Origin: Gelidibacter gilvus
GTDB taxonomy: Bacteria; Bacteroidota; Bacteroidia; Flavobacteriales; Flavobacteriaceae
Assembly: GCF_004115975.1 (NCBI RefSeq)
Contig: NZ_SDDZ01000009.1
Coordinates: forward strand, 62,001-126,000
Length of the DNA stretch: 64,000 nt
Direction: 5' to 3'
The position numbers were made by a program, and so were the translations under genes. Numbering within the stretch: position 1 is the stretch's first letter; each line of letters starts with the position of its first letter. Positions 1-64,000 of this stretch are shown one piece after another. A model generated the notes under the pieces. The model did no database searches and was not told where the DNA came from. It was given only the letters and a program-made list of their open reading frames with translations.

Positions 1-18
1 GCGGCAGAGGTTAAAAAA

Positions 19-678
19 ATGAATGAATACGTTTATGAACCGAAAAGTGAGTCAGAAAGTCCAATCATCATAAATAATAAGTTTATTGATTCTGTGACCA
101 AGGATAAACCGAATAAATCCAATGAAATTTTTAATACTCCCTTTAACGAAATGGAGATAGATTCGATGATTGTTGCCGGTGCTTCAGATGAGGAAATTTA
201 TAGGAAGTTGGGCATGAAGGCTGATGATGGGTATTTCACCAAGCGCATGTATAAACAAATTCTAAAATTCTTTAAAACTAAAAGTGGAGGGTCGATTTTA
301 CAAGCTTTCCTTGATAGTATTCCTCTTGCGATGTTTATTCTCTTGCCAATTTTTGCTTTTATTTTAAAACTATTTTATTTTAGAAAAGGACGATTTGTGC
401 ATCATCTGGTTTTTAGCTTTTACTTTTTTGCTTTTCTATTTAGTGTATTTAGCTTGTTGGTTATTGCCAATTTGATTTGGAAGAATTTTCCTGGGTGGAT
501 TATGACTTTAACCATGTTTTCAACCTTTTTCTATTTGTTTCTTGGTGTCAAACAACTTTATGGAGGAAGTTATATAAGAAGTTTTATAAAGAGTAGCGCA
601 ATCAGTTTTTTGTTTTTGTCACTCGTGTTGCCATTTGCATTATTTATTATGGGGTTAATGGCGTTTTTGTTTTATTAG
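19..678 (+). CDS. DUF3667-like membrane protein, probably cut at its N-terminus by the window edge
   Basis: The product has about 85 hydrophilic residues followed by about five hydrophobic segments. The stretch RFVHHLVFSFYFFAFLF near residues 125-142 resembles the VxHLVFSLHFHxFLF pattern that I associate with DUF3667 membrane proteins of Bacteroidota. Those proteins usually begin with a short zinc-ribbon segment, which is absent here. The frame is open all the way to base 1 through GCG GCA GAG GTT, so the ATG at 19 may be internal and the true start may lie outside the window. The function is unknown. The family assignment rests on this one motif and the membrane layout, so it is moderate. 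Confidence 0.55.
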   Translation: MNEYVYEPKSESESPIIINNKFIDSVTKDKPNKSNEIFNTPFNEMEIDSMIVAGASDEEIYRKLGMKADDGYFTKRMYKQILKFFKTKSGGSILQAFLDSIPLAMFILLPIFAFILKLFYFRKGRFVHHLVFSFYFFAFLFSVFSLLVIANLIWKNFPGWIMTLTMFSTFFYLFLGVKQLYGGSYIRSFIKSSAISFLFLSLVLPFALFIMGLMAFLFY

Positions 679-683
679 TGAAA

Positions 684-971
684 CCCAAAATCTAAAAGCG
701 AAGCGCATTAGGTTTTGCTGGTTGAACTAAACCCGCATTTTTGCGGGATCTATACCCAAAATCTAAAAGCGAAGCGCATTAGGTTTTGCTGGTTGAACTA
801 ATCCCGCATTTTTGCGGGATCTATACCCAAAACCTAAAAGCGAAAAGCGCATTAGGTTTTGCTGGTTGAACTAATCCCGCATTTTTGCGGGATCTATACC
901 CAAAACCTAAAAGCGAAAAGCGCATTAGGTTTTGCTGGTTGAACTAAACCCGCATTTTTGCGGGATCTATA
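684..971. repeat. Four tandem copies of a 71-73 bp repeat with two hairpins per unit
   Basis: Units lie at 684-754, 755-825, 826-898 and 899-971. The first two are 71 bp. The last two are 73 bp because of an extra AA in the AAAAGCG segment. Each unit holds a hairpin with arms AAAACCTAA and TTAGGTTTT (the first two units have AAAATCTAA) and a second hairpin CCCGCATTTTTGCGGG. A degenerate fifth part follows at 972-1020, interrupted by a CCTGTC...GACAGG palindrome at 975-993. The array fills the gap between the DUF3667-like gene and the end of uvrA, and I see no gene in it. Confidence 0.93.
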
Positions 972-974
972 CCC

Positions 975-993
975 CTGTCTGCCGACAGGCAGG
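975..993. repeat. Palindromic CCTGTCTGCCGACAGGCAGG-type element
   Basis: A short GC-rich palindrome (arms CCTGTC and GACAGG, overlapping CTGCC and GGCAG) interrupts the fifth, decayed copy of the 71-73 bp repeat. It resembles the CCTGC...GGCAGG palindromes at 4920-5020 and could be a member of the same dispersed repeat family. Confidence 0.6.
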
Positions 994-1065
994 CAAAACC
1001 TAAAAGCGAAGCATGTTAGTTTTGATGTTTTAAACTACTCCCAACTTCCGACTGAGTACTGCCAA

Positions 1066-3855
1066 CTAAAGCTTCTCCTTCAAATATTTCCCCGTCACTG
1101 AGTTCTTATTCTTCACCAATTCCTCAGGTGTTCCTGCAGCAACTAATTTTCCGCCTCTATCGCCACCTTCTGGACCTAAGTCAATAATATAATCTGCGCA
1201 TTTAATCAGTTCAAGATTATGTTCAATAACAATTATCGAGTGTCCTTGCTCTATCAATGCCTGAAAGGATTTCAAGAGTTTTTTAATGTCGTGAAAGTGT
1301 AATCCTGTAGTAGGCTCATCAAAAATAAATAAGGCATTGTCACTTCTTGAACCTTTTCCTAAAAAAGTCGCCAATTTAATACGTTGAGCTTCACCACCAG
1401 AAAGGGTAGAAGAGCTTTGTCCTAAAGTCACATAGCCCAAACCAACATCTTGTAAAGGCTGTAGTTTACTCTGTATTTTTAATTCATTGTGTTTTTCAAA
1501 GAAGGCAATCGCATCATCAATGGTCATTGTAAGAATGTCGTCAATGTTTTTGTCTTCAAAAGTGACTTCCAATACTTCTTTTTTGAAGCGTTTCCCGTTA
1601 CACGTTTCGCAAGTTAAATGGACATCTGCCATAAACTGCATTTCAATGGTCACTTCGCCATCGCCTTTACAAGTCTCACAACGGCCGCCATCGACATTAA
1701 AACTGAAATGTTTGGCTTGGTAATTCCGTATTTTGCTTAACTTTTGATTGGCATAAAGTGCTCTGATTTCGTCATAAGCCTTCACATAGGTTACGGGATT
1801 GGAACGTGACGAACGTCCAATAGGATTTTGATCGACAAACTCTATGTGCTTTACGTTTCTAAAATTTCCTTTCAATTCAGTAAACTGACCTGCTTTATCG
1901 CCAAACCCCGTCAAATGTTTTTGAATGGCTGGATACAGGATATCCTTGACCAAAGTACTTTTACCACTTCCGGAAACACCTGTAATGACCGTCAACATTT
2001 CCAAAGGAAAAGTCACGTCAATGTTCTGTAAATTATGTTCTCTGGCACCAATAATATCGATATGATATTTTGACGTGCGACGTTTCTTGGGGACGTCAAT
2101 TTTAAGTTTTCCGTTGAGATATTGTGCCGTTAGAGAATTAGATTTCAGAATATCTTCATAAGTACCGGCAGCTACAACTTCGCCACCAAGAGTACCAGCT
2201 TCCGGACCAATATCGATAATTTCATCGGCGGCCTGCATAATATCTTCATCGTGTTCAACTACAATAACGGTATTGCCTAAATCGCGTAAAGCCTTAAGTA
2301 CTACAATGAGTTTTTCAGTGTCTTTAGGATGGAGTCCAATGCTTGGCTCATCCAAAATATACATAGAACCCACTAAACTACTGCCCAATGAGGTTGCTAA
2401 ATTGATACGTTGACTTTCGCCACCGGATAGAGTATTTGATTTCCTGTTGAGTGTCAAATAATCAAGACCAACATTCGACAAAAATGACAGTCTATTGGAA
2501 ATCTCCTTTAGTAATCGGTTGGCGATAGTGGTGTCATAGTCGTTCAATTCTAATTGATCGAAAAACACGGCTAAATTATCTAAAGGCATGGTCACCAAAT
2601 CGGTGATGGTCACGTCGCTAATTTTCACATAATTGGCCTCAGGACGCAAACGTTTTCCGTGACATACACTGCATTTGGTTTTTCCTCTATAACGCGAGAG
2701 CATCACTCGATTCTGAATTTTATAGGCTTTTGATTCCAATTCGGTGAAAAAACTGTTCAGGCCTTCAAAATACTTGTTGCCATCCCAAATTAATTGCTTC
2801 TGTGCATCGGTAAGTTGAAAATAGGGCTTGTGAATAGGAAAATCAAATTTATGCGAGTTATTGACCAGTTGATCGCGGAACCAGCTCATACTTTCTCCTC
2901 TCCAAGGAAAAATAGCGTTTTCATAAACAGAAAGTGCCGTATTTGGAATGACCAATTCTTCATCAATCCCGATGACATCGCCATAGCCTTCACATTTAGG
3001 ACAAGCGCCATAAGGATTATTAAAGCTGAACAAATGCACGTTGGGTTCCAAAAAAGTCATCCCATCCATTTCAAATTTATTATTAAAAGCAGTCTGTTTA
3101 TGATCAGAAAGTGATTCAATAATAGTGGTGCCTTTTCCTTCAAAAAACGCAGTTTCAATAGCATCGGCGAGCCTATTGTAAAAATCCTCTTCGTGTTTGA
3201 TAACTATTCTGTCCACCACCAGAAAAATATCTTTTTTGAGATCTTTTTCGAGTGCATCTTCAATTCTAAATACCTCATTTTTATACTGAACCCTAGCATA
3301 GCCCTGTTGTTGAAGCACTTTAAGTTTGTCATCCATCGTTCGGCCTTCTTCTAAAATAATAGGAGCGAGGAGGAGCAATCTTTCGCCGTCTTCATAAGAT
3401 TTTATCAGATTTAGAACATCTGCCGTTGTATGTTTTTTGACCAAATTTCCTGAAATAGGCGAGTAGGTTTTTCCAATTCTTGCAAACAATAATTTTAAAT
3501 AATCATAAATCTCGGTAGTGGTCCCTACGGTAGATCGTGGATTAGTGGAGTTTACCTTTTGCTCAATAGCAATGGCTGGCGCAATCCCTTTTATATAATC
3601 TACTTTTGGCTTGTTGAGCCTTCCTAAAAACTGACGTGCATAACTAGATAGACTTTCAACATAGCGTCTTTGACCTTCTGCATATAATGTGTCAAATGCA
3701 AGACTAGACTTGCCCGAACCTGATAATCCAGTAATGACCACCAATTTGTTACGCGGAATTACCACATCCATGTTTTTGAGATTGTGGAGGTTAGCGCCTT
3801 TTATGATAATATTTTGTTTTGGATTTACTTCGGAAAGATTGAGCTTCATAGTCAT
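1066..3855 (-). CDS. uvrA: UvrABC excinuclease subunit A
   Basis: UvrA is the damage-recognition ATPase of nucleotide excision repair; it loads UvrB onto lesions in the cytoplasm. The 929 residues match the usual 930-950. Two ABC modules are visible. The first has Walker [11 protein letters not shown] near residue 45, zinc-binding pairs CPKC and CSVC, and signature [12 protein letters not shown]. The second has GVSGSGKST near 630, the zinc module [16 protein letters not shown], and signature [12 protein letters not shown], followed by a DEPTTGLH Walker B/D-loop region. A second ATG lies two codons inside (MTMKLN), so 3849 is an alternative start. A TATCTTTG -7 box lies just upstream. The gene stands alone between a repeat array and a divergent sigma factor gene. 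Confidence 0.98.
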
Positions 3856-3872
3856 TTTTGCATATAAGAATG

Positions 3873-3880
3873 CAAAGATA
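3873..3880 (-). promoter_or_regulatory. Putative -7 box (TATCTTTG) for uvrA
   Basis: On the minus strand this reads TATCTTTG and matches the flavobacterial TAnnTTTG consensus. It lies about 18-25 bases upstream of the uvrA start codons. No clear TTG element was found at the expected spacing. Confidence 0.45.
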
Positions 3881-3946
3881 CTACATCTAAATCGGTCATG
3901 AAAAAAAGTTATTGTCCAATAAAATGTTAAAGTTTCAGTAGATTTT

Positions 3947-3978
3947 TTGCATTTTAGGAATGATTGTTGTTATATTTG
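3947..3978 (+). promoter_or_regulatory. Putative flavobacterial promoter for the ECF sigma factor gene
   Basis: TTG at 3947-3949 and TATATTTG at 3971-3978 are separated by 21 bases, which fits the TTG-N17-23-TAnnTTTG pattern of Flavobacterium promoters. This would leave a leader of roughly 90 bases before the ATG at 4077. Confidence 0.5.
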
Positions 3979-4076
3979 ACCTCAAACTTCTAAAACAGAG
4001 TCGCCTATATCATAATATTACTTTATAAAGATTAACCCCAAGCTCGGAATTTTTTCCAAGCATTAAAGTAATAACA

Positions 4077-4661
4077 ATGAAACACGAACTTATCACAGAC
4101 GCTGTTTTAGTGAGCAATTATATTAAAGGAGACGAAAGTGCTCTTTCTGAATTGATCACTAAGCACAAACAAAAAATCTATAGTTTTATCTATTCTAAAG
4201 TTTACGATAGAGATATTACTGAAGATATTTTTCAAGACACTTTTATTAAGGTTATACGTACCCTCCGATTAGGAAAATACAACGAAGAAGGTAAGTTTTT
4301 ACCTTGGGTGATGCGTATTGCACATAACTTGGTCATTGATCATTTTAGAAAAAACAACCGCATGCCAAAGTTCTCCAACACTGGAGAGTTCAGTATTTTT
4401 TCAGTCCTTAGTGATTCGACTTTAGATGCTGAAAAAGGCATGATTAAAGAGCAGATAGAATCTGACTTAAGACGCTTAATTGAGGAATTACCAGAAGAGC
4501 AGAAAGCTGTTTTGGTCATGCGCATGTACAACGACATGAGTTTTAAGGAAATATCAGATAAAACAGGTGTGAGCATTAATACAGCCTTGGGGAGAATGCG
4601 TTACGCTTTGATTAATTTAAGAAAAGTGATTGAACAGAAAAATATAATCTTAACCAATTAA
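4077..4661 (+). CDS. ECF-type RNA polymerase sigma-70 factor
   Basis: This 194-residue protein has the two-domain layout of an extracytoplasmic-function sigma factor. Region 2 is at about residues 15-95 (DITEDIFQDTFIKVIRT, then FLPWVMRIAHNLVIDHFRK), and sigma-70 region 4 is at about 130-185 (LPEEQKAVLVMRMYNDMSFKEIS, then GVSINTALGRMRYAL). It would recruit RNA polymerase to alternative promoters. No anti-sigma factor with a membrane segment is adjacent; only a 47-residue ORF follows, so control by a FecR-like partner is not supported. Length and motifs are complete. Confidence 0.95.
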   Translation: MKHELITDAVLVSNYIKGDESALSELITKHKQKIYSFIYSKVYDRDITEDIFQDTFIKVIRTLRLGKYNEEGKFLPWVMRIAHNLVIDHFRKNNRMPKFSNTGEFSIFSVLSDSTLDAEKGMIKEQIESDLRRLIEELPEEQKAVLVMRMYNDMSFKEISDKTGVSINTALGRMRYALINLRKVIEQKNIILTN

Positions 4662-4733
4662 GAACTATAGGATATAATAAATCAAGTTTTGCTCCGTTAA
4701 TAGGGATATAGTCTAATAAAAACTCCTAAAAAA

Positions 4734-4877
4734 ATGGCAAAACTTTACTCTAAATGTCCCCAAAAAAATGGCAGCTTTAATCCAAAAGAAGAAACAATCA
4801 ATTTCTTATTGAATTATTCTAAGGCATTAAATGTCATTCAAGGCGAGAAATGGCAGTTCGAAACACTTTTGAACTAA
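4734..4877 (+). CDS. Small 47-residue protein downstream of the sigma factor
   Basis: The ORF begins at ATG 4734 (MAKLYSKCPQKNGSF) and ends with TAA at 4875-4877, immediately before a strong hairpin terminator. The product is basic and hydrophilic at first, with an amphipathic middle (TINFLLNYSKALNVI). There is no signal peptide or membrane segment. It follows the sigma gene by 72 bases in the same direction and shares its terminator, so the two are probably co-transcribed. I believe small proteins of this sort occur in the same place in other flavobacteria, but that is from memory. The function is unknown; a regulator of the sigma factor is possible but unproven. Confidence 0.6.
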   Translation: MAKLYSKCPQKNGSFNPKEETINFLLNYSKALNVIQGEKWQFETLLN

Positions 4878-4882
4878 GATTT

Positions 4883-4916
4883 AAAAAGTCCCGAGATTTA
4901 GATTCTCGGGACTTTT
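4883..4916 (+). terminator. Strong Rho-independent terminator after the sigma factor operon
   Basis: Arms AAAAGTCCCGAGA (4884-4896) and TCTCGGGACTTTT (4904-4916) pair perfectly over 13 bases around a 7-base loop, with A and T tracts at the ends. It can work in both directions. Confidence 0.9.
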
Positions 4917-5035
4917 AAATTCCTGCGAAAGGCAGGAAACCTTTAGGCTCAGCGAATGAATTCCTGCGGAAGGCAGGAATCTATTTTAGGTTCAGCGAAT
5001 GAATTCCTGCGAAGGCAGGAATCTATTTTAGGTTC
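4917..5035. repeat. Three copies of an ATTCCTGCG..GGCAGGAAT palindromic repeat
   Basis: The palindrome AATTCCTGCG(AA/GAA/AA)GGCAGGAA occurs three times, at about 4919-4940, 4960-4980 and 5000-5021. The copies are separated by near-identical spacers containing TTTAGG(C/T)TCAGCGAATG. It is a REP-like block between the sigma operon and the end of the endonuclease III gene. Confidence 0.85.
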
Positions 5036-5079
5036 AGTGAAGCTAATTCCATTATTATGAGCCCTGCCTAAATTTCACT

Positions 5080-5736
5080 TCATCCTTTCTTTTTGTAGTA
5101 ATCTTTCAGCACACTCGCTCTCCCGATAGTTTTCGTGATAATATCCTTTTCTAAATCCCAACCTCTTGCAGGGGAATACTCGCGTCCGTAGAAAATCATT
5201 TGTAAATGTAAATTGTTCCAAGTTTCAATTGGAAAAAGACGTTTCGCATCTCTTTCCGTTTGTACTACGTTTTTGCCGGTGGTAAAATTCCAACGGTACA
5301 TCAATCTGTGAATGTGCGTATCTACTGGAAACGCCGGAATGCCAAAAGCCTGAGAAAGTACTACTGCGGCAGTTTTGTGACCAACTGCTGGCAACTCCTC
5401 CAAATCTTCATAGGTCTGCGGCACCTCTCCGTCGTGCTTGTCAATTAAGATGTGTGATAATCCATGAATTCCTTTACTTTTCATTGGAGATAAACCTACG
5501 GGTCTGATAATGTCCCGGATTTCTTCCACCGAGAGTTTGATCATGTCATACGGGTTATCAGCTTTTGCAAAAAGAAGTGGCGTAATTTGATTGACGCGCA
5601 CATCAGTGCATTGGGCGGACATTAAAACAGCAATTAAAAGTGTGTAAGGATCTTTATGGTCTAAAGGTACTGGAAGTGTTGGATACAGTTGGTTTAACGT
5701 ATTTATAACAAAATCCACCTTCTCTTGTTTGGTCAT
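5080..5736 (-). CDS. nth: Endonuclease III-like DNA glycosylase/AP lyase without Fe-S cysteines
   Basis: The family removes oxidised pyrimidines and cleaves the abasic site in base excision repair. I chose the ATG at 5736 (MTKQEKVDFV, 218 residues). A longer reading to 5841 would overlap the divergent peroxiredoxin gene and adds non-family sequence. The helix-hairpin-helix LPAVGHKTAAVV carries catalytic Lys121, and the catalytic aspartate is Asp139 in FPVDTHIHRL. The C-terminus, where family members normally have a Cys-X6-Cys-X2-Cys-X5-Cys iron-sulfur loop, reads YGREYSPARGWDLEKD and contains no cysteine. The enzyme is therefore predicted to lack the [4Fe-4S] cluster. Confidence 0.93.
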   Translation of the reverse strand: MTKQEKVDFVINTLNQLYPTLPVPLDHKDPYTLLIAVLMSAQCTDVRVNQITPLLFAKADNPYDMIKLSVEEIRDIIRPVGLSPMKSKGIHGLSHILIDKHDGEVPQTYEDLEELPAVGHKTAAVVLSQAFGIPAFPVDTHIHRLMYRWNFTTGKNVVQTERDAKRLFPIETWNNLHLQMIFYGREYSPARGWDLEKDIITKTIGRASVLKDYYKKKG

Positions 5737-5773
5737 AAGTTGTATTTTTACAAATATCAAATTAAAAACAGTT
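5737..5773. promoter_or_regulatory. 37-bp divergent promoter region between nth and bcp
   Basis: The gap between the two chosen start codons holds the inverted repeat TTGTA-TTTT-TACAA. Both promoters must lie in or beside this short space, or inside the opposing gene ends. No perfect TAnnTTTG box was found. Confidence 0.35.
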
Positions 5774-6226
5774 ATGACCAAATTAAAAGCAGGAGACAAG
5801 GCTCCAGATTTTTCAGCACAGGACGAACAAGGAAATACCATTTCTTTGTCAGATTATAAAGGTAAAAAACTAGTGATTTTCTTTTATCCTAAAGCGAGTA
5901 CGCCAACATGTACTACAGAAGCATGTAACCTCAGGGATAATTACAAGGATTTGCAAAATAAGGGTTATGAAATATTGGGTGTTAGCGCCGACAGTGCCAA
6001 AAGACAGTCAAATTTTAAAAATAAATATAATTTTCCATATCCTTTGTTGGCAGATGAAGACAAAGAAGTCATTAAGGCCTTTGGTGTTTGGGGTGAAAAG
6101 AAGTTTATGGGACGCACGTTTGACGGAATTCATCGCGTGACCTTTGTTATTGATGAAAACGGAATTATTGAAAAAGTGATTGATAAAGTGAAAGCCAAGA
6201 TTCACACAGAGCAAATTCTGGAATAG
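5774..6226 (+). CDS. bcp: Thioredoxin-dependent thiol peroxidase (bacterioferritin comigratory protein family)
   Basis: This peroxiredoxin reduces hydrogen peroxide and organic peroxides in the cytosol using thioredoxin. The start at 5774 (MTKLKAGDKAPDF) gives 150 residues, the normal Bcp/PrxQ size; an in-frame extension to 5729 overlaps the nth promoter region. The peroxidatic cysteine is Cys46 in PKASTPTCTTEAC, and the resolving cysteine is five residues later at Cys51, the atypical 2-Cys arrangement of this family. It is divergent from nth across 37 bp and ends at a shared bidirectional terminator. Both neighbours deal with oxidative damage, which hints at coordinated expression. Confidence 0.96.
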   Translation: MTKLKAGDKAPDFSAQDEQGNTISLSDYKGKKLVIFFYPKASTPTCTTEACNLRDNYKDLQNKGYEILGVSADSAKRQSNFKNKYNFPYPLLADEDKEVIKAFGVWGEKKFMGRTFDGIHRVTFVIDENGIIEKVIDKVKAKIHTEQILE

Positions 6227-6245
6227 TTTCTCAAGAATACATCAT

Positions 6246-6284
6246 AAAAAAAGACCTTAGCATTTTAAACTAAGGTCTTTTTTT
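6246..6284. terminator. Bidirectional terminator between bcp and the 484-residue gene
   Basis: Arms AAAAAAAGACCTTAG (6246-6260) and CTAAGGTCTTTTTTT (6270-6284) pair perfectly, with A and T tracts on both sides. It serves the two convergent genes and touches the stop codon of the leftward one. Confidence 0.92.
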
Positions 6285-7738
6285 TATTGATCTCTATAAA
6301 CTTCCTCTGCTTCATATCCAAAGAGGCTCTTTTCTTTTATGATTTTTGAAACTCCAGGGGGCAGCATCGCTTCCCAACCCTCATCGCCATCAGAAATGGA
6401 TTTAAGTACTGATCTGGAAAAAATGGAGAGGATGTTCGGATCATAATCGGTAATATCGACGACTTTCCCATTGTATTTAAAGAATTTATACAATTCCTTC
6501 ATTCGTGGATGGACTTTTAAATTCTCGCTAGTGCTTAATTCGCCGTCTTCATTTTCCATAGGATAAAGATAAACACGTAAATCCTTAAAGAATAGTTTTC
6601 CAAAGGCTTCCAAAATACCACCACTTAAATGACGGTAATATTTTTCGTCAAAAATGTCCACTAAATTGTTGACACCCATGGACAATCCCATTCTGTTCTT
6701 AGAATATTGGGAGAAATACTCTACTAATTTGTAATATTCCTGGAAGTTGGAAATCAAAACCGTATGGCCTAAAGAACAAAGCAACTCAGCTCTGTCCATA
6801 AAATCCTGTTCGTCAATTTCCCCTTCTGCTCTTAAATTTGAAAGTGTAATCTCAAAAACAACTTGGGTATTGTTAATGTCTACTTTGTTTTCCTTAATAA
6901 ACATGTCATAAGATTTCTGAAACATGTCTATGTTTACCTTGGTTACGGGTCTAAAACTACCGCGTAATGCCAAAATATTCTTTTTGTATAAAATTCTAGC
7001 AGGCAGTACGTTATTGCCATCAGGGGCAAACATGACCGCATCGGTCATATTGTTTTTAACAAGTTGCAAGCTCATCAATCGGTTGTCCACATCTTTAAAT
7101 ACAGGGCCTGAGAAGTTGATGGTGTCAATTTCAATTTGATCCTTATCTAGATGATCGTATAAATAGCGCAAGATTTTTTTAGGCTCATTGTATTTATAAT
7201 AGGCACCATATATGAGGTTGGTACCTAAAATACCTAAGGTTTCTTGCTGTAGGCGCGCATCATTTTCTCTAAAGCGAAAATGTAAAAGAATTTCATTATA
7301 AGCTGTATGGTGTGGTTCAATTTGATATTTGATACCTACCCAGCCATGGCCCTTATATTTTTTCGCAAAATCAATCGTGGCCACCGTATTGGCAAAAGAA
7401 AAGAACATTTTATTAGGATGCTTGTCTCTTGAAAGGCGTTCTTCAATTAATTGGATTTCATGATTTAACATTTTTCTCAACCGCTCTTCTGTCACGTAGC
7501 GCCCATCTTCTTCAACACCATAAATGGCATCACTAAAATCTTTGTCATAAGCAGACATAGCCTTAGCAATGGTGCCAGATCCGCCGCCAGCTCTAAAAAA
7601 CTGACGTACAGTTTCTTGACCTGCGCCAATTTCAGCAAAGGTTCCGTAAATGTTCTCATTAAGATTGATACGAAGCGCTTTGTTTTTAAGCGATGGAATC
7701 TCTTCAAATTCTTTATCGCCCTTTAAGGTTATCTCCAT
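6284..7738 (-). CDS. Conserved cytosolic protein of unknown function (484 residues)
   Basis: I recognise the sequence style (FAEIGAGQETVRQFFRAGG, then GTIAKAMSAYDKDFSDAIYG near residues 34-75) as a widely conserved bacterial family, but I cannot name a tested function. There is no signal peptide or membrane helix. The conserved N-terminal block is rich in glycine, followed by VTEERLRKMLNHE and a predicted alpha/beta body. The C-terminus (MLPPGVSKIIKEKSLFGYEAE) also looks conserved. The gene is monocistronic, ends at a bidirectional terminator and is divergent from the metallo-hydrolase gene. Full length appears intact. Confidence 0.85.
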   Translation of the reverse strand: MEITLKGDKEFEEIPSLKNKALRINLNENIYGTFAEIGAGQETVRQFFRAGGGSGTIAKAMSAYDKDFSDAIYGVEEDGRYVTEERLRKMLNHEIQLIEERLSRDKHPNKMFFSFANTVATIDFAKKYKGHGWVGIKYQIEPHHTAYNEILLHFRFRENDARLQQETLGILGTNLIYGAYYKYNEPKKILRYLYDHLDKDQIEIDTINFSGPVFKDVDNRLMSLQLVKNNMTDAVMFAPDGNNVLPARILYKKNILALRGSFRPVTKVNIDMFQKSYDMFIKENKVDINNTQVVFEITLSNLRAEGEIDEQDFMDRAELLCSLGHTVLISNFQEYYKLVEYFSQYSKNRMGLSMGVNNLVDIFDEKYYRHLSGGILEAFGKLFFKDLRVYLYPMENEDGELSTSENLKVHPRMKELYKFFKYNGKVVDITDYDPNILSIFSRSVLKSISDGDEGWEAMLPPGVSKIIKEKSLFGYEAEEVYRDQ

Positions 7739-7803
7739 ACTGTAGATTGAGTTTTATAAGCTACAAAGGTATCAAATTGCTATCTTAAACAAAATAATAA
7801 ACT

Positions 7804-7811
7804 TACTTTTG
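7804..7811 (+). promoter_or_regulatory. Putative -7 box (TACTTTTG) for the metallo-hydrolase gene
   Basis: TACTTTTG matches TAnnTTTG and lies 17 bases before the TTG start codon at 7829. The nearest upstream TTG is 24 bases away, slightly beyond the usual spacing. Confidence 0.4.
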
Positions 7812-7828
7812 TTGTAAACAAAGCACCT

Positions 7829-8590
7829 TTGAGAGTTATATTTTTAGGAACAGGTACATCCCAAGGAATTCCGGTTATAGGGAGCACTCATCCTGTATGT
7901 TTAAGCGAGAATCCAAAAGACAAACGTCTGCGTGTTTCTGTGTTGATAGAATGGAACACAAATACCTATGTTATCGATTGCGGCCCCGATTTTAGACAAC
8001 AGATGCTTAATGCTAAATGTACCAAGTTGGATGGTGTTGTTTTTACCCATGAACATGCTGATCATACCGCAGGTTTAGATGATATTAGACCGTTTTATTT
8101 CAAGCAGGGTGATGTTCCCATTTATGCCCATAAAAGAGTTTTAAAAGCACTTAAGGAGCGGTTTGCTTATATATTTGAAACCCAAAACAAGTATGCTGGG
8201 GCACCAGGAGTGATGCCTATTAAAATTAAAAATGAACCGTTCCGATTGGGCAACTTAAATGTGGTGCCTATCAATGGGATGCATTACAAACTCCAGGTTT
8301 TTGGCTTCAGATTTAATGATTTCGCTTATTTAACCGATATGAAAACAATCGAAGATGAAGAGCTAGAGAAATTAAAGGGCGTTAAGGTGCTTGTGGTGAA
8401 TGCCTTGAGGGAGGAAGAACATATCTCTCATTTTAATCTGAGTGAAGCTCTAGAAATTATAAAAAAAGTACAGCCAGAACGTGCGTATTTGACGCATATC
8501 AGTCATATGCTTGGTTTTCACGACGAAGTTGAAAAGAAACTTCCCGAAAACGTTTTCTTGGCTTATGATAACTTACAAATTAACCTATAA
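7829..8590 (+). CDS. Metallo-beta-lactamase-fold hydrolase (PhnP-like)
   Basis: This 253-residue soluble protein has the fold's metal-binding motif HEHADH (residues 74-79) after VVFT. Other typical ligand positions are visible: Asp in YLTDM and His in YLTHISHMLGFHDE near the C-terminus. The N-terminus RVIFLGTGTSQGIPVIG matches the PhnP/phosphodiesterase-like branch, which cleaves cyclic phosphodiesters; the actual substrate cannot be told from sequence. Translation appears to begin at TTG 7829, since no ATG is available nearby and the family N-terminus starts exactly there. It is followed after 5 bases by a small membrane protein gene, so the two are likely co-transcribed. Confidence 0.92.
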   Translation: MRVIFLGTGTSQGIPVIGSTHPVCLSENPKDKRLRVSVLIEWNTNTYVIDCGPDFRQQMLNAKCTKLDGVVFTHEHADHTAGLDDIRPFYFKQGDVPIYAHKRVLKALKERFAYIFETQNKYAGAPGVMPIKIKNEPFRLGNLNVVPINGMHYKLQVFGFRFNDFAYLTDMKTIEDEELEKLKGVKVLVVNALREEEHISHFNLSEALEIIKKVQPERAYLTHISHMLGFHDEVEKKLPENVFLAYDNLQINL

Positions 8591-8595
8591 AATTT

Positions 8596-8796
8596 ATGAA
8601 AGGTAAAATCTTTATGTACATGTTCGTTTTTGCATTGTTGTTGATTGTTTTCCAATATGTGAACTCTAAGAATATATTTGAAACGTATCAAGAGAAAATG
8701 ACAAAACTGATAGCAAAAGAGCAAGTGCTCAAAGATTCTATTAATCATTTAAACAAGGAACTGAAAGCGCTCAAAAGTGAGCTTCCTCAAGAGTAG
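8596..8796 (+). CDS. Small membrane-anchored coiled-coil protein (66 residues)
   Basis: Residues 5-22 (IFMYMFVFALLLIVFQYV) form one hydrophobic helix. The rest is charged with heptad-like leucines and isoleucines (KLIAKEQVLKDSINHLNKELKAL), suggesting a coiled coil. The layout is similar to FtsB/FtsL-type bitopic proteins, but I see no family signature and do not assign it. It lies 5 bases behind the metallo-hydrolase gene on the same strand. Confidence 0.75.
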   Translation: MKGKIFMYMFVFALLLIVFQYVNSKNIFETYQEKMTKLIAKEQVLKDSINHLNKELKALKSELPQE

Positions 8797-8856
8797 AGTT
8801 TTTGGAATGCTGAATTTGCCTGCGCGGCGCACCATTGGAGAAAGAAGTGGAAGAGG

Positions 8857-8910
8857 GAATTGAAGTTGAAATTGAAGTTGAAATTGAAGTTGAAATTGAA
8901 ATTGAAGTTG
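8857..8910. repeat. 12-bp tandem repeat (GAAGTTGAAATT)
   Basis: The unit GAAGTTGAAATT repeats about four and a half times, with one 6-bp slip (GAAATT doubled) near the end. It lies in the non-coding gap behind the coiled-coil protein gene. Confidence 0.9.
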
Positions 8911-8927
8911 CCGCCCAGTACTAACGA

Positions 8928-9205
8928 AACTGAAACTGAAAACTGTAACTGCGACCGTAGACTGAGATTATTTTACCGGAGATGCGCAGATTTTCGCAGA
9001 ACTACATGAAAAAGTTTAGTGCTCCAAAACTGCAACTGAAAACTGTGGCTGCGACCGAAAACTGAGATTTTATTCCTGTTGATGGCGCAGATTTTCGCAA
9101 AACTACTTGAAAATGTTATTGCTCCGAAACTGCAACTGAAAATTCCGACCGCGACTGAAAACTGAAATTATTTTCCCCCACAATACTCAGATTTCGCAAA
9201 CTTGA
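8928..9205. repeat. About 2.7 copies of a 100-bp tandem repeat
   Basis: The landmark TG(A/C)AACTGAA recurs at 8931, 9031 and 9131, exactly 100 bases apart. Each copy continues with AAAACTG, GCGACCG, ACTGAGATT and CGCAGATTTTCGCA. The third copy is the most diverged. No ORF is supported, and together with the 12-bp repeat this accounts for the whole 457-bp gap between the flanking genes. Confidence 0.85.
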
Positions 9206-9253
9206 TGTCTACTGCAGATTTCGAACCTTAAATTCTGAATCTAGACCTTTGAA

Positions 9254-9910
9254 CTAATTTTCCAAACGCTTATTCAACCAGCTCCTTAATTCATAGAAGT
9301 TTTCAGGTGCTACGCCATGACCCACAGGGAATTCTTTATACGTGTTTTTAATTGACAATGCATTTAAAAATTGCGGTACTTTTCGTGCCCATTCTACTGG
9401 AATAACTTGATCTACGTTACCATGAGAGCAATAAAAAGCCAAACGCGAATAGTCTTTAGTTTCTATATCATCAGGAAGCATTTCAGGGCTGATATAGCCG
9501 CTTAATGCAATCACGTTTCTTATTTTCTCAGGATAGGTGAGCGCTACAGCATAACTCAAAATTGTGCCTTGACTAAAACCTAAAAGCGTGAGGTTGTCTT
9601 TATTGATGGGATAGGTCGCTTTCACTTCGTCAATGAAAGTAGCGATCAAATCTCTCGATTTCAGAGCTTGTTCATTGTCGTTCCACTTGTTCATTTCGGC
9701 ATCAAAATTAATCGCATACCAAGCATTTCCGTAGGGCTGCATAGGGTACGGCGCTCTTGCGGATATGATAAACAATTCTTCAGGTAATTCAGACGCGAAA
9801 CTAAAAAGATCATTTTCATCACTTCCATACCCATGGAACATGATGAGGGCAGGTGCGTTTTCCTTTAAAGTTGAAAGTCTTGTGATATGGTGTAAAGAGA
9901 GTTTGGACAT
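9254..9910 (-). CDS. Phospholipase/carboxylesterase-type alpha/beta hydrolase
   Basis: The 218-residue protein belongs to the small carboxylesterase/acyl-protein-thioesterase-like branch of the alpha/beta hydrolases, which cleave ester bonds in the cytosol. The catalytic triad is visible: Ser113 in LLGFSQGT, Asp167 in CSHGNVDQVIP and His198 in FPVGHGVAPE. The oxyanion region IMFHGYGSDENDL is near residue 23. There is no signal peptide. It is the last gene of a leftward cluster with only 2 bases between it and the upstream small membrane protein, so it is probably in the same operon as the dihydroorotase-like gene. The substrate is not predictable. Confidence 0.9.
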   Translation of the reverse strand: MSKLSLHHITRLSTLKENAPALIMFHGYGSDENDLFSFASELPEELFIISARAPYPMQPYGNAWYAINFDAEMNKWNDNEQALKSRDLIATFIDEVKATYPINKDNLTLLGFSQGTILSYAVALTYPEKIRNVIALSGYISPEMLPDDIETKDYSRLAFYCSHGNVDQVIPVEWARKVPQFLNALSIKNTYKEFPVGHGVAPENFYELRSWLNKRLEN

Positions 9911-9912
9911 TA

Positions 9913-10239
9913 TTAATTGACATTTTTAAACCATTCTTGGAATTTTTCACCAAGAACGGGAATGAGTTTATATTCTTCTTTTATGGCATAATAAATAGCA
10001 AATAACCAGCATGCAAACGAGATGATCCAAAAAGCAGTTCCCAAAAGACTATTGACATATTGTTCTACTAAATTTGAAAAAATCAACATGATCATCAAGC
10101 CAAACATCTGTCTAATGTGGAATAGTGTAAAGGGATTTCGTTTTTCCAAATTCATGATAATGGCTATAATGAGACCTACGAAGGTTAAATAACTGATAAT
10201 GGCCAATGTTTTGCCTTCTTTAATAACCGAATCTTTCAT
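9913..10239 (-). CDS. Small DUF4870/Tic20-like membrane protein (108 residues)
   Basis: About three hydrophobic helices are visible (residues 13-30, 44-62 and 68-86). The motif NPFTLFHIRQMFGLMI between the first two is typical of small multi-pass proteins grouped with DUF4870 and chloroplast import component Tic20-like proteins. It probably sits in the cytoplasmic membrane. It is one base from the dihydroorotase-like gene and 2 bases from the esterase, so it is part of a tight operon. The function is unknown. Confidence 0.75.
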   Translation of the reverse strand: MKDSVIKEGKTLAIISYLTFVGLIIAIIMNLEKRNPFTLFHIRQMFGLMIMLIFSNLVEQYVNSLLGTAFWIISFACWLFAIYYAIKEEYKLIPVLGEKFQEWFKNVN

Positions 10240-10240
10240 C

Positions 10241-11494
10241 CTAATTTAAAACCATTTGATTGTTTGAGTAAACACCGTAAACCTTGCCTTTTAATTCATA
10301 ATTTTCAAAGATGGCATTTTTTGATGTAGAAAGGATCATTCCCTTATTGAATTGATAATTTTCATTAGGATTGAACAAGGTTAATTTCGCTTTAGCGCCA
10401 ATGGCTATAGGCATTAGATCGATCCCAAAACGTTCTCTTCCTTTGGTTAGTAAATCGATGGTCTTCTTCATGGTGAAAACCTTATGCAGAGCACCAAAAG
10501 CCGTTTCTAAACCTATTGTGCCGTACATGGCATAATCAAATTCTATTTTTTTATGTTCAATATCAATCGGATTGTGATCACTGGTTACCATATCGATAGT
10601 GCCATCTTTAAGGCCATCAATAAGCGCATCGCAATCTGATTGGGTTCTTAAAGGAGGCATGACTTTAAATCGCGTGTCAAAGGTTTTTAGCTCATCATCT
10701 GTCAAAATCAAATTATGAATGGCGACACTACAGCTCACATCCAATTTCTTGGATTTTGCATTTCTGATCAATTCTACAGATTTAGCAGAAGAAATTGTCG
10801 GAATATGCAATTTTCCTCCAGTATATTCCAACAAAAATAAATCCCGTACAATCTGTAGTTCTTCGGCCAATGTTGGATTTCCTTTTAAACCCAATGAAGT
10901 GCTCATGATATTTTCATTCATGACGCCAAGACCAGAAATTTTAGATTCCTGTGGAAATGAGTAAATCAATCCTCCAAAATTACTGGCGTATTGTAAGGCC
11001 AGTTTCATCAAGTTCGGATTTCTAATAGGTTTTTGGTAATCAGAATAGGCGATAGCTCCTGCGTTTTTCATATCGAATAGTTCCGCTAAATCTTCACCCT
11101 CACTGTTTTTTGTCAAGGCGCCAATCGGATATAAATTCACAGGATTACCTTGGGCTTTTCCTTTCAAAAAAGATATATCGGCATAACTGTCAATCACAGG
11201 ATTGGTGTTGGAGTTGACGGCCACATCTGTAAAACCTGAACGGGCTGCTGTTTCAAGTCCGTTTGCGATGGTTTCTCGTTCTTCATAACCTGGTTCTCCA
11301 AAACTCACACTACTATCAAACCATCCTTGGGAAACATGAAGGTTGTCAAGGTTTATTTCCTTCACTTTAGAAGGGTTTTTTATCTGTTCTGAGATTTGGG
11401 AGATGATGCCTTTTTCTATAAGGATATCACAAGTTTGGTTATGGAAATCGCTTTTTGGGTCTACTATGGTGGCAGATTTTATCAGTACGTTCAT
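10241..11494 (-). CDS. Dihydroorotase-like protein lacking metal ligands (probably non-catalytic)
   Basis: The 417 residues align with the amidohydrolase dihydroorotase fold: N-terminal LIKSATIVDPKSDFHNQTCDI, a TIM-barrel body, and the C-terminal LTKGRERFGI, GAKAKLTLFNP region. In active enzymes the first barrel strand carries DxHVHxR. Here it reads FDSSVSFGEPGYE, so both histidines are lost. The later histidine in HVS is replaced by LHIPTISS, while CSVAIHNLIL and SDHNPI keep one His and Asp-His. It therefore resembles the inactive PyrC-type partners that stabilise aspartate transcarbamoylase. It overlaps the upstream VWA gene by 4 bases (ATGA). Confidence 0.85.
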   Translation of the reverse strand: MNVLIKSATIVDPKSDFHNQTCDILIEKGIISQISEQIKNPSKVKEINLDNLHVSQGWFDSSVSFGEPGYEERETIANGLETAARSGFTDVAVNSNTNPVIDSYADISFLKGKAQGNPVNLYPIGALTKNSEGEDLAELFDMKNAGAIAYSDYQKPIRNPNLMKLALQYASNFGGLIYSFPQESKISGLGVMNENIMSTSLGLKGNPTLAEELQIVRDLFLLEYTGGKLHIPTISSAKSVELIRNAKSKKLDVSCSVAIHNLILTDDELKTFDTRFKVMPPLRTQSDCDALIDGLKDGTIDMVTSDHNPIDIEHKKIEFDYAMYGTIGLETAFGALHKVFTMKKTIDLLTKGRERFGIDLMPIAIGAKAKLTLFNPNENYQFNKGMILSTSKNAIFENYELKGKVYGVYSNNQMVLN

Positions 11495-13419
11495 TTAAGG
11501 AATTTTAAGATGAGCATTTCAATAATTAAAAAAGCTATTGCAAAAATAACAAACCATTTCCATAGCTCATTAACATTTGTAGTACTTTTTATATCGTCAA
11601 TAGCAGAAGCTACAGAACTGTTTTTTACACTATTTGTGACCTGGGAGAGGTTCATATAGTTGAGTTGGCTTTCTTTTCTATCGTAATTATAACTCAGATT
11701 TCGTACCACATTATCTTTGTTTTTGACCTCGAAAGTGCCTGCCGTATTAGGATATTCGTCTGTAGTTAATTGAACTTTATGACTGAAAGTCTGTTGCATG
11801 GGTACAATAGAGGCATCGGCATTATCCAATCTTAAAATTTCATCCTGGAGTAAGCTGGTGTTGATGTCAATGGTATTTGAAATGCCAATGGTATAATACA
11901 ATCGGGGTAATTTTAAACTTTGTTTGCCAATATTATAAAGTACAGGAACGATCAACGGCGAGTTTTTAAAATTGGAATTGCTGTCATCCAAGCTTGCAGC
12001 AAAAGCAAACACATTATTCGATTGGGTCAAAAATGGTGTGTTGTCTTCAAAACTCAAGATGCTCGCGACCGACGAACTGGATAAACTATAAAACGAATTG
12101 ACCTTAGGATATTGAAAATTATCCACTTTTTTATCGAAGACATTCGCTAAAAGTGGATGGGAAAAATTGATTTTAGTGATGCGTTTCTCTGTCGAAATTT
12201 TAGAAGAGAAGTTTGGTAATAACAAAGAATTAAATAGCTGATTGTAAGTGCTCAGTTCTAATTCATCTGAAGGGATGGTTAATATGGTTCCGCCATCATC
12301 TGAAAAAGAATTTAAAGAAGTAATTAAAGCATTTGGAATATTTTTCAACTCATTGAGAACAATCAAATTCTGATCAATGATACTGTTGAAGTTGAGTTCA
12401 TTAAAGTTAACGACCGTTAAATCAAATTCATCGTCAGTATATAGCTTTCTTAAAAATTCGGCATTGGCTTCATTGATGACCAATACCTTTATACGTTCCT
12501 TTTCATCTAAATTAAAATATAATACGTTGTCATAATGCAAGTTGGAATCTTCAATCGTAATCTTTCCTTTAAAAGCTTTATTGTTGGGAATTGTGAAAAT
12601 TGTTTCGGATTTATTATCAATAGTGACTGCGCTCTTAGCAATAAGTTGATTGTCTTCAAATAATGACACAGGTAAGGTTTCAATAGGTTGATTCCCTTGG
12701 TTGCTCAAAAGGACCGTCAACTCTAAGGTTTCCACAACATTTTTGGAAATATAGAGTGAATCAATACTGACATTATTAATTTTTTTTGGTTGTAGCTGTA
12801 CCAACCTATAATCCACAAGACTGTCGGCTTTAAGACTTAAAGCATCGTTTTTTTGTTGAAAATCAGAAATCAGGATGAAGTTTTTAATACTGCCTTTATC
12901 TTTAGAGAATGCTTTTTTTCCTTTTAAAATCACGGCATCATAATCCAGTTGATTAGAAGAATAAAAGAGTTGTATCAAATCGTTTTTTATTGCCTTGATA
13001 CTGGTATTATAAAAGTTGAGATCATTGGTGAAAAGGCTCAGCATTTCATTTTCATCTACGTGCTCTATTAAATCTTGCACTGCAGCATTTAATAAAGTGC
13101 CATTATCACCTTTAGCCTGCATGCTGAAAGAGTTGTCCAAATAAATGACTGTTTCATTCTTGGTAGTGAAGCTATTTTTATTGGCTTGATAGGGTTGGGC
13201 AAATGCGAGGATTATAGATGCCAAGAGCAATAATCGAGTCAATAAAGTTAACCATTTCTTGATTTGTGAACTTTTACGCGTTTGTAAAGTGATGTTTTTA
13301 AGGAACTGAACGTTGGTAAAAGCAACCTTTTCAAAGCGTCGTAGTTGAAATAAATGAACAATTATAGGAATAATGAGCAGCAGTAAGGCATATAAGATTT
13401 CGGGATTTTTAAACTGCAT
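11491..13419 (-). CDS. BatA/VWA-domain membrane protein
   Basis: The 642-residue protein starts with a BatA-type N-terminal segment: a hydrophobic helix (YALLLLIIPIIVHLFQL), basic loop RRFEKVAFTNVQFL, then a second helix near residues 58-76. Residues about 85-200 form a von Willebrand factor A-like domain with the MIDAS-like motif YLDNSFSMQAKGD. A long beta-rich periplasmic part follows, and a final helix (FVIFAIAFLIIEMLILKFL) anchors the C-terminus. Such proteins are common in Bacteroidota and are linked to aerotolerance operons, though their biochemical role is not settled. It is the first gene of the leftward operon ending at the esterase. Confidence 0.9.
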   Translation of the reverse strand: MQFKNPEILYALLLLIIPIIVHLFQLRRFEKVAFTNVQFLKNITLQTRKSSQIKKWLTLLTRLLLLASIILAFAQPYQANKNSFTTKNETVIYLDNSFSMQAKGDNGTLLNAAVQDLIEHVDENEMLSLFTNDLNFYNTSIKAIKNDLIQLFYSSNQLDYDAVILKGKKAFSKDKGSIKNFILISDFQQKNDALSLKADSLVDYRLVQLQPKKINNVSIDSLYISKNVVETLELTVLLSNQGNQPIETLPVSLFEDNQLIAKSAVTIDNKSETIFTIPNNKAFKGKITIEDSNLHYDNVLYFNLDEKERIKVLVINEANAEFLRKLYTDDEFDLTVVNFNELNFNSIIDQNLIVLNELKNIPNALITSLNSFSDDGGTILTIPSDELELSTYNQLFNSLLLPNFSSKISTEKRITKINFSHPLLANVFDKKVDNFQYPKVNSFYSLSSSSVASILSFEDNTPFLTQSNNVFAFAASLDDSNSNFKNSPLIVPVLYNIGKQSLKLPRLYYTIGISNTIDINTSLLQDEILRLDNADASIVPMQQTFSHKVQLTTDEYPNTAGTFEVKNKDNVVRNLSYNYDRKESQLNYMNLSQVTNSVKNSSVASAIDDIKSTTNVNELWKWFVIFAIAFLIIEMLILKFLK

Positions 13420-13524
13420 TCCTTTTGTGGTTTTGGAGATCTAACAAGCGGGTCAAATATAGAAAATACGTGGTGATTTGCGCCTTCGGATTTTGAGAAA
13501 TTTAACGTTAATAACTTGAGATTG

Positions 13525-14532
13525 CTAACAAAAGAAGAAATAATCCTTGGCTTTCATTAAATAAAGGTTTTCTAAATCCGTAGTAATCCAACTTTGTGAT
13601 TTTTTGTTGGCCACGGTAACGATGACCTGCGGTTGGTGCAACTGATTTATGGTAGAATCAGCTCGTAATTTTACATTATAGATATGTTTCCCAATTTTCT
13701 TAGGATTATTACAAATCCAGATAAACGGTACTTTGTTTTTCTTTAATAATTTAGCGCAAAACTTGCCCTTGAAACCTGCACCCCAAAGTACTAATGGGCG
13801 TCGAATATCGTAATCAATTTCTAAAAAATAATGTAGTTTTAATTTCAGGAAATGATTGGTTGCATAATGATCATGCGTTCTTGAAGTCCGATTCTGGTAA
13901 TCTCTCCAATAATGGAGCAGGTTGTTGGATGGAATACATTTTAGGCCGTTTTGGTAGAACCGAAATGCCAAATCATAATCTTCAGGATAAACATCTCTTT
14001 CAAAAGCACCACAGGTTATTAAATCCTCACGCGATACCATCCAGCAGGGGGATGGAATAACACATTCCTTGTAGATTTCTGTGTAATTTGTTCCTGATTT
14101 GGTTAGTCCATTGAGCCATTTTTCATAGTTTTGATACCCTTCTCCAAGAGCACCTTCACAAAAATAGCTGACCAATCCTAAAGCGACATGTCCATTGCCG
14201 TGAGTTTTTAAATCGCGAAGCATTACTTCCAGTTTATTGGGTGACATAAGATCATCGCTGTCCATTCGGGTAATGTAATGGCCCGAACTCTTTTTAAATG
14301 CCAATTTTAAGGCATCAATAATCCCATTTCCGTTTGTCTTTAGTAATTTTATGCGATGGTCTGCTTGAGCGAAGGAAGCTAGCAGATTATAACCTTCATC
14401 TGTCGAATGGTCATCAACAATTATCAACTCCCAATGGGAATAGGTTTGGTTTAGGATAGATTCCAGATAGGGGGATAAAAAAGCCGAACTATTTTTAAAA
14501 GGCGTAAGAATGCTGATTAAAGACTGTTGCAT
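13525..14532 (-). CDS. Family 2 glycosyltransferase with a C-terminal nucleotide-binding-like domain
   Basis: Residues 1-230 are a GT-A fold family 2 glycosyltransferase: SILTPFKNSSAFL, WELIIVDDHSTDEG and the metal-binding TRMDSDDLM near residue 95. Acceptor region VSREDLITCGAFERDVYPEDYDLAFRF follows. It would transfer a sugar from a nucleotide-sugar donor. Residues about 240-335 form an extra domain starting RPLVLWGAGFKGKFCAKLL, a Gly-rich Rossmann-type turn like that of PglD-type or methyltransferase C-terminal domains. The gene stands alone, away from the polysaccharide locus at 46-63 kb. Confidence 0.9.
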   Translation of the reverse strand: MQQSLISILTPFKNSSAFLSPYLESILNQTYSHWELIIVDDHSTDEGYNLLASFAQADHRIKLLKTNGNGIIDALKLAFKKSSGHYITRMDSDDLMSPNKLEVMLRDLKTHGNGHVALGLVSYFCEGALGEGYQNYEKWLNGLTKSGTNYTEIYKECVIPSPCWMVSREDLITCGAFERDVYPEDYDLAFRFYQNGLKCIPSNNLLHYWRDYQNRTSRTHDHYATNHFLKLKLHYFLEIDYDIRRPLVLWGAGFKGKFCAKLLKKNKVPFIWICNNPKKIGKHIYNVKLRADSTINQLHQPQVIVTVANKKSQSWITTDLENLYLMKAKDYFFFC

Positions 14533-14709
14533 CCCGCGAAAATACGATTTCTATTTAACGGGAAGTTTAATGAAACTAATAGTTTGGGATTTTGATTTTT
14601 TATCAGCAGGATTAACCTTCATTTATGTTTTACTTTTAACTGATAAAATGGTGCTTAGTTAATTATTGTCCACAATTGAATCGATGAAGGAATTTATGGG
14701 CTAGAAATA

Positions 14710-14743
14710 AAAAAACCTGATAAAATCAATTATCAGGTTTTTT
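14710..14743 (-). terminator. Terminator of the S10 carboxypeptidase gene
   Basis: Arms AAAAAACCTGATAA (14710-14723) and TTATCAGGTTTTTT (14730-14743) pair perfectly over 14 bases around a 6-base loop, directly behind the leftward gene. Confidence 0.92.
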
Positions 14744-14747
14744 GAAA

Positions 14748-16232
14748 TTAATATTTTGCGGCTTCACCGCTTTTAGGCGTGGATTCTATAATAAACTGCC
14801 TTATATCTTCGGTAGCTTTCTTGAGGTCTTCCTTTCTTAAATACATCATATGGCCACTTCTGTAGCCTTTAAAAGAAACGCGATCTTTCATTCTGCCACT
14901 CGGATCCATTTGACCAACAGTATATTTGGCAGCAAAATAAGTCGTTGCACCATCATAATAACCTGATTGAACCAAAACTTTCAAATAAGGGTTTTGGGCC
15001 ATGGCTTGACGCAAGTCATCTCTTGTGCTGTCGTATTGTCGATCCCAAGGGTGCACATTACCAAACATATTGTATTTGATGTCTGTTTTAAACTTCAGTT
15101 CTTCACGGATGTAGTAATTGATAGCAGGAGTAAAGGAATGTAGCCATGAGGTTAATTCTGCATTATAATCGGGAGAGTTTCCAGCAGTCATTTTATCGAT
15201 TCCTAAATACCTCGAATCCAATCTACCTATGGTATAGCCCTTATCACGTATGAGTTCTTTCCAGAAAAAATTTGTAGGAACATTTAAATTATGATCAATA
15301 ATTGAAGATTTACTTAATCCAGAATAGAGACTCATTTTTTCTGCCACTTGGTTTCTTTCTGCGTCAGAAATAAAACCTCCTTTTGCAATGGCTGGCATGA
15401 CATGGTCTATGGTATATGCTTCTACTTCTGGTAATATTTCCAATAAATCCTTTTGTTGAAGCGCAGGAGAAAGTGCTTTTTGATACCATGCAGTTGCAGT
15501 GAAATATGGTAAATTCAGTGCAGAATAAATCGGTTGATCGGTAGAATATATTTTATAATCGGCTGGAGATACTAAAATAACACCATTTAAATACATCCAT
15601 TGGTTGTTTTGTAACTCTTTTGATAATCCCATAACTCTCGGGCCACCATAACTCTCGCCAATTAAATATTTAGGAGATTCCCATCGGTTTTTTCTGGAAA
15701 CAAACGTATTCATCCATTCCGCTAAATATTTGATATCGGCGTTGATCCCAAAAAATGTTTTTCTATCTGGCAATTTTCCGTCCTTATCCTCAACCATTCT
15801 GGAGTACCCCGTATTTACAGGATCAATAAAAACAATATCTGCCACATCTAAAATAGAATGCGGGTTGGCTTTCACGCCATAAGGCTGTACAGGATAGCCT
15901 TCATCGTCTATATTCAAAATCACAGGACCTGTATAGGCAATGTGCATCCAAGCCGATGCAGAACCTGGGCCACCGTTAAAAGAAAAAACAATAGGGCGTT
16001 TTTCTTTCTCGCTATTACTTTTTTTGTAATAGGTATAAAACAATGTGGCAATGGGTTCGCCTTTGGCATTCCAGACAGGTTGTGTTCCGGCTATTGCTTG
16101 GTAAGAAAGGCTTTTACCATTTATGACAATGGAGTGGTTGGTCACAGCCATTGTGTCTAATGGAATTTTTTTGACTTGCGAAAAGAGCAAGCTCACAGAA
16201 AATGTGGCAATTAGTAAAAAGTAGTTTTTCAT
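14748..16232 (-). CDS. Secreted serine carboxypeptidase, peptidase family S10
   Basis: The family removes C-terminal residues from peptides. Residues 1-19 (MKNYFLLIATFSVSLLFSQ) are a signal peptide, so the enzyme is exported. The oxyanion motif FNGGPGSASAW is near residue 86, and the nucleophile Ser194 lies in LIGESYGGPR. The remaining triad members fit Asp in VQSGYYDGATTYF and His in YRSGHMMYL near the C-terminus. At 494 residues it has the usual bacterial S10 length. The gene is monocistronic with a strong terminator. The gap upstream (16233-16443) shows nothing recognisable. Confidence 0.94.
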   Translation of the reverse strand: MKNYFLLIATFSVSLLFSQVKKIPLDTMAVTNHSIVINGKSLSYQAIAGTQPVWNAKGEPIATLFYTYYKKSNSEKEKRPIVFSFNGGPGSASAWMHIAYTGPVILNIDDEGYPVQPYGVKANPHSILDVADIVFIDPVNTGYSRMVEDKDGKLPDRKTFFGINADIKYLAEWMNTFVSRKNRWESPKYLIGESYGGPRVMGLSKELQNNQWMYLNGVILVSPADYKIYSTDQPIYSALNLPYFTATAWYQKALSPALQQKDLLEILPEVEAYTIDHVMPAIAKGGFISDAERNQVAEKMSLYSGLSKSSIIDHNLNVPTNFFWKELIRDKGYTIGRLDSRYLGIDKMTAGNSPDYNAELTSWLHSFTPAINYYIREELKFKTDIKYNMFGNVHPWDRQYDSTRDDLRQAMAQNPYLKVLVQSGYYDGATTYFAAKYTVGQMDPSGRMKDRVSFKGYRSGHMMYLRKEDLKKATEDIRQFIIESTPKSGEAAKY

Positions 16233-16443
16233 AAAGTTAGAATTTTAAAGCCTTAAAGATAAAAGGATTTATCGGAAGCTATTTTCAAAATATGTTAAAA
16301 TAGGATAAACATTGCAATGTGCAACTGTTGGAAAAAGGGTGTGTTTTTCTCTTTTCAAGTCAATGTCCATACAAATGAAGATTCTAGCAATAGGAAATAC
16401 TGTTATTAAACGTCGTAATTAATTAAAGTGTGGACTTTAAACC

Positions 16444-17634
16444 CTACTTCGCAATTGTAAATGTGAAAACGCTCCCGACGCCAACTTCAGACGTAACACC
16501 AATATCACCACCCAGTTTATTGACCAGATTTTTTATTGTGCTCAGCCCAATGCCTGTGCTACGCTTTATGTTTTCATGAGGGATAATGGCAAACAAATTA
16601 AAAATCAGATCCTGTTTTTCCTTTTCAATCCCTATTCCGTTATCTGAGATTGAAAATTTGTGGTATTTGGGTTCTTCCACATAAGCAATCTCTATTAAAC
16701 GTTTTTCTGAAACATTATATTTAAGAGCATTGTCCACCAAATTGATCAGGATCTGTGTCAAAGCCGCTTTGTTTATGTTTTTTATAGCATCCTGTCCAGA
16801 ATAAGAAAGTTTATCATCCTTAGACAGCAACAAGTGGCTTATTTTTTCAGATATAACAGAAAGTTGGATGTCTTCTCTTTCTTCCTTGAGAAGTTCATCA
16901 GCTTTATAATGCAACAAGATTCCATCAATATAATCTTTAAGAATCAAAGCGGAATCCTCTAAATAATTAAGATATTCCAATGAGGAATCAGAATGTTTGC
17001 CCTCAAGATCATCTTTTAAAAGATGGGTCAATGAAATGATATTGGCCAAAGGCGATTTTAAATCATGCGACACATGGCTGGCAAATTTCTTTAATTGGAT
17101 ATTATGCAAAGTCAGTTCGTCTTTAGCAGTTTGTAATTTTAAATTCTGTCTTCTTAATTCCAAGGAATTGACCACTTGCTTTCCTAAAGTGATGAGTGCA
17201 TTTTTTTGTGAATCTGTTAATATTCTAGGTTTATGGTCAAAAACACATAACGTGCCTAAAGCATAACCTTCCGGATTTACCAAAGGAACGCCGGCATAGA
17301 AAATCGCATTGGCACCTTCTATAAGTGGGTTATCTGTAAAACGCTCATCCAATCGCGCATCTTGGATAATGAAGATTGGTCCATCTCCCAAAATGGCGTG
17401 ACCGCAAAAAGAAATGTCTCTTGGAGATTCTCTAAACGGAACACCGTGGTGCGATTTAAAAAAATTACGTTCCTTGTCTAGCATCGTAATTAATGAAACA
17501 GGAGCGTCGCATATTGTAGCCACAAGGCTTGTTATGTTGTCATAATCTTGCTCCGGGAGCGTATCGAGCAGTTGGTATTCTGATAAAATATCTAATCGCT
17601 GGCGTTCGTTGGTAGGTAATTTGGGACTTTGCAT
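16444..17634 (-). CDS. GAF-domain sensor histidine kinase
   Basis: The 396-residue cytosolic kinase has a GAF domain at about residues 25-165 (VSLITMLDKERNFFKSHHG, SFCGHAIL, FYAGVPLVNPEGYALGTLCV). A short coiled linker follows, then a HisKA dimerisation domain with phospho-acceptor His190 in FASHVSHDLKSPLAN. The HATPase domain has N box LVDNALKYN, G1 DNGIGIEKEK and G2 STGIGLSTIKNLV. There is no membrane segment, so it senses an internal signal. No response regulator gene is adjacent, making it an orphan kinase. The gene lies just to the left of the disrupted DUF2400 gene. Confidence 0.95.
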   Translation of the reverse strand: MQSPKLPTNERQRLDILSEYQLLDTLPEQDYDNITSLVATICDAPVSLITMLDKERNFFKSHHGVPFRESPRDISFCGHAILGDGPIFIIQDARLDERFTDNPLIEGANAIFYAGVPLVNPEGYALGTLCVFDHKPRILTDSQKNALITLGKQVVNSLELRRQNLKLQTAKDELTLHNIQLKKFASHVSHDLKSPLANIISLTHLLKDDLEGKHSDSSLEYLNYLEDSALILKDYIDGILLHYKADELLKEEREDIQLSVISEKISHLLLSKDDKLSYSGQDAIKNINKAALTQILINLVDNALKYNVSEKRLIEIAYVEEPKYHKFSISDNGIGIEKEKQDLIFNLFAIIPHENIKRSTGIGLSTIKNLVNKLGGDIGVTSEVGVGSVFTFTIAK

Positions 17635-17676
17635 GATAGTGTTTTAGTTTTGTTGGTAAATAATTGTAGGTAAAAT

Positions 17677-17948
17677 CTATAATTTTGAGAACCCTTCAAA
17701 GACGCCCAGGCCAAAAAGGGCAAAATCGTATTTTACAGGATCGTTTTTGTCCAAAGTTCTCAAAGCCTTGTCAAGTTCATCTAAGGCTTTTGCATCATTT
17801 TATTTTCTTTTTAATATTCCTAAAGATCGCGCCACATTCCCTGAATGCACGTCTAACGGGCATGAGAGTTGGGCAGGAGAGAGGGTTTTCCAAACTCCAA
17901 AGTCGACACCGTTATTGTCGTCTCTGACCATCCACCTTAAAAACATAT
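17677..17948 (-). pseudogene. C-terminal fragment of the disrupted DUF2400/TIGR02757 gene, with an in-frame stop
   Basis: On the minus strand this reads FLRWMVRDDNNGVDFG, then LSCPLDVHSGNVARSLGILKRK, a stop (TAA at 17800-17802), then NDAKALDELDKALRTLDKND and PVKYDFALFGLGVFEGF. It matches the last 85 or so residues of the intact paralogue at 20922-21701, where the stop position is a glutamine (CAA to TAA). It lacks the first two-thirds, which lie 4.1 kb away at 22010-22546. The join to that fragment is exactly in frame at the AACATAT repeat. The internal stop shows this half is no longer under selection. Confidence 0.9.
17942..17948. repeat. Left 7-bp direct repeat AACATAT (probable target-site duplication)
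   Basis: AACATAT occurs here and at 22038-22044, at the two edges of the interrupted DUF2400 gene. Keeping one copy restores the reading frame (ATC AAT ATG TTT TTA on the coding strand). This is what a target duplication would look like. Confidence 0.7.
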
Positions 17949-17952
17949 AAAA

Positions 17953-17971
17953 TAGTATAATTAATACGGCA
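17953..17971 (+). repeat. Left terminal inverted repeat of the insertion
   Basis: TAGTATAATTAATACGGCA matches the reverse complement of 22016-22034 at 15 of 19 positions, with the inner TACGGCA identical. It begins 4 bases inside the left AACATAT repeat. Confidence 0.65.
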
Positions 17972-18020
17972 TAATAAAAATAAAAACGACTCTAATTTAA
18001 AAGAATATAAAGTACAATCC

Positions 18021-18968
18021 TTATTCGGTGTTATCTCTGAACGCATCTAATTCATCTTGTGACATACCTTCAAAATAGTCATCATTAATTATTTCCCAAT
18101 CTCCAGGTCTATCGTAATCACTTTCATCTCTGTTTGTGGGATTATAACTAAATCTCCTATATGCACTATTTGCTCGATACCATTGAACTGGGGATTCTAA
18201 ATTAATTGCTTTACAAATTTTGTCTAATGTGTTAAAGGATAATTCTTCAGCAAGAGGGATATTCCTTAAATTCAATTCTTCTTTAACCCAATTTCTCTCA
18301 TGGCTACCATCCGAATGCTCGCTCAGGCTTTTTCCGTACATAAGAAATAATTCAATAGTCCTAAGTTCTTTATTTGAGGCTTTACCCCACATACTATCTG
18401 GACATTCTTTATTTCTTATGTAATCCCAAAAATGCTCAATATCTACCTTATCATTAAATTTCTCATAGTGTGATACAATAAATTTATATTTAGTTAATTT
18501 ACCATGTGTCATACTACTCAATTTATCTTTTGGATTAAATCTAGGAGTTAATTTATACTTTTCTTTATATTTAATAATAATATCATCTACGGAATCTTGA
18601 GTTACTTCTAAGCTAAACGTTTCAATAAAGAAATCTCTTGCAGAATAGTAGTCTTCAAAAGAAGTTAATGAAGGTAATTCTCTTTCTGCAACTAACTCGT
18701 TTATCGTTTTCCTCATCTCGTAATGTGGTATATTCATAGGGTTCAAATAATTCTTAATAAAGAAATCTGACTTATTGTAGAATATTTCTAAAAGCCTTGT
18801 TTCTGAAGTGTTTAATGAACTGAAAATATAGTCGAAAAAATAATCTATACGAGGACTTTCTATACCATGTAGATTATACTCATAATTTGCAATTGCATCT
18901 TCAGTAATAAAATGTTGATGAAGGTGTTTACCTTCTTTAGTTATGGTATGAATATGTTTTTCTTTCAT
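18021..18968 (-). CDS. Unknown 315-residue protein carried by the insertion
   Basis: I do not recognise a family. The protein is soluble, charged and predicted mostly helical. It begins with a His-rich segment (MKEKHIHTITKEGKHLHQHF) and ends with an acidic tail (INDDYFEGMSQDELDAFRD). Aromatic and charged stretches recur (FEDYYSARDFFIETF; KFNDKVDIEHFWDYIRNKECPD). There is no signal peptide, membrane helix, nucleotide-binding loop or obvious helix-turn-helix. It is the leftmost gene of the insertion and reads in the same direction as the PIN-like gene, from which it is separated by a decayed ORF. Lack of any familiar motif, plus this setting, makes it a candidate new component. Its role is unknown. 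Confidence 0.8.
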   Translation of the reverse strand: MKEKHIHTITKEGKHLHQHFITEDAIANYEYNLHGIESPRIDYFFDYIFSSLNTSETRLLEIFYNKSDFFIKNYLNPMNIPHYEMRKTINELVAERELPSLTSFEDYYSARDFFIETFSLEVTQDSVDDIIIKYKEKYKLTPRFNPKDKLSSMTHGKLTKYKFIVSHYEKFNDKVDIEHFWDYIRNKECPDSMWGKASNKELRTIELFLMYGKSLSEHSDGSHERNWVKEELNLRNIPLAEELSFNTLDKICKAINLESPVQWYRANSAYRRFSYNPTNRDESDYDRPGDWEIINDDYFEGMSQDELDAFRDNTE

Positions 18969-18992
18969 TTGATTCTATTAGCTTATTTAAAA

Positions 18993-19258
18993 TTAATCAA
19001 ACTTTATCAATTCACTCTTTTTAATATCAATAAGGTCCAGCTTGCCCCATGATGTGTGACCAATCTTTGTACTAGGTTCTTCGGATTTAAGCTCATCTAC
19101 CAGTTTATTAAAGTATGCTTTATTAGGATGGTTGTCAAAAAAATGCTGTATCTCTTCTGGAATATAAAAATCATTGGTTTCTTATAGCCCTTTTTTTCAT
19201 TGGTGATTTTGTTGTTGACTTTAATAGTTATTCTACTTATAGATTTTATTAAATGGGT
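18993..19258 (-). pseudogene. Frameshifted gene remnant inside the insertion
   Basis: Minus-strand bases 19181 down to 18993 encode 62 codons ending in TAA (EIQHFFDNHPNKAYFNKLVDEL, then SEEPSTKIGHTSWGKLDLID) but have no start codon, being preceded directly by a stop. In the neighbouring frame, bases from about 19258 to 19182 encode RITIKVNNKITNEKKGYKK, which would join well after a single frameshift near 19175-19185. The composition looks like real coding sequence. It is probably the tail of a lost gene of unknown family, lying between the PIN-like and 315-residue genes. Confidence 0.5.
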
Positions 19259-20778
19259 TAGGTTTTAAAAAATCTGGTGGCATTTTTATTATTACTTTTA
19301 AACATTTTCCTAAAGAATTTTGTAATTTTTGTGATGATATTTTTACTTTCTTCCTCCATTGGATAAATATATAATTGAAACCACCCATTTACTCTTTTGA
19401 TGGTGACCTCAATCGTATCTAATGTCCATTTTCTACCTTCCCACTCATAATCATTCATCTCACCAGTTTTATAACGTTCTTTACCGTTATCGTCTACACC
19501 AAAGTGATTAACGAACATCTTTAAAACATTTTCAATCTCCTTATATGCGATATAATATATTCTAGACGGATGTTCTTTTGTCAATAGGTAGAATGTTCCA
19601 TTTGATGACGATGTACAGATTCTAACTTTATTGAAAAAGTTAAAAAAATAGTGGTTAGAAAACCCTACAAAACTGAAAGGTTCTCCTTTTTCATCGTACT
19701 CGTTTCCGAATTTATAATAACCTTTTCCTTTTTTTATGACATCAATTAGGTTTGAAAGGTGTTCATCAAAACTATGGATATCTAAAAAATCATTGTAGTA
19801 TTCAGTGAACTCATCTGGAGTCATTACACATGTCTCTACACCAAATTTCTTATAGATTGCTTTAGACTTATCTATATTTTTTTTATCACTGGTTATATAA
19901 AAATCACATCTTGAGGCAAATGCAGAATGAAAAGCGTCATCTGTAGTGTTTCTAAATGTTTGTTTATTCTTATTATCAACTTTAACTTTATCTTGTTTAT
20001 ACCCATGCATATCGAGCAAAATGTATTCATTTGATAACTCATTAAACCAATCAGGAGTATTTTTAGAGCTAACCAAATCGCTATTTGTTTCAAATGGATT
20101 TGTGCCTAATTTTTGGTATGCATCGCCTATAACATCATAAGGATTTTTACCCTGACTAAAATGACTACTATTTACACCAATTTTCTGAACTGCTTCTCGA
20201 AGACCTTTATAATCTTCAGTATCATTTAATCTGTTGTACATGTTCCCAAAGGTTTTAAACCAACCTTCAAAGGTTAAATTGTCTTTTAAATCAGGAAACA
20301 TTTTTTCCATTTCCTTGGTAATTTCAGGGTTTTTAAAAGCTTCTTTAAATGTATTGTCTAACGGAATTGATTTCAATAGCCCTTTAAGTAAAGTTATAAG
20401 TGGTGCTATAACCTCATCGTCATCGTCAATATCAAAAGGAGCAAATAATTTGTCAATACTGAAATCCCTAAATAAATCTTGAGAATCAATTCTTTCTTCA
20501 TACAATTCAATTGGATTCATAAACCCTAATTGAATATTGCCTTTTCCATCATTGAAAAAACAATTATTATCTGTAATAGAAGTAATATATTCTAAATCCT
20601 TCTGAATTCGCTCTTTCTGCACCTCGCTTTCAGAATGACTAGCAAAGATATCTCCAATATGAGATGTCGAATAAGGGACTAAAAATTTTTCTTTAAATTC
20701 TAAAATGGATTTAAGTTCTTGGAGATTTCCTTGTTTGATAGAAGATATAATATTCCAATCTAAATAAACTTTAATCAT
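19258..20778 (-). CDS. Large PIN-like (putative ribonuclease) protein carried by the insertion
   Basis: The 506-residue protein shows a PIN-domain pattern split by a long insert. The first strand and acid are at the N-terminus (IKVYLDWNIISS, Asp7). The second half is at about residues 278-325: TTDDAFHSAFASRCDFYITSDK (Asp280/281, Asp292, Asp298), then a KxxxxYKKFGVETCVMTPDEF segment, which is the usual last strand and helix of PIN proteins. PIN domains are metal-dependent RNases, often toxins. About 240 residues between the halves are helical and have no recognised match. A further domain (350-506) is rich in aromatics and ends in a basic tail (KITKFFRKMFKSNNKNATRF). No antitoxin-like small gene is directly attached. 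PIN assignment is by motif pattern only. Confidence 0.7.
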   Translation of the reverse strand: MIKVYLDWNIISSIKQGNLQELKSILEFKEKFLVPYSTSHIGDIFASHSESEVQKERIQKDLEYITSITDNNCFFNDGKGNIQLGFMNPIELYEERIDSQDLFRDFSIDKLFAPFDIDDDDEVIAPLITLLKGLLKSIPLDNTFKEAFKNPEITKEMEKMFPDLKDNLTFEGWFKTFGNMYNRLNDTEDYKGLREAVQKIGVNSSHFSQGKNPYDVIGDAYQKLGTNPFETNSDLVSSKNTPDWFNELSNEYILLDMHGYKQDKVKVDNKNKQTFRNTTDDAFHSAFASRCDFYITSDKKNIDKSKAIYKKFGVETCVMTPDEFTEYYNDFLDIHSFDEHLSNLIDVIKKGKGYYKFGNEYDEKGEPFSFVGFSNHYFFNFFNKVRICTSSSNGTFYLLTKEHPSRIYYIAYKEIENVLKMFVNHFGVDDNGKERYKTGEMNDYEWEGRKWTLDTIEVTIKRVNGWFQLYIYPMEEESKNIITKITKFFRKMFKSNNKNATRFFKT

Positions 20779-20921
20779 TCTAATGTTTTGATATTATTGG
20801 TTGAACCATGATTTTTCCTAAATTAGCAGAAAATTCAAAAGTAAAAGAATTTAAATCTAAAAAATTTTGACTAGATTGAATGAAGGACAGATTCAAAATC
20901 GAAAAAAATTAATTTATAATT

Positions 20922-21701
20922 TTAAAATTTCTCATTCACTCCTAAACTGAATAATGCAAAATCGTATTTCACTGGGTCATTTGGGTCTAAACGTCTTAAC
21001 TCTCTGTCAAGCTCGGTTAAAGCTTTAGCATCGTTTTGGTTACGTTTTAACAAACCCAACTTTCTGGCAACATTACCAGAATGTACATCTAACGGACAAG
21101 ATAAAACCGAAGGTGAAATAGAATTCCAAATGCCAAAATCAACACCAGCGTTATCAGTGCGTATTAACCACCTCAACATCATATTTAGTCTTTTGCATGC
21201 TGAACCTTTATTTGGGTCACCTATGTGCTTTTGTGTTCTTTTTAGGTGGTCTAACGAAAAGAATACTTTTTTGAATTTATGTATAGCTGGTTGAATGCTA
21301 GTTTGGTTATGGTTATTTACAAAGATGGTTTCCATACCACCATGGTGCAAATAAATATTTTTCAAAGCTTTAATAAAATATATAAAGTCTTCAGAATTGA
21401 ATGTTCGGTGAACAAATCCATGTAGTTTACTGAGGTTAGATTCTGTATGATTCATTACAAAATCGTATGGTGAGTTACCTAGTAACTGCATCATTTTATC
21501 TGCGTTCGTAATAATCATTTTACGATTGCCCCAAGCGATGGTTGCAGTTAAAAATGATGAAATCTCAATGTCTTCCTTTAACTGGTAGCGATGAGGTATT
21601 TGTATAGGGTCGCTCTCGATAAATATCGGGTTATTGTATTCTTTTACCTTGGAGTCTAAGAATTCTTTTAGTACGGAATTATTCAAAATTGTGAATTTCA
21701 T
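20922..21701 (-). CDS. Intact DUF2400/TIGR02757 family protein (replacement copy)
   Basis: This is a full-length member of the family whose resident copy is broken on either side. I chose the ATG at 21701 (MKFTILNN, 259 residues); the frame is open to 21722. Landmarks are FIESDPIQIPHRY, TATIAWGNRKMIITNA and GFVHRTFNSEDF. The C-terminal block LSCPLDVHSGNVARKLGLLKR ends with DPVKYDFALFSLGV. The family is uncharacterised; the DxHxxxxAR-like block recalls helix-hairpin-helix DNA glycosylases, but that link is inference. By eye it is roughly 60-70 percent identical to the broken copy, so it is a diverged version and not a recent duplicate. It is likely the functional gene now. Confidence 0.9.
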   Translation of the reverse strand: MKFTILNNSVLKEFLDSKVKEYNNPIFIESDPIQIPHRYQLKEDIEISSFLTATIAWGNRKMIITNADKMMQLLGNSPYDFVMNHTESNLSKLHGFVHRTFNSEDFIYFIKALKNIYLHHGGMETIFVNNHNQTSIQPAIHKFKKVFFSLDHLKRTQKHIGDPNKGSACKRLNMMLRWLIRTDNAGVDFGIWNSISPSVLSCPLDVHSGNVARKLGLLKRNQNDAKALTELDRELRRLDPNDPVKYDFALFSLGVNEKF

Positions 21702-21743
21702 TATTATATTTAAAAGTATCAATTTAATAACAAGTAACCATAG

Positions 21744-21965
21744 ATGAGTAAAAGAAAAGGGTCTTCCTCCGAAGAATCAGGGATTATGGGTTGCCTAATA
21801 ATTCCTATTATTTCTATAGCAGCTATATTTTTATTCTATATTATAATAATTTACTTTGGTTCCTCATTGTTAGGCAATATTCTTGAGTTATTCCCGTGGT
21901 ATATTTGGATTATAATTGGTATTTCTCTTTTATACCTTTTTCATGAATGGGCAAATAGAAGATGA
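21744..21965 (+). CDS. Small two-helix membrane protein carried by the insertion (73 residues)
   Basis: A short charged N-terminus (MSKRKGSSSEESG) is followed by two hydrophobic helices (about residues 16-38 and 46-66) and a short basic end (HEWANRR). It is divergent from the replacement DUF2400 gene across about 40 bases and is the only rightward gene of the insertion. I recognise no family. Small membrane proteins do occur in defence and toxin modules, but nothing here proves such a role. Confidence 0.6.
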   Translation: MSKRKGSSSEESGIMGCLIIPIISIAAIFLFYIIIIYFGSSLLGNILELFPWYIWIIIGISLLYLFHEWANRR

Positions 21966-22015
21966 TATATTTACGAAGATTACAAAAGGTTTATTATTGA
22001 TATATTATATTAATC

Positions 22016-22034
22016 TGCCGTATATATTGAACTA
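22016..22034 (-). repeat. Right terminal inverted repeat of the insertion
   Basis: On the minus strand this reads TAGTTCAATATATACGGCA and matches the left end (17953-17971) at 15 of 19 positions. It lies 3 bases inside the right AACATAT repeat and overlaps the end of the truncated DUF2400 reading frame. Confidence 0.65.
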
Positions 22035-22037
22035 ATC

Positions 22038-22044
22038 AACATAT
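22038..22044. repeat. Right 7-bp direct repeat AACATAT
   Basis: It is identical to 17942-17948 and marks the other edge of the insertion. Confidence 0.7.
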
Positions 22045-22744
22045 TGATGCGTTTGGCTGCTGAATTTTTTAAAGGATCACTCACATGTTTTTGGGTTCGT
22101 GGCAGATGTTCAATCTCAAAGAAATCCTTTTTAAATTGGTGAATGGCGTTTTGGGTCGAAAAATTTTCTGAATGTTTAGAAAAAACAGCTTCCAGTCCGC
22201 AATGGTTTTTATAAATATGGTTTAAGCTCTTTATAAATTGAATAAAGTCGTCTTCGTTGAAGGTTCTATGGACAAAGGGCCGTAGTTTTTCCAAGTCATC
22301 TGTGGTGTGGTTTTTCACAAAATCAAAAGGAGAATGATCCAAAAGTACCATCATCTTATTAGCGTTGGTGATGATGCTTTTCCGGTTTCCCCAAGAAATG
22401 GTTGCTGTTAAAAATCCTGCAATTTCAATGTCTTTCTTTATGGAGAATTGGTGTGGAATTTGGATTGGATCACTTTCAATAAATCGTGGGTGGTTATACT
22501 CTGCGACTTTGGCGTCTAAAAATTCTTTCAGCTCTTGTTTTTTCAATGGTGATATGTTATAACTTGTATTACGTGTGATTACTCAGCAATTTCCCTGCCA
22601 CATCCTTATTAAAGAAGAATCAATTTTTTGTAGGCCACTTCTCAATTTAACGCTATCCAATTTATTTTAAACTCATAACAAATTTCTATTTTAAGAGTCA
22701 TTTTAATTGGGTAAATTAGACCATCTCATTAAAATTAGATACAC

Positions 22745-22888
22745 ATGAAATCTATTATAAAATTTGGTTTAAAATCTGCAATTGCACTTTTTGCCATTGG
22801 CATTGGGACCAAACTGGGCAAGGATGCCATAAATGATTTAAAACAATTTCAAATCGACCGTAAAAACACAAAAGATGGAAAATACTGA
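22745..22888 (+). CDS. Small 47-residue protein with a hydrophobic N-terminal helix
   Basis: The ORF starts at ATG 22745 (MKSIIKFGLKSAIALFAIG) and ends with TGA at 22886-22888. The first 25 residues form one hydrophobic helix with Gly residues. The rest (KDAINDLKQFQIDRKNTKDG) is polar. Its end overlaps the next small ORF by 14 bases, a sign of translational coupling. No family is recognised. Confidence 0.5.
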   Translation: MKSIIKFGLKSAIALFAIGIGTKLGKDAINDLKQFQIDRKNTKDGKY

Positions 22889-23048
22889 TGATATTCTTGA
22901 CTCAACCTTAAATGTTGTTAGCAACTCAATAACAAATTTTGACAACGTTTTGGGTCATGTTCCCCTTTATAAAAGTGGCCATAATATTGGTGCTGCCATT
23001 AGTAAGTTAATTGATTCAATTGTTGATGTTATTCCGGATTTTAGGTAA
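22875..23048 (+). CDS. Small 57-residue protein overlapping the previous ORF
   Basis: The ORF starts at ATG 22875 (MENTDDILDSTLNVVSNS) inside the preceding small gene and ends with TAA at 23046-23048, five bases before the convergent ABC ATPase gene. The product is acidic, helical and weakly hydrophobic (HNIGAAISKLIDSIVDVIPDF). The coupled pair is probably one transcription unit. The function is unknown. Confidence 0.5.
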   Translation: MENTDDILDSTLNVVSNSITNFDNVLGHVPLYKSGHNIGAAISKLIDSIVDVIPDFR

Positions 23049-23053
23049 ATCAA

Positions 23054-23719
23054 TTAAACGATTTTTCCATCCACCATCACCAATTTCCGATCGGCCATAT
23101 CTGCCAACTCTTCGTTGTGGGTTACAATCACGAAGGTTTGACCAAATTCATCTCGTAATTTAAAGAAGAGATTGTGCAGGTTTTCTGCGCTTTCACTATC
23201 TAAATTACCTGAAGGTTCATCGGCAAAAATCAGTTCAGGGTTGTTGATCAATGCTCTTGCAACTGCTACACGTTGTTGTTCTCCACCTGACAATTCATTA
23301 GGTTTATGATGGTATCTATGGTTTAATCCTAAAAAGTCCAATAGCTCTTTAGCTCGTTTTTCAGCTTCTTGTTTGGAAGTATTTTTTATAAAGGCAGGAA
23401 GGCATACATTTTCCAATGCCGTAAACTCTGGCAGTAATTGATGAAATTGGAAGATGAAACCAATATGCTCATTTCTAAACTTTGCGAGGTGTTTATCCGT
23501 TAAACTGATAATATCAACATCATTGATATGAAGTGTGCTTTGTTCTTTGGATGACGCTCTATCCAAAGTGCCCAAAATATGTAGCAAAGTGGTTTTTCCT
23601 GCTCCTGAGGCACCTACGATGGATACAATTTCTCCTTTTTGAATGTTAAGATCGACACCTTTAAGAACGTGCAGATCACCGTAATATTTATGGATATTGG
23701 TTGCTTTTATCATAGACAA
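23054..23719 (-). CDS. LolD/MacB-type ABC transporter ATP-binding protein
   Basis: The 221-residue ATPase has Walker [10 protein letters not shown] near residue 38, Q loop [18 protein letters not shown], signature [15 protein letters not shown], Walker [16 protein letters not shown] and the H-loop histidine in VIVTHNEE. The Q-loop region and NLDSES block place it in the LolD/MacB/FtsE-like group, which works with a membrane partner to extract lipoproteins or export substrates. No permease gene is adjacent, so the partner is encoded elsewhere. LolD is the most likely role in Bacteroidota, but the sequence alone does not decide it. Confidence 0.9.
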
Positions 23720-23927
23720 ATAATTGCAAGCAAGTTAGCATATTGTTTGCTTTTGCACAATTATGAATAGAAATTATTCTGGAAGGAATTCGGATTTGGA
23801 AATATAAGTAAGCGATCTTTTGGCGATGAAATCATGGTGGCATCATCTTATCAAAAGTTATTACGGATTTAAAGATTTTAATTTTCACTTAAATCCTTTA
23901 CTTTTAACATAACATAAATTAGAAACA

Positions 23928-24524
23928 ATGGCATACCAGCATTTTGAAGAGTATAATCTTAAGGTTACAGAAGATGTTAAAGAAAGATACAAAAGCATTA
24001 TTGAAGATCTTGGTGAAGATGTCACCAGAGAAGGGCTTTTGAAAACCCCAGAACGTGCCTCAAAGGCGATGCAGTTTTTGACCCAAGGCTATAATCAGGA
24101 CGCTGCGGAGATTTTAAAAAGTGCTATGTTTAAGGAGTCTTACAACGAAATGGTCATTGTCAAGGACATTGAAGTGTATTCCCTTTGTGAACATCACATT
24201 CTTCCTTTTTTCGGAAAAGCGCATATTGCTTATATCCCGAATGGACAGATTGTCGGGTTGAGTAAATTGCCGAGAATTGTGGATGTGTTTGCAAGACGCT
24301 TACAAGTTCAGGAACGTTTAACTCAACAAATTTTGGACTGTATTAATGACACACTCGAGCCTCAGGGCGTTGCCGTTGTTATTGAAGCTTCACATATGTG
24401 TATGATGATGCGTGGGGTTCAAAAACAAAACTCCGTAACCACGACTTCAGGGTTTAGAGGTCAATTTGAAAAAATTGAAACACGTAATGAGTTTTTAAAA
24501 CTGATCAGTAATAAATTCTCTTGA
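23928..24524 (+). CDS. folE: GTP cyclohydrolase I
   Basis: FolE converts GTP to dihydroneopterin triphosphate, the first step of folate (and queuosine-type) biosynthesis, as a cytosolic decamer. The 198 residues carry the zinc and active-site motifs: [21 protein letters not shown] (Cys and His ligands near residues 88-91), [23 protein letters not shown], and the C-terminal [12 protein letters not shown] with the second cysteine ligand. The length is normal. It is followed by a small membrane protein gene about 50 bases downstream and ends before a shared terminator. Confidence 0.97.
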
Positions 24525-24575
24525 GTGTTTTTGGTATATTTTTTGTTATAAATAAATTGAATTAATATTTATACG

Positions 24576-24848
24576 ATGACATTAGATAATCTAAGCAAAA
24601 ATAAAAAACTCGTTCTAGGGATCATTTTGGATTTCATTGGAATGATAACTTTTATTGATATTATTTGGGCGCCCATATCTGCGCTGTTGATGACAAAGAT
24701 GTATGCGGGAAGAAAGGGTAAAGTTGCTGGTATATTTTCATTTATTGAAGAAATTCTACCAGGCTTTGACATTATTCCCTCCTTTACCATTATGTGGTTT
24801 TACACCTATGTGTTCAGTAAAAAGCCTAAAGTTATAGAAGTGAGATAA
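24576..24848 (+). CDS. Small membrane protein (90 residues)
   Basis: Two to three hydrophobic segments are visible (about residues 12-42 and 65-80), with a short basic loop AGRKGKVAG between them. The sequence IFSFIEEILPGFDIIPSFTIMW is distinctive and looks conserved, but I cannot name a family. The gene follows folE on the same strand and ends at the bidirectional terminator shared with the TonB receptor gene. Confidence 0.7.
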   Translation: MTLDNLSKNKKLVLGIILDFIGMITFIDIIWAPISALLMTKMYAGRKGKVAGIFSFIEEILPGFDIIPSFTIMWFYTYVFSKKPKVIEVR

Positions 24849-24850
24849 AA

Positions 24851-24883
24851 AAAAATCCCTTTCAGCGTTTGAAAGGGATTTTT
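24851..24883. terminator. Bidirectional terminator between the small membrane protein and TonB receptor genes
   Basis: Arms AAAAATCCCTTTCA (24851-24864) and TGAAAGGGATTTTT (24870-24883) pair perfectly over 14 bases, with flanking A and T runs, between two convergent genes. Confidence 0.92.
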
Positions 24884-24888
24884 CATTT

Positions 24889-27099
24889 TTATAAAGTGTA
24901 GGTCAGACCTATGCTGATATTCCTTCCTATATTATAGATGCCATCCGATTTTAAGCGGGACAAATGATTGATATAGGTTTTATCTGTCAAATTACTTCCT
25001 GAAACTCTGATGTTCAGATTATTTTTAAAGAGAAGGACAGTGCCTCCAAAACCTGCACCTAAAAGGTTGTACCCATCTGTAGGCGTTTCAAAACCACTGA
25101 CGTTAGATTGTTTGAAATAGGAATTCAATCTGATAAAACCATATAATTTTTGAACCGATTTCGTGTCGAATTCCACTCTAAGTGTATTGGTTAGAGAGTT
25201 GGCAGGGATAAGCGGTAAATAGCTGTCATTTTTTTGCTTTCCAGTGACCGTTTCAAAACTACTTTCAAGGTGCAACCAATCTAAAGGATGCGGATGCAGA
25301 TGCAATCCAATTTCTCCGCCGTACAAGTTGGCATCTGCCTGTAAATAATTATAAACAGGTGTGTTTTCAATAAACTCTCCGTTTGGTGAAATAAAAATAT
25401 AATTGTTCACCTTATTATAGAAGGCATTGGCGAAAACTTCAATATGCTCACTTTTATATTCCAAAGCTAGATCTGCTTGAAAATTTTGTTCGTTTTTCAA
25501 GTTTTCATTCCCAATCTCATAACGGTTGGTACCTTCATGCGTACCATCGGAAGTAAGTTCAGCCAAGTTTGGAGCGCGATATCCTGAGGCAAAATTAATC
25601 CGTGAGGTAATTTTTTCAAAAAACTTAGTTTTATAGCCAAGAGCGCCGTTAAAGCTAGAGAAATCTTTGTTTAAGCCGGAAATTACATCAATTGTACGGT
25701 GATCAAAACGTGCACCGATTTGTATATCAGAATTTTCAAAATGGATATGTGATGTGGCAAGAACTCCAAAATCGTTGGTGGTAGCATCTGGAATTAATTG
25801 CTCTTCGCCGTAATTATTATTACTTTGAGTCATTCCTTGTACGCCCACGATAGTTTCAAATCTACCAAGGGTTGGCAAATTATACTTCACATCATAGTTG
25901 AAAGTCTTTAATTTCATGTGTAGCGCAGCTTCTAAATGATCGTGATCATCATCCATGTCACCTTCATCATTATCATGATGGTGGTCTTCAAATTCTTTTC
26001 TGTCGTTATAGAGCAAGCCTAAGCTGATGTCAAAACTGGAGTTTTTAAGAAACACAGTCGATTTTGAACTTAGCACATGATTGGTCACTTCTTGGAAAGG
26101 TAAAAACGGCGTTTTGTTTGTGTTTTGTTCTCCGAGTTCCCCTGGAATTCCAAGTTTCGAATTGTTGATATTATAGCGGAGTTCCGTTTTGAAACCTGAT
26201 TTCTGATATCCTAAACCAGTTTTGAAGTCCTGTTCCCTGAATCGGCTGTTGGTCACTCTGTAGTCCGCAGTGTTATAATCTGCATGTTCGGCAAGACTTC
26301 CTCTAAATAAAAATTTAAAATTTTCTCCAGAAGCTTTGTAACCTGCATCCGTATTAAATCCTTTTGTGCTGCTAAAATAATTGTAGCTGGCGTCTGCTTT
26401 ATCGGTATTAGCTTGTGCGAATCTTTCTGGGTTTAGATAAAGGACACCACCAAGGGCGTCACTTCCATAGAGTAGGGACGCAGGACCTTTTATAACTTCC
26501 ACGCTTTCAATTCCTGCATCACTTAAGCCGAGCCCATGCTCATCACCAAATTGCTGATTTTCCAATCTCACACCTTGTGTGTACACTAAAACCCGATTGG
26601 AACTTAAGCCTCTAATGACAGGTTTGCCTATGCTGACGCCTGTGGTGATACTTTCTACACCGGCAATTGTCGTAATGCCGTCGGCTAATGTTACAGCGCC
26701 TTTTGCTTTTAAATTGGCAACTGTTTCACGTTCGACCTTCATCACGTTTTCACTTTGTAATTTATGAAACGGTGTTGAAATGATGATTTCCTCCATTTCA
26801 ATTGCTGAAGGTATCAACGTAAGATGTAATTGTTCTGTTGATGGAAAGGTTATGTTTTGTGAAAATGTCTCATAGCCCATTATGGAAACCACAATTGGAA
26901 AGGTACCATTTGGAATGTTTGAGAGTGTAAAATTCCCATCAAAATCAGTTGTTGCACCTTTTTCGAGTTGCGGAATATAGATGTTTGCGAATATTAAAGG
27001 TTCTGTCGTGTTTTTATCAACCACGCTGCCTTTTAAATTGTTTTGGGCGTAAATAGATGGAATTGCCAATAAAAGCAATACTGTGAAAATATGTTTCAT
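24889..27099 (-). CDS. TonB-dependent outer-membrane receptor, probably for a metal
   Basis: The 736-residue protein has a signal peptide (MKHIFTVLLLLAIPSIYAQ) and a carboxypeptidase-like regulatory domain (residues 22-105, VVDKNTTEPLIFANIY, GATTDFDGNFTLSNIPNG). The plug domain is at about 115-230 (GVSIGKPVIRGLSSNRVLV, VEVIKGPASLLYGSDALGGVL), followed by a 22-strand barrel ending in ISIGLTYTL. An extracellular loop near residues 370-390 is packed with His and Asp (FEDHHHDNDEGDMDDDHDHLE), typical of receptors for zinc or copper. It is the last gene of an operon with a His-rich secreted protein and a membrane protein. Zinc uptake is the best guess. Confidence 0.93.
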   Translation of the reverse strand: MKHIFTVLLLLAIPSIYAQNNLKGSVVDKNTTEPLIFANIYIPQLEKGATTDFDGNFTLSNIPNGTFPIVVSIMGYETFSQNITFPSTEQLHLTLIPSAIEMEEIIISTPFHKLQSENVMKVERETVANLKAKGAVTLADGITTIAGVESITTGVSIGKPVIRGLSSNRVLVYTQGVRLENQQFGDEHGLGLSDAGIESVEVIKGPASLLYGSDALGGVLYLNPERFAQANTDKADASYNYFSSTKGFNTDAGYKASGENFKFLFRGSLAEHADYNTADYRVTNSRFREQDFKTGLGYQKSGFKTELRYNINNSKLGIPGELGEQNTNKTPFLPFQEVTNHVLSSKSTVFLKNSSFDISLGLLYNDRKEFEDHHHDNDEGDMDDDHDHLEAALHMKLKTFNYDVKYNLPTLGRFETIVGVQGMTQSNNNYGEEQLIPDATTNDFGVLATSHIHFENSDIQIGARFDHRTIDVISGLNKDFSSFNGALGYKTKFFEKITSRINFASGYRAPNLAELTSDGTHEGTNRYEIGNENLKNEQNFQADLALEYKSEHIEVFANAFYNKVNNYIFISPNGEFIENTPVYNYLQADANLYGGEIGLHLHPHPLDWLHLESSFETVTGKQKNDSYLPLIPANSLTNTLRVEFDTKSVQKLYGFIRLNSYFKQSNVSGFETPTDGYNLLGAGFGGTVLLFKNNLNIRVSGSNLTDKTYINHLSRLKSDGIYNIGRNISIGLTYTL

Positions 27100-27155
27100 A
27101 GGGGATGTTTAGATTAATTTAATACGAATGCATTCTGAATTGATTTCAGAAGAAA

Positions 27156-27494
27156 TTAGATTAAATTAATCATCGGTGGACCCCGGCGTGTAAAGTGCAG
27201 ACTTTGGTATTCACTAAGAAAGCTATATTCTTTGGTGTTGAAAATATTGACTTCAGGATAGACCTTTAAAGCGGCAATATTCTCAGGTATGGTAAATGGT
27301 GTATTGATTTTAAACTTATAAAACTCACAATCAACATCCAAAGTATGGAAATGCGTATCAGATTCACCATAACACACTTCGTGTTGGTGGTTCTCATAAA
27401 CGTGCATAAATTTAACAACAGAAGGCAACAGAAAGGTCAATACCAAAATGAGGGTCAACCCTTTGAATATGATATGTTGTCTTAGACACCTCAT
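27156..27494 (-). CDS. Small secreted His-rich protein upstream of the TonB receptor
   Basis: The 112-residue protein has an N-terminal hydrophobic helix (LTLILVLTFLLPSVVKF) that could be a signal peptide or anchor. A short His/Cys-rich stretch follows: MHVYENHQHEVC near residue 30, then DTHFHTLDVDCEFYKF. The spacing of His and Cys suggests metal binding in the periplasm. The gene ends 57 bases before the TonB receptor start and overlaps the upstream membrane protein gene by 4 bases (ATGA), so all three are one operon. A periplasmic metal chaperone or sensor is plausible but unproven. Confidence 0.75.
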   Translation of the reverse strand: MRCLRQHIIFKGLTLILVLTFLLPSVVKFMHVYENHQHEVCYGESDTHFHTLDVDCEFYKFKINTPFTIPENIAALKVYPEVNIFNTKEYSFLSEYQSLHFTRRGPPMINLI

Positions 27495-27988
27495 TGACTT
27501 AAGAGTTTCTTGAATCCTAACCTGCTCAACATTTTCTTTTCAAACTCCCAGAAAAACTTGAACTGACCAAATAGCCATCCAAAGAAGACGAGCATTATTT
27601 GATAAAAAACAAGACCTACAATAATGTATAAAATCCAGTAAACAGTGGTGTTTAAGTTGTCTTTTGTAATCCCGATGAGTGCCATGATGGGTTTTCCTAT
27701 AAAAACTGATGATGATCCGGTTATAGAAAAAACTATAAATACCCGAATCATTTCCCACCGATGCTCTAAGATCCATTTATGTTCGAGTTTTTTAAATGAA
27801 AATAAAGTCAGTCTTAAAAGCAAAGAGAATAAAACGACAGATGTTATTAACACCAAAAACAAATTAATGTTTCCAACAATTACATCTGCTAATCTGTAGG
27901 AACAATACCCTAAAATAAGAACACCCAGAACTGGAAAAAGTAACTGCCAGTTATGTTGTATTTGCCAATTTTTCTTGAAATTTTCCAT
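27491..27988 (-). CDS. Four-helix membrane protein, first gene of the metal-receptor operon
   Basis: The 165-residue product has about four hydrophobic segments (residues 15-32, 38-58, 80-100 and 115-140), with charged ends (MENFKKNWQIQHNW; FKFFWEFEKKMLSRLGFKK). I recognise no family. Its stop overlaps the start of the His-rich protein gene. The operon has no visible metal-responsive box, although the space upstream (27989-28025) is short. Confidence 0.7.
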   Translation of the reverse strand: MENFKKNWQIQHNWQLLFPVLGVLILGYCSYRLADVIVGNINLFLVLITSVVLFSLLLRLTLFSFKKLEHKWILEHRWEMIRVFIVFSITGSSSVFIGKPIMALIGITKDNLNTTVYWILYIIVGLVFYQIMLVFFGWLFGQFKFFWEFEKKMLSRLGFKKLLSQ

Positions 27989-28025
27989 CGTATTTTTTTG
28001 CGATGCGAAGATACTTCAAATTCCT

Positions 28026-28457
28026 TTAAATCCTAGGGGCAAAAGTCCCTAATCTCTGTTTGTAGGTTAATTGAAAGTAAATGAAGTAATTGTACAATTT
28101 GTAATTGACTTCATAGCCATAATCGATATAGGGCTGATAATCAATTTGAAGCTCGTAGAGGTTACTATCATAACGCATCGGTTGCAATACACGCTGGTTC
28201 CACTCTGTAACATATTGTCTGTTTCGGGCTTCCATGTATTCCTGTGAATAGAATCCTTCCGGTTTTGCGGTAGAGGCAAGCCAAAAATTAAATCCTGGTT
28301 CGATAATAAGAATTTCATATTCCAGGGAATCATTTGCAATCCTGACCGTGTCTTGTTCTTTGTTATTTACTCTTGAAGCCATCGTCGTAGATGGTTTAGA
28401 AGTATTGCACGAGACCATGAATAGTCCCACAAACAGAAGGGTGGCAATTGTTTTCAT
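28026..28457 (-). CDS. DUF6146 family lipoprotein
   Basis: The 143-residue protein has a lipoprotein signal (MKTIATLLFVGLFMVSC, lipid-accepting Cys17). The mature part contains the family blocks DTVRIANDSLEYEILIIEPGFNFWL, MEARNRQYVTEWNQRVLQP and LQIDYQPYIDYGYEVNYKLYNYFIYF, which I recall from flavobacterial DUF6146 proteins. It should be an outer-membrane or periplasmic lipoprotein. The function is unknown. It is monocistronic and separated from the DUF937 gene by a terminator. Confidence 0.85.
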   Translation of the reverse strand: MKTIATLLFVGLFMVSCNTSKPSTTMASRVNNKEQDTVRIANDSLEYEILIIEPGFNFWLASTAKPEGFYSQEYMEARNRQYVTEWNQRVLQPMRYDSNLYELQIDYQPYIDYGYEVNYKLYNYFIYFQLTYKQRLGTFAPRI

Positions 28458-28525
28458 AACAGTTTATTTGTTCTATAAGTTACAAAAATCATACCCAATA
28501 ATTACGAAGTTGAATGGTTTTAACA

Positions 28526-28557
28526 AAAAAGTCGCGCTTTTAAAAGCACGACTTTTT
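28526..28557 (-). terminator. Terminator of the DUF937 gene
   Basis: AAAAAGTCG-C-GCTTTT pairs with AAAAGC-A-CGACTTTTT (28526-28557), with one C/A mismatch and short A/T tracts, directly behind the leftward gene. Confidence 0.8.
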
Positions 28558-28582
28558 CAAATGATATATAGTATTCTACAAT

Positions 28583-29224
28583 TTAATTTTTTCCTCCAAA
28601 CAGACCTCCGATAATTCCTCCAAGTCCGCCTTTATTTTTGTTTCCACCCATAACCATTCCGGCAACGTCATCCATGATGCTGCCATCATTATTGGCATCT
28701 AGAATGGATTCAAGAAAACTTTGATCGCCCTTAGGAGAATTTCCTTTTAAAAGACCGCCCAACATCCCTTCAAGCCCACTTGGACTATTAACATTTTGTT
28801 GTTTGGCTTGATTGCCTAACATCCCCATTAAAATTGGCGCCGCAACTTTTAAGATTTGAGCAACAGAACTGGCATCCATTCCTGACTTGGCACCAATCGC
28901 TTTTTCTACGTTACTTTGTTTATTACCGAGCACATGTCCTAAGATTTTACTGCCATCATTCATCACGTTGTCATCAACACCGCCGCCAAACAAACCGCTA
29001 AGATTGTTTAAAATGCTTCCATCATGTTGACCGTTTAATGCGCTAAGTAAACCTTGGGCGCCTTCAGGAGAAGATGCATTTCGTTGCATGGCTGCCATTA
29101 ACACGGGCATTGCCATAGATAAAACCTCATGTGTTTTGTTTTGTGGTTGATTAGTTTGCTCAGATACGCCACTCACAATTGACTTACCAATATCGCTATT
29201 TAATAGATCTAAAATTCCAGACAT
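28583..29224 (-). CDS. DUF937 domain-containing protein
   Basis: The 213-residue soluble protein begins MSGILDLLNSDIGKSIVSGVSEQ and has the helical repeats of DUF937: KTHEVLSMAMPVLMAAMQRN, then SVAQILKVAAPILMGMLGN near residue 120. The rest is rich in Gly, Asn, Ser and Asp, ending in a Gly/Asn/Lys tail (GGNKNKGGLGGIIGG). There is no signal peptide. DUF937 proteins are widespread with no established function. It is a single gene with its own terminator. Confidence 0.88.
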   Translation of the reverse strand: MSGILDLLNSDIGKSIVSGVSEQTNQPQNKTHEVLSMAMPVLMAAMQRNASSPEGAQGLLSALNGQHDGSILNNLSGLFGGGVDDNVMNDGSKILGHVLGNKQSNVEKAIGAKSGMDASSVAQILKVAAPILMGMLGNQAKQQNVNSPSGLEGMLGGLLKGNSPKGDQSFLESILDANNDGSIMDDVAGMVMGGNKNKGGLGGIIGGLFGGKN

Positions 29225-29260
29225 AATTATATGATTTTAAAATTGAAAGGTTAAATTACA

Positions 29261-29297
29261 AAAAATGCTTGCAATACACTGTATGGCAAGCATTTTT
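29261..29297 (-). terminator. Terminator of the serA operon
   Basis: Arms AAAAATGCTTGC (29261-29272) and GCAAGCATTTTT (29286-29297) pair perfectly over 12 bases, behind the leftward serA gene. Confidence 0.85.
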
Positions 29298-29316
29298 AAC
29301 AAGAAATGTTAATAAC

Positions 29317-30279
29317 TTATACGTTTTCTGTCTTTAATATACTGACGATTTGTGACGCCAATTCTGTTCCAATTCTATCTTGGGCTTCGTTGGTAGCGGC
29401 ACCAATATGTGGTGTTAATGACATTTTTCCATTCATGAGCACTTTAATTGCCGGGGTTGGTTCACTTTCAAAAGTGTCCAGTCCTGCAAAAGCAACTTTT
29501 CCACTGTCGATAGCTTTAACAAGCGCCACTTCATCAATGACACCTCCACGCGCAGCATTTACAATACCTACACCATCTTTCATTTGTGCAAATTGTTTAT
29601 CTCCAATCACATATTCACCTTGTGCCGGAACGTGCAAGGTAATAAAATCTGAATGCTTAAGGATGTCTTTCATTGGTTGGGTCTCAATTTCAACGTTGAT
29701 AAACTGTCCGTTGTAAAATTCAACTTTAATCGTTGCTTTTCCAACAAACTTATCACTTGCAATTACCTTCATTCCTACACCGAGAGCAATCTTGGCAACT
29801 TCGCGTCCAATACGTCCAAAACCAACAATCCCTAGAGTTTTACCTCTTAATTCCGTGCCTTGTGCATAATTCTTTTTAAGCGCGTTGAATTTTGAATCAC
29901 CATCTAAAGGCATGTTCCTATTGGCATCATATAAAAATCTTACGCCGCCAAATAAATGCGCAAATACCAATTCTGCTACAGACTGTGAGGAGGCTGCCGG
30001 AGTATTGATAACATGTAGGTTTTTGCTTCGTGCATAGTCTACATCAATATTATCCATACCTACGCCACCACGGCCTATAATCTTAAGGTTTGGACATGCG
30101 TCAATAAGGTCTTTTCTAACTGTGGTAGCACTTCTGACCAATAGAACATCAATGTTTTTGTCATTGATAAAATTGATCAATTGTTCTTGGGCTACTGTAG
30201 TCGTGATCACTTCAAATCCTTCTACATTCAATGCGTCAATTCCACTTTGTGAAATTCCGTCGTTTGCTAATACTTTCAT
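29317..30279 (-). CDS. serA: D-3-phosphoglycerate dehydrogenase (short form, no ACT domain)
   Basis: SerA oxidises 3-phosphoglycerate with NAD to start serine synthesis. The 320 residues follow the D-2-hydroxyacid dehydrogenase plan. The Rossmann motif GIVGFGRIGREVAKIALG is near residue 150, the catalytic Arg in NAARGGVIDE, the Glu in TFESEP, and the His in LTPHIGAATNEAQ. The substrate loop GRGGVGMDNIDVDYARSK is intact. It lacks the C-terminal ACT domain, so serine feedback through that domain is not expected. It lies 90 bases behind serC, and the pairing fixes the role. Confidence 0.94.
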   Translation of the reverse strand: MKVLANDGISQSGIDALNVEGFEVITTTVAQEQLINFINDKNIDVLLVRSATTVRKDLIDACPNLKIIGRGGVGMDNIDVDYARSKNLHVINTPAASSQSVAELVFAHLFGGVRFLYDANRNMPLDGDSKFNALKKNYAQGTELRGKTLGIVGFGRIGREVAKIALGVGMKVIASDKFVGKATIKVEFYNGQFINVEIETQPMKDILKHSDFITLHVPAQGEYVIGDKQFAQMKDGVGIVNAARGGVIDEVALVKAIDSGKVAFAGLDTFESEPTPAIKVLMNGKMSLTPHIGAATNEAQDRIGTELASQIVSILKTENV

Positions 30280-30369
30280 GAAAATTTATTTTTTTAGTCC
30301 CACCAAAATGGGAAGCTTTTTTGTTATTTAATTTTAAAGTTTAATCAGCCTGCCAACTGAAGACTTCTT

Positions 30370-31434
30370 TTACGCTTTCGTTTCCAATTCACTCATCACT
30401 TCCACAAGTGCCTTTACGCTATCCAAAGGTAAGGCATTATACATGGAAGCTCTATAGCCTCCAACGCTTCTGTGTCCGTTCAATCCGCTAATTCCCGCTT
30501 CTTTTAACATGGTTTCAAAAGTGTCTTTCAAATCGTCGTTGACCAAATTAAAAGTGGCATTCATATAAGAGCGATCTTCCTTAACTGCGTAACCCTTAAA
30601 TAACGGATTGAGGTCTACTTCAGAATAGAGAACGCGAGCTTTCATTTCATTCACTTTCTCAATTGCTTTTATGCCACCTAAATTTTTAAGCCATTCCAAG
30701 GTTAGCATAGAAGTATAAACGGCAAAAACAGGAGGTGTATTGAACATGCTGCTTTTCGCAATTTGAACTTTGTAGTCCATAATGGAAGGAATTTTTCGAG
30801 ATACTTTACCCAAAATATCTTCTTTAACCACCACTAAGGTAGTTCCCGCTGGGCCCATGTTTTTTTGCGCACCAGCATAAATGAGATCAAATTTAGAAAA
30901 ATCCAATTGGCGTGAAAAAATGTCACTGCTCATATCACATACCATTGGAATTGGTGAATTAGGGAACTGTTTTATCTGGGTTCCAAAAATAGTATTGTTG
31001 GATGTACAATGGAAGTAATCATAATTATCAGGAATTGTATATCCTTTAGGGATGTAATTGTATCCAGCATCTTTTGAAGAGGCAACTTCATAAATATCAT
31101 CATAGATCTTGGCTTCTGCAATAGCATTTTCGCTCCAAGTTCCTGTATTTAAATATCCAGCGCGTTTTTCCAATAAATTTAGGGCAACCATCATAAATTG
31201 CGTGCTCGCACCACCTTGCAAGAATAAGGCTTTGTAACCCTTTCCTTCAAGACCCAACAATTCCAAAGCTAGAGCTCTGGCATTTTCCATAACATCTACA
31301 AAGTGTTTGCTCCTATGCGAAATCTCCAATAAGGAAAGTCCTATACCATTTAATTCAACAACAGCCTCGGAAGCTTTTTTAAGAACCTCTTGAGGTAAAA
31401 TTGAAGGTCCAGCGCTAAAATTGTGTATTTTCAT
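30370..31434 (-). CDS. serC: Phosphoserine aminotransferase
   Basis: SerC transfers an amino group from glutamate to 3-phosphohydroxypyruvate, the second step of serine synthesis (and a step of PLP synthesis). The 354-residue class V aminotransferase starts MKIHNFSAGPSILPQEVL. It has the PLP-lysine in DLIYAGAQKNMGPAGTT near residue 195, phosphate-binding FLQGGASTQF, and the C-terminal GLNGHRSVGGYRASMYNALP with substrate-binding residues. It sits between the acyl-CoA reductase gene (75 bases upstream) and serA, forming a likely three-gene leftward operon. Confidence 0.96.
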   Translation of the reverse strand: MKIHNFSAGPSILPQEVLKKASEAVVELNGIGLSLLEISHRSKHFVDVMENARALALELLGLEGKGYKALFLQGGASTQFMMVALNLLEKRAGYLNTGTWSENAIAEAKIYDDIYEVASSKDAGYNYIPKGYTIPDNYDYFHCTSNNTIFGTQIKQFPNSPIPMVCDMSSDIFSRQLDFSKFDLIYAGAQKNMGPAGTTLVVVKEDILGKVSRKIPSIMDYKVQIAKSSMFNTPPVFAVYTSMLTLEWLKNLGGIKAIEKVNEMKARVLYSEVDLNPLFKGYAVKEDRSYMNATFNLVNDDLKDTFETMLKEAGISGLNGHRSVGGYRASMYNALPLDSVKALVEVMSELETKA

Positions 31435-31509
31435 TGTTTTTGGTTTTTGAAAGATACAAAGGTGCTAAATTCAAAGGGAATTGAGGGTAAGAAAATGATA
31501 ATTTATCAA

Positions 31510-32568
31510 CTATATTTTTAACAAAAACGCAATAGTATCAACATTGTCGGCATAGTCCCACAAATGTGGATGTTGGGTCTGTCCAAAAGCCACCGAATCC
31601 GCTGTAACTCCCTTAGAAACTACACATTGAATCTTGTCTTTGTTAGCCTCAAGTAGTGATTTAAGCTCGTCTCTATCGTTATAGTATTCATAAAATAGCG
31701 TTGCAATGGGAGAACCATAACTGGCATCTTCCTTGATCATTAAAAAGCCGTTTTCCAACAAATCAAATTCGCTCATCAAATAAACAGCTTTATTATAATC
31801 ATAATTATTGGCATATTTATTTTGATGTATGATAGGATGCCATTCATAAACGCCATTAAAGAAGGCTCCAAATTCATAATCTTTGGGTACAAATAGCTTG
31901 GAAACGTTCCTACAGCCTAAACCATAGTACCTGAAAATATCCTCTGATAATGCTTTGAGTTCTTCATCGGTCTCTTCACCGGTCAATACGGCTACAGAGT
32001 TTCTATTCTTTCTGATAATAGACGCTTTTCCTTTGAAATAATGCTCAAAATATCGTGCAGTATTATCACTTCCTGTGGCTATTACCGCATCAAACTCAGA
32101 TAGTTTTTCTTCGGTAAATGTAATTCTACCTTTAAACCCAGGTTCTAAATGCTCTAAATATTTAGCTAAATAGGGCAGAAGATGCTTGTCATTTGAAGAT
32201 TGTTTTACAATAACTTCATGACCTGTAATAAGCACCGATAAGAAATCGTGGAAACCTACCAAAGGGATGTTTCCTGCCATGATAATGGCTACTTTTTTAG
32301 AAGAAATATTATTAAAGTCATACTTATCAAGCCATTGCTCAATATTGTTCTTTCTCAATGACTTAGACCATCCGCTTAAAGAGAATGAAATGTTCTCTTT
32401 AGTAAACCAACCATTGTGCTCGTGCGCCAATTTAATTTGATGTTTAAAACCGTCAAAAAATAAGATGTTGGTACTGATATTCTCATTTATTTTAAAGCCT
32501 TCTGTTGAAAATTGTTCGATAAATTCTCCCAGTTTTACGAAAGCGTTAATTCTTTGCTGTAAATCCAT
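31510..32568 (-). CDS. Acyl-CoA reductase (LuxC-like)
   Basis: The 352-residue protein resembles LuxC-type NAD(P)H-dependent acyl-CoA reductases of the aldehyde dehydrogenase superfamily, which turn acyl-CoA into an aldehyde. Visible blocks are KVAIIMAGNIPLVGFHDFLSVLITGHEVIVKQSSND (nucleotide-binding part), ATGSDNTARYFEHYF, and YYGLGCRNVSKLFVP, which carries the candidate catalytic cysteine. The substrate is unknown. It is the first gene before serC and serA and is divergent from a ferredoxin gene. The shared regulatory space suggests a functional link, but what joins an acyl-CoA reductase to serine synthesis is unclear. Confidence 0.85.
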   Translation of the reverse strand: MDLQQRINAFVKLGEFIEQFSTEGFKINENISTNILFFDGFKHQIKLAHEHNGWFTKENISFSLSGWSKSLRKNNIEQWLDKYDFNNISSKKVAIIMAGNIPLVGFHDFLSVLITGHEVIVKQSSNDKHLLPYLAKYLEHLEPGFKGRITFTEEKLSEFDAVIATGSDNTARYFEHYFKGKASIIRKNRNSVAVLTGEETDEELKALSEDIFRYYGLGCRNVSKLFVPKDYEFGAFFNGVYEWHPIIHQNKYANNYDYNKAVYLMSEFDLLENGFLMIKEDASYGSPIATLFYEYYNDRDELKSLLEANKDKIQCVVSKGVTADSVAFGQTQHPHLWDYADNVDTIAFLLKI

Positions 32569-32575
32569 TCTGTAT

Positions 32576-32606
32576 TTGGTTATGAATAGTTTTGGCGTTA
32601 TTTTTG
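32576..32606 (+). promoter_or_regulatory. Putative flavobacterial promoter driving the ferredoxin gene
   Basis: TTG (32576-32578) and TATTTTTG (32599-32606) are separated by 20 bases, a full match to TTG-N17-23-TAnnTTTG. The ferredoxin ATG is 146 bases downstream, leaving a long leader. Confidence 0.5.
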
Positions 32607-32611
32607 CATCG

Positions 32612-32619
32612 CAAAGTTA
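32612..32619 (-). promoter_or_regulatory. Putative -7 box (TAACTTTG) for the acyl-CoA reductase-serC-serA operon
   Basis: On the minus strand this reads TAACTTTG and matches TAnnTTTG. It lies only 5 bases from the rightward -7 box; the two are nearly mirror images around ATC (TTTTGC-ATC-GCAAAG). Confidence 0.5.
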
Positions 32620-32752
32620 GAAAAATGAAATGAACGAGATTTGTTTAAGTCACAACTTTTTCTAAATGGTTTTAAAAATCAATAAAATCAGTTTAAAACC
32701 TCTAAAATCTCATCACTTTTTCTATAGTTAATATTTTAATGTAAAAGACGCT

Positions 32753-33106
32753 ATGGCAATTATAATAACAGATGAATGTATTAATTGCGGTGCTTGTGAG
32801 CCTGAGTGCCCAAATACTGCAATATACGAAGGTGCCGACGATTGGAGATATAAAGATGGAACCAGTTTAAACGGTAAAGTGGTGCTTCCTAATGGGGCGG
32901 AAGTAGATGCTGATGAATCCCAAGAACCTATTAGCGATGAAATTTACTATATAGTTCCAGATAAATGTACGGAGTGTAAAGGGTTTCATGAAGAGCCACA
33001 ATGTGCGGCTGTATGCCCAGTAGATTGTTGTGTTCCGGACGATGAACATATGGAAACCGAAGAACAACTTTTGTCAAAACAACGTTTTATGCATCCGGAA
33101 GGATAA
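32753..33106 (+). CDS. Two-cluster [4Fe-4S] ferredoxin
   Basis: The 117-residue cytosolic electron carrier has a first cluster motif [15 protein letters not shown] (Cys9, 12, 15, 19) and a second with [22 protein letters not shown] near residues 77-98, where the second spacing is lengthened (C-X2-C-X8-C-X3-C). An acidic insert lies between them. This is the bacterial 2[4Fe-4S] type with a C-terminal extension. It is divergent from the acyl-CoA reductase operon and followed by its own terminator. It could donate electrons to an enzyme in that pathway, but the partner is unknown. Confidence 0.95.
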
Positions 33107-33128
33107 TAAATACGGTAATAATATTAGT

Positions 33129-33160
33129 AAAAAATCTCAAGTATAGCTTGGGATTTTTTT
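33129..33160 (+). terminator. Terminator of the ferredoxin gene
   Basis: AAAAAATCTCAAG (33129-33141) pairs with CTTGGGATTTTTT (from 33147) with one T/G wobble, followed by a T run. Confidence 0.8.
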
Positions 33161-33184
33161 ATGCAAATAATTCAGATAATTAAC

Positions 33185-33192
33185 TAAATTTG
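33185..33192 (+). promoter_or_regulatory. Putative -7 box (TAAATTTG) for ychF
   Basis: TAAATTTG matches TAnnTTTG, 70 bases before the ychF start. The leader that follows contains TCGCAAAAAATTGCGA and a hairpin TTCCCAC-CGTT-GTGGGAA (33227-33244), which could affect translation. Confidence 0.4.
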
Positions 33193-33261
33193 CAGTCGCA
33201 AAAAATTGCGATTTTATTTAATGAGATTCCCACCGTTGTGGGAACGAAAATAAGTTTTTCA

Positions 33262-34356
33262 ATGAAAGCCGGAATTGTAGGATTACCAAACGTAGGGAAA
33301 TCGACCCTTTTTAACTGTTTATCTAACGCTAAAGCGCAAAGTGCCAACTTTCCGTTTTGCACTATTGAGCCAAATATAGGGATTGTTAATATTCCAGATC
33401 CACGTTTAGAGCGTTTGGAGGCCTTGGTGAAACCTGTGCGTGTGCAACCTGCAACCGTAGAGATAGTAGATATTGCGGGCTTGGTAAAAGGCGCCAGTAA
33501 AGGTGAAGGTTTGGGGAACCAATTCTTGGCAAATATTAGAGAAACAGATGCCATTCTTCATGTATTGCGTTGTTTTGACAATGATAATATTGTGCATGTT
33601 GATGGTAGTGTCAATCCTATTAGAGATAAGGAGACCATTGACATGGAGCTCCAGTTGAAGGATTTGGAAACTGTTGACAAGAAACTGGAAAAGGTAAAAC
33701 GTGCCGCAAAAACGGGCAATAAAGAAGCGCAGAAGGAAGAAGCTGTTTTAGTTAAAATAAAATCAGCCTTAGAAGCAGGAGTTTCAGTACGAGCTTTGGA
33801 GTTTGCCAAAGATGATTACGACGAATTTGTCAGTCCTGCACAATTTATTACAGATAAACCGGTCATGTATGTGTGTAACGTAGATGAAGAATCTGCTGTT
33901 ACTGGAAATGCTTACGTAGAAAGAGTCAGGGAAGCGGTTAAAGACGAAAATGCTGAAATATTAGTGTTGGCGGTCGGTACAGAAGCAGATATTACTGAAT
34001 TGGATAGTTATGAAGAGCGCCAAATGTTTTTGCAGGACATCGGTCTTGATGAGCCAGGCTCTTCAAAGTTGATCAGATCAGCATACAAACTTTTAAAACA
34101 GCAGACGTATTTCACAGCTGGTGTTAAGGAAGTGCGCGCTTGGACAATTGATGTCGGTGCCACTGCACCACAAGCAGCAGGTGTAATTCACACCGACTTC
34201 GAAAAAGGGTTTATTAGGGCAGAAGTTATTGCCTTTGAGGATTTCTCAGATTTAGGTAGTGAAGCAAAAGCCAAAGAAGCCGGAAAAATGCGTGTAGAAG
34301 GAAAGAATTATGTCGTTAAGGATGGTGATATCATGCATTTCTTGTTTAATGTGTAG
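33262..34356 (+). CDS. ychF: Redox-regulated ATPase YchF (Obg-family)
   Basis: YchF is a universally conserved OBG-family P-loop protein that prefers ATP and binds ribosomes. I chose ATG 33262 ([15 protein letters not shown]), which places the G1 loop at the normal position and gives 364 residues; an upstream TTG at 33190 would add non-family sequence. Visible motifs are GLPNVGKST (G1), TIEPNIGIV, the [17 protein letters not shown] switch II (G3) and a C-terminal TGS domain ([32 protein letters not shown]). The G4 position reads CNVDE, as expected for an ATP-preferring member. Confidence 0.97.
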
Positions 34357-34390
34357 GAAAATCGTAGGTTAATTTTTTGAAACAAAATTG

Positions 34391-34572
34391 TTGTTGCCAT
34401 TGGGTAGATTCGATATTAGGAGTTTATTTAAGTGGCAACAATGCTCTTTTCTTTGATTTTTTTGAAGGATTTTTATCAAGACGAACTTTAATGATCAGCA
34501 TTCGTCGTATCTGCATTAAGAATAATTTCTTTTATCACCAATTTTATCCTTATCTTTCAATCGGATAAAATT
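34391..34572. other. Cluster of three inverted repeats between ychF and a small membrane ORF
   Basis: Three perfect inverted repeats follow each other: TTGTTGCCA/TGGCAACAA (34391-34399 and 34433-34441), GACGAA/TTCGTC (34480-34485 and 34501-34506) and AATTTTATCC/GGATAAAATT (34540-34549 and 34563-34572). The last ends 8 bases before the ATG of the 49-residue ORF. The stretch could be a structured leader RNA or a small RNA. No protein-coding reading here is convincing. Confidence 0.4.
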
Positions 34573-34580
34573 GAAATCAT

Positions 34581-34730
34581 ATGAAAATTATATTATGGCT
34601 GGCTGTAGCAATCATCTTCTTTGTGGTGCTTTTCTACGTTTTTAAATTCGTGTTTATAACCTCTTTAATTATTGCAGTGGCAATTCTTATCGTCCCTATT
34701 TTATATTTCACATTTAAGAGTAAAAGCTAA
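34581..34730 (+). CDS. Small membrane protein (49 residues)
   Basis: The ORF runs from ATG 34581 to TAA 34728-34730. Almost the whole product is hydrophobic, as two closely spaced helices (IILWLAVAIIFFVVLFYVF, then FITSLIIAVAILIVPILYF), with a basic end (KSKS). It lies between ychF and parE, directly behind a perfect 10-bp inverted repeat. It is too short for a family call, but the composition is that of a real small membrane protein. Confidence 0.5.
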   Translation: MKIILWLAVAIIFFVVLFYVFKFVFITSLIIAVAILIVPILYFTFKSKS

Positions 34731-34879
34731 AATAATACGTCGAAACGGATTCTTCATACTTCATAGTTCAATCTTCCGTCTCAATTTTTAAAAACTTTGT
34801 TAATTACTTTAGTATCTTGTGTTCTTTAGTTTTATAACGAAATATTATATTAGCAACCTATCTAAACTTTCATCCTTTT

Positions 34880-36745
34880 ATGTCTCAAGAAACTGCCTAT
34901 ACCGAAGATAATATACGTTCGCTCGATTGGAAAGAGCACATTCGTATGCGTCCAGGTATGTATATTGGTAAACTTGGTGATGGCTCGTCACCTGATGATG
35001 GTATCTATATTCTTCTAAAAGAAGTTTTGGATAATTCCATTGACGAGTATGTGATGGGTGCGGGCAAGACCATTGAAATCTCCATTCAGGGAAATAAGGT
35101 GATCGTACGCGATTACGGTCGTGGGATTCCATTAGGTAAAGTGGTGGACGTGGTTTCGAAAATGAATACTGGAGGTAAGTACGATTCCAAAGCGTTTAAA
35201 AAATCAGTCGGACTTAACGGGGTTGGTACAAAGGCGGTGAATGCCCTGTCCAATTTTTTCCGTGTAGAATCTACTCGTGATAATAAATCCGCTTCCGCAG
35301 AATTTTCGCAAGGAAACCTCACCAACCATGAATTATTGGATGATACCTCAAGAAGAAAAGGTACAAAAGTGTCTTTTATTCCAGATGAAGCCATCTTTAA
35401 AAACTACAAGTATCGCAACGAATACGTTGAAAAAATGCTCAAAAACTATGTGTATTTGAACACAGGGTTGACCATTGTTTTTAACGGTGAAAAATATTTT
35501 AGTGAGAACGGTCTCAAGGATTTATTGGAAGAAAATATCAACGAATCTGATATGGCTTACCCAATCATCCACCTTAAAGGCGATGACATCGAAATTGCTT
35601 TAACTCACTCTAAAACACAGTATAGCGAAGAATACCATTCTTTTGTGAATGGACAGAATACGACACAAGGAGGAACGCACTTAGCGGCTTACCGTGAAGC
35701 TTTGGTTAGAACCATAAGAGAGTTTTACGGTAAGAATTTTGACCCTTCAGACGTACGGAAATCTGTGGTTACTGCAGTCGCCATAAAAGTTATGGAACCA
35801 GTTTTTGAAAGTCAAACCAAAACCAAGTTAGGTTCGACAGACATGGGGGGCAACTTGCCATCGGTAAGAACGTTTATCAACGACTTTGTTAAAACTCAAT
35901 TAGATAACTTTCTTCACAAAAACCCAGAGACTGCTGATAAGATTCAGCGAAAAATCCTTCAGGCAGAACGTGAGCGCAAAGAATTGTCAGGGATCCGAAA
36001 ACTTGCAAAAGACAGGGCGAAAAAGTCCAATTTACACAATAAAAAGTTGCGTGATTGTCGCGTGCATTTTGGAGATATAAAAAATGATCGGTATTTAGAG
36101 TCTACCTTGTTTATAACGGAGGGTGATTCTGCATCGGGAAGTATTACCAAATCAAGGGATGTGAATACCCAAGCTGTGTTCAGTTTAAGAGGTAAGCCTT
36201 TGAATTCCTACGGCATGAGCAAGAAGATTGTTTATGAAAATGAGGAATTCAATCTATTGCAAGCGGCATTGAATATTGAGGAATCTATTGAGGATTTACG
36301 CTACAACAACATCGTTATTGCTACAGATGCTGATGTGGATGGCATGCATATTCGTTTGTTGTTGATTACCTTCTTTTTACAGTTCTTTCCAGAATTGATC
36401 AAGGAAGGTCATTTGTATATTTTGCAAACGCCTTTGTTCAGGGTTAGGAATAAAAAGGAAACGATCTATTGTTATTCTGAGCAAGAACGTCGAGATGCTA
36501 TCGAAAAATTAAAACCAAAACCAGAAATTACCCGATTTAAAGGTCTTGGTGAAATCTCACCTGACGAATTCGTCAATTTTATTGGAGAAAGTATTCGGTT
36601 GGATCCTGTTATGCTTGATAAAGATATGTCCATTGATGCGCTACTTGAGTTTTATATGGGCAAAAACACTCCGGATAGACAAGAATTTATTATTGATAAT
36701 CTTAAGGTAGAATTAGATATAGTGGAGGAGATTCATGAGAACTAA
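34880..36745 (+). CDS. parE: DNA topoisomerase IV subunit B
   Basis: ParE is the ATPase subunit of topoisomerase IV, which unlinks daughter chromosomes. The 621-residue GHKL-type protein has [16 protein letters not shown] (ATP site) near residue 45, [24 protein letters not shown], and the TOPRIM region with EGDSASGSI near 415 and the metal-binding DADVDG near 485. It is about 620 residues, the usual ParE size, shorter than most gyrase B proteins with large insertions. It is followed by a membrane protein gene overlapping it by 11 bases and then by parC. Confidence 0.95.
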
Positions 36746-37217
36746 TAATTCTAAGGTTAAAAATATCATTATATCAGTCTATTTTATACTGATTGTGTTT
36801 GCCATCTTTCTGGCAACGGTCTTTAGTGCATTCAGCCACCTGACATCAAATCCATTATTGACTTTTCTTCTAATCTTGGGTGGATTCCTGATTTTGTTTT
36901 TTTCCGTGCATGCCATTTCAAAGTATTTTGAATACGATAGTGATGGTATAAAAGTGATCCTTATAAATAAAGGACTATTGTTATCAGACTATTTTAATTA
37001 TAGAGAACATCTATTGGAATTTGATAAATCACGCTTGGTGGCATTTAAATTCAAAAACCATTTTGTCTATAAAAGTCTAACCCTGTATATAAAAAATTCT
37101 CAAGGACATACCAAAAAAGAGACCTTTAATGTGACCTTGGTCAATAAGAAGAAAAGACGCTACATTAGACAATCTCTAAGTAAAATGATTAAAGAGAATA
37201 TAAAACCTACTAATTAA
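36735..37217 (+). CDS. Membrane protein between parE and parC (160 residues)
   Basis: Two hydrophobic helices lie at about residues 10-32 and 41-63, followed by a soluble domain rich in basic and aromatic residues ([23 protein letters not shown], then [21 protein letters not shown]). The soluble part resembles a small membrane-bound PH-like fold by layout only. The start overlaps the end of parE by 11 bases, and the stop is 10 bases before parC, so it is in the topoisomerase operon. I recognise no family. Confidence 0.75.
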
Positions 37218-37227
37218 ATACATTACA

Positions 37228-39891
37228 TTGGAAGAAGATCATATACATAATGAAGAGGAGAACATTCAGGAAAATGGCAGTAATGAAACCATTACAAGAG
37301 TTACCGGAATGTTTAAGGATTGGTTTTTAGACTACGCTTCTTATGTTATTCTTGAGCGCGCGGTTCCTGCAATTGAAGATGGCTTTAAGCCTGTTCAGCG
37401 ACGCATTATGCAGTCTATGAAGGACTTGGATGATGGGCGTTATAATAAAGTAGCCAATATTGTAGGGCATACTATGCAGTACCATCCGCATGGAGATGCC
37501 AGTATTGCGGACGCGATGGTACAAATTGGACAAAAAGACCTTTTGATTGATACTCAAGGTAACTGGGGAAATATCCTGACCGGAGACAGTGCAGCAGCAT
37601 CTCGTTATATTGAAGCACGTCTTTCTAAGTTTGCCACGGAGGTGGTATTCAATCCTAAAATTACGGAATGGCAAGCCTCTTATGACGGTAGGCGAAAAGA
37701 ACCGATTAACCTTCCTGTCATGTTCCCTCTATTGTTGGCACAAGGAGGTGAGGGAATTGCCGTTGGACTTTCAACAAAAATATTACCACATAACTTTATT
37801 GAATTGATTGATGCGTCAATCAAACATCTTAACGGAAAGAAATTCACCATTTATCCAGATTTTCCAACCGCTGGAATTATTGATGTCACAGATTATAAAG
37901 ATGGCTTGCGCGGTGGAAAAATTCGTGTTAGGGCAAAAATATCACAGTTGGACAGAAGTACTTTGGTCATTAATGAGATTCCCTTTAGTACCAATACCTC
38001 GTCGTTGATTGATTCTATTTTAAAGGCGAATGATAAAGGCAAGATTAAAATCCGAAAAATCGAGGATAATACTGCAGCTAAAGTAGAAATTTTGGTGCAT
38101 TTACCTTCGGGAATTTCGCCTGACAAAACCATTGATGCGTTATATGCATTCACCAACTGCGAAGTTTCCATTTCGCCATTGGGTTGTGTGATTGAAGATA
38201 ACAAACCACTTTTTGTTGGTGTTACTGAAATGTTACGCCATTCTACCGATAACACCGTTCAGCTTTTAAAACTTAATCTCGAAATAAAACTCGATGAGCT
38301 TGAAGAGCAGTGGCATTTTGCATCCTTAGAGCGAATTTTTATAGAAAACAGGATCTATCGCGATATTGAAGAAGAAGAAACCTGGGATGGTGTTATAACC
38401 GCAATTGATAAAGGACTTCAACCACACATCAAGCATTTAAAACGTTCGATTACCACTGAAGATATTGAGCGTTTAACGGAAATCCGAATTAAGCGTATTT
38501 CTAAATTTGATATTGACAAAGCACAGCAAAAAATTGATGTGCTGGAAGATCAAATAGCACAAGTAAAGCATGATTTAGCGCATTTGGTGGATTACGCCAT
38601 TGCTTATTTTACCCGTCTTAAAAACGACTATGGAAAAGGAAGAGAGCGTTTAACAGAAATCCGTTTGTTTGATGATGTTGATGCAACAAAAGTAATCATC
38701 AGGAACACGAAGCTTTATGTCAATAGAGAAGAAGGTTTTATTGGTACATCTCTCAAAAGAGATGAATATGTCTGCGACTGTAGTGATATAGATGATATTA
38801 TCGTGTTTACAAGAGATGGTAAAATGATGGTCACTAAGGTGGATGCCAAAACATTTGTTGGGAAAGATATCATCAATGTAGAAGTATTTAATAGGAAAGA
38901 CAAACGCACCATTTATAATATGATTTATCGCGATGGCGCGAAAGGTCCATCGTATGTTAAACGATTTTCTGTTTTAGGTGTCACTCGAGATCGTGACTAT
39001 GATTTAACCAATGGTAGCAAAGGCTCTATGGTTTGGTATTTCTCATCCAATCCAAATGGCGAAGCAGAAGTGATCACCATCTATCTCAGACAGGCAGGAA
39101 GTGTTAAAAAGCTGAAATGGGATCTTGATTTTGCGGATATCCTTATCAAAGGACGAAATTCCAAAGGAAACCGAGTAACCAAATATGCCATCAGGAAGAT
39201 TGAGCTTAAAGAGAAAGGGATTTCTACTTTAAAACCTCGCAAGATATGGTTTGATGATACTGTCCAGCGCTTGAATGTGGATGGAAGAGGCGAGTTGCTT
39301 GGTGAGTTTAGAGGTGAAGATCGATTGTTGGTCATCAATCAATCGGGAGTTTTAAAAACTATTTTGCCAGAATTGACCACACGCTTTGATAGTGATATGA
39401 TTGTTTTGGAGAAATGGATTCCGAAAAAACCAATTTCTGCCATTTATTTTGACGGCGACAAAGAGCGTTATTACGTGAAGCGTTTCCTCATAGAACATGA
39501 AGGTAGAGAAGAATTGTTTATATCTGATCACCCAAAATCGCAATTGGAAATCATTTCAACCGATTGGAAGCCTATGGTTGAGGTGGAGTTTACAAAAGAA
39601 CGTGGCAAAGATAGAAAAGACAATTTAGAAATCAATCTGGAAGAGTTCATCAGTATCAAAGGCATTACAGCTTTGGGGAATCAATTGACAAGAGATAAAG
39701 TAAACCAGATCAGTTTATTGGAACCATTACCTTACGAAGCTCCGGAAGAAGTGCCCGCTGAAGAGATTGAGGTTGTTGATTTAGAGAATATTTCAGAAGA
39801 TAAGGCATCTAAAACTTCCGATTCTAATTCAGATGACGATTCTAATGAGGACGATCATTTGGAAGAGAATGGACAGGGGAAGTTGTTTTAA
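37228..39891 (+). CDS. parC: DNA topoisomerase IV subunit A
   Basis: ParC is the DNA-cleaving subunit of topoisomerase IV. The start is TTG 37228 (EEDHIHNEEEN), since no ATG precedes the conserved MFKDWFLDYASYVILERAVP. The winged-helix and active-site part reads GFKPVQRRIMQSMKDL, HPHGDASIADAMV and SAAASRYIEARLSKFA, with the catalytic Tyr in RYIEARL (about residue 131). A coiled-coil tower at about 360-450 and a beta-pinwheel-like C-terminal domain with YVKRFSVLGVTRDRDYDLT follow. The tail is an acidic extension (SNSDDDSNEDDHLEEN). The length is 887. It pairs with parE in one operon. Confidence 0.94.
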   Translation: MEEDHIHNEEENIQENGSNETITRVTGMFKDWFLDYASYVILERAVPAIEDGFKPVQRRIMQSMKDLDDGRYNKVANIVGHTMQYHPHGDASIADAMVQIGQKDLLIDTQGNWGNILTGDSAAASRYIEARLSKFATEVVFNPKITEWQASYDGRRKEPINLPVMFPLLLAQGGEGIAVGLSTKILPHNFIELIDASIKHLNGKKFTIYPDFPTAGIIDVTDYKDGLRGGKIRVRAKISQLDRSTLVINEIPFSTNTSSLIDSILKANDKGKIKIRKIEDNTAAKVEILVHLPSGISPDKTIDALYAFTNCEVSISPLGCVIEDNKPLFVGVTEMLRHSTDNTVQLLKLNLEIKLDELEEQWHFASLERIFIENRIYRDIEEEETWDGVITAIDKGLQPHIKHLKRSITTEDIERLTEIRIKRISKFDIDKAQQKIDVLEDQIAQVKHDLAHLVDYAIAYFTRLKNDYGKGRERLTEIRLFDDVDATKVIIRNTKLYVNREEGFIGTSLKRDEYVCDCSDIDDIIVFTRDGKMMVTKVDAKTFVGKDIINVEVFNRKDKRTIYNMIYRDGAKGPSYVKRFSVLGVTRDRDYDLTNGSKGSMVWYFSSNPNGEAEVITIYLRQAGSVKKLKWDLDFADILIKGRNSKGNRVTKYAIRKIELKEKGISTLKPRKIWFDDTVQRLNVDGRGELLGEFRGEDRLLVINQSGVLKTILPELTTRFDSDMIVLEKWIPKKPISAIYFDGDKERYYVKRFLIEHEGREELFISDHPKSQLEIISTDWKPMVEVEFTKERGKDRKDNLEINLEEFISIKGITALGNQLTRDKVNQISLLEPLPYEAPEEVPAEEIEVVDLENISEDKASKTSDSNSDDDSNEDDHLEENGQGKLF

Positions 39892-39920
39892 TCTCCATTC
39901 GTGCTGATATACTTTTAAAT

Positions 39921-40298
39921 GTGATTGGTAAGAAGGTTTACAGACTGACAAATGTAGAATTGTACGACGTTATCATTAATGGTTCTGAATAATTTGCTGT
40001 TGAGGAACTGCGTTTAGAGCTGGATTCCAGAAAATTTACTTTAAAGCAACTCGCGAAGATTGAAGTCGATTATCTCCACTATAAGGAAATTCAACAAAAA
40101 CGTAGTGATCAATCTTTGACCACACAGGAATATTTGATGTTATTTATTTTCCCTTTTTTCACTCCAAAACCCAGATGGCGAGATGACCACTTTTCACAAT
40201 CTGAATTAGAACGTTATGAAATGTACGGATTCACCAAAAAATATCAACAAGCAGTAAGGCCAAACGATTTGGAATGTTGTTTTGGTTTTTATTGTTAA
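39921..40298 (+). pseudogene. Hypothetical ORF broken by an in-frame stop, downstream of parC
   Basis: Reading from GTG 39921 gives VIGKKVYRLTNVELYDVIINGSE, a stop (TAA at 39990-39992), then FAVEELRLELDSRKFTLKQLAKIEVDY. It continues through KEIQQKRSDQSLTTQEYLML and FSQSELERYEMYGFTKKYQQA to a stop at 40298. The two parts are in the same frame and read like one soluble, partly helical protein of about 125 residues. The single internal stop suggests recent inactivation. No family is recognised. The last part alone would start only at TTG 40116. Confidence 0.5.
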
Positions 40299-40747
40299 TT
40301 GTGTGTTCTGTAATATTTCCTTTCTTCAGTAATTGATTTCTGTATTCCAATTCATTTCAAAGATTTATATGGAACTGCTAAAGATTAACTTATCGTACCT
40401 CTTAAAATATTAAAAATATTCCTTCTGATTTTTATACCTAAACTCCGATATATGCATTATAATTTATAGGTCTGACTCTTAAATCACGAGCAGTATGGTT
40501 GCTTTAAGGCTTTATTTCTAAAATAATAGCACCATTTTGAGAAGAGTGAAAGCTTCGCTAATTTGGAGAATGTTTTAATTTATAAAAATTGATATGCTGT
40601 TGTTGTGTGCCCTATTGCATAACATACATATCATTAAAGGTGAATTATTAATCGCAATAAAAGTATTGTCAGATTTTGAAATTATACCTAAAAGAACGAT
40701 TCATACAATAATAAAATCTCAATTGTCAACAAGAGAGATATAGGCTG
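40299..40747. other. Non-coding gap with nothing recognisable
   Basis: About 450 AT-rich bases lie between the broken ORF and the end of the leftward lipoprotein gene. I found no convincing ORF, repeat or terminator. No structured RNA was recognised by eye. Confidence 0.5.
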
Positions 40748-41134
40748 TTATTCTATTCTTGTTGCAGAGCCTTGTTCGACGTGTTTTTGTTGGCTACCAT
40801 GCTGAATTGCCAAACTGTACTCAAAGGTGTAGGAGTCTTCAGAAGTGGTTAAAATCTTCATGTGGATGGCCTTTTCCTCACTCATGTTCTTCGGATTGAT
40901 ATGCTTCATGATGAATTCACAATCGTTGATCCATCTTATTGAGGCTGTATCGATTTTGTTTTCATAATAGTCGATGTTCAGATCTTCAGTTCTCACAAAC
41001 CGACCAATTTTTTCAACGCCATCAGTTGTATACTTAAATTCAAACGTACCTGTCTTAAAATCTTTGCATTCACGCTCCTTATTGTAGCAGCTAGATAATA
41101 AGAGTAAGAAAACAAAAGCTATTGGAAATTTCAT
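40748..41134 (-). CDS. Small lipoprotein of the type often mislabelled topoisomerase IV
   Basis: I chose the ATG at 41134 (MKFPIAFVFLLLLSSC), giving a lipoprotein signal with the lipid-accepting Cys at residue 16 and 128 residues in all; the frame is open to 41155. The mature protein has RECKDFKTGTFEFKYTTDG, VRTEDLNIDYYENKIDTASIRW and INDCEFIMKHINPKNM. I recall small flavobacterial proteins like this being annotated as DNA topoisomerase IV because of their position beside parC. The sequence itself shows no topoisomerase feature. The function is unknown; it probably sits in the outer membrane or periplasm. Confidence 0.8.
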   Translation of the reverse strand: MKFPIAFVFLLLLSSCYNKERECKDFKTGTFEFKYTTDGVEKIGRFVRTEDLNIDYYENKIDTASIRWINDCEFIMKHINPKNMSEEKAIHMKILTTSEDSYTFEYSLAIQHGSQQKHVEQGSATRIE

Positions 41135-41229
41135 GATTTTCAAATTTGCAAACAAAACTACTCAAAAGAAAGTTATTTCATATCTAAAAATTCGAAAGTT
41201 GACAAGCTATCCAGAATAACGGATAGGAA

Positions 41230-41604
41230 TCAATTTTTCACAAATTCCTTAAAAGTTCCATCCGTATAGAAAATGACAATCTTTTCAATGCTTTTATCTT
41301 TTGTGTCACTAGGAGAATTTGCTGGGCGTAGTGGAGTGTCTGCAATCTGATTTTTTTCTGAAGTAATATTTTTGGGCCTGGACGGAAATTCGCCTTTCCC
41401 ATTTAACAGCCAATAAAGTTCAACTTCAGGATAGGAGGCTAAGACTTTGAGGACAAAATCTAAACTAGGTTTGTTCCGTCCTGATAGAATATGTGAAATA
41501 CTCGAGCGCTGAACACCTATGATATCGGAGAAGGAAGACGCCGATTCAGCGTAGTGATCGATGACTTTCTGTAGCCGCTTTGCGAAATCATCACTGTTGA
41601 TCAT
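41230..41604 (-). CDS. XRE-family helix-turn-helix transcription regulator
   Basis: Residues 1-70 form a Cro/CI-type helix-turn-helix: FAKRLQKVIDHYAESASSFSDIIGVQRSSISHILSGRNKPSLDFVLKVLASY, the classic SxxxxIGVxRSxIS-x3-GRxKPS arrangement. A linker follows, then a short C-terminal part (KSIEKIVIFYTDGTFKEFVKN) that may be a dimerisation segment. It is 124 residues. The gene is divergent from an M14 carboxypeptidase gene, and the intervening 300 bases contain three TTAC-N4-GTAA inverted repeats, one at its own promoter, so autoregulation and control of the neighbour are likely. Confidence 0.92.
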   Translation of the reverse strand: MINSDDFAKRLQKVIDHYAESASSFSDIIGVQRSSISHILSGRNKPSLDFVLKVLASYPEVELYWLLNGKGEFPSRPKNITSEKNQIADTPLRPANSPSDTKDKSIEKIVIFYTDGTFKEFVKN

Positions 41605-41631
41605 TGTGAACTCGTCTTTAAGTTTTGTTGA

Positions 41632-41645
41632 GTTACAAATGTAAC
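41632..41645 (-). promoter_or_regulatory. Inverted repeat GTTACAAATGTAAC overlapping a -7 box of the XRE gene
   Basis: The 14-mer is an inverted repeat of GTTAC around AAAT. On the minus strand it contains TACATTTG (41636-41643), a TAnnTTTG -7 box, about 30 bases before the XRE start codon. It is therefore a candidate operator overlapping the promoter. Confidence 0.5.
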
Positions 41646-41855
41646 GAATACTCTCTCTTAAAGCTAATTATTTATTTAATATTGGAGTTTTAGATTAAAG
41701 CTCAATTTCATATAATACATCATAATAACTTGATTATTAATTCGTTAACTCGCGTATTGAAGAGTTATACAATTTTGATCATTTTCTTAAAAACCGCACT
41801 ACATCATTTGAGAAAGCTTGTATATCATTGTAAACAAAACTCAATCATTTTGATG

Positions 41856-41869
41856 TTTACAAATGTAAA
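41856..41869. promoter_or_regulatory. Inverted repeat TTTACAAATGTAAA upstream of the M14 gene
   Basis: The arms TTTAC and GTAAA flank AAAT, the same design as 41632-41645. It lies 38 bases before the chosen ATG of the carboxypeptidase gene. Confidence 0.5.
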
Positions 41870-41879
41870 TTATCAATTG

Positions 41880-41893
41880 TTTACATTTGTAGC
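41880..41893 (+). promoter_or_regulatory. Third TTAC-N4-GTA site containing the -7 box of the M14 gene
   Basis: TTTACATTTGTAGC has one mismatch in the second arm. It holds TACATTTG (41882-41889), a TAnnTTTG box 18 bases before the ATG at 41907. Binding here by the XRE regulator would block the promoter. Confidence 0.5.
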
Positions 41894-41906
41894 ACAATTA
41901 TTCAGC

Positions 41907-43064
41907 ATGACTATAGAGCACTTAAGAAACGAATATGAACAGTACCATGAGGCATCTCTTTTTGGTCGTTATATTAATTCGGATCATATCAAAAATCTGA
42001 TTGAAAAGCATAGTAATAATTTTGACGTATCGGTTCTTGGGAAGTCGGTTTTAGAAGAAGAAATTCACTTCATAAAAGTTGGGTCCGGACGAAAGAAGAT
42101 TTTGATGTGGTCTCAAATGCATGGGAACGAAAGCACAACCACTAAAGCGGTGTTTGATCTTTTGAATGTTCTTGCCGAATCTAAAAATGACACTATGAAG
42201 AGTCTTTTGGGTAAATGCACTATCGGAATCATTCCCATGCTGAATCCTGACGGCTCACGAGCTTATAGTCGTTTAAATGCAAATCAGGTGGATTTGAATA
42301 GGGATGCACAGAATTTATCACAGCCAGAGAGTAGGATCCTAAGGCATTGCTTTGAGGAGTTTAAGCCGGACTTTTGCTTTAACCTTCATGGTCAGCGCAC
42401 TATTTTTAGTGCTGGCGCGACCAGTAAGCCTGCAACGGTTTCTTTTTTGTCGCCAGCTCAGGATGTGATGTGCTCGGTTACTAATACACGAAAAATGGCT
42501 ATGGATGTCATTGTTAAAATGAATCAGAATTTACAAAGGCAGATTCCCGGTCAAGTTGGTATTTATGATGATGCTTTTAATATCAATTGTGTTGGGGACA
42601 CTTTTCAGGCTTTAAATGTGCCAACAATTCTATTTGAAGCTGGGCATTATCATGATGATTATGATAGGGAGAAAGTAAGAGAGCTGATTTTTCAATCCCT
42701 ATGGGTTGGAATGGCAGAAATTATTTTTGGAGATCCGCAAGGCTCTAAGGAAAACGCGTATTTTGAAATCCCTCAAAACGATAAGTTGTTTTATGACATT
42801 ATTATTCGAAAGGTGAAATTGGAAAGAGGAGATGTTCATCAAATTTTGGATATAGCTGTTCAATATGAAGAGAAACTCCAGCAAAATCAGATCGTTTTCA
42901 TACCAAAAATTGAAAAGATCTCTGATCTAAGTGGTTTTTTTGGTCACAGAGAGATTGATGCCCATAAACAATTGGTGTTTGTCGAAGATAATAAAGTATT
43001 AAATGAGGGTCTCGCAATCGATTTCGTATTGATTAATGGTAAGAAACACACACTATTTGTTTAA
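41907..43064 (+). CDS. M14-family zinc carboxypeptidase / AstE-like deacylase
   Basis: I chose ATG 41907 (MTIEHLRNEYEQYHEAS, 385 residues). The open frame to 41730 covers the promoter sites and has no family character. The zinc site of the M14/aspartoacylase group is visible: MWSQMHGNESTTTKA (His and Glu near residues 73-76) and FNLHGQRTIFS (His near 162). The arginine/tyrosine-rich part PMLNPDGSRAYSRLNANQVDLNRDAQ also fits. IEFEAGH-type sequence TILFEAGHYHDDY holds the catalytic Glu candidate. The substrate could be a peptide or an N-acyl amino acid. No signal peptide is seen, so it is cytosolic. It probably responds to the divergent XRE regulator. Confidence 0.9.
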   Translation: MTIEHLRNEYEQYHEASLFGRYINSDHIKNLIEKHSNNFDVSVLGKSVLEEEIHFIKVGSGRKKILMWSQMHGNESTTTKAVFDLLNVLAESKNDTMKSLLGKCTIGIIPMLNPDGSRAYSRLNANQVDLNRDAQNLSQPESRILRHCFEEFKPDFCFNLHGQRTIFSAGATSKPATVSFLSPAQDVMCSVTNTRKMAMDVIVKMNQNLQRQIPGQVGIYDDAFNINCVGDTFQALNVPTILFEAGHYHDDYDREKVRELIFQSLWVGMAEIIFGDPQGSKENAYFEIPQNDKLFYDIIIRKVKLERGDVHQILDIAVQYEEKLQQNQIVFIPKIEKISDLSGFFGHREIDAHKQLVFVEDNKVLNEGLAIDFVLINGKKHTLFV

Positions 43065-43104
43065 AAAAGAAGCTTTTGATGTATTATCTTCAACATATTT
43101 CTAC

Positions 43105-43112
43105 TATTTTTG
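43105..43112 (+). promoter_or_regulatory. Putative -7 box (TATTTTTG) for the Lrp/AsnC regulator gene
   Basis: TATTTTTG matches TAnnTTTG and lies 25 bases before the ATG at 43138. No TTG at ideal spacing was found. Confidence 0.4.
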
Positions 43113-43137
43113 TAAAAAATTTAATATTTTACAACAA

Positions 43138-43617
43138 ATGGGAAAGTTCAAATTAGATGAAATCGATCATCAAATTTTAGACATGTTAATTGATAATACG
43201 CGAATTCCATTTACGGATATTGCTAAAAAATTAGTGATTTCGGCAGGAACGGTTCATGTGCGTGTCAAAAAAATGGAAGAAGCTGGTATTATTCAAGGAT
43301 CATCATTGACCTTAGATTATAAAAAGCTAGGGTATTCTTTTATTGCTTATGTGGGTGTTTTTTTAAATAATACTTCTCAAACAAAATTTGTTTTAGAACG
43401 TATCAGTGAAATTCCTTTTGTTACGGTAGCTCATATTACCACCGGTAAATTCAATATTTTTTGTAAGGTGCGTGCTAAAAACACATCGCATGCAAAAGAT
43501 ATTATTTTTATGTTAGATGATATTGAGGGTATTTACAGAACTGAAACAATGATTTCATTGGAAGAAAGTATAAATGATAAGAAGCGTTTAATGCATTCTA
43601 TTTTTAACGAATTATAA
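43138..43617 (+). CDS. Lrp/AsnC-family transcription regulator
   Basis: The start at ATG 43138 (MGKFKLDEIDHQILDMLIDN) gives 159 residues, the family size; an upstream reading from 43036 overlaps the carboxypeptidase gene. The N-terminal winged helix is at residues 5-60 (TRIPFTDIAKKLVISAGTVHVRVKKMEEAGII). The C-terminal ligand-binding RAM domain has GYSFIAYVGVFLNN and VTVAHITTGKFNIFCKVRAKNT. Such regulators respond to amino acids. Its place directly after a peptidase-like gene is suggestive but does not identify targets. Confidence 0.94.
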   Translation: MGKFKLDEIDHQILDMLIDNTRIPFTDIAKKLVISAGTVHVRVKKMEEAGIIQGSSLTLDYKKLGYSFIAYVGVFLNNTSQTKFVLERISEIPFVTVAHITTGKFNIFCKVRAKNTSHAKDIIFMLDDIEGIYRTETMISLEESINDKKRLMHSIFNEL

Positions 43618-43652
43618 TCTCATTGCTAGATATAAACTAGTAATAAATCAAT

Positions 43653-43680
43653 ACCCTTTGTTGAGCACTCAATGAAGGGT
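43653..43680. terminator. Possible terminator hairpin after the Lrp gene
   Basis: ACCCTTTGTTGAG (43653-43665) pairs with CTCAATGAAGGGT (43668-43680) with two T/G-type wobbles over 13 bases, followed by GTTTTG. The T run is weak. Confidence 0.5.
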
Positions 43681-43711
43681 GTTTTGATTGAGGTCATTCA
43701 TATACTGTTTT

Positions 43712-44227
43712 ATGACGAAAAGAGATATAGGTTCAGATGAATATAATAGTTATTATCAGCCTTATATAGATAAAACTGGTGATGGTAACGTATTTGATAG
43801 TTTAAGAAATAATTCTGAAATAATAATTCAATTTTTTAAAACTATTAAGAAAGAAAAGCTGGACTATCGTTACGCTGAAGACAAATGGACTATTAGGGAG
43901 ATTCTCCTGCATTTGATAGATACAGAACGTGTGTTTGCGTATCGCGCCATGTGCATTGCGAGAAAAGACATGACCGAATTACCTGGTTTTGATCAAGATG
44001 CCTTTGTTGTGCACAGTCAGGCCAATGAAAGGAGTGTTGAAAGTCTTTTGTCAGAATACCGGAATGTTAGAATGGCTACTGTTTCTTTATTTGATAGTTT
44101 TGACCTTAAAAGTTTAGAACAAATAGGTGTTGCCAATGGTAGTGATCTTTCTGTTAGAGCCATTGTGTTTATCATTATTGGTCATGAAAACCATCATCTT
44201 GAAGTTATAAAGGAGCGCTATTTATAA
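43712..44227 (+). CDS. DinB-family metal-dependent protein
   Basis: The four-helix-bundle DinB/YfiT family binds a metal with three histidines. I chose ATG 43712 (MTKRDIGSDEYNSYY, 171 residues); the open frame to 43688 adds only a few residues. The ligands are visible as REILLHLIDTERVFAYR (first His near residue 74) and IIGHENHHLEVIKERYL (pair near 160). The family includes thiol transferases and hydrolases; the substrate cannot be told here. The gene converges on aroB with a 6-base overlap of their ends. Confidence 0.9.
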   Translation: MTKRDIGSDEYNSYYQPYIDKTGDGNVFDSLRNNSEIIIQFFKTIKKEKLDYRYAEDKWTIREILLHLIDTERVFAYRAMCIARKDMTELPGFDQDAFVVHSQANERSVESLLSEYRNVRMATVSLFDSFDLKSLEQIGVANGSDLSVRAIVFIIIGHENHHLEVIKERYL

Positions 44228-45289
44228 TCTGTAGAATTCAAAAGCTTTTATAAGTAGTTCATTTTCCACCAAGCAATCAATTTTTGGTGCTCCAATTTCT
44301 TTCAGTAGCACAAAATTGATATTGCCATGCTCATTCTTTTTGTCATATTTTAAAAGATCGATGATGGCGTTATGGTCAGAGGCTTCAATAGTCACTTTTT
44401 TGAAGATTTTCAGGAAGGTCTCTTTTATAATCTCCAAATCATTTTTTGGGAAACCCAATAATTCAGATGAGATGTAGGTTTCCATAATCATTCCAACGGC
44501 AATAGCTTCCCCATGGAGCAATTCCTTCCTGTCTGATGCACTCAAAAAATAAGACTCGATGGCATGACCTAAAGTGTGTCCAAAATTAAGAGTCTTACGA
44601 AGACCATGCTCATTTGGATCTTCAGTTACAATGGTGTTTTTTATTTCAACAGATTGATGAATCAAGATGTCTAAATCGTCTAAGGTTAAGTTATTAAGAT
44701 CCAAAAATTCATTCCAATATGATGGGTCGTAAATAAGGCCATGCTTTAACATTTCGGCTAATCCACTTTTTAAATGATTTTGAGGAAGTGTATCTAGAAA
44801 ACTTGTATCCACAATAACCATATCGCCTGAAGAAATAACACCGACTTGATTTTTAAGAGCACCCAGATCAATACCTGTTTTCCCTCCCACAGAAGCGTCA
44901 ACCATTGCCAAAAGTGAGGTAGGAACGTTAATATATTTTAAGCCACGCTTGAAAGTACAGGCTACAAATCCGCCTAAATCAGTAACAACGCCTCCACCAA
45001 CATTAATAATGAGACTTTTTCTGTCTGCTCCCAGCTCAGATAACGCATTCCATACACCTACACAGGTGTCTATGTTTTTATGAGCTTCACCGGCTTCAAT
45101 TTCTATGATTTCACATTCCAGATCTGTTTCTAATTTCGACATGAAATGTGGTAAGCAATGGGTGTGTGTGTTGGTGTCAACAATGATAAATAATTTTGAA
45201 AAACGATTGTTCTTTAGGTAGTTATTTAGTTCTCTATATCCTGTTGCATTAAAATGAACAGCATAAGTATCGGTCGTAATTGAGGTCAT
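44222..45289 (-). CDS. aroB: 3-dehydroquinate synthase
   Basis: AroB converts DAHP to 3-dehydroquinate, the second step of the shikimate pathway, using NAD and a divalent metal. The 355 residues carry the family blocks EAGEAHKNIDTCVGVWNALSELGADRKS, NVGGGVVTDLGGFVACTFKRG (NAD binding), NVPTSLLAMVDASVGGKTGID, the metal ligand Glu in SGLAEMLKHGLI, and His in NFGHTLGHAIES. The gene is complete. It is divergent from proline dehydrogenase across about 90 bases and ends within the DinB gene end. Confidence 0.97.
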   Translation of the reverse strand: MTSITTDTYAVHFNATGYRELNNYLKNNRFSKLFIIVDTNTHTHCLPHFMSKLETDLECEIIEIEAGEAHKNIDTCVGVWNALSELGADRKSLIINVGGGVVTDLGGFVACTFKRGLKYINVPTSLLAMVDASVGGKTGIDLGALKNQVGVISSGDMVIVDTSFLDTLPQNHLKSGLAEMLKHGLIYDPSYWNEFLDLNNLTLDDLDILIHQSVEIKNTIVTEDPNEHGLRKTLNFGHTLGHAIESYFLSASDRKELLHGEAIAVGMIMETYISSELLGFPKNDLEIIKETFLKIFKKVTIEASDHNAIIDLLKYDKKNEHGNINFVLLKEIGAPKIDCLVENELLIKAFEFYRL

Positions 45290-45380
45290 TCTTTTTGTAG
45301 CTTTAATAATGGATGAAAATAAGCAGTTTTTAATTAATTAATCAAGAATGAATAATTAAATTTGCGTTTATTTTTACATA

Positions 45381-46556
45381 ATGGCAATATCTAAAATTTT
45401 TGAAAATACAGAAGTCGCTTTTAGTCTTAAAAGTGATTCAGAACTTGATCGCGCTTATTTCTTGTTCAAGATGATTTCCAATGAACCTTTGGTGAGAATC
45501 GGTACTGCGGTGACGAATTTTGCATTAAAGGCCCATTTACCAGTAGAAGGTTTGATAAGGGCGACGGTTTTTGACCATTTTTGTGGTGGCGTCAATGAAG
45601 AGGATTGCTTACCCGTTATAGACAGGATGTATACTAAAGGGGTAAGTTCTGTGCTGGATTATTCAGTTGAGGGCCAAGAAGTCGAATCCCATTTTGATGC
45701 TGCCATGGAAAAGACCTTGAAGATCATCAATTTTGCCGACGAGAAAAAGTCTATGCCAATTGCTGTTTTTAAGCCTACTGGGTTTGGAAGATTTCATTTG
45801 TTTCAAAAGAAAGGCGAGGGAAAACCATTTACCCCTCAAGAGCAAGAAGAGTGGGATCGTGTGGTCGCCCGTTTTGATAAAGTATGCAAATTGGCCAAAG
45901 AAAAAGATGTAGAAATACTGATTGATAGTGAGCAAAGCTGGATGCAGGATGCTGCGGACGATTTATGTGAAGCCATGATGCGCAAGTATAATACAGGAAT
46001 TCCAATTGTTTATAACACCTTACAGTTGTACAGATGGGACCGATTGGATTATCTTAAAGCACTTCATGAGCGGGGTCAGAAAGATGGCTTTACAATAGGG
46101 GCAAAAATTGTACGCGGCGCTTATATGGAGAAAGAGCGAGAAAGAGCTGATGACAAAGGTTATGATTCTCCGATTTGTGCCACAAAGGAAGCAACTGATT
46201 TAAATTTTGATGAAACCTTGGATTATATTCTTAAAAATCTAAGTACCATTTCATTATTTATAGGTACTCATAATGAGCAAAGTTGCTATTTGGCTATGCA
46301 AATCATGACAGATTTAAAAATTGATAAAAGCGACAATCGCGTATGGTTTGGTCAGCTTTATGGTATGAGTGACCACATTAGTTTCAACTTGGCTGCAGAC
46401 GGCTATAATGTAGCTAAATACGTTCCGTTTGGACCCGTAAAGGATGTGATGCCGTATTTAATAAGAAGGGCAGAGGAGAACACTTCGGTTGCAGGACAGA
46501 CGAGTAGGGAATTGATGCTTCTGAAAACTGAACGAAAGCGAAGAAAGTTATTATAA
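45381..46556 (+). CDS. Proline dehydrogenase
   Basis: The 391-residue FAD enzyme oxidises proline to pyrroline-5-carboxylate at the membrane surface. The barrel shows MPIAVFKPTGFGRF, ILIDSEQSWMQDAADDL, YNTLQLYRWDRLDYLKALHERG and KIVRGAYMEKERERA. Further along are IGTHNEQSCYLAMQIM and WFGQLYGMSDHISFNLA, where substrate and FAD ligands sit in this family, then YVPFGPVKDVMPYLIRRAEEN. This is the stand-alone form without the P5C dehydrogenase domain. It is monocistronic with a strong terminator. Confidence 0.95.
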   Translation: MAISKIFENTEVAFSLKSDSELDRAYFLFKMISNEPLVRIGTAVTNFALKAHLPVEGLIRATVFDHFCGGVNEEDCLPVIDRMYTKGVSSVLDYSVEGQEVESHFDAAMEKTLKIINFADEKKSMPIAVFKPTGFGRFHLFQKKGEGKPFTPQEQEEWDRVVARFDKVCKLAKEKDVEILIDSEQSWMQDAADDLCEAMMRKYNTGIPIVYNTLQLYRWDRLDYLKALHERGQKDGFTIGAKIVRGAYMEKERERADDKGYDSPICATKEATDLNFDETLDYILKNLSTISLFIGTHNEQSCYLAMQIMTDLKIDKSDNRVWFGQLYGMSDHISFNLAADGYNVAKYVPFGPVKDVMPYLIRRAEENTSVAGQTSRELMLLKTERKRRKLL

Positions 46557-46591
46557 AAAAACTCCGATGTTAATTAGCATCGGAGTTTTTT
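46556..46591. terminator. Bidirectional terminator between proline dehydrogenase and the polysaccharide locus
   Basis: Arms AAAAAACTCCGATG (46556-46569) and CATCGGAGTTTTTT (46578-46591) pair perfectly. It ends both the proline dehydrogenase transcript and the leftward tyrosine-kinase operon. Confidence 0.92.
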
Positions 46592-46608
46592 TATTTATGA
46601 TTTTTAAA

Positions 46609-48972
46609 TTAAGTAAACTGATACCACTTTTTCTTGTTTTCAGGATTATCTCCATATCCGTATCCGTATCCGTAACCTTTTTTATCAAAGTTAGTTCCGT
46701 TTAACAACAGATTCATTTTTGGGAGTCTATGATCTTCATACAGCGGCTTGGCCACCGCAACTAAATGTCGCTTATCAATATTATCCGCGCTGACGACATA
46801 AATAAACATATCTGCATACTTGGCGATCAGTAATGTATCGCTTACTAATCCAACAGCTGAGGCGTCTACAATAATATAATCATATTTCTCATCAAAATAG
46901 CTGAATAATTCTGCAACCCTGTCATTTATTAAAAGTTCTGATGGGTTAGGAGGGATTGTCCCTGCTGCTATCACATCTAAAAAATTATTATTCTTTAGTT
47001 TGGTTACAATTTGATCCGGTGCAATAGATTTATCCGCAAGAAAGTCAGATAATCCAATTTGGGATGACGGTCTCTCGTTCAAGTACTGCATCACTTTTGG
47101 CACACGAATATCCATCTCAATCAATAAAACTGATTTCTCAGAAAATGAAATGGATGAAGCCAAGTTGGTGCTTGTATGTGATTTGCCTTCCTGCGCCCTG
47201 GTTGATGTAATAAAAATTTTCTTGGCACGTGTATTATGATCTTTTAATAGAAAATCTATATTAGATCTTAAGATCCTGAAAGATTCAGCTTTTGGTGAAT
47301 AGTCGACTTTATCTATGAGGCGCGTTTTCTTACTGGTTTGTGGAATATCTCCAATATAAGGAATCTTGAGTGTGCTCAGTAAATCTTCTTTATCGTAGAT
47401 CTTCGTATCTAGCATGTCTTTAAGAAAAACAAAACCAATTGGAATGGCAAATCCGAACAATAATGCTCCCAAATAGGTGAGCATCTTATTAGGAGCAACA
47501 GGACTAAAATCAGTGTAGGCGGCATCGATAACTTTAGCATTTGGTGTAAACATTCCTAAACTAATTGCTGACTCTTCTCTCTTCTCCAATAAAAACATGT
47601 ACAGTGATTCTTTGATGCCCTGTTGGCGCTCAATATCTCTCAATTGTCTTTGCTTGGTAGGTGCGGTATAAAGTTGCCCGCGGATCCTAGCATCTTCTCG
47701 ATTCAGACTATTAAGTGTTATTTGACTGGTTCTCTTCATACTTTCCAAAGAGCTTCCAAGATTTTGCTTTAATGCATCAATTTGATTATTTAAATTGATG
47801 ACTACTGGATTTTTTTCACTCGAATTTTTCAATATTTTATCACGTTGGGCAACCAATTCATTATGACTTCTGGTGACTTGTGCAATATTTGGATCGTCAA
47901 TGCCTATATTCGATGGTAAAAGATCAGAGCGTTTATTGTTTTCTTTTAATTCGTCTTGTAAATAATCAATTAACTGAATTGTATTCGCAGTGGAACTAAT
48001 CTGAAATTCATTCTGTTTCTCACTTTCTAAATAAATATTGGCTTGAGACCCTAATGCAGTTAAATTATTTCGCTTTTGTATCTGTTCTGCGCTGAAATCT
48101 ACTTCTTCTAATTCTTTAAAGACCAATTCAAGACGATTGTTTATAAAGTCAGAAGTCACCTTTATAACTTCTTCTTTATCCAAAATAACATCATTATTGT
48201 ATTGCCTAATGATTTCGTTTAAGATATCAACTGCACGACTTGCAATATTATCGTTAAGCCACAATTTAATTACAGTGGACTCTTTTTCAACCGTGGTTGC
48301 TATTAAATTTTGATATTTATTTACAAGAGTCGAGATAGGACTAATTGTGATTTTTAAATTACTTCCTATTTGAGGTTGGTACTTATTAATATTTGGCACA
48401 ATGACCATATCGCCAAATCCTGTTTTTATACGATCTCCAAAGGAAAAGAGTTGACCATCCGTATCATCACGGTCTAAAATAGATTTCCCGTCATCTTTAA
48501 ACACTAAAAATTCAGATTGGGATTTTATCTTAATATACATTGTAGTATCCACCTGATGAATAATTGAATCATTAGCGAAAAAATTAAGCTTTATTGGTGG
48601 ATTATCATATAACTCCTGTTCTTTAATTTTACCCTGATGATAGTATCCTATATTGAGATCAAGTTTTCTTACAACATTGGAGATAATAGATCTAGAAGTT
48701 ATGACTTCAATCTCATCGTTTATTTTACTGTTGCCATCTGAAAATAAACTCCCTTTACTCATTTCAGATATACTTGGTAGTTTTTGTGACTGCTTATCGT
48801 CTTTTATCTTAATAGTTGCAGAAGCCTGATATTGATAGGTGGTATATCGTAGATAAGCGAAGGCAATACCTAAGGCTAAAATCACGAAAAATAGAATTAA
48901 CTTCCATCTTGAAAGATAGAGATCTACTGTTTTCCTAATTTCATGAGTTGAATTCGTATTTTTGGATTCCAT
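46609..48972 (-). CDS. Wzc-like polysaccharide co-polymerase / bacterial tyrosine kinase
   Basis: The 787-residue inner-membrane protein controls chain length and export of polysaccharide. A first helix (LILFFVILALGIAFAYLR) is near residue 30, a Wzz-type domain and long periplasmic coiled coils follow, and the second helix is near 500 (LGALLFGFAIPIGFVFL). The BY-kinase domain has Walker A STRAQEGKSHTSTNLA near 585, Walker A' LLIEMDIRVPK and Walker B YIIVDASAVG. The C-terminus is a tyrosine cluster (KKGYGYGYGYGDNPENKKKWY), the autophosphorylation tail. It is the last gene after the Wza-like export gene, 22 bases apart. Confidence 0.95.
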   Translation of the reverse strand: MESKNTNSTHEIRKTVDLYLSRWKLILFFVILALGIAFAYLRYTTYQYQASATIKIKDDKQSQKLPSISEMSKGSLFSDGNSKINDEIEVITSRSIISNVVRKLDLNIGYYHQGKIKEQELYDNPPIKLNFFANDSIIHQVDTTMYIKIKSQSEFLVFKDDGKSILDRDDTDGQLFSFGDRIKTGFGDMVIVPNINKYQPQIGSNLKITISPISTLVNKYQNLIATTVEKESTVIKLWLNDNIASRAVDILNEIIRQYNNDVILDKEEVIKVTSDFINNRLELVFKELEEVDFSAEQIQKRNNLTALGSQANIYLESEKQNEFQISSTANTIQLIDYLQDELKENNKRSDLLPSNIGIDDPNIAQVTRSHNELVAQRDKILKNSSEKNPVVINLNNQIDALKQNLGSSLESMKRTSQITLNSLNREDARIRGQLYTAPTKQRQLRDIERQQGIKESLYMFLLEKREESAISLGMFTPNAKVIDAAYTDFSPVAPNKMLTYLGALLFGFAIPIGFVFLKDMLDTKIYDKEDLLSTLKIPYIGDIPQTSKKTRLIDKVDYSPKAESFRILRSNIDFLLKDHNTRAKKIFITSTRAQEGKSHTSTNLASSISFSEKSVLLIEMDIRVPKVMQYLNERPSSQIGLSDFLADKSIAPDQIVTKLKNNNFLDVIAAGTIPPNPSELLINDRVAELFSYFDEKYDYIIVDASAVGLVSDTLLIAKYADMFIYVVSADNIDKRHLVAVAKPLYEDHRLPKMNLLLNGTNFDKKGYGYGYGYGDNPENKKKWYQFT

Positions 48973-48994
48973 ATTAATTATTATAAATCTAATA

Positions 48995-49768
48995 TTATTT
49001 TATTAAGAACACTGCGATTATTGTGGTCAACGTACCGATTGCGGAAATTAGGACAGAATTGTTTTGATTATAACTTGATGATCTAATTTTGGCTTTATTC
49101 GGTTCTACAACAATCACATCATTCTGCTGTAAATAATATAATGGGGAACTAATGGCATTAACGGAGGTCAGATCTATTTTTGCAAATTTCTTTTTCCCGT
49201 CTACTTCCCGAATCAATAAAACATTCTGGCGTTTGCCATAAATTGTCAAATCTTTTGCCATACCAAGTGCTTCCGGAAGTGAGATGCGCTCATCCTGAAT
49301 TGTGTAGGTTCCAGGATTTCCAACCTCTCCTATAATGGTCACAGTAAAGTTTACCAATCTAATATTAATAATAGGATCTTTAGCGTATTCACTTATTTTT
49401 TCTTTTAACATTTCCGTCAGTTCAATTCGTGTCATTCCCGCAATATGGAGTGTACCTAAAACAGGAAATTCAATATTTCCATTGTAATCTATTAAATAAG
49501 TTTGCTGTCTTGAGCCTCCTGATACATTTACAAGATCTTCACTTGCAGAAATAAGCGCTAGGTTAAAGGGTTGCGCTGCAATTGGATCAGCAGCAGAGAC
49601 GTTTATTGTCAAAATATCATCTGGTTTGTAAATTAACTGTTCTGGAGATGAATCTATGTACCCTGCACTTAAAGGTTCATCTTGAAAATAAACTAGATCT
49701 TTAGGTGTTGCACAAGAGGTAGCCAAGGCAATGGATAGGACTAAAATTATAATAAAAGGTGTTTTCAT
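48995..49768 (-). CDS. Wza-like polysaccharide export lipoprotein
   Basis: The 257-residue protein has a lipoprotein signal (MKTPFIIILVLSIALATSC, lipid Cys19). It then has the polysaccharide biosynthesis/export domain (YKPDDILTINVSAADPIAAQPFNLA) and SLBB-type beta-grasp units (YLIDYNGNIEFPVLGTLHIAG, VTIIGEVGNPGTYTI, QNDVIVVEPNKAK). A C-terminal helix (SVLISAIGTLTTIIAVFLI) would cross a membrane. It forms the outer-membrane/periplasmic part of the export channel that pairs with the downstream Wzc-like kinase. Confidence 0.95.
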   Translation of the reverse strand: MKTPFIIILVLSIALATSCATPKDLVYFQDEPLSAGYIDSSPEQLIYKPDDILTINVSAADPIAAQPFNLALISASEDLVNVSGGSRQQTYLIDYNGNIEFPVLGTLHIAGMTRIELTEMLKEKISEYAKDPIINIRLVNFTVTIIGEVGNPGTYTIQDERISLPEALGMAKDLTIYGKRQNVLLIREVDGKKKFAKIDLTSVNAISSPLYYLQQNDVIVVEPNKAKIRSSSYNQNNSVLISAIGTLTTIIAVFLIK

Positions 49769-49801
49769 GAATATAGTTTAAAAGATTCGAAATATTGAGG
49801 A

Positions 49802-51688
49802 TTATTTTTTAATATCTAAAACTTCGTATGTAGAATTATTAGAGATATATTCTGGGATCAATAGCTTAATATAAGATACTATCTCCAAGGGTTGTGTTAT
49901 AGAGTTCACACCACAAAGCTTATTAATTTGTCGTTCGACATGATCGATATCTACATATCTAGATTTAGCAATCATTATTTTTTCATGGTATGTTCTTGTA
50001 GTATTTTCGCCGTCTGCCAGAAGTTCTTCGTAAATTTTTTCGCCAGGTCGTAATCCTGTAATTTTAATTTCTACATCCTCTGGATAACGTAATCCCGAAA
50101 GGATAATCATGTTTTTAGCAAGGTCAAAAATTTTAATAGGTACTCCCATGTCGAATACAAAAATCTCTCCGCCATTACCCATTGCTGCAGCTTCGATAAC
50201 CAGTTGACATGCTTCCGGTATTGTCATGAAATAACGAGTGATATCCTTATGTGTCACTGTTAACGGTCCACCTTTTTCAATTTGTTTTTTAAATAATGGA
50301 ATTACTGACCCATTTGATCCTAGAACATTCCCAAACCGAGTAGTAATAAATTTAGTATGTCCTTTACCTTTGAGGCATGTTACATATAACTCAGCCATGC
50401 GCTTGGTTGCTCCCATAACATTTGTGGGATTCACCGCTTTATCGGTTGAGATCAACACAAACTTATCAACCCCATGCTTAACGGCCATATCCGCAACATT
50501 TTTAGTTCCACCAATATTTACACTTACTGCTTCAAAGGGATTGTTTTCCATTAATGGAACATGTTTATAAGCAGCAGCATGGAAAATTAATTTTGGTTTA
50601 TATTCGTTAATTATTTGTTCTATTCTAGTTCTGTTCCGGATATCCGCAACAATACATTCAATGTTTTTTAGACCTTTTTGTCTGAATTCTTGTTGGAGAT
50701 CATAAAGTGCAGACTCCGAATTATCCACAAGTATTAGCTTTTTATAATTATAGAAACTTACTTTTCTACATATTTCACTTCCTATTGATCCCGCAGCACC
50801 TGTAATTAAAATAACTCTGTTATCATATTCATCTGTAGGATTAATGATAGAGATTGGATCCCTTCCGAGTAAATCCTCAATTTTAACATCCTTAATTTGT
50901 CCAATGCTTAAATCGCCCTCTATCCAATTTTGGACCGGTGGAACAATTTTTACATGTAACCCTAAATCAAACAGATAGCCTGTGATTTGGAGCAATCTTG
51001 TTGGGTCAATATTTTGTATGGATACGATAATTTCTTCGATATGATGCTTTAAAACAAATTCAGAGGTAATCCGATCCAAATTGTAGACGGGCAACAGGTT
51101 TATTTTTTTCCCAACCTTGCTTTCATTATCGTCAATAAAACCTATTACAATGTAACTGTTCTGGGGGTCATTGCTAATAGCATCATAAGTAATCATCCCT
51201 GAATTTCCAGCACCGAAGATCAGGATGTTTTTAGTGGCGGTAAAATCGTTATTTATCGCATTGTAAAGCGATTTTATTGAGAGTTTAAAACCTATGATGA
51301 GCAGGATGTTTAGGAGTAAATGGATGTAAATTATTGAGCCAGGAATATCAAATATATAACTGTAATTGTATTGACGGCTAAAATAAGTAGAGATTATCAA
51401 AAGTGTAGCCAAAATATTTACACCAATGATGATATTTATGATGTCCTTATAACCAGTAAAGCGAACGACCCCTTTATGCGATCTTACCGATAAAAAGCTA
51501 ATCAAAGCAGCTAGAGCGACATACGGAATTTGGGCGATCATTAAATTAAGATCAAAATCAATTATAAAATTAAATCGGATAAAATAGGCCAGAAATAAGC
51601 TCACAATGACAATACAGATATCTAAAAAAAGCACCAACCATTTGGATGCATATTTGTTGGATATTTTATGTAAAAACTTGTACATCAT
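49802..51688 (-). CDS. Membrane-bound nucleotide-sugar 4,6-dehydratase/epimerase (PglF/WbpM/CapD type)
   Basis: The 628-residue protein has four N-terminal membrane helices (residues 15-125). A first Rossmann-like domain follows (ILIFGAGNSGMITYDAI near 150), then a short-chain dehydrogenase domain with VILITGAAGSIGSEICRKV near 290, FHAAAYKHVPLMENNP, and STDKAVNPTNVMGATKRMAE. The catalytic Tyr found in small SDRs is replaced in this group by the Met/Lys arrangement seen here. It converts UDP-GlcNAc-type sugars to 4-keto-6-deoxy forms. The aminotransferase gene upstream overlaps it by 4 bases, which fits synthesis of an amino-deoxy sugar. Confidence 0.94.
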   Translation of the reverse strand: MMYKFLHKISNKYASKWLVLFLDICIVIVSLFLAYFIRFNFIIDFDLNLMIAQIPYVALAALISFLSVRSHKGVVRFTGYKDIINIIIGVNILATLLIISTYFSRQYNYSYIFDIPGSIIYIHLLLNILLIIGFKLSIKSLYNAINNDFTATKNILIFGAGNSGMITYDAISNDPQNSYIVIGFIDDNESKVGKKINLLPVYNLDRITSEFVLKHHIEEIIVSIQNIDPTRLLQITGYLFDLGLHVKIVPPVQNWIEGDLSIGQIKDVKIEDLLGRDPISIINPTDEYDNRVILITGAAGSIGSEICRKVSFYNYKKLILVDNSESALYDLQQEFRQKGLKNIECIVADIRNRTRIEQIINEYKPKLIFHAAAYKHVPLMENNPFEAVSVNIGGTKNVADMAVKHGVDKFVLISTDKAVNPTNVMGATKRMAELYVTCLKGKGHTKFITTRFGNVLGSNGSVIPLFKKQIEKGGPLTVTHKDITRYFMTIPEACQLVIEAAAMGNGGEIFVFDMGVPIKIFDLAKNMIILSGLRYPEDVEIKITGLRPGEKIYEELLADGENTTRTYHEKIMIAKSRYVDIDHVERQINKLCGVNSITQPLEIVSYIKLLIPEYISNNSTYEVLDIKK

Positions 51689-52809
51689 GCATTAAAATAT
51701 GTTTTAATTGTACTCAATACTCTATCACGTTCATCATCATTTAAATTTGATCCACTAGGCAAACAAAGGCCTCTTTCAAACAGTTCGTCTGAAACACCAT
51801 TTAAATATCGTGGTGCTTCCTTAAATATCGGTTGTTGATGCATTGGCTTCCACAATGGTCGAGACTCAATATTTTCCTTTTCGAGCATGAGTCTTAAGCC
51901 TTCTCTAATTGTCATGGACTCCAATAGTATACAGGACAACCATCGATTTGAAAAATGACCATTAGGTTCTTGTAAAAATACAATATTATTAATGTCCTTT
52001 AACGAATTTAAATAAAACTCGTGATTAGAGCGACGGTTTGAGACATGGCTATCCAGAATAGTCATTTGACCGCGACCTATTCCTGCTATTATATTTGACA
52101 TTCTATAGTTATATCCTATGTGGGAATGTAAATAATGTGGTGCATCATCTCGCGCTTGCGTAGCTAGAAAAACGGCTTTTTCCTTGAGAGATTTGGTTTT
52201 TGTTACCAGTGCCCCGCCTCCCGAAGTAGTAATAATTTTATTGCCATTAAAAGATAAGATAGACAAATCACCAAATGTTCCACATTTTTGCCCTTTATAC
52301 TCACTTCCTAAGGACTCTGCGCTATCCTCAATTATAGGAATGTCGTATTTTAAACCAACATTATTAATTTCATCCACTTTATAAGGCATACCATATAAGT
52401 GAACAGCAATAATGGCTTTGGGCTTTTTGCCCCTTGCAATTCTGTCTTTAATTGCTGTTTCCAGTTGGATTGGGCACATATTCCAAGTCTCACGTTCACT
52501 ATCCACAAAAATAGGAGTTGCTCCTTGGTACACTATAGGATTTGCTGAAGCTGAAAAGGTTTTACTTTGACAAATAACTTCATCTCCATAACCTACGCCA
52601 AGCAATATTAGACTCAAATGCAGGGCAGAGGTTCCCGAAGCCAATGCTGCCACGTGACGGTCTTCCTCCAAATATGTTTTAAGGTCAAGTTCAAAACCAT
52701 TGACGTTAGGCCCTAAAGGAGCAACCCAGTTAGATTCAAAAGCTTGATTAATGTAAGGTAATTCTTTTCCGCTCATGTGCGGTGAGGACAGCCAAATTTT
52801 CGGTTTCAT
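51685..52809 (-). CDS. DegT/DnrJ/EryC1/StrS-family sugar aminotransferase (PglE-like)
   Basis: This PLP enzyme adds an amino group to a 4-keto sugar, the natural next step after the neighbouring dehydratase. I chose ATG 52809 (MKPKIWLSSPHMSGKELPYI, 374 residues) over the TTG six bases upstream. The PLP site is seen in SFNGNKIITTSGGGALVT (Lys near residue 188), with HLYGMPYKVDEI and IIEDSAESLGSEYKGQKCGTFG before it and YNYRMSNIIAGIGRGQM after. Product is probably a UDP-4-amino-4,6-dideoxy sugar. It overlaps the epimerase gene by 4 bases. Confidence 0.93.
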   Translation of the reverse strand: MKPKIWLSSPHMSGKELPYINQAFESNWVAPLGPNVNGFELDLKTYLEEDRHVAALASGTSALHLSLILLGVGYGDEVICQSKTFSASANPIVYQGATPIFVDSERETWNMCPIQLETAIKDRIARGKKPKAIIAVHLYGMPYKVDEINNVGLKYDIPIIEDSAESLGSEYKGQKCGTFGDLSILSFNGNKIITTSGGGALVTKTKSLKEKAVFLATQARDDAPHYLHSHIGYNYRMSNIIAGIGRGQMTILDSHVSNRRSNHEFYLNSLKDINNIVFLQEPNGHFSNRWLSCILLESMTIREGLRLMLEKENIESRPLWKPMHQQPIFKEAPRYLNGVSDELFERGLCLPSGSNLNDDERDRVLSTIKTYFNA

Positions 52810-53134
52810 AAGCAAAAATTGTTGAGTAATTTAAAATTACTATTCAATTCCATGTCAATACAGGGATCTGGGACACGATCTAAATATTGGTTAAATATGC
52901 AATATTCTGACCAAACGGAGACAATTTAAACGATTAAAAGTAGATATTTACGATGTTAAAGGAATAGAGAACATAATACAGTGTTAGTTCTTACTATAAT
53001 AAAATGGTGTCTTAGTCCATTGATATGTCTTAATTATAAGTTTTATGGCGTTATTATGTCTAAATTTGTATTATCTACATTATATTTATCATCTCAAACA
53101 AAATATGTAAAAAGTAGTTTTCTAAATCGGACAT
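52810..53134. other. Divergent intergenic region with a possible rightward promoter
   Basis: About 325 AT-rich bases separate the leftward aminotransferase operon and the rightward ATP-grasp gene. TAAATTTG at 53061-53068 matches the TAnnTTTG -7 box and lies 67 bases before the ATP-grasp start. I found no clear leftward box and no other gene; a 61-codon reading at 52981-53166 has no coding character. Confidence 0.5.
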
Positions 53135-54106
53135 ATGAACATTTTAATAACTTCAGCAGGACGTAGAGTTTCTCTTGTAAGATCGTTTCAAAAGGAATTA
53201 AAAGCTTTTGACCCGATGGGAAAAGTGTTTACTACAGATTCGAGTCCAATATTGTCAGCCGCCTGTCAAGTTGCGGATAATTATTTCAAGGCACCAAGAC
53301 TCGATGAACCTGATTATATAGATGTTTTAATAGATTTATGTAAAACACATAGTATCCGATTAATCATTCCAACAATAGATACGGAACTGTTGGAATTGGC
53401 GCAAAATAAAGAAAGATTTAAGGAGGAAGGAATAATCGTGGTCATTTCTTCAGTGGATTTTGTTTCTAAATGTAGAGACAAACGATTGATTCATGAATTT
53501 TTCAGAGATAATAATGTGCAAGTTGCCAAAGAATATTCTAAGGAAGATTATCAATTACCACTTTTTATAAAACCTACAGATGGAAGTAGGAGTGTAGACA
53601 CCTATATTGTAAAGTCTGAGGCTGATCTTACAGAATATCATTTAAACAACGACAAGTTGATGTTTTTGGAATACCTGGATCATGATGACTATGATGAATT
53701 TACCTGTGATTTGTATTACGGTAAAAATCACAAATTAAAATGCGTCGTACCTAGAAAAAGACTAGAGGTTAGAGATGGTGAGGTCTATAAAGCTCTGACT
53801 GAAAACAATGCGTTAGTTCCCTACATTAGGAAAAATTTGACTCACATTGAAGGGGCCATTGGCTGCCTTACAACTCAATTTTTTCTTCATAAATCTGATT
53901 CATCAAAAATAGTGGGTATTGAAATCAATCCCCGATTTGGTGGTGGCTACCCATTGTCTTACTTATCTGGTGCTAATTTTTCGAAGTGGATCATTGAGGA
54001 GTATTTACTGGGTAAGCAGATAGAAGAAAAATTTGAAGTATGGGAAAGCGATTTGTTAATGATTCGTTATGATGATGAAATAATAGTTCATGGATATAAA
54101 GGTTGA
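53135..54106 (+). CDS. ATP-grasp domain protein in the polysaccharide locus
   Basis: The 323-residue protein has an N-terminal Rossmann-like domain (MNILITSAGRRVSLVRSF) and a carbamoyl-phosphate-synthase-type ATP-grasp domain. LPLFIKPTDGSRSVDTYIV is the glycine-rich ATP loop, FLEYLDHDDYDEFTCDLYY is a central strand, and GIEINPRFGGGYPLSY carries the Mg ligands Glu and Asn. Such enzymes join an acid to an amine using ATP. Here it may add an amino acid or acid group to a sugar. It overlaps the HAD gene by 17 bases, so the pair is co-translated. Confidence 0.92.
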   Translation: MNILITSAGRRVSLVRSFQKELKAFDPMGKVFTTDSSPILSAACQVADNYFKAPRLDEPDYIDVLIDLCKTHSIRLIIPTIDTELLELAQNKERFKEEGIIVVISSVDFVSKCRDKRLIHEFFRDNNVQVAKEYSKEDYQLPLFIKPTDGSRSVDTYIVKSEADLTEYHLNNDKLMFLEYLDHDDYDEFTCDLYYGKNHKLKCVVPRKRLEVRDGEVYKALTENNALVPYIRKNLTHIEGAIGCLTTQFFLHKSDSSKIVGIEINPRFGGGYPLSYLSGANFSKWIIEEYLLGKQIEEKFEVWESDLLMIRYDDEIIVHGYKG

Positions 54107-54746
54107 TTCGGAGACGGTCGTTGTTTTTGATTTAGATGACACCTTATATAATGAATTGGATTTTTTAAAATCGGCATATAAGGCCATTGCCAAATCTCTA
54201 GAACCAAACATGTGGGAGAAATTATATTCCCGAATGTTTTCTTTATATAGAAGTGGAATTAATGTTTTTGAATTTTTATCTCATAATTATAATAGAGAAA
54301 TTCAGGAATTCGTAAATATGTACCGACATCATAATCCAGATATTAAATTATTTGATGGCGTTATGGAGATTTTTCAGGCTATCAAATCCAAAAACGGCAA
54401 AATTGCGGTTATAACTGATGGTAGATCAACCACACAACGGGTTAAACTTAATAGTTTAGGCATATTAGAATATATTGATTCTATTATTATTTCTGAGGAA
54501 TTTGGTTCTGAAAAACCGGCCTTAGCGAATTTTAAGGCCATTGAACACTCCTTGCCTGGAAAAGTATATTATTATATAGCCGATAATTTAAAGAAGGATT
54601 TTATTGCCCCAAACAAATTAGGTTGGAAAAGTATTGCGTTAATAGATAATGGAATGAATATACATAATGAATCGTATCTTTATATGGAGGAAAAGTTTTT
54701 ACCGCAAATGTTTTTGAGAGAATATAAACATTTGAATATTATATAA
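54090..54746 (+). CDS. HAD-superfamily phosphatase paired with the ATP-grasp gene
   Basis: The 218-residue soluble enzyme has the HAD motifs VVVFDLDDTLYNEL (nucleophile Asp near residue 15), KIAVITDGRSTTQR (motif II), a lysine in SEEFGSEKPALANF (motif III) and YYYIADNLKKDFIAPNKLGW (motif IV). The cap is helical and small. It would remove a phosphate from a sugar or small metabolite. Start ATG 54090 lies inside the ATP-grasp gene. The gene converges on the sugar transferase gene with 4 bases between stops. The exact substrate is unknown. Confidence 0.92.
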   Translation: MDIKVDSETVVVFDLDDTLYNELDFLKSAYKAIAKSLEPNMWEKLYSRMFSLYRSGINVFEFLSHNYNREIQEFVNMYRHHNPDIKLFDGVMEIFQAIKSKNGKIAVITDGRSTTQRVKLNSLGILEYIDSIIISEEFGSEKPALANFKAIEHSLPGKVYYYIADNLKKDFIAPNKLGWKSIALIDNGMNIHNESYLYMEEKFLPQMFLREYKHLNII

Positions 54747-54750
54747 AGGA

Positions 54751-55380
54751 TTAATTTTCGTTATGACTTTTAGTGCCTTCAAAATAGGGCATATCTATAT
54801 TTTCAGAGTTGTTAATATCTGCTCGGTTAATTACTTTGTCAATTGTTTTTAAGATTATCTTAAAATCCAATGAAGGGGATTGATTTTCAACGTAGTAAAC
54901 ATCCAATTCAAATTTCTGTTCCCAACTTATGGCGTTTCGTCCGTTCACTTGCGCCCAACCGGTAATTCCTGGTAAAACCTCATGCCGCTTAAACTGTCGT
55001 TGATTATATAATTCTAAATATTGTGGCAGAAGAGGCCGTGGACCAATTAAGCTCATATCGCCTTTAATTATATTTATTAATTGAGGCAATTCATCTAATG
55101 ACAATTTACGGCATAGGTTTCCAACCTTGGTCACTCTTTGCAGACCAGGGAGTAATTCTCCAAACTTATCCACTTTATCATTCATTGTCTTAAATTTAAT
55201 AATTGTAAATATTTTTCCATTCTTTCCGGTTCGGAGCTGATAAAAGAATGGTTTCCCATTATTAACTATTAAAAAACAAATAACTAAAAAGATAAATAGG
55301 GGGGAAATAATTAAAAGGCCAAAGAAGGCTGCTAAAAAGTCAAAAGGACGTTTTATAAAGGTTTTGTAAATCATTATCAA
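54751..55380 (-). CDS. Initiating sugar phosphate transferase (PglC/WcaJ type)
   Basis: The 209-residue membrane enzyme moves a sugar-1-phosphate onto undecaprenyl phosphate to start the glycan. The signature is visible in IYKTFIKRPFDFLAAFFGLLIISPLFIFLVICF (re-entrant helix), KIFTIIKFKTMND, RKLSLDELPQLINIIKGDMSLIGPRPLL and YLELYNQRQFKRHEVLPGITGWAQVNGRNAISWEQK. This is the short form with one helix, as in PglC. It overlaps the upstream glycosyltransferase gene by 4 bases. Confidence 0.96.
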   Translation of the reverse strand: MIMIYKTFIKRPFDFLAAFFGLLIISPLFIFLVICFLIVNNGKPFFYQLRTGKNGKIFTIIKFKTMNDKVDKFGELLPGLQRVTKVGNLCRKLSLDELPQLINIIKGDMSLIGPRPLLPQYLELYNQRQFKRHEVLPGITGWAQVNGRNAISWEQKFELDVYYVENQSPSLDFKIILKTIDKVINRADINNSENIDMPYFEGTKSHNEN

Positions 55381-56522
55381 TTTAGGTTATTATATAGATC
55401 AAGTAACTCTTCCCAAACTATACTTCGTTGATACTTATTTATAATATTCGGTCGAGCGTTTTTTGCTAAATCCTGAGTTAGTTGTGGGTTGTTATGCAGT
55501 TTCAACATGGCATCTCTTAAGGCCATACTATCTTTGGTTGGAATGATTAATCCGTTATAGTTATCTTTTATGATTTCATTACATCCATTAATATCTGTAA
55601 CGATACAAGGTTTTTCCATGCAACTTGCTTGTAAAACGACGTTGGGAAATCCTTCTCTGTAAGAAGGAAAAGTTAAAACATTACTTAATGCAACATAAGG
55701 TCTAATGTCCTTAATATTGCCCACTTCATGAATTTTTGGATTATTAACAATTAAAAACTCGCTTTCCGGACTTATCGGATCTAAATCTGATTCTTTATAG
55801 CCTACCAGAATCAATTGGACATTATCATGAGAATTTGTGATCTCATTAAAGGCAAGAATGAGCTCATTTATACCCTTGTCCTTCACAATGCGCCCAATGA
55901 ACAAAAACACGGTATCAGATGTCCTAATCTTGAGCTGATTTTTAATTTTTTCGACACTCTCCACCGGTACTTTCTTTAAATCATAATGGTCTGTATCAAT
56001 ACCATTCGAGCTTCCATTTGCTATGACTTTTAACTTATCTTCCTTGCAAAAATTTTGGTTTATTATAATATCTTTTAGAGCGAAGGAGTTAGGTAAAATT
56101 AATGTTGCCGAGGTATAGGTCAACTTTTCAACCCTATTTAAAAGCTCTCGTTTAAATCCGTCGGTTTCAAGCAAGGGCAATCCTGCCACCGTGTGGAGCC
56201 TATGTGGTACGCCAGCTAATTTGGCAGCAAACATTCCTAGGGTACCCGCTTTTGGGGTATGGGTATGAACTATAAAGGGCTTTTCCTTTTTAAAAATATG
56301 AAACAGTTTATAAAGTCCTATTAAATCTCTTAAGGGAGTTATAGTTCTTGTCATTTCAACTGGAATTGTTCTCACGCCTTCATTTTCTGAAATTTTGTAA
56401 AAATCGCTAGTTTTACTCGATATTCCAATGACTTCATAATAATTACTCATAAAATGTAATTGACCCTTCAATAAGGCCCATATTGAGCCTGGAATGGTGG
56501 TAACACGTATAATTTTTTTCAT
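55377..56522 (-). CDS. Family 4-type glycosyltransferase
   Basis: The 381-residue GT-B enzyme has VHTHTPKAGTLGMFAAKLAGVPHRLHTVAGLPLLE in the acceptor half and, in the donor half, TVFLFIGRIVKDKGINELILAF (near residue 205) and the EX7E motif SYREGFPNVVLQASCMEKPCIVTDINGCNEII. It adds a sugar to the lipid-linked intermediate, probably right after the initiating transferase with which its gene overlaps by 4 bases. There is a 2-base gap to the asparagine synthetase gene. Confidence 0.94.
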   Translation of the reverse strand: MKKIIRVTTIPGSIWALLKGQLHFMSNYYEVIGISSKTSDFYKISENEGVRTIPVEMTRTITPLRDLIGLYKLFHIFKKEKPFIVHTHTPKAGTLGMFAAKLAGVPHRLHTVAGLPLLETDGFKRELLNRVEKLTYTSATLILPNSFALKDIIINQNFCKEDKLKVIANGSSNGIDTDHYDLKKVPVESVEKIKNQLKIRTSDTVFLFIGRIVKDKGINELILAFNEITNSHDNVQLILVGYKESDLDPISPESEFLIVNNPKIHEVGNIKDIRPYVALSNVLTFPSYREGFPNVVLQASCMEKPCIVTDINGCNEIIKDNYNGLIIPTKDSMALRDAMLKLHNNPQLTQDLAKNARPNIINKYQRSIVWEELLDLYNNLN

Positions 56523-56524
56523 TG

Positions 56525-58429
56525 TTAATTAAGCATTAAGTAAGTGTTTAAATACCATTTCTGAAATGTATAAAAGCACCAAACCTGCATACTTCGATCT
56601 TCTTTTCCGGAAATATGTTTATTGACCAAGTTGCCAATAAAAGCATCATTAAAAATACCTTGGGACTCTAAAAATTTTGGTGCAATATAAGATTCTAGCT
56701 CTGGTCTTAAACTACCTCTCAGCCAGTCTCCAACAGGAACTCCGAACCCTTGCTTGGATTTATTTAAAAAGTTAGGCGGAAATTTATCCACAAAAGCCTC
56801 TTTGAGTATGTATTTTTTATTCCATCCATTTAACAAGTAACTTTCGGGTAATGAGTTTGTTAAATCCCATATGCTTTTATTTAAAAAAGGAGCTCTACAT
56901 TCTATAGAATTAAGCATACTTGTTCTATCCACTTTCACCAGCATATCACCTTCTAAACTAACGTTCTTATCAATCATTCTAAAGTCTGTTAAACTTTTGG
57001 GATTTTGCTGATTATATTTTTCTTTAAATTCTGCAAATGTATCAGTAATTACATAATTGTGTTTTAGTAATTGTGATTTTTCGGAATCACTGAAGGCTAA
57101 TGAGATAATGTTCCAATACTGATTTCCGTCATAATCAAATGCATTAAACAATCGGTTAACTCTAAAACGTTTTCCTCTGTTGTCATCTTTAGTATTCAGT
57201 AATCCAGAAGAGAGTTTTAAAATCCTCTTATGAACGGATTTTGGAACTATAGAGGTGTATTTATTGTTTAATTTGCCCATATAATATTTATTGTATCCTC
57301 CAAAAACTTCGTCACCGCCATCTCCAGTTAAAGCCACTTTGACATAATCGCTTGCATGTTTCGATACCAGATAGGTAGGTAGGGCAGAGGAGTCGGCAAA
57401 TGGTTCATCAAAATTTAACAGAATATTGTCAATTCCATTTTTAAAATCCTCTTCTTTAACAATGAATTCATGGTGATTGCTATTGACGAGTTTTGCAACC
57501 ACCTGCGATTTGTCGGTTTCGTCATAATCTTTTCTTGCAAATCCAATTGAAAATGTTTCTACCCTTTCATTAGTTATTTGAGATAGACAATGTGTTACTA
57601 CTGAAGAATCTACCCCTCCAGATAAAAATGTACCTAAGGAGACATCTGCAACTGACCTACTTTCTACACTTTCCATTACTTTGTTGTAGACCTCTTTTTT
57701 CGCACTACAAAATGAAATGTCTTGCTTTTCCGTGGATTTGGGTTTTTCAATCTCGTGAATGGAGTATTGGTCTGTGCCTAAGTCAAAATCAATATAATGA
57801 TTACTTGGTAGTTTAAAAATATCCTGATATATAGAATATGGCGAGGGTATATAGGTCAATCTAAAGTAAAGATTTAGACCTTCTTTGGAAATTGCAGGGG
57901 TTTTGGCAAGGCAACTTACAATTGATTTTAGTTCAGAGCCGTAGATGAAATCTGTTGTTGTCTTAGTGTAATACAAGGGTTTTTCTCCGAAAAAATCTCT
58001 TGCTATAAACACTTTATTTTTGACTTTGTCGTGAATGCTAAACGCGAACATTCCATCCAATTCTTTAAATGCGGCAACACCTTTTTGTTCATAGAGTTTT
58101 AGTATAACTTCAGTATCGCTCATCGTCTTAAAAATTACTCCAGAACTTTCTAGTTGTTGCTTTATAATTCTAAAATTATAAATTTCACCATTAAAAACTA
58201 TAGCAATGTTATTGTCATTGGAGTACATAGGTTGCTCCCCTGTACTTAAATCTATAATAGAGAGGCGGCGCATGGCCATAGCGACAGAAATTGATCCAGA
58301 AGTGTCAATATAAAAGCCATCATCATCTGGACCACGATGGAAAATGAGCTGGTTCATTTTTGCTAATTCAGTTTTTAACAATCCTTCTTCTTTGTGACTA
58401 TTATTTAAAATTCCGTTTATTCCGCACAT
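56525..58429 (-). CDS. Asparagine synthetase B-type (glutamine-hydrolysing) in the polysaccharide locus
   Basis: The 634-residue protein has the class II glutaminase domain with nucleophile Cys2 (MCGINGILNN) and MAMRRLSIIDLSTGEQPM. The synthetase domain has the ATP loop FLSGGVDSSVVTHCL near residue 268 and the acceptor block DGGDEVFGGYNKYY, followed by VDRTSMLNSIECRAPFLN. In polysaccharide loci such proteins often amidate a sugar acid instead of making free asparagine. Its upstream neighbour on the same strand is a decayed second copy. Confidence 0.94.
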   Translation of the reverse strand: MCGINGILNNSHKEEGLLKTELAKMNQLIFHRGPDDDGFYIDTSGSISVAMAMRRLSIIDLSTGEQPMYSNDNNIAIVFNGEIYNFRIIKQQLESSGVIFKTMSDTEVILKLYEQKGVAAFKELDGMFAFSIHDKVKNKVFIARDFFGEKPLYYTKTTTDFIYGSELKSIVSCLAKTPAISKEGLNLYFRLTYIPSPYSIYQDIFKLPSNHYIDFDLGTDQYSIHEIEKPKSTEKQDISFCSAKKEVYNKVMESVESRSVADVSLGTFLSGGVDSSVVTHCLSQITNERVETFSIGFARKDYDETDKSQVVAKLVNSNHHEFIVKEEDFKNGIDNILLNFDEPFADSSALPTYLVSKHASDYVKVALTGDGGDEVFGGYNKYYMGKLNNKYTSIVPKSVHKRILKLSSGLLNTKDDNRGKRFRVNRLFNAFDYDGNQYWNIISLAFSDSEKSQLLKHNYVITDTFAEFKEKYNQQNPKSLTDFRMIDKNVSLEGDMLVKVDRTSMLNSIECRAPFLNKSIWDLTNSLPESYLLNGWNKKYILKEAFVDKFPPNFLNKSKQGFGVPVGDWLRGSLRPELESYIAPKFLESQGIFNDAFIGNLVNKHISGKEDRSMQVWCFYTFQKWYLNTYLMLN

Positions 58430-58471
58430 TGTACCTAAGCATTTAAAAATTTTTATTCGTCACTACCATGA

Positions 58472-58660
58472 CTATTTCTTTAATGTTTTGTCATTATAAT
58501 AAATTGGTTGCTTTCTATAGCTTAAATATATTACCGATAATCGAATCATTACCATAAAAACCAAACTGTTAATTTTTGACTCATTTAATACACCATCTTT
58601 AATTATAATTATATAGAAAAATAAGTAATTCATTACACTCATGCATTTGCTTAATTGCAA
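58472..58660 (-). pseudogene. Relic of a second asparagine-synthetase-like gene
   Basis: The minus-strand reading gives KDGVLNESKINSLVFMVMIR, then LSVIYLSYRKQPIYYND and a stop. It aligns with residues of the neighbouring synthetase DDGFYIDTSGSISVAMAMRR, then LSIIDLSTGEQPMYSND. About half the positions match, with the active-site Cys2 region lost. This is a decayed N-terminal piece, probably left from an earlier gene exchange beside the intact gene at 56525-58429. Confidence 0.6.
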
Positions 58661-58697
58661 TATACTTTCTTGATTTTTTTATCTATCCGTTTATTTC

Positions 58698-59849
58698 CTA
58701 TATTATATTTAAATAAAATATTTGTAATTTTTTTGCATTTTCAAAGATATCATATCCACCTTCTTTAATTTGATTAAAGGTATTTTTTCTATTATAATTA
58801 ATGTTATTTAATACACTTTCTGCCCAATGAAATTCTGGTTTTTCAAGGTCTATAAATGTTATAAGTCCAGTTATGTCTACTTCCTTCGTTACCGTGCTAG
58901 AGGTAATTATTTTTAGCCCAGAGGCCTGAGCCTCAATTAGAGTTACAGGCAATCCTTCATATAATGATGGGAACAAAAATAAATCGAAGCCCTGCAATAG
59001 TTCAGGAATATCATCCCTTAACCCTAGAAAGAGAATATTTTTATAAATATTTAAGCGTTTAGCTTCTTCTTTTACTTTGTCTTTTAAGTTGCCATTACCA
59101 ATAAGTAATAAGACACAGTTATTATTTTTCTTGTAAATTTCATTAAATATTTTAATTAATAAAAAATGATTTTTCTGTTCGTTAAATCGTCCTACATGAC
59201 CAATGACTTTTTTGTTTTTTATACCAAATTCTTCTTTCATTTTATCCGCTTTTATAGTATTATAACTAAAAGATGATGCGTGAATTGCATTATTAATAAT
59301 TGTAACTTTAGTTTTGTTTTTTTGTCCAAATAGCCAATCTCCAGCTTTTTCTCCACATGCAAAAAAGTGAGTGGCTACTTTTTTAACTTTTCCTCTAATT
59401 AATGATTGGACAAAGTCTTTTAAGGTAGCTTTTATATCTGTATTTTTTTTGAATATGTTTTTAAGTACCATGGACTCTACGGCTAAATGGCTATGTGCAA
59501 TTCTATAAGGGATATTTTTACTTTTTGCTACACTCAAAATAATGCTGCTTAGCGCATTTAGATGAGAATGAACTATTTTATATTCTGGATGTTCAGAAAA
59601 AAAAATATTTAACTTTTTTTTATATAAAAAATAATTTTTTGGTGATATTGCAGGCATTCTATAGATTTTACCACCAAGATATTCTATCTCATCATCAAAA
59701 AAACCTTTATCTTCTCTATGGAGCAAAAAATCAAACTGCACTTTATTCTTGTCTATATGTCTATAATAGTTCATTATCATCGTTTCTGCTCCACCAAGAT
59801 TCATAATTGTTAAAACATGTAAAACTCTAATAGGCTTTTCCTTATTCAT
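58698..59849 (-). CDS. Glycosyltransferase family 4-type
   Basis: The 383-residue GT-B enzyme begins RVLHVLTIMNLGGAETMIMNYYR, typical of this family. Donor-half motifs are KKVIGHVGRFNEQKNHFLLI near residue 215 and the EX7E-type FPSLYEGLPVTLIEAQASGLKIITSS. The base composition is noticeably more AT-rich than the left part of the locus. It is 2 bases downstream of the next glycosyltransferase, so translationally coupled. The donor and acceptor sugars are unknown. Confidence 0.94.
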   Translation of the reverse strand: MNKEKPIRVLHVLTIMNLGGAETMIMNYYRHIDKNKVQFDFLLHREDKGFFDDEIEYLGGKIYRMPAISPKNYFLYKKKLNIFFSEHPEYKIVHSHLNALSSIILSVAKSKNIPYRIAHSHLAVESMVLKNIFKKNTDIKATLKDFVQSLIRGKVKKVATHFFACGEKAGDWLFGQKNKTKVTIINNAIHASSFSYNTIKADKMKEEFGIKNKKVIGHVGRFNEQKNHFLLIKIFNEIYKKNNNCVLLLIGNGNLKDKVKEEAKRLNIYKNILFLGLRDDIPELLQGFDLFLFPSLYEGLPVTLIEAQASGLKIITSSTVTKEVDITGLITFIDLEKPEFHWAESVLNNINYNRKNTFNQIKEGGYDIFENAKKLQIFYLNII

Positions 59850-59851
59850 AA

Positions 59852-60916
59852 TTAGTCAAATAGTGATTCATACTGTTTAATTATATTCATTTTATCAAAC
59901 TTTGTTTCAACTGAAGCTCTTACTTTTTGAGGATCGAAAGGTAGTGCATTGTTTAAATAGAAAAAATATTCTTCTTCGCTTTCAACTAAATATCCGTTAA
60001 CTTGATGCTGAATGATTTCTTTGGTTCCTCCAGGCACGTTAAATGCTAAAACGGGTGTGCCTACACAGCAACTTTCTAGAACGGTATTAGGAAAGCCTTC
60101 TACATATGATCCTTGTAAAAACATATCACTTAAAGCCATATATTTTGAGACTTCATTAGTAAAAGGGATATATGTGAATTTATTTTCTAAATGGTTTGTT
60201 CTAATCGCTTCTAAAATATTGTCTTTTAATGGACCATCTCCAATAATTGTGTAATGAAAAGGGAGTTTTAATTTAGCAAGTAATTTGATAATTCGTAATT
60301 GTCCTTTTTCCTTACTTAATCTACCTACTGTTAAAAAGCTAATAGGTTTTTGAGAGTCTGTATTTATTTCTTTTAAAGGAGGCAAATTTGTTATAGGGTT
60401 ATTTATTATAGTAACATTTTGATTTTTCACGTTGTAGATATTTATAAAATCATCAGCCATATCTTTAGATTGACAAACAATTTTATCAACCATTTTATAA
60501 CTACTCCGCGATAAAATATCATATATACTAATTTTTTTTTTATAAATTGGTTTGCTATGTATTTGATTCATTAAAGAAATAATACTAGCTTCTCTAATTA
60601 TAAATTTAGTTTTTAAAAAAAATGGAGACATTAACCCCATAACTGTATTTAAATGTCCAATAGAGCTTACTACTACATGAGGTCTGTGTTTCATTAGATA
60701 ACAAAAAATCTTGGAAACTGCATTTAAAACTCTTTTTTTTTCTAAAAAATGAACATGTATACTATCTATTACGTAAGCAGCATCCTTTTTATATCCGGTG
60801 ACTAAGATTTTGCTATCATATTTGGTTTCATTTATATTTTGAGCGATAAATGAAATAACTCGCTCTGCACCACCAGCAGTAAGGGTAGGTAAAATAAAAA
60901 GTATTTTCTTTTTCAT
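59852..60916 (-). CDS. Glycosyltransferase family 4-type
   Basis: The 354-residue GT-B enzyme starts ILFILPTLTAGGAERVISFIAQNI. The donor half has ISFLTVGRLSKEKGQLRIIKLLAKL and the EX7E motif YVEGFPNTVLESCCVGTPVLAFNVPGGTKEII. It is AT-rich, like the next gene in the operon. It is the first gene of the block that ends at 54751, behind a 740-base gap without clear genes, so a promoter must lie in that gap. Confidence 0.94.
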   Translation of the reverse strand: MKKKILFILPTLTAGGAERVISFIAQNINETKYDSKILVTGYKKDAAYVIDSIHVHFLEKKRVLNAVSKIFCYLMKHRPHVVVSSIGHLNTVMGLMSPFFLKTKFIIREASIISLMNQIHSKPIYKKKISIYDILSRSSYKMVDKIVCQSKDMADDFINIYNVKNQNVTIINNPITNLPPLKEINTDSQKPISFLTVGRLSKEKGQLRIIKLLAKLKLPFHYTIIGDGPLKDNILEAIRTNHLENKFTYIPFTNEVSKYMALSDMFLQGSYVEGFPNTVLESCCVGTPVLAFNVPGGTKEIIQHQVNGYLVESEEEYFFYLNNALPFDPQKVRASVETKFDKMNIIKQYESLFD

Positions 60917-61657
60917 AAATTAGACATGGGACAAACCATTTTTTGAATTAGCTATTTGTAATTATACCTCTTCGATCATTTTATTCATTTAAATGGTCTA
61001 TGGTTAATAGTTCTTTCATATGAAGGTATATTTAAAAAAGAAGTAGATGATTTATAGAACGAGATAATTAATAGTATGCAACTTATTTTTATTTAGGCTT
61101 TAGGTTTTAATTGAATTATCCACCATGTCTTTAATCTTTCAAAAGAGTGTATCAAATTGTTTCTTATGTTCGTTTAAGTATCTGCTTTTCAAATGAAAAT
61201 CAAATTTTTCTGGTTTACAAACTGTATGAAAGGAAGAATTAAATATATATTTATCTAAAATTAAGGCAACAATAGTAATCATTTTTTGGTAACCTACTGT
61301 ACATGAGTCTAATAATATAAAATATACGGTTTTTTTTGTGTAGACATTGAGTTTAAATTTGGTTTTGAGACTTTTGTATGTTGCAGTATTACCATTTTAA
61401 ATTTTCAATAATAAATAATCTTTCCATAATTGCGATGATGGTATTTAAAATAACGTTGTTGCGAAAATCCTTTAACTTATTAGTTATGTCAAAAATTATC
61501 TACGAATTGTATTATAGCAAGTTGATAGGCGCAAGAATTTAAATTTTGCAGACGAAATTTATGATGCAAATTAAATTGTGAAGTATTACCAATATTATAA
61601 CGTAACTCTATTGTTTTACTTAATATTAATTATTTTATTAAATTTTTAGCTAGGAAT
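60917..61657. other. Long AT-rich gap with one possible relic ORF
   Basis: About 740 bases separate two leftward polysaccharide genes. On the minus strand, 61282 down to 61139 reads MITIVALILDKYIFNSSFHT, then VCKPEKFDFHLKSRYLNEHK and KQFDTLF before a TGA. It looks like weakly preserved coding sequence and continues in frame for a few residues after the stop. I see no other gene or repeat. It is probably the remains of exchanged genes plus the promoter of the downstream glycosyltransferases. Confidence 0.35.
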
Positions 61658-62197
61658 TTATCTCAAAATATTGTTTATATATCCCTCTGTTGGGTTCTCT
61701 TTCTTAATAATTTTTGCAGGATTTCCTATAACTATTGAGTTGCCAGGAATATCCATATTTACAAATGAATTGGGGGCAATTAACACATTACTTCCAATAT
61801 TTATTTTCCCTGCAATCACACAACCGGTTCCTATCCAAACATTATCGCCTATTGTAGGGCAACCCTTATGTTTGCCTCTATTTGCCTGTCCTATTGTTGT
61901 TAAATGAGCGATGTTACAATTCTTCCCTATTTTAGCATTTTCATTAATTACAATAGTACCAAAATGCCCAATATAGAAACCCTCACCTATTGAGGTTTTT
62001 ACAGGAATCTGAAATCCGTATCTATAGCCAAGTCTTTTAAGTATAAAGTAATAGTACAGACCAAAAGCTGACATTTTTTTGTATTGAGAGGCCTTACGCA
62101 AATAATACATATATCTAAAACCTGGATTTCTTTTCCCCTTTGAAATAGTCGTTGAACCCTCATAACGAAATAAATCTGCTCTAATTATTTCTTTCAT
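61658..62197 (-). CDS. Serine-acetyltransferase-like hexapeptide transferase
   Basis: The 179-residue protein has an N-terminal helical part and a left-handed beta-helix of hexapeptide repeats (GFYIGHFGTIVINENAKIGKN, GDNVWIGTGCVIAGKINIGSNVLIAPN), ending with GNPAKIIKKE. The active-site His sits in IAHLTTIGQANRGKHKG. The fold and this block match serine O-acetyltransferase-like enzymes of polysaccharide loci, which acetylate a sugar hydroxyl or amine from acetyl-CoA. A role in cysteine synthesis is less likely here. Confidence 0.92.
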   Translation of the reverse strand: MKEIIRADLFRYEGSTTISKGKRNPGFRYMYYLRKASQYKKMSAFGLYYYFILKRLGYRYGFQIPVKTSIGEGFYIGHFGTIVINENAKIGKNCNIAHLTTIGQANRGKHKGCPTIGDNVWIGTGCVIAGKINIGSNVLIAPNSFVNMDIPGNSIVIGNPAKIIKKENPTEGYINNILR

Positions 62198-62306
62198 AGT
62201 GTAAATATTCGATTTTATAAAAATTCATAAAAAATAAAAATCTGATAAAATCAAATTTAGTAATTGTATTTAATCTTCTTTGTTTTAGATTGTTGAAAAG
62301 TTATAA

Positions 62307-63434
62307 TTAATTTTTTAGATTGATGTTTTCTGTTAAAGTATTTGTGTTAGAAAGAAGTCGCTTTTGTTTAACAATTTGATATTGGATCCACATTGCTACA
62401 AGTGTCAGATAATAAAAATTAAAAAAGTTATGATTAGCTAACAAAAATACACTTAATGCGATGGTTTGCATAATTAAATAGGGGGTTTCCTTGAAAAAAT
62501 AAATACTCCAATAAAATAAATATATAAAATAACCTAAAAACAATAAAAAAGGAATTATACCTCCTTCTCCTATAATTAACAAATAAGTATTGTGTACGCC
62601 TACAACTTTTCCCATTTCTCCTGAAAAAGTATCATATCCATTTCCAAAAATCGGTGATTGATATATTTTATCATAGTGTAATGCCCATGTGTCAGTGCGC
62701 GAATCTTCAGTTATCTCTCGGTTAGAAACATTTTCATTATTAATAATATTTTTTAATTGTGTAAACCTCGGATTGTTTAAACCTACGATGTCATCAATTA
62801 CTAAAAGGGAACTAAAGATTAAAACTCCAACTCCAAGGATTCTGATATTCTTAATACTGATTTTTAAGGAGATTAAATTTAATAATACCCAAATTACAAT
62901 AAATGTGCGAGAAAAAGTCAATAAGCCCATTAGAGTAAATATAAACTGTCCAAAAAGTTTTAAAGGCAAATTTTTTAAGCCATAGGTCAATGCATAGCCA
63001 TAAATACAAATAAATCCGGCTACATTTGGATTAAGATAAAATCCCGCATAACGACCTGTTCTGATTGGGAAAAATATGGTTTCAATGCCTATACTTAAAG
63101 AACCTAACAAAATAAAATAAAAGAGCTCTTCTTTACTAACTCTTTTAATAAGTTCGTAACCACCTATTACTAAGACAAAATACTTTACAAAATTATTAAT
63201 AAAAAACTTTGTTTCACCATCATATTGAAAACTAGAGATTGTGAAGTATAAAAATGCAATTAATAGAATCCACCAATTTGGAGTTGTCTTCTCTTCCAAA
63301 AAATAGTATAATGCTAACAGCGAAATTATTAGGAAGCTTAGTGAGCTACCAAAAGCTGGACCCAGAGTGGCAAGAGCTATTGATGGTAAATTCCATAAAA
63401 CCAATGCTAATATTACTATTCTGAGAATCTTCAT
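62307..63434 (-). CDS. O-antigen ligase/polymerase-like membrane protein (Wzy-type)
   Basis: The 375-residue protein has about ten hydrophobic helices. The large periplasmic loop near residues 225-280 contains NREITEDSRTDTWALHYDKIYQSPIFGNGYDTFS, then GVHNTYLLIIGEGGIIPF. This HNxYLxxxxExG pattern is typical of Wzy polymerases and WaaL ligases. It would join repeat units on the periplasmic side of the inner membrane. It is AT-rich and separated by 109 bases from the acetyltransferase-like gene downstream. Whether it polymerises or ligates is not decidable. Confidence 0.93.
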   Translation of the reverse strand: MKILRIVILALVLWNLPSIALATLGPAFGSSLSFLIISLLALYYFLEEKTTPNWWILLIAFLYFTISSFQYDGETKFFINNFVKYFVLVIGGYELIKRVSKEELFYFILLGSLSIGIETIFFPIRTGRYAGFYLNPNVAGFICIYGYALTYGLKNLPLKLFGQFIFTLMGLLTFSRTFIVIWVLLNLISLKISIKNIRILGVGVLIFSSLLVIDDIVGLNNPRFTQLKNIINNENVSNREITEDSRTDTWALHYDKIYQSPIFGNGYDTFSGEMGKVVGVHNTYLLIIGEGGIIPFLLFLGYFIYLFYWSIYFFKETPYLIMQTIALSVFLLANHNFFNFYYLTLVAMWIQYQIVKQKRLLSNTNTLTENINLKN

Positions 63435-64000
63435 TTTAATGATTTAATAAATTATTTTCACTATTTTTTTAATTCTTTTAGAAAATTACAATTAAGAATT
63501 TACTAATCCCTATTTTATTATTTAAGCCATAGACTATAAGAATTAAATTTTCGTTATTAATTATAATCACTTGTATCGTTTAAATCACATGCCATTGATT
63601 TTGGTGAAAATATTATCTGTCGTGTTTATTTAAATTTTTTTATATACATTGTGTTTGTAATATTACAAAATTTGATAGACGTTAAGACAATTTAGGTTTT
63701 ATTTTCCCATCAGAACATGCCAAAGTAGTTTTAAGTTCAATCAAATAATAAAATGATGTGAATTTCATAATTCCTAAAAAATAATTCCAAGAGTTTCTAC
63801 TATATATTTAATAAGTTTATAATAAAATAATTTTGTTACCTCAATTGGATGGTGATGCAATTTGATAGAATATTTCCTAAATAATTCTGTTAAATAAATA
63901 TTTCTTAACTATTTCTGCTAACCTTATTTTTGATCAATTTTATTATTCTAAGCGTAAAATCTCTAAAGCCTTTTGAACTGATATACATTAGGAGACCATA
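63435..64000. other. AT-rich end of the window without a recognisable gene
   Basis: About 565 bases show no convincing ORF on either strand. One TAATTTTG at 63828-63835 matches the TAnnTTTG -7 box in the rightward direction, but no gene follows within the window. It probably holds the promoter region for the leftward polymerase gene, or ends a gene lying beyond the window. Confidence 0.4.

Follow-up and report, generated by a model that had tools for sequence, protein, structure and literature searches.

Lambda-type CI/Cro switches use two operator clusters, with about 24 bp between neighbouring operators, and join them by looping. The repression loops of Lac, Gal and AraC are built on distant operators, which must keep helical phase. 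Among enzymes, AstE and AspA are deacylases of acyl-amino acids. Excerpts of PMC1762422 and PMC2553838 treat lac looping and operator spacing. Excerpts of PMC7311316 report no convincing DapE in a Pedobacter and, for Echinicola, either missing DapC and DapE or a diverged DapL, and an excerpt of PMC2859065 reports dapE as missing in Sulcia. The locus described here lies in a window of 64,000 nucleotides from Gelidibacter gilvus, by which we mean the whole stretch of DNA that was analysed. With lambda CI/Cro it shares an XRE-type HTH protein, palindromic operators in two clusters, neighbours about 24 bp apart, promoters overlapping operators and, as we infer, looping. Unlike lambda, it is chromosomal and conserved over a family, its regulator has no CI C-terminal domain that we could find, it appears to control a metabolic-type enzyme, and its predicted loop measures about 180-210 bp. 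With the Lac, Gal and AraC loops it has in common distant operators spaced in helical phase, but its protein belongs to another family and the evidence for phasing is the way the spacing varies in nature among about 70 genera.

The XRE-family regulator is encoded at 41230-41604 on the minus strand (124 aa) and the M14 zinc carboxypeptidase-fold enzyme at 41907-43064 on the plus strand (385 aa, with its ATG at 41907). The regulator matches Pfam HTH_3 (24.8 bits, cut-off 23) and the enzyme matches Peptidase_M14 (60.9 bits, cut-off 21.6). The earlier note had the genes facing each other; they are in fact divergent, lying back to back. Homologues of the regulator are found in 371 of the 397 genomes of the window's family, Flavobacteriaceae. 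Among the 89 family genomes present in both the XRE list and the M14 list, the two genes are divergent and less than 2 kb apart in 87, and the remaining two are split over contigs. Of 20 loci in other families, 17 have the XRE gene and M14 divergent, 8 of these 17 with a gene or more than 1 kb in between. The regulator's HTH occupies about residues 4-68 and is followed by a disordered linker and a C-terminal two-strand tail, IEKIVIFYTDGTFKEF; identification rests on the HTH_3 match, the family homologues and an AlphaFold model (pLDDT 79) with five N-terminal helices, in which the tail is modelled with modest confidence. HTH_19 scored 25.2 bits, below its cut-off of 30.2. Neither the Pfam search nor the model revealed a recognised oligomerisation domain in the 124 residues, and the Pfam search found no CI C-terminal peptidase-like domain (the CI HTH scored 15.4 bits, below the cut-off of 22). 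A structure search with the model returned ordinary HTH matches only, none at E ≤0.001.

The array between the genes is, as predicted from sequence, five copies of the palindrome TGTTTACAwwTGTAAACA in two clusters, O1-O2 and O3-O5. O1 (41595-41612, TGTTGATCATTGTGAACT) is a degenerate predicted operator over the XRE start codon, with a score of 9.7, and O2 (41630-41647) is a predicted operator with a score of 14.3; sites occur at these two places in 96/103 and 85/103 loci, respectively. O3 (41819-41836, TGTATATCATTGTAAACA; score 17.0) lies 35 bp before O4 (41854-41871), the strongest predicted operator (score 21.1), which overlies the M14 promoter in its -33 region. O5 (41878-41895; score 14.5) follows at 24 bp from O4. 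Of the 72 loci having O3, 70 place it 33-35 bp from O4, and the O4/O5 spacing is exactly 24 bp in 88/103 loci. The earlier note had described three TTAC-N4-GTAA sites. All three are present where it put them, within O2 (41632-41645, GTTACAAATGTAAC), O4 (41856-41869, TTTACAAATGTAAA) and O5 (41880-41893, TTTACATTTGTAGC); the first two are exact, the third ends in GTAG and has one mismatch, and two more sites, O1 and O3, had been overlooked. Its other observation, that two of the sites contain the -7 box of the gene they precede, is borne out by TACATTTG at 41882-41889 on the plus strand for M14 and at 41643-41636 on the minus strand for XRE. By count alone TTAC-N4-GTAA is not rare in the window, where it occurs exactly twice, at least two being found in 44 of 100 shuffles; genome-wide there are 78 occurrences vs 265 for the reversed control. 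The sites are judged real because they are clustered and conserved.

Across 103 related intergenic regions, a matrix for the 18-bp palindrome averaged 5.04 sites per locus vs 0.13 after shuffling, the matrix having been trained on the same loci. These 103 XRE-linked family loci are what is left of 109 after removal of 6 without both genes. A second, named set began with 80 loci, in 4 of which no divergent XRE was found (2 of these at contig ends); the other 76, which overlap the first set in part, some contigs being identical, gave 5.41 sites per locus. When the sites were sought beside the orthologues of close relatives, as the earlier note had proposed, all 9 genus genomes kept them at corresponding places, with some letters changed. 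At least two sites within 120 bp were found in 100/103 XRE-linked loci. In 6 family genomes with an XRE-less M14 neighbourhood (5 of the 9 genomes with M14 and no XRE, plus one represented by a single sequence stretch), the 400-420 bp before M14 held at least two sites in 0/6 and one site in 1/6. Because the sites accompany the gene pair through the family, and disappear from loci in which XRE is not beside M14, a dedicated regulator using the predicted sites at both promoters appears well supported. In other families a similar site adjoins XRE in all 11 loci scanned. Of 6 further loci with XRE outside the window's family, 4 had no array in the 420 bp preceding M14, and these are the ones with XRE more than 1 kb from M14. 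The array before M14 is thus weaker or absent outside the window's family, where control of M14 itself is conjectural. We also considered a genome-wide regulon. With up to 3 mismatches, TGTTTACANNTGTAAACA has 45 matches in its own genome vs 39 for the reversed control, and 42-62 vs 37-50 over 9 genomes. This excess is small and partly due to the locus itself, and those of the stronger single sites elsewhere for which a score was obtained stand alone. The regulon was therefore rejected and the regulator treated as mainly local. TACAAATGTA occurs more often than its reversed control (28 vs 8), which we tentatively put down to the -7 box inside it.

The earlier suggestion of a deacylase or peptidase fits the family matches of the M14 enzyme. 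Residues H72, E75, N131, R132, H161 and E244 are invariant in 35/35 aligned rows, and we take them to be the M14 zinc ligands HxxE...H, the substrate-binding Asn-Arg and the catalytic Glu. The predicted structure (pLDDT 93) has the carboxypeptidase fold, its best PDB match being 3l2n_A (Z 25.6, rmsd 2.6, 243 aligned, residues 20-278), and includes a beta-rich C-terminal region at about 285-385. No signal peptide was seen by eye. The score against the AstE/AspA deacylases (PF24827) is weak, 15.1 bits under a cut-off of 25, and neither AstE/AspA nor DapE is among the 50 structure matches listed, an absence that tells against neither. The protein matches no M20 model in Pfam and so is not a member of the DapE family. 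The reaction proposed as common to DapE and this enzyme is on the amide bond of a diaminopimelate unit that neighbours the free alpha-carboxylate; unlike DapE, however, the enzyme is M14 and not M20, and it would be a non-orthologous replacement.

M14 is kept in tiny endosymbiont genomes of 600 kb and 345 kb. In none of the three small endosymbiont genomes examined does XRE lie beside it, and the 345-kb genome has no XRE anywhere. This genome has dapA, dapB, dapD, dapF, lysA, mur genes and M14, with no match to E. coli dapE and no M20 protein. It is not of the Walczuchella or Uzinura type, which according to an excerpt of PMC3971599 are without dapF and peptidoglycan genes. Since the 345-kb genome lacks M20 and the best DapE-like M20 of the window's own genome sits in an arginine cluster, M14 is well placed as a candidate for the DapE that, according to excerpts of PMC7311316, Bacteroidota lack, and N-succinyl-diaminopimelate desuccinylase would be our best specific guess at its function. 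Among the matches listed from the full-text literature there was no report of an XRE/M14 circuit or of M14 as DapE. A strong dapD match was found in 28 of 30 genomes with M14 vs 14 of 30 without, a comparison that is uncorrected for kinship and in which M14 was called by score and not by orthology; dapD was called at E <1e-80, although the curated cut-off was reached by 0/60 genomes and by 2/14 controls. Fourteen genomes have dapD without a strong match to the window's M14, and one has M14 without dapD. A simple either-or of M14 and DapE finds no support, as the dapD-positive genomes lacking M14 would be expected to carry a standard DapE and 0/60 genomes passed the DapE cut-off, which is strict and was met by only 2/14 controls. 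In other lineages, dapD occurs with neither DapE nor M14.

The enzyme could instead be an MpaA-like murein peptide amidase of recycling, which frees diaminopimelate from the tripeptide, with XRE sensing muropeptides. MpaA and the small M14 peptidases share the M14 catalytic core with the window's enzyme, MpaA (NF007897) is its best NCBIfam match and the sole match of the 345-kb endosymbiont's protein, and in one genome an NlpC/P60 gene and dapD are close by. The mur genes still in the 345-kb genome speak for this role as well, and for this reason an argument against it from the absence of peptidoglycan there was dropped. The match, however, reaches 24.1 bits against an equivalog cut-off of 157, and unlike MpaA the window's M14 has an extra C-terminal beta region and another gene context. 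Recycling is better fitted by the own genome's second M14, whose N-terminus resembles a signal peptide by eye and which lies near Amidase_2, an S13 D-Ala-D-Ala carboxypeptidase and an epimerase-like enzyme. It is also less likely that a 345-kb genome would keep recycling with a hole in diaminopimelate synthesis. On these grounds we regard the MpaA-like role as doubtful, though to be taken seriously.

The distance between the two operator clusters varies in steps. Phasing was computed for 77 of the 103 loci, the 26 without a single O2 plus an O4/O5 pair being left out. The O2-O3 distance is 16 to 19 whole helical turns across loci, with R of 0.91 at 10.5 bp and a phase of 0.03 turn (66 loci). 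The O2-O4 distances are 202-204, 211-215, 221-225 or 235 in 75/77 loci and 255 and 259 in the remaining two, with R of 0.87 at 10.5 bp. Between nearest relatives the spacing differs by 0-3, 9-12, 31-32 or 45 bp and never by 4-8; for the control distance from O5 to the M14 start, differences of 4 and 6 do occur. On a tree of 76 loci (one of the 77 is absent from it) there are at least 19 changes of length class. In the named set, 60/60 measured loci have O2-O4 distances of 202-203, 212-215, 222-225 or 235, the other 16 of 76, without a full site set, having been left out. In 12 loci lacking O2 but with a site at 120-190 bp, the distance from O1 to that site is 159-160, 168-171 or 178-180 bp in 11. 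Such phase-keeping changes in spacing suggest the signature of a repression loop. The same regulator and sites could also act with no loop, XRE dimers binding each promoter independently and repressing locally, with the phasing derived from, say, supercoiling between the two promoters or a nucleoid protein. A separate site covers the -7 box at each promoter, which would be sufficient for repression, and XRE has no known tetramer domain. Local binding, however, needs no phase across about 180 bp, yet O2-O3 stays near whole turns, at least 19 length-class changes kept phase and the O1-based spacing moves in steps in 11 of the 12 O2-less loci with such a site. We therefore find purely local repression unlikely. 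The earlier description of a simple repressor circuit is well supported as to a dedicated regulator at both promoters and too small for five sites in two clusters that are in phase.

We take TAnnTTTG to be the Bacteroidota -7 box. The XRE box TACATTTG (41636-41643, minus strand) lies inside O2 and is nearly fixed in 83 aligned loci; the M14 box (41882-41889, plus strand) lies inside O5, where TACnTTTG is nearly fixed in 88 aligned loci, with n being A in 65. The orientation of the boxes, TACnTTTG in O5 and TACATTTG on the other strand in O2, is nearly fixed in the family, whereas among the 88 loci the middle site, O4, varies at its centre. In the aligned family loci no conserved -33 box was seen at either promoter, which leaves room for an activating role. 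Thus XRE could work as a dual switch like lambda CI, sometimes activating M14 from O4/O3 and repressing its own gene, with O5 shutting M14 down when the dose is high. O4 has both strength and good conservation, and upstream of the XRE promoter there is an unexplained AT-rich conserved element (41695-41715, consensus about TTAAA-N5-ACTTTATATAA, recognised partly by eye) at a nearly fixed distance from O2. On the other hand, O5 covers the M14 -7 box itself. Several XRE-less M14 loci keep a -7-like box, seen by eye, with the palindromes gone, so that M14 is probably transcribed without XRE, and the endosymbionts keep M14 without XRE. The dual switch appears quite unlikely to us. It is highly improbable that the sites arose by chance or are nothing but promoter sequence. 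Shuffled sequence yields as many exact matches as the two in the window, and TACATTTG is itself presumably a -7 box, but some 100 loci have five sites in fixed positions, O4 is no -7 box and loci in which XRE is not beside M14 have lost the sites.

Our preferred reading is a repression loop, with the XRE protein as a dedicated autoregulator that would bind the palindrome at O1 and O2 at its own promoter and at O3, O4 and O5 at the divergent M14 promoter. Proteins bound at both clusters would touch, the intervening DNA would fold into a loop, and both genes would be repressed together, O2 and O5 covering the -7 boxes. The M14 protein would be a cytosolic zinc amidase, which at best guess takes the succinyl group off N-succinyl-L,L-diaminopimelate. 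This is the DapE step on the way to lysine and peptidoglycan, and it seems to be without an assigned enzyme in these bacteria. The signal to XRE may be a metabolite of the pathway. Of all this, the computation establishes the gene pair, the five sites, their conservation, the loss of the array where XRE is not beside M14 and the helical phasing, and the binding, repression, looping, substrate and signal are inferred from it. On balance we hold this whole explanation, with autoregulator, repression loop over both genes and DapE-type amidase, to be probable. A bolder reading, which we hold to be less likely than not, is that Flavobacteriales make diaminopimelate through an M14-fold desuccinylase replacing DapE, which in the window's family would be under a loop-forming XRE switch sensing the diaminopimelate/lysine pathway.

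Helical phasing is seen here with unusual clarity, thanks to the lengths that occur naturally in about 70 genera. If the loop is true, we know of no earlier chromosomal repression loop in the phylum. Should M14 be the desuccinylase, the reported lack of DapE in Bacteroidota and Sulcia-type symbionts, which annotators have listed as novel biology, would be accounted for. As the DapE step serves both lysine and peptidoglycan, the enzyme could in that case be a target particular to these bacteria.

In the window, the XRE regulator gene (124 aa, 41230-41604, - strand) and the gene for the M14 zinc carboxypeptidase-fold protein (385 aa, 41907-43064, + strand) are divergent with 302 bp between them, and do not face each other as the earlier note had described. 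The genome comprises 4.63 Mb in 42 contigs; the M14 of G. japonicus is 77% identical to the window M14, and Gelidibacter is the nearest named relative found by protein identity. Three intergenic sites had been read as one TTAC-N4-GTAA design. All three are present, at 41632-41645 (O2), 41856-41869 (O4) and 41880-41893 (O5), although the third has one mismatch. The full operator is an 18-bp palindrome, TGTTTACAwwTGTAAACA. Alignment of nine genomes of the genus added two further conserved sites: O1, over the XRE start codon, and O3, which precedes O4 by 35 bp.

An XRE homologue was found in 371 of 397 family genomes, mostly as a single copy, and an M14 match (E up to 1e-30) in 225 of 239, a count that may take in a second M14 in some genomes. 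Linkage was compared among the matches listed, for 97 genomes carrying XRE and 97 carrying M14. In 87 of the 89 genomes having both, the two genes are divergent within 2 kb; in the other two they lie on different contigs. One hundred regions plus the genus genomes gave 109 loci, with a divergent pair in 103. These 103 loci carry a mean of 5.04 operators each; after shuffling the figure is 0.13, and M14 coding sequence has 0.03 per kb. The counts are descriptive because the operator matrix was built from the loci it scored. The same sites do stand beside orthologues in relatives, which is what the earlier note had proposed to look for. A set of 80 named loci, partly overlapping the first, has the divergent pair in 76, with 5.41 sites each. 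We are nearly certain that the regulator, the sites and the gene pair belong together.

The sites form two clusters, O1 and O2 at the XRE promoter and O3 to O5 at the M14 promoter. O1 overlaps the XRE start codon and O2 includes the -7 box of XRE; O4 covers the -33 region of the M14 promoter and O5 includes the M14 -7 box, so the proposal that two of the sites contain the -7 box of the adjoining gene held up. The O1-O2 spacing is most often 35 bp, O3-O4 is 33-35 bp and O4-O5 is 24 bp. The centre of O5 is nearly fixed as TACnTTTG, and in O2 the centre is the reverse complement of TACATTTG, again nearly fixed, whereas that of O4 is free. This pattern would follow from O2 and O5, but not O4, also serving as promoters. 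No conserved -33 box was seen at either promoter in the aligned loci. The regulator quite probably represses both genes. An AT-rich conserved element, approximately TTAAA-N5-ACTTTATATAA (41695-41715), lies upstream of the XRE promoter. Its distance from O2 is nearly fixed, and it occupies the same place in most of 77 loci; its role may be to bend the loop or to serve as a binding site for another protein.

The best evidence here that XRE uses these sites comes from natural deletion, as the array is missing where XRE is missing. Six family genomes have M14 and no adjoining XRE (L169, which is also L312, and L170, L171, L172, L335 and L373); a genome-wide search gave no XRE match in five, and L335 was judged on the local stretch alone. 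The 400-420 bp before M14 hold no operator in five of these loci and one in the sixth, and a -7-like box persists by eye in several. Within 120 bp of M14, XRE-linked loci have at least one operator in 103/103 and at least two in 100/103. Outside the family, with the endosymbiont family f16 left out, 20 loci were examined and 17 have XRE and M14 divergent; in eight of the 17 a gene intervenes or the two are over 1 kb apart. A similar site adjoins XRE in all 11 non-family loci scanned, but the M14-side sites are weaker and less regular. Six further loci of family f7 with XRE were scanned over the 420 bp preceding M14; the four in which XRE is more than 1 kb away are free of sites there. The pair is therefore old, and the sequences support control of M14 by the array only in the window's family. 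In parts of families f5 and f7 (L245, L250, L251, L253, L376, L378, L380 and L381), XRE and M14 are separated by another gene or by over 1 kb, and the sites before M14 are mostly lost; there XRE may control the intervening gene.

A simple repressor circuit had been proposed. Its components do belong together, but the spacing fits a loop between two operator clusters. Loop-mediated repression depends on operator spacing. Lac looping and operator spacing are treated in PMC1762422 and PMC2553838. Among 77 loci, O2-O4 distances are 202-204 (5 loci), 211-215 (40), 221-225 (28), 235 (2), 255 (1) and 259 bp (1), and 205-210 and 216-220 are empty. The O2-O3 distances in 66 loci are 168-169, 176-180, 187-190 and once 200 bp; at 10.5 bp per turn they give R 0.91 and a mean phase of 0.03 turn, placing O2 and O3 about 16, 17, 18 or 19 whole turns apart. 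In draws of 20 loci, R was about 0.87-0.88 and the Rayleigh p was near 2e-7, a rough value as the loci are related. A FastTree tree of both proteins, covering 76 loci, shows at least 19 changes of O2-O4 length class. Nearest relatives differ by 0-3, 9-12, 31-32 or 45 bp and never by 4-8. As a control, the same pairs were compared for the spacing of O5 and the M14 start, in which they differ by 0-4, 6, 24 or 31 bp; changes of 4 and 6 bp thus occur where phase should not matter. The spacer sequence is poorly conserved within the genus, and the same distance clusters recur in all 60 measured loci of the named set. Twelve loci lack O2 and have a site at 120-190 bp; eleven keep an O1-to-site distance of 159-160, 168-171 or 178-180 bp, and the remaining one has 137 and 191. 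In L134-L136, L144, L153, L154, L158 and L163, O2 is lost and the spacing altered, with O1 and the next site still about 15 to 17 helical turns apart. Such phased distances are predicted by looping, which we consider fairly likely.

The AlphaFold model of M14 (pLDDT 93) matches carboxypeptidases over residues 20-278 (3l2n_A, Z 25.6) and has an additional beta-rich part at about 285-385. All 35 of 35 sequences, three of them from endosymbionts, share the same zinc ligands and catalytic residues. Inspection by eye showed no signal peptide, which makes a cytosolic location likely, and the protein scores below the MpaA (murein peptide amidase) and AstE/AspA cut-offs. On the same strand, 3' of M14, lies an Lrp/AsnC-type regulator (43138-43617) preceded by an apparent -7-like box of its own, TATTTTTG, read by eye. 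A second M14 of this genome, with an apparent signal peptide, neighbours Amidase_2, an S13 D-Ala-D-Ala carboxypeptidase and an L-Ala-D/L-Glu epimerase-like enzyme that is below the cut-offs of epimerase models. This stretch (L237 5290-11177, contig C24) is likely a peptidoglycan-recycling cluster, and its M14 looks like the recycling enzyme, which would free the window copy for another role.

Then, what might that role be? Endosymbionts with genomes of about 600 kb, and one with 345 kb, retain M14 of this type. In the three such stretches examined (L238, L239 and L240), neither an adjoining XRE nor operator sites were found, and a search of the complete 345-kb genome gave no XRE. The 345-kb genome matches dapD strongly and also matches dapA, dapB, dapF, lysA and several mur genes; it gave no match to E. 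coli dapE, and none of its proteins hit M20 at E 0.001, whereas 14/14 control genomes have such a protein. The best DapE-like M20 of the window's genome clusters with an N-acetylornithine-type carbamoyltransferase, an amino acid kinase and argH, and two other free-living genomes and one 600-kb genome have a like neighbourhood, some gene names being read by eye. From this setting the M20 most likely serves arginine synthesis, which would leave the DapE step without assignment. A strong dapD match (E <1e-80) occurs in 28/30 genomes with M14 versus 14/30 without (Fisher p 1.4e-4, kinship uncorrected). The curated dapD cut-off was reached by 0/60 genomes and 2/14 controls, and the window genome's dapD was confirmed by its Pfam N-terminal domain. 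In L250 (5708-10357), the 5 kb after M14 include a permease-like gene, an NlpC/P60 gene and dapD.

Carboxypeptidase substrates have a free carboxylate beside an amide, as does N-succinyl-diaminopimelate, which also resembles the gamma-D-Glu-diaminopimelate bond cut by MpaA. By this analogy, desuccinylase chemistry is plausible for M14. Passages of published reports list DapE as unresolved in two Bacteroidota (PMC7311316), give dapE as missing in Sulcia (PMC2859065) and do not settle whether one Karelsulcia gene is argE or dapE (PMC12016543). Fourteen genomes have dapD without a strong match to this M14, one genome (G402) has M14 and no dapD, and 0/60 genomes pass the DapE cut-off, a strict one met by only 2/14 controls; M14 therefore cannot be the sole DapE answer in the order. 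We tentatively suggest, at clearly less than even chances, that M14 may be the desuccinylase of this step, which belongs to lysine and peptidoglycan synthesis.
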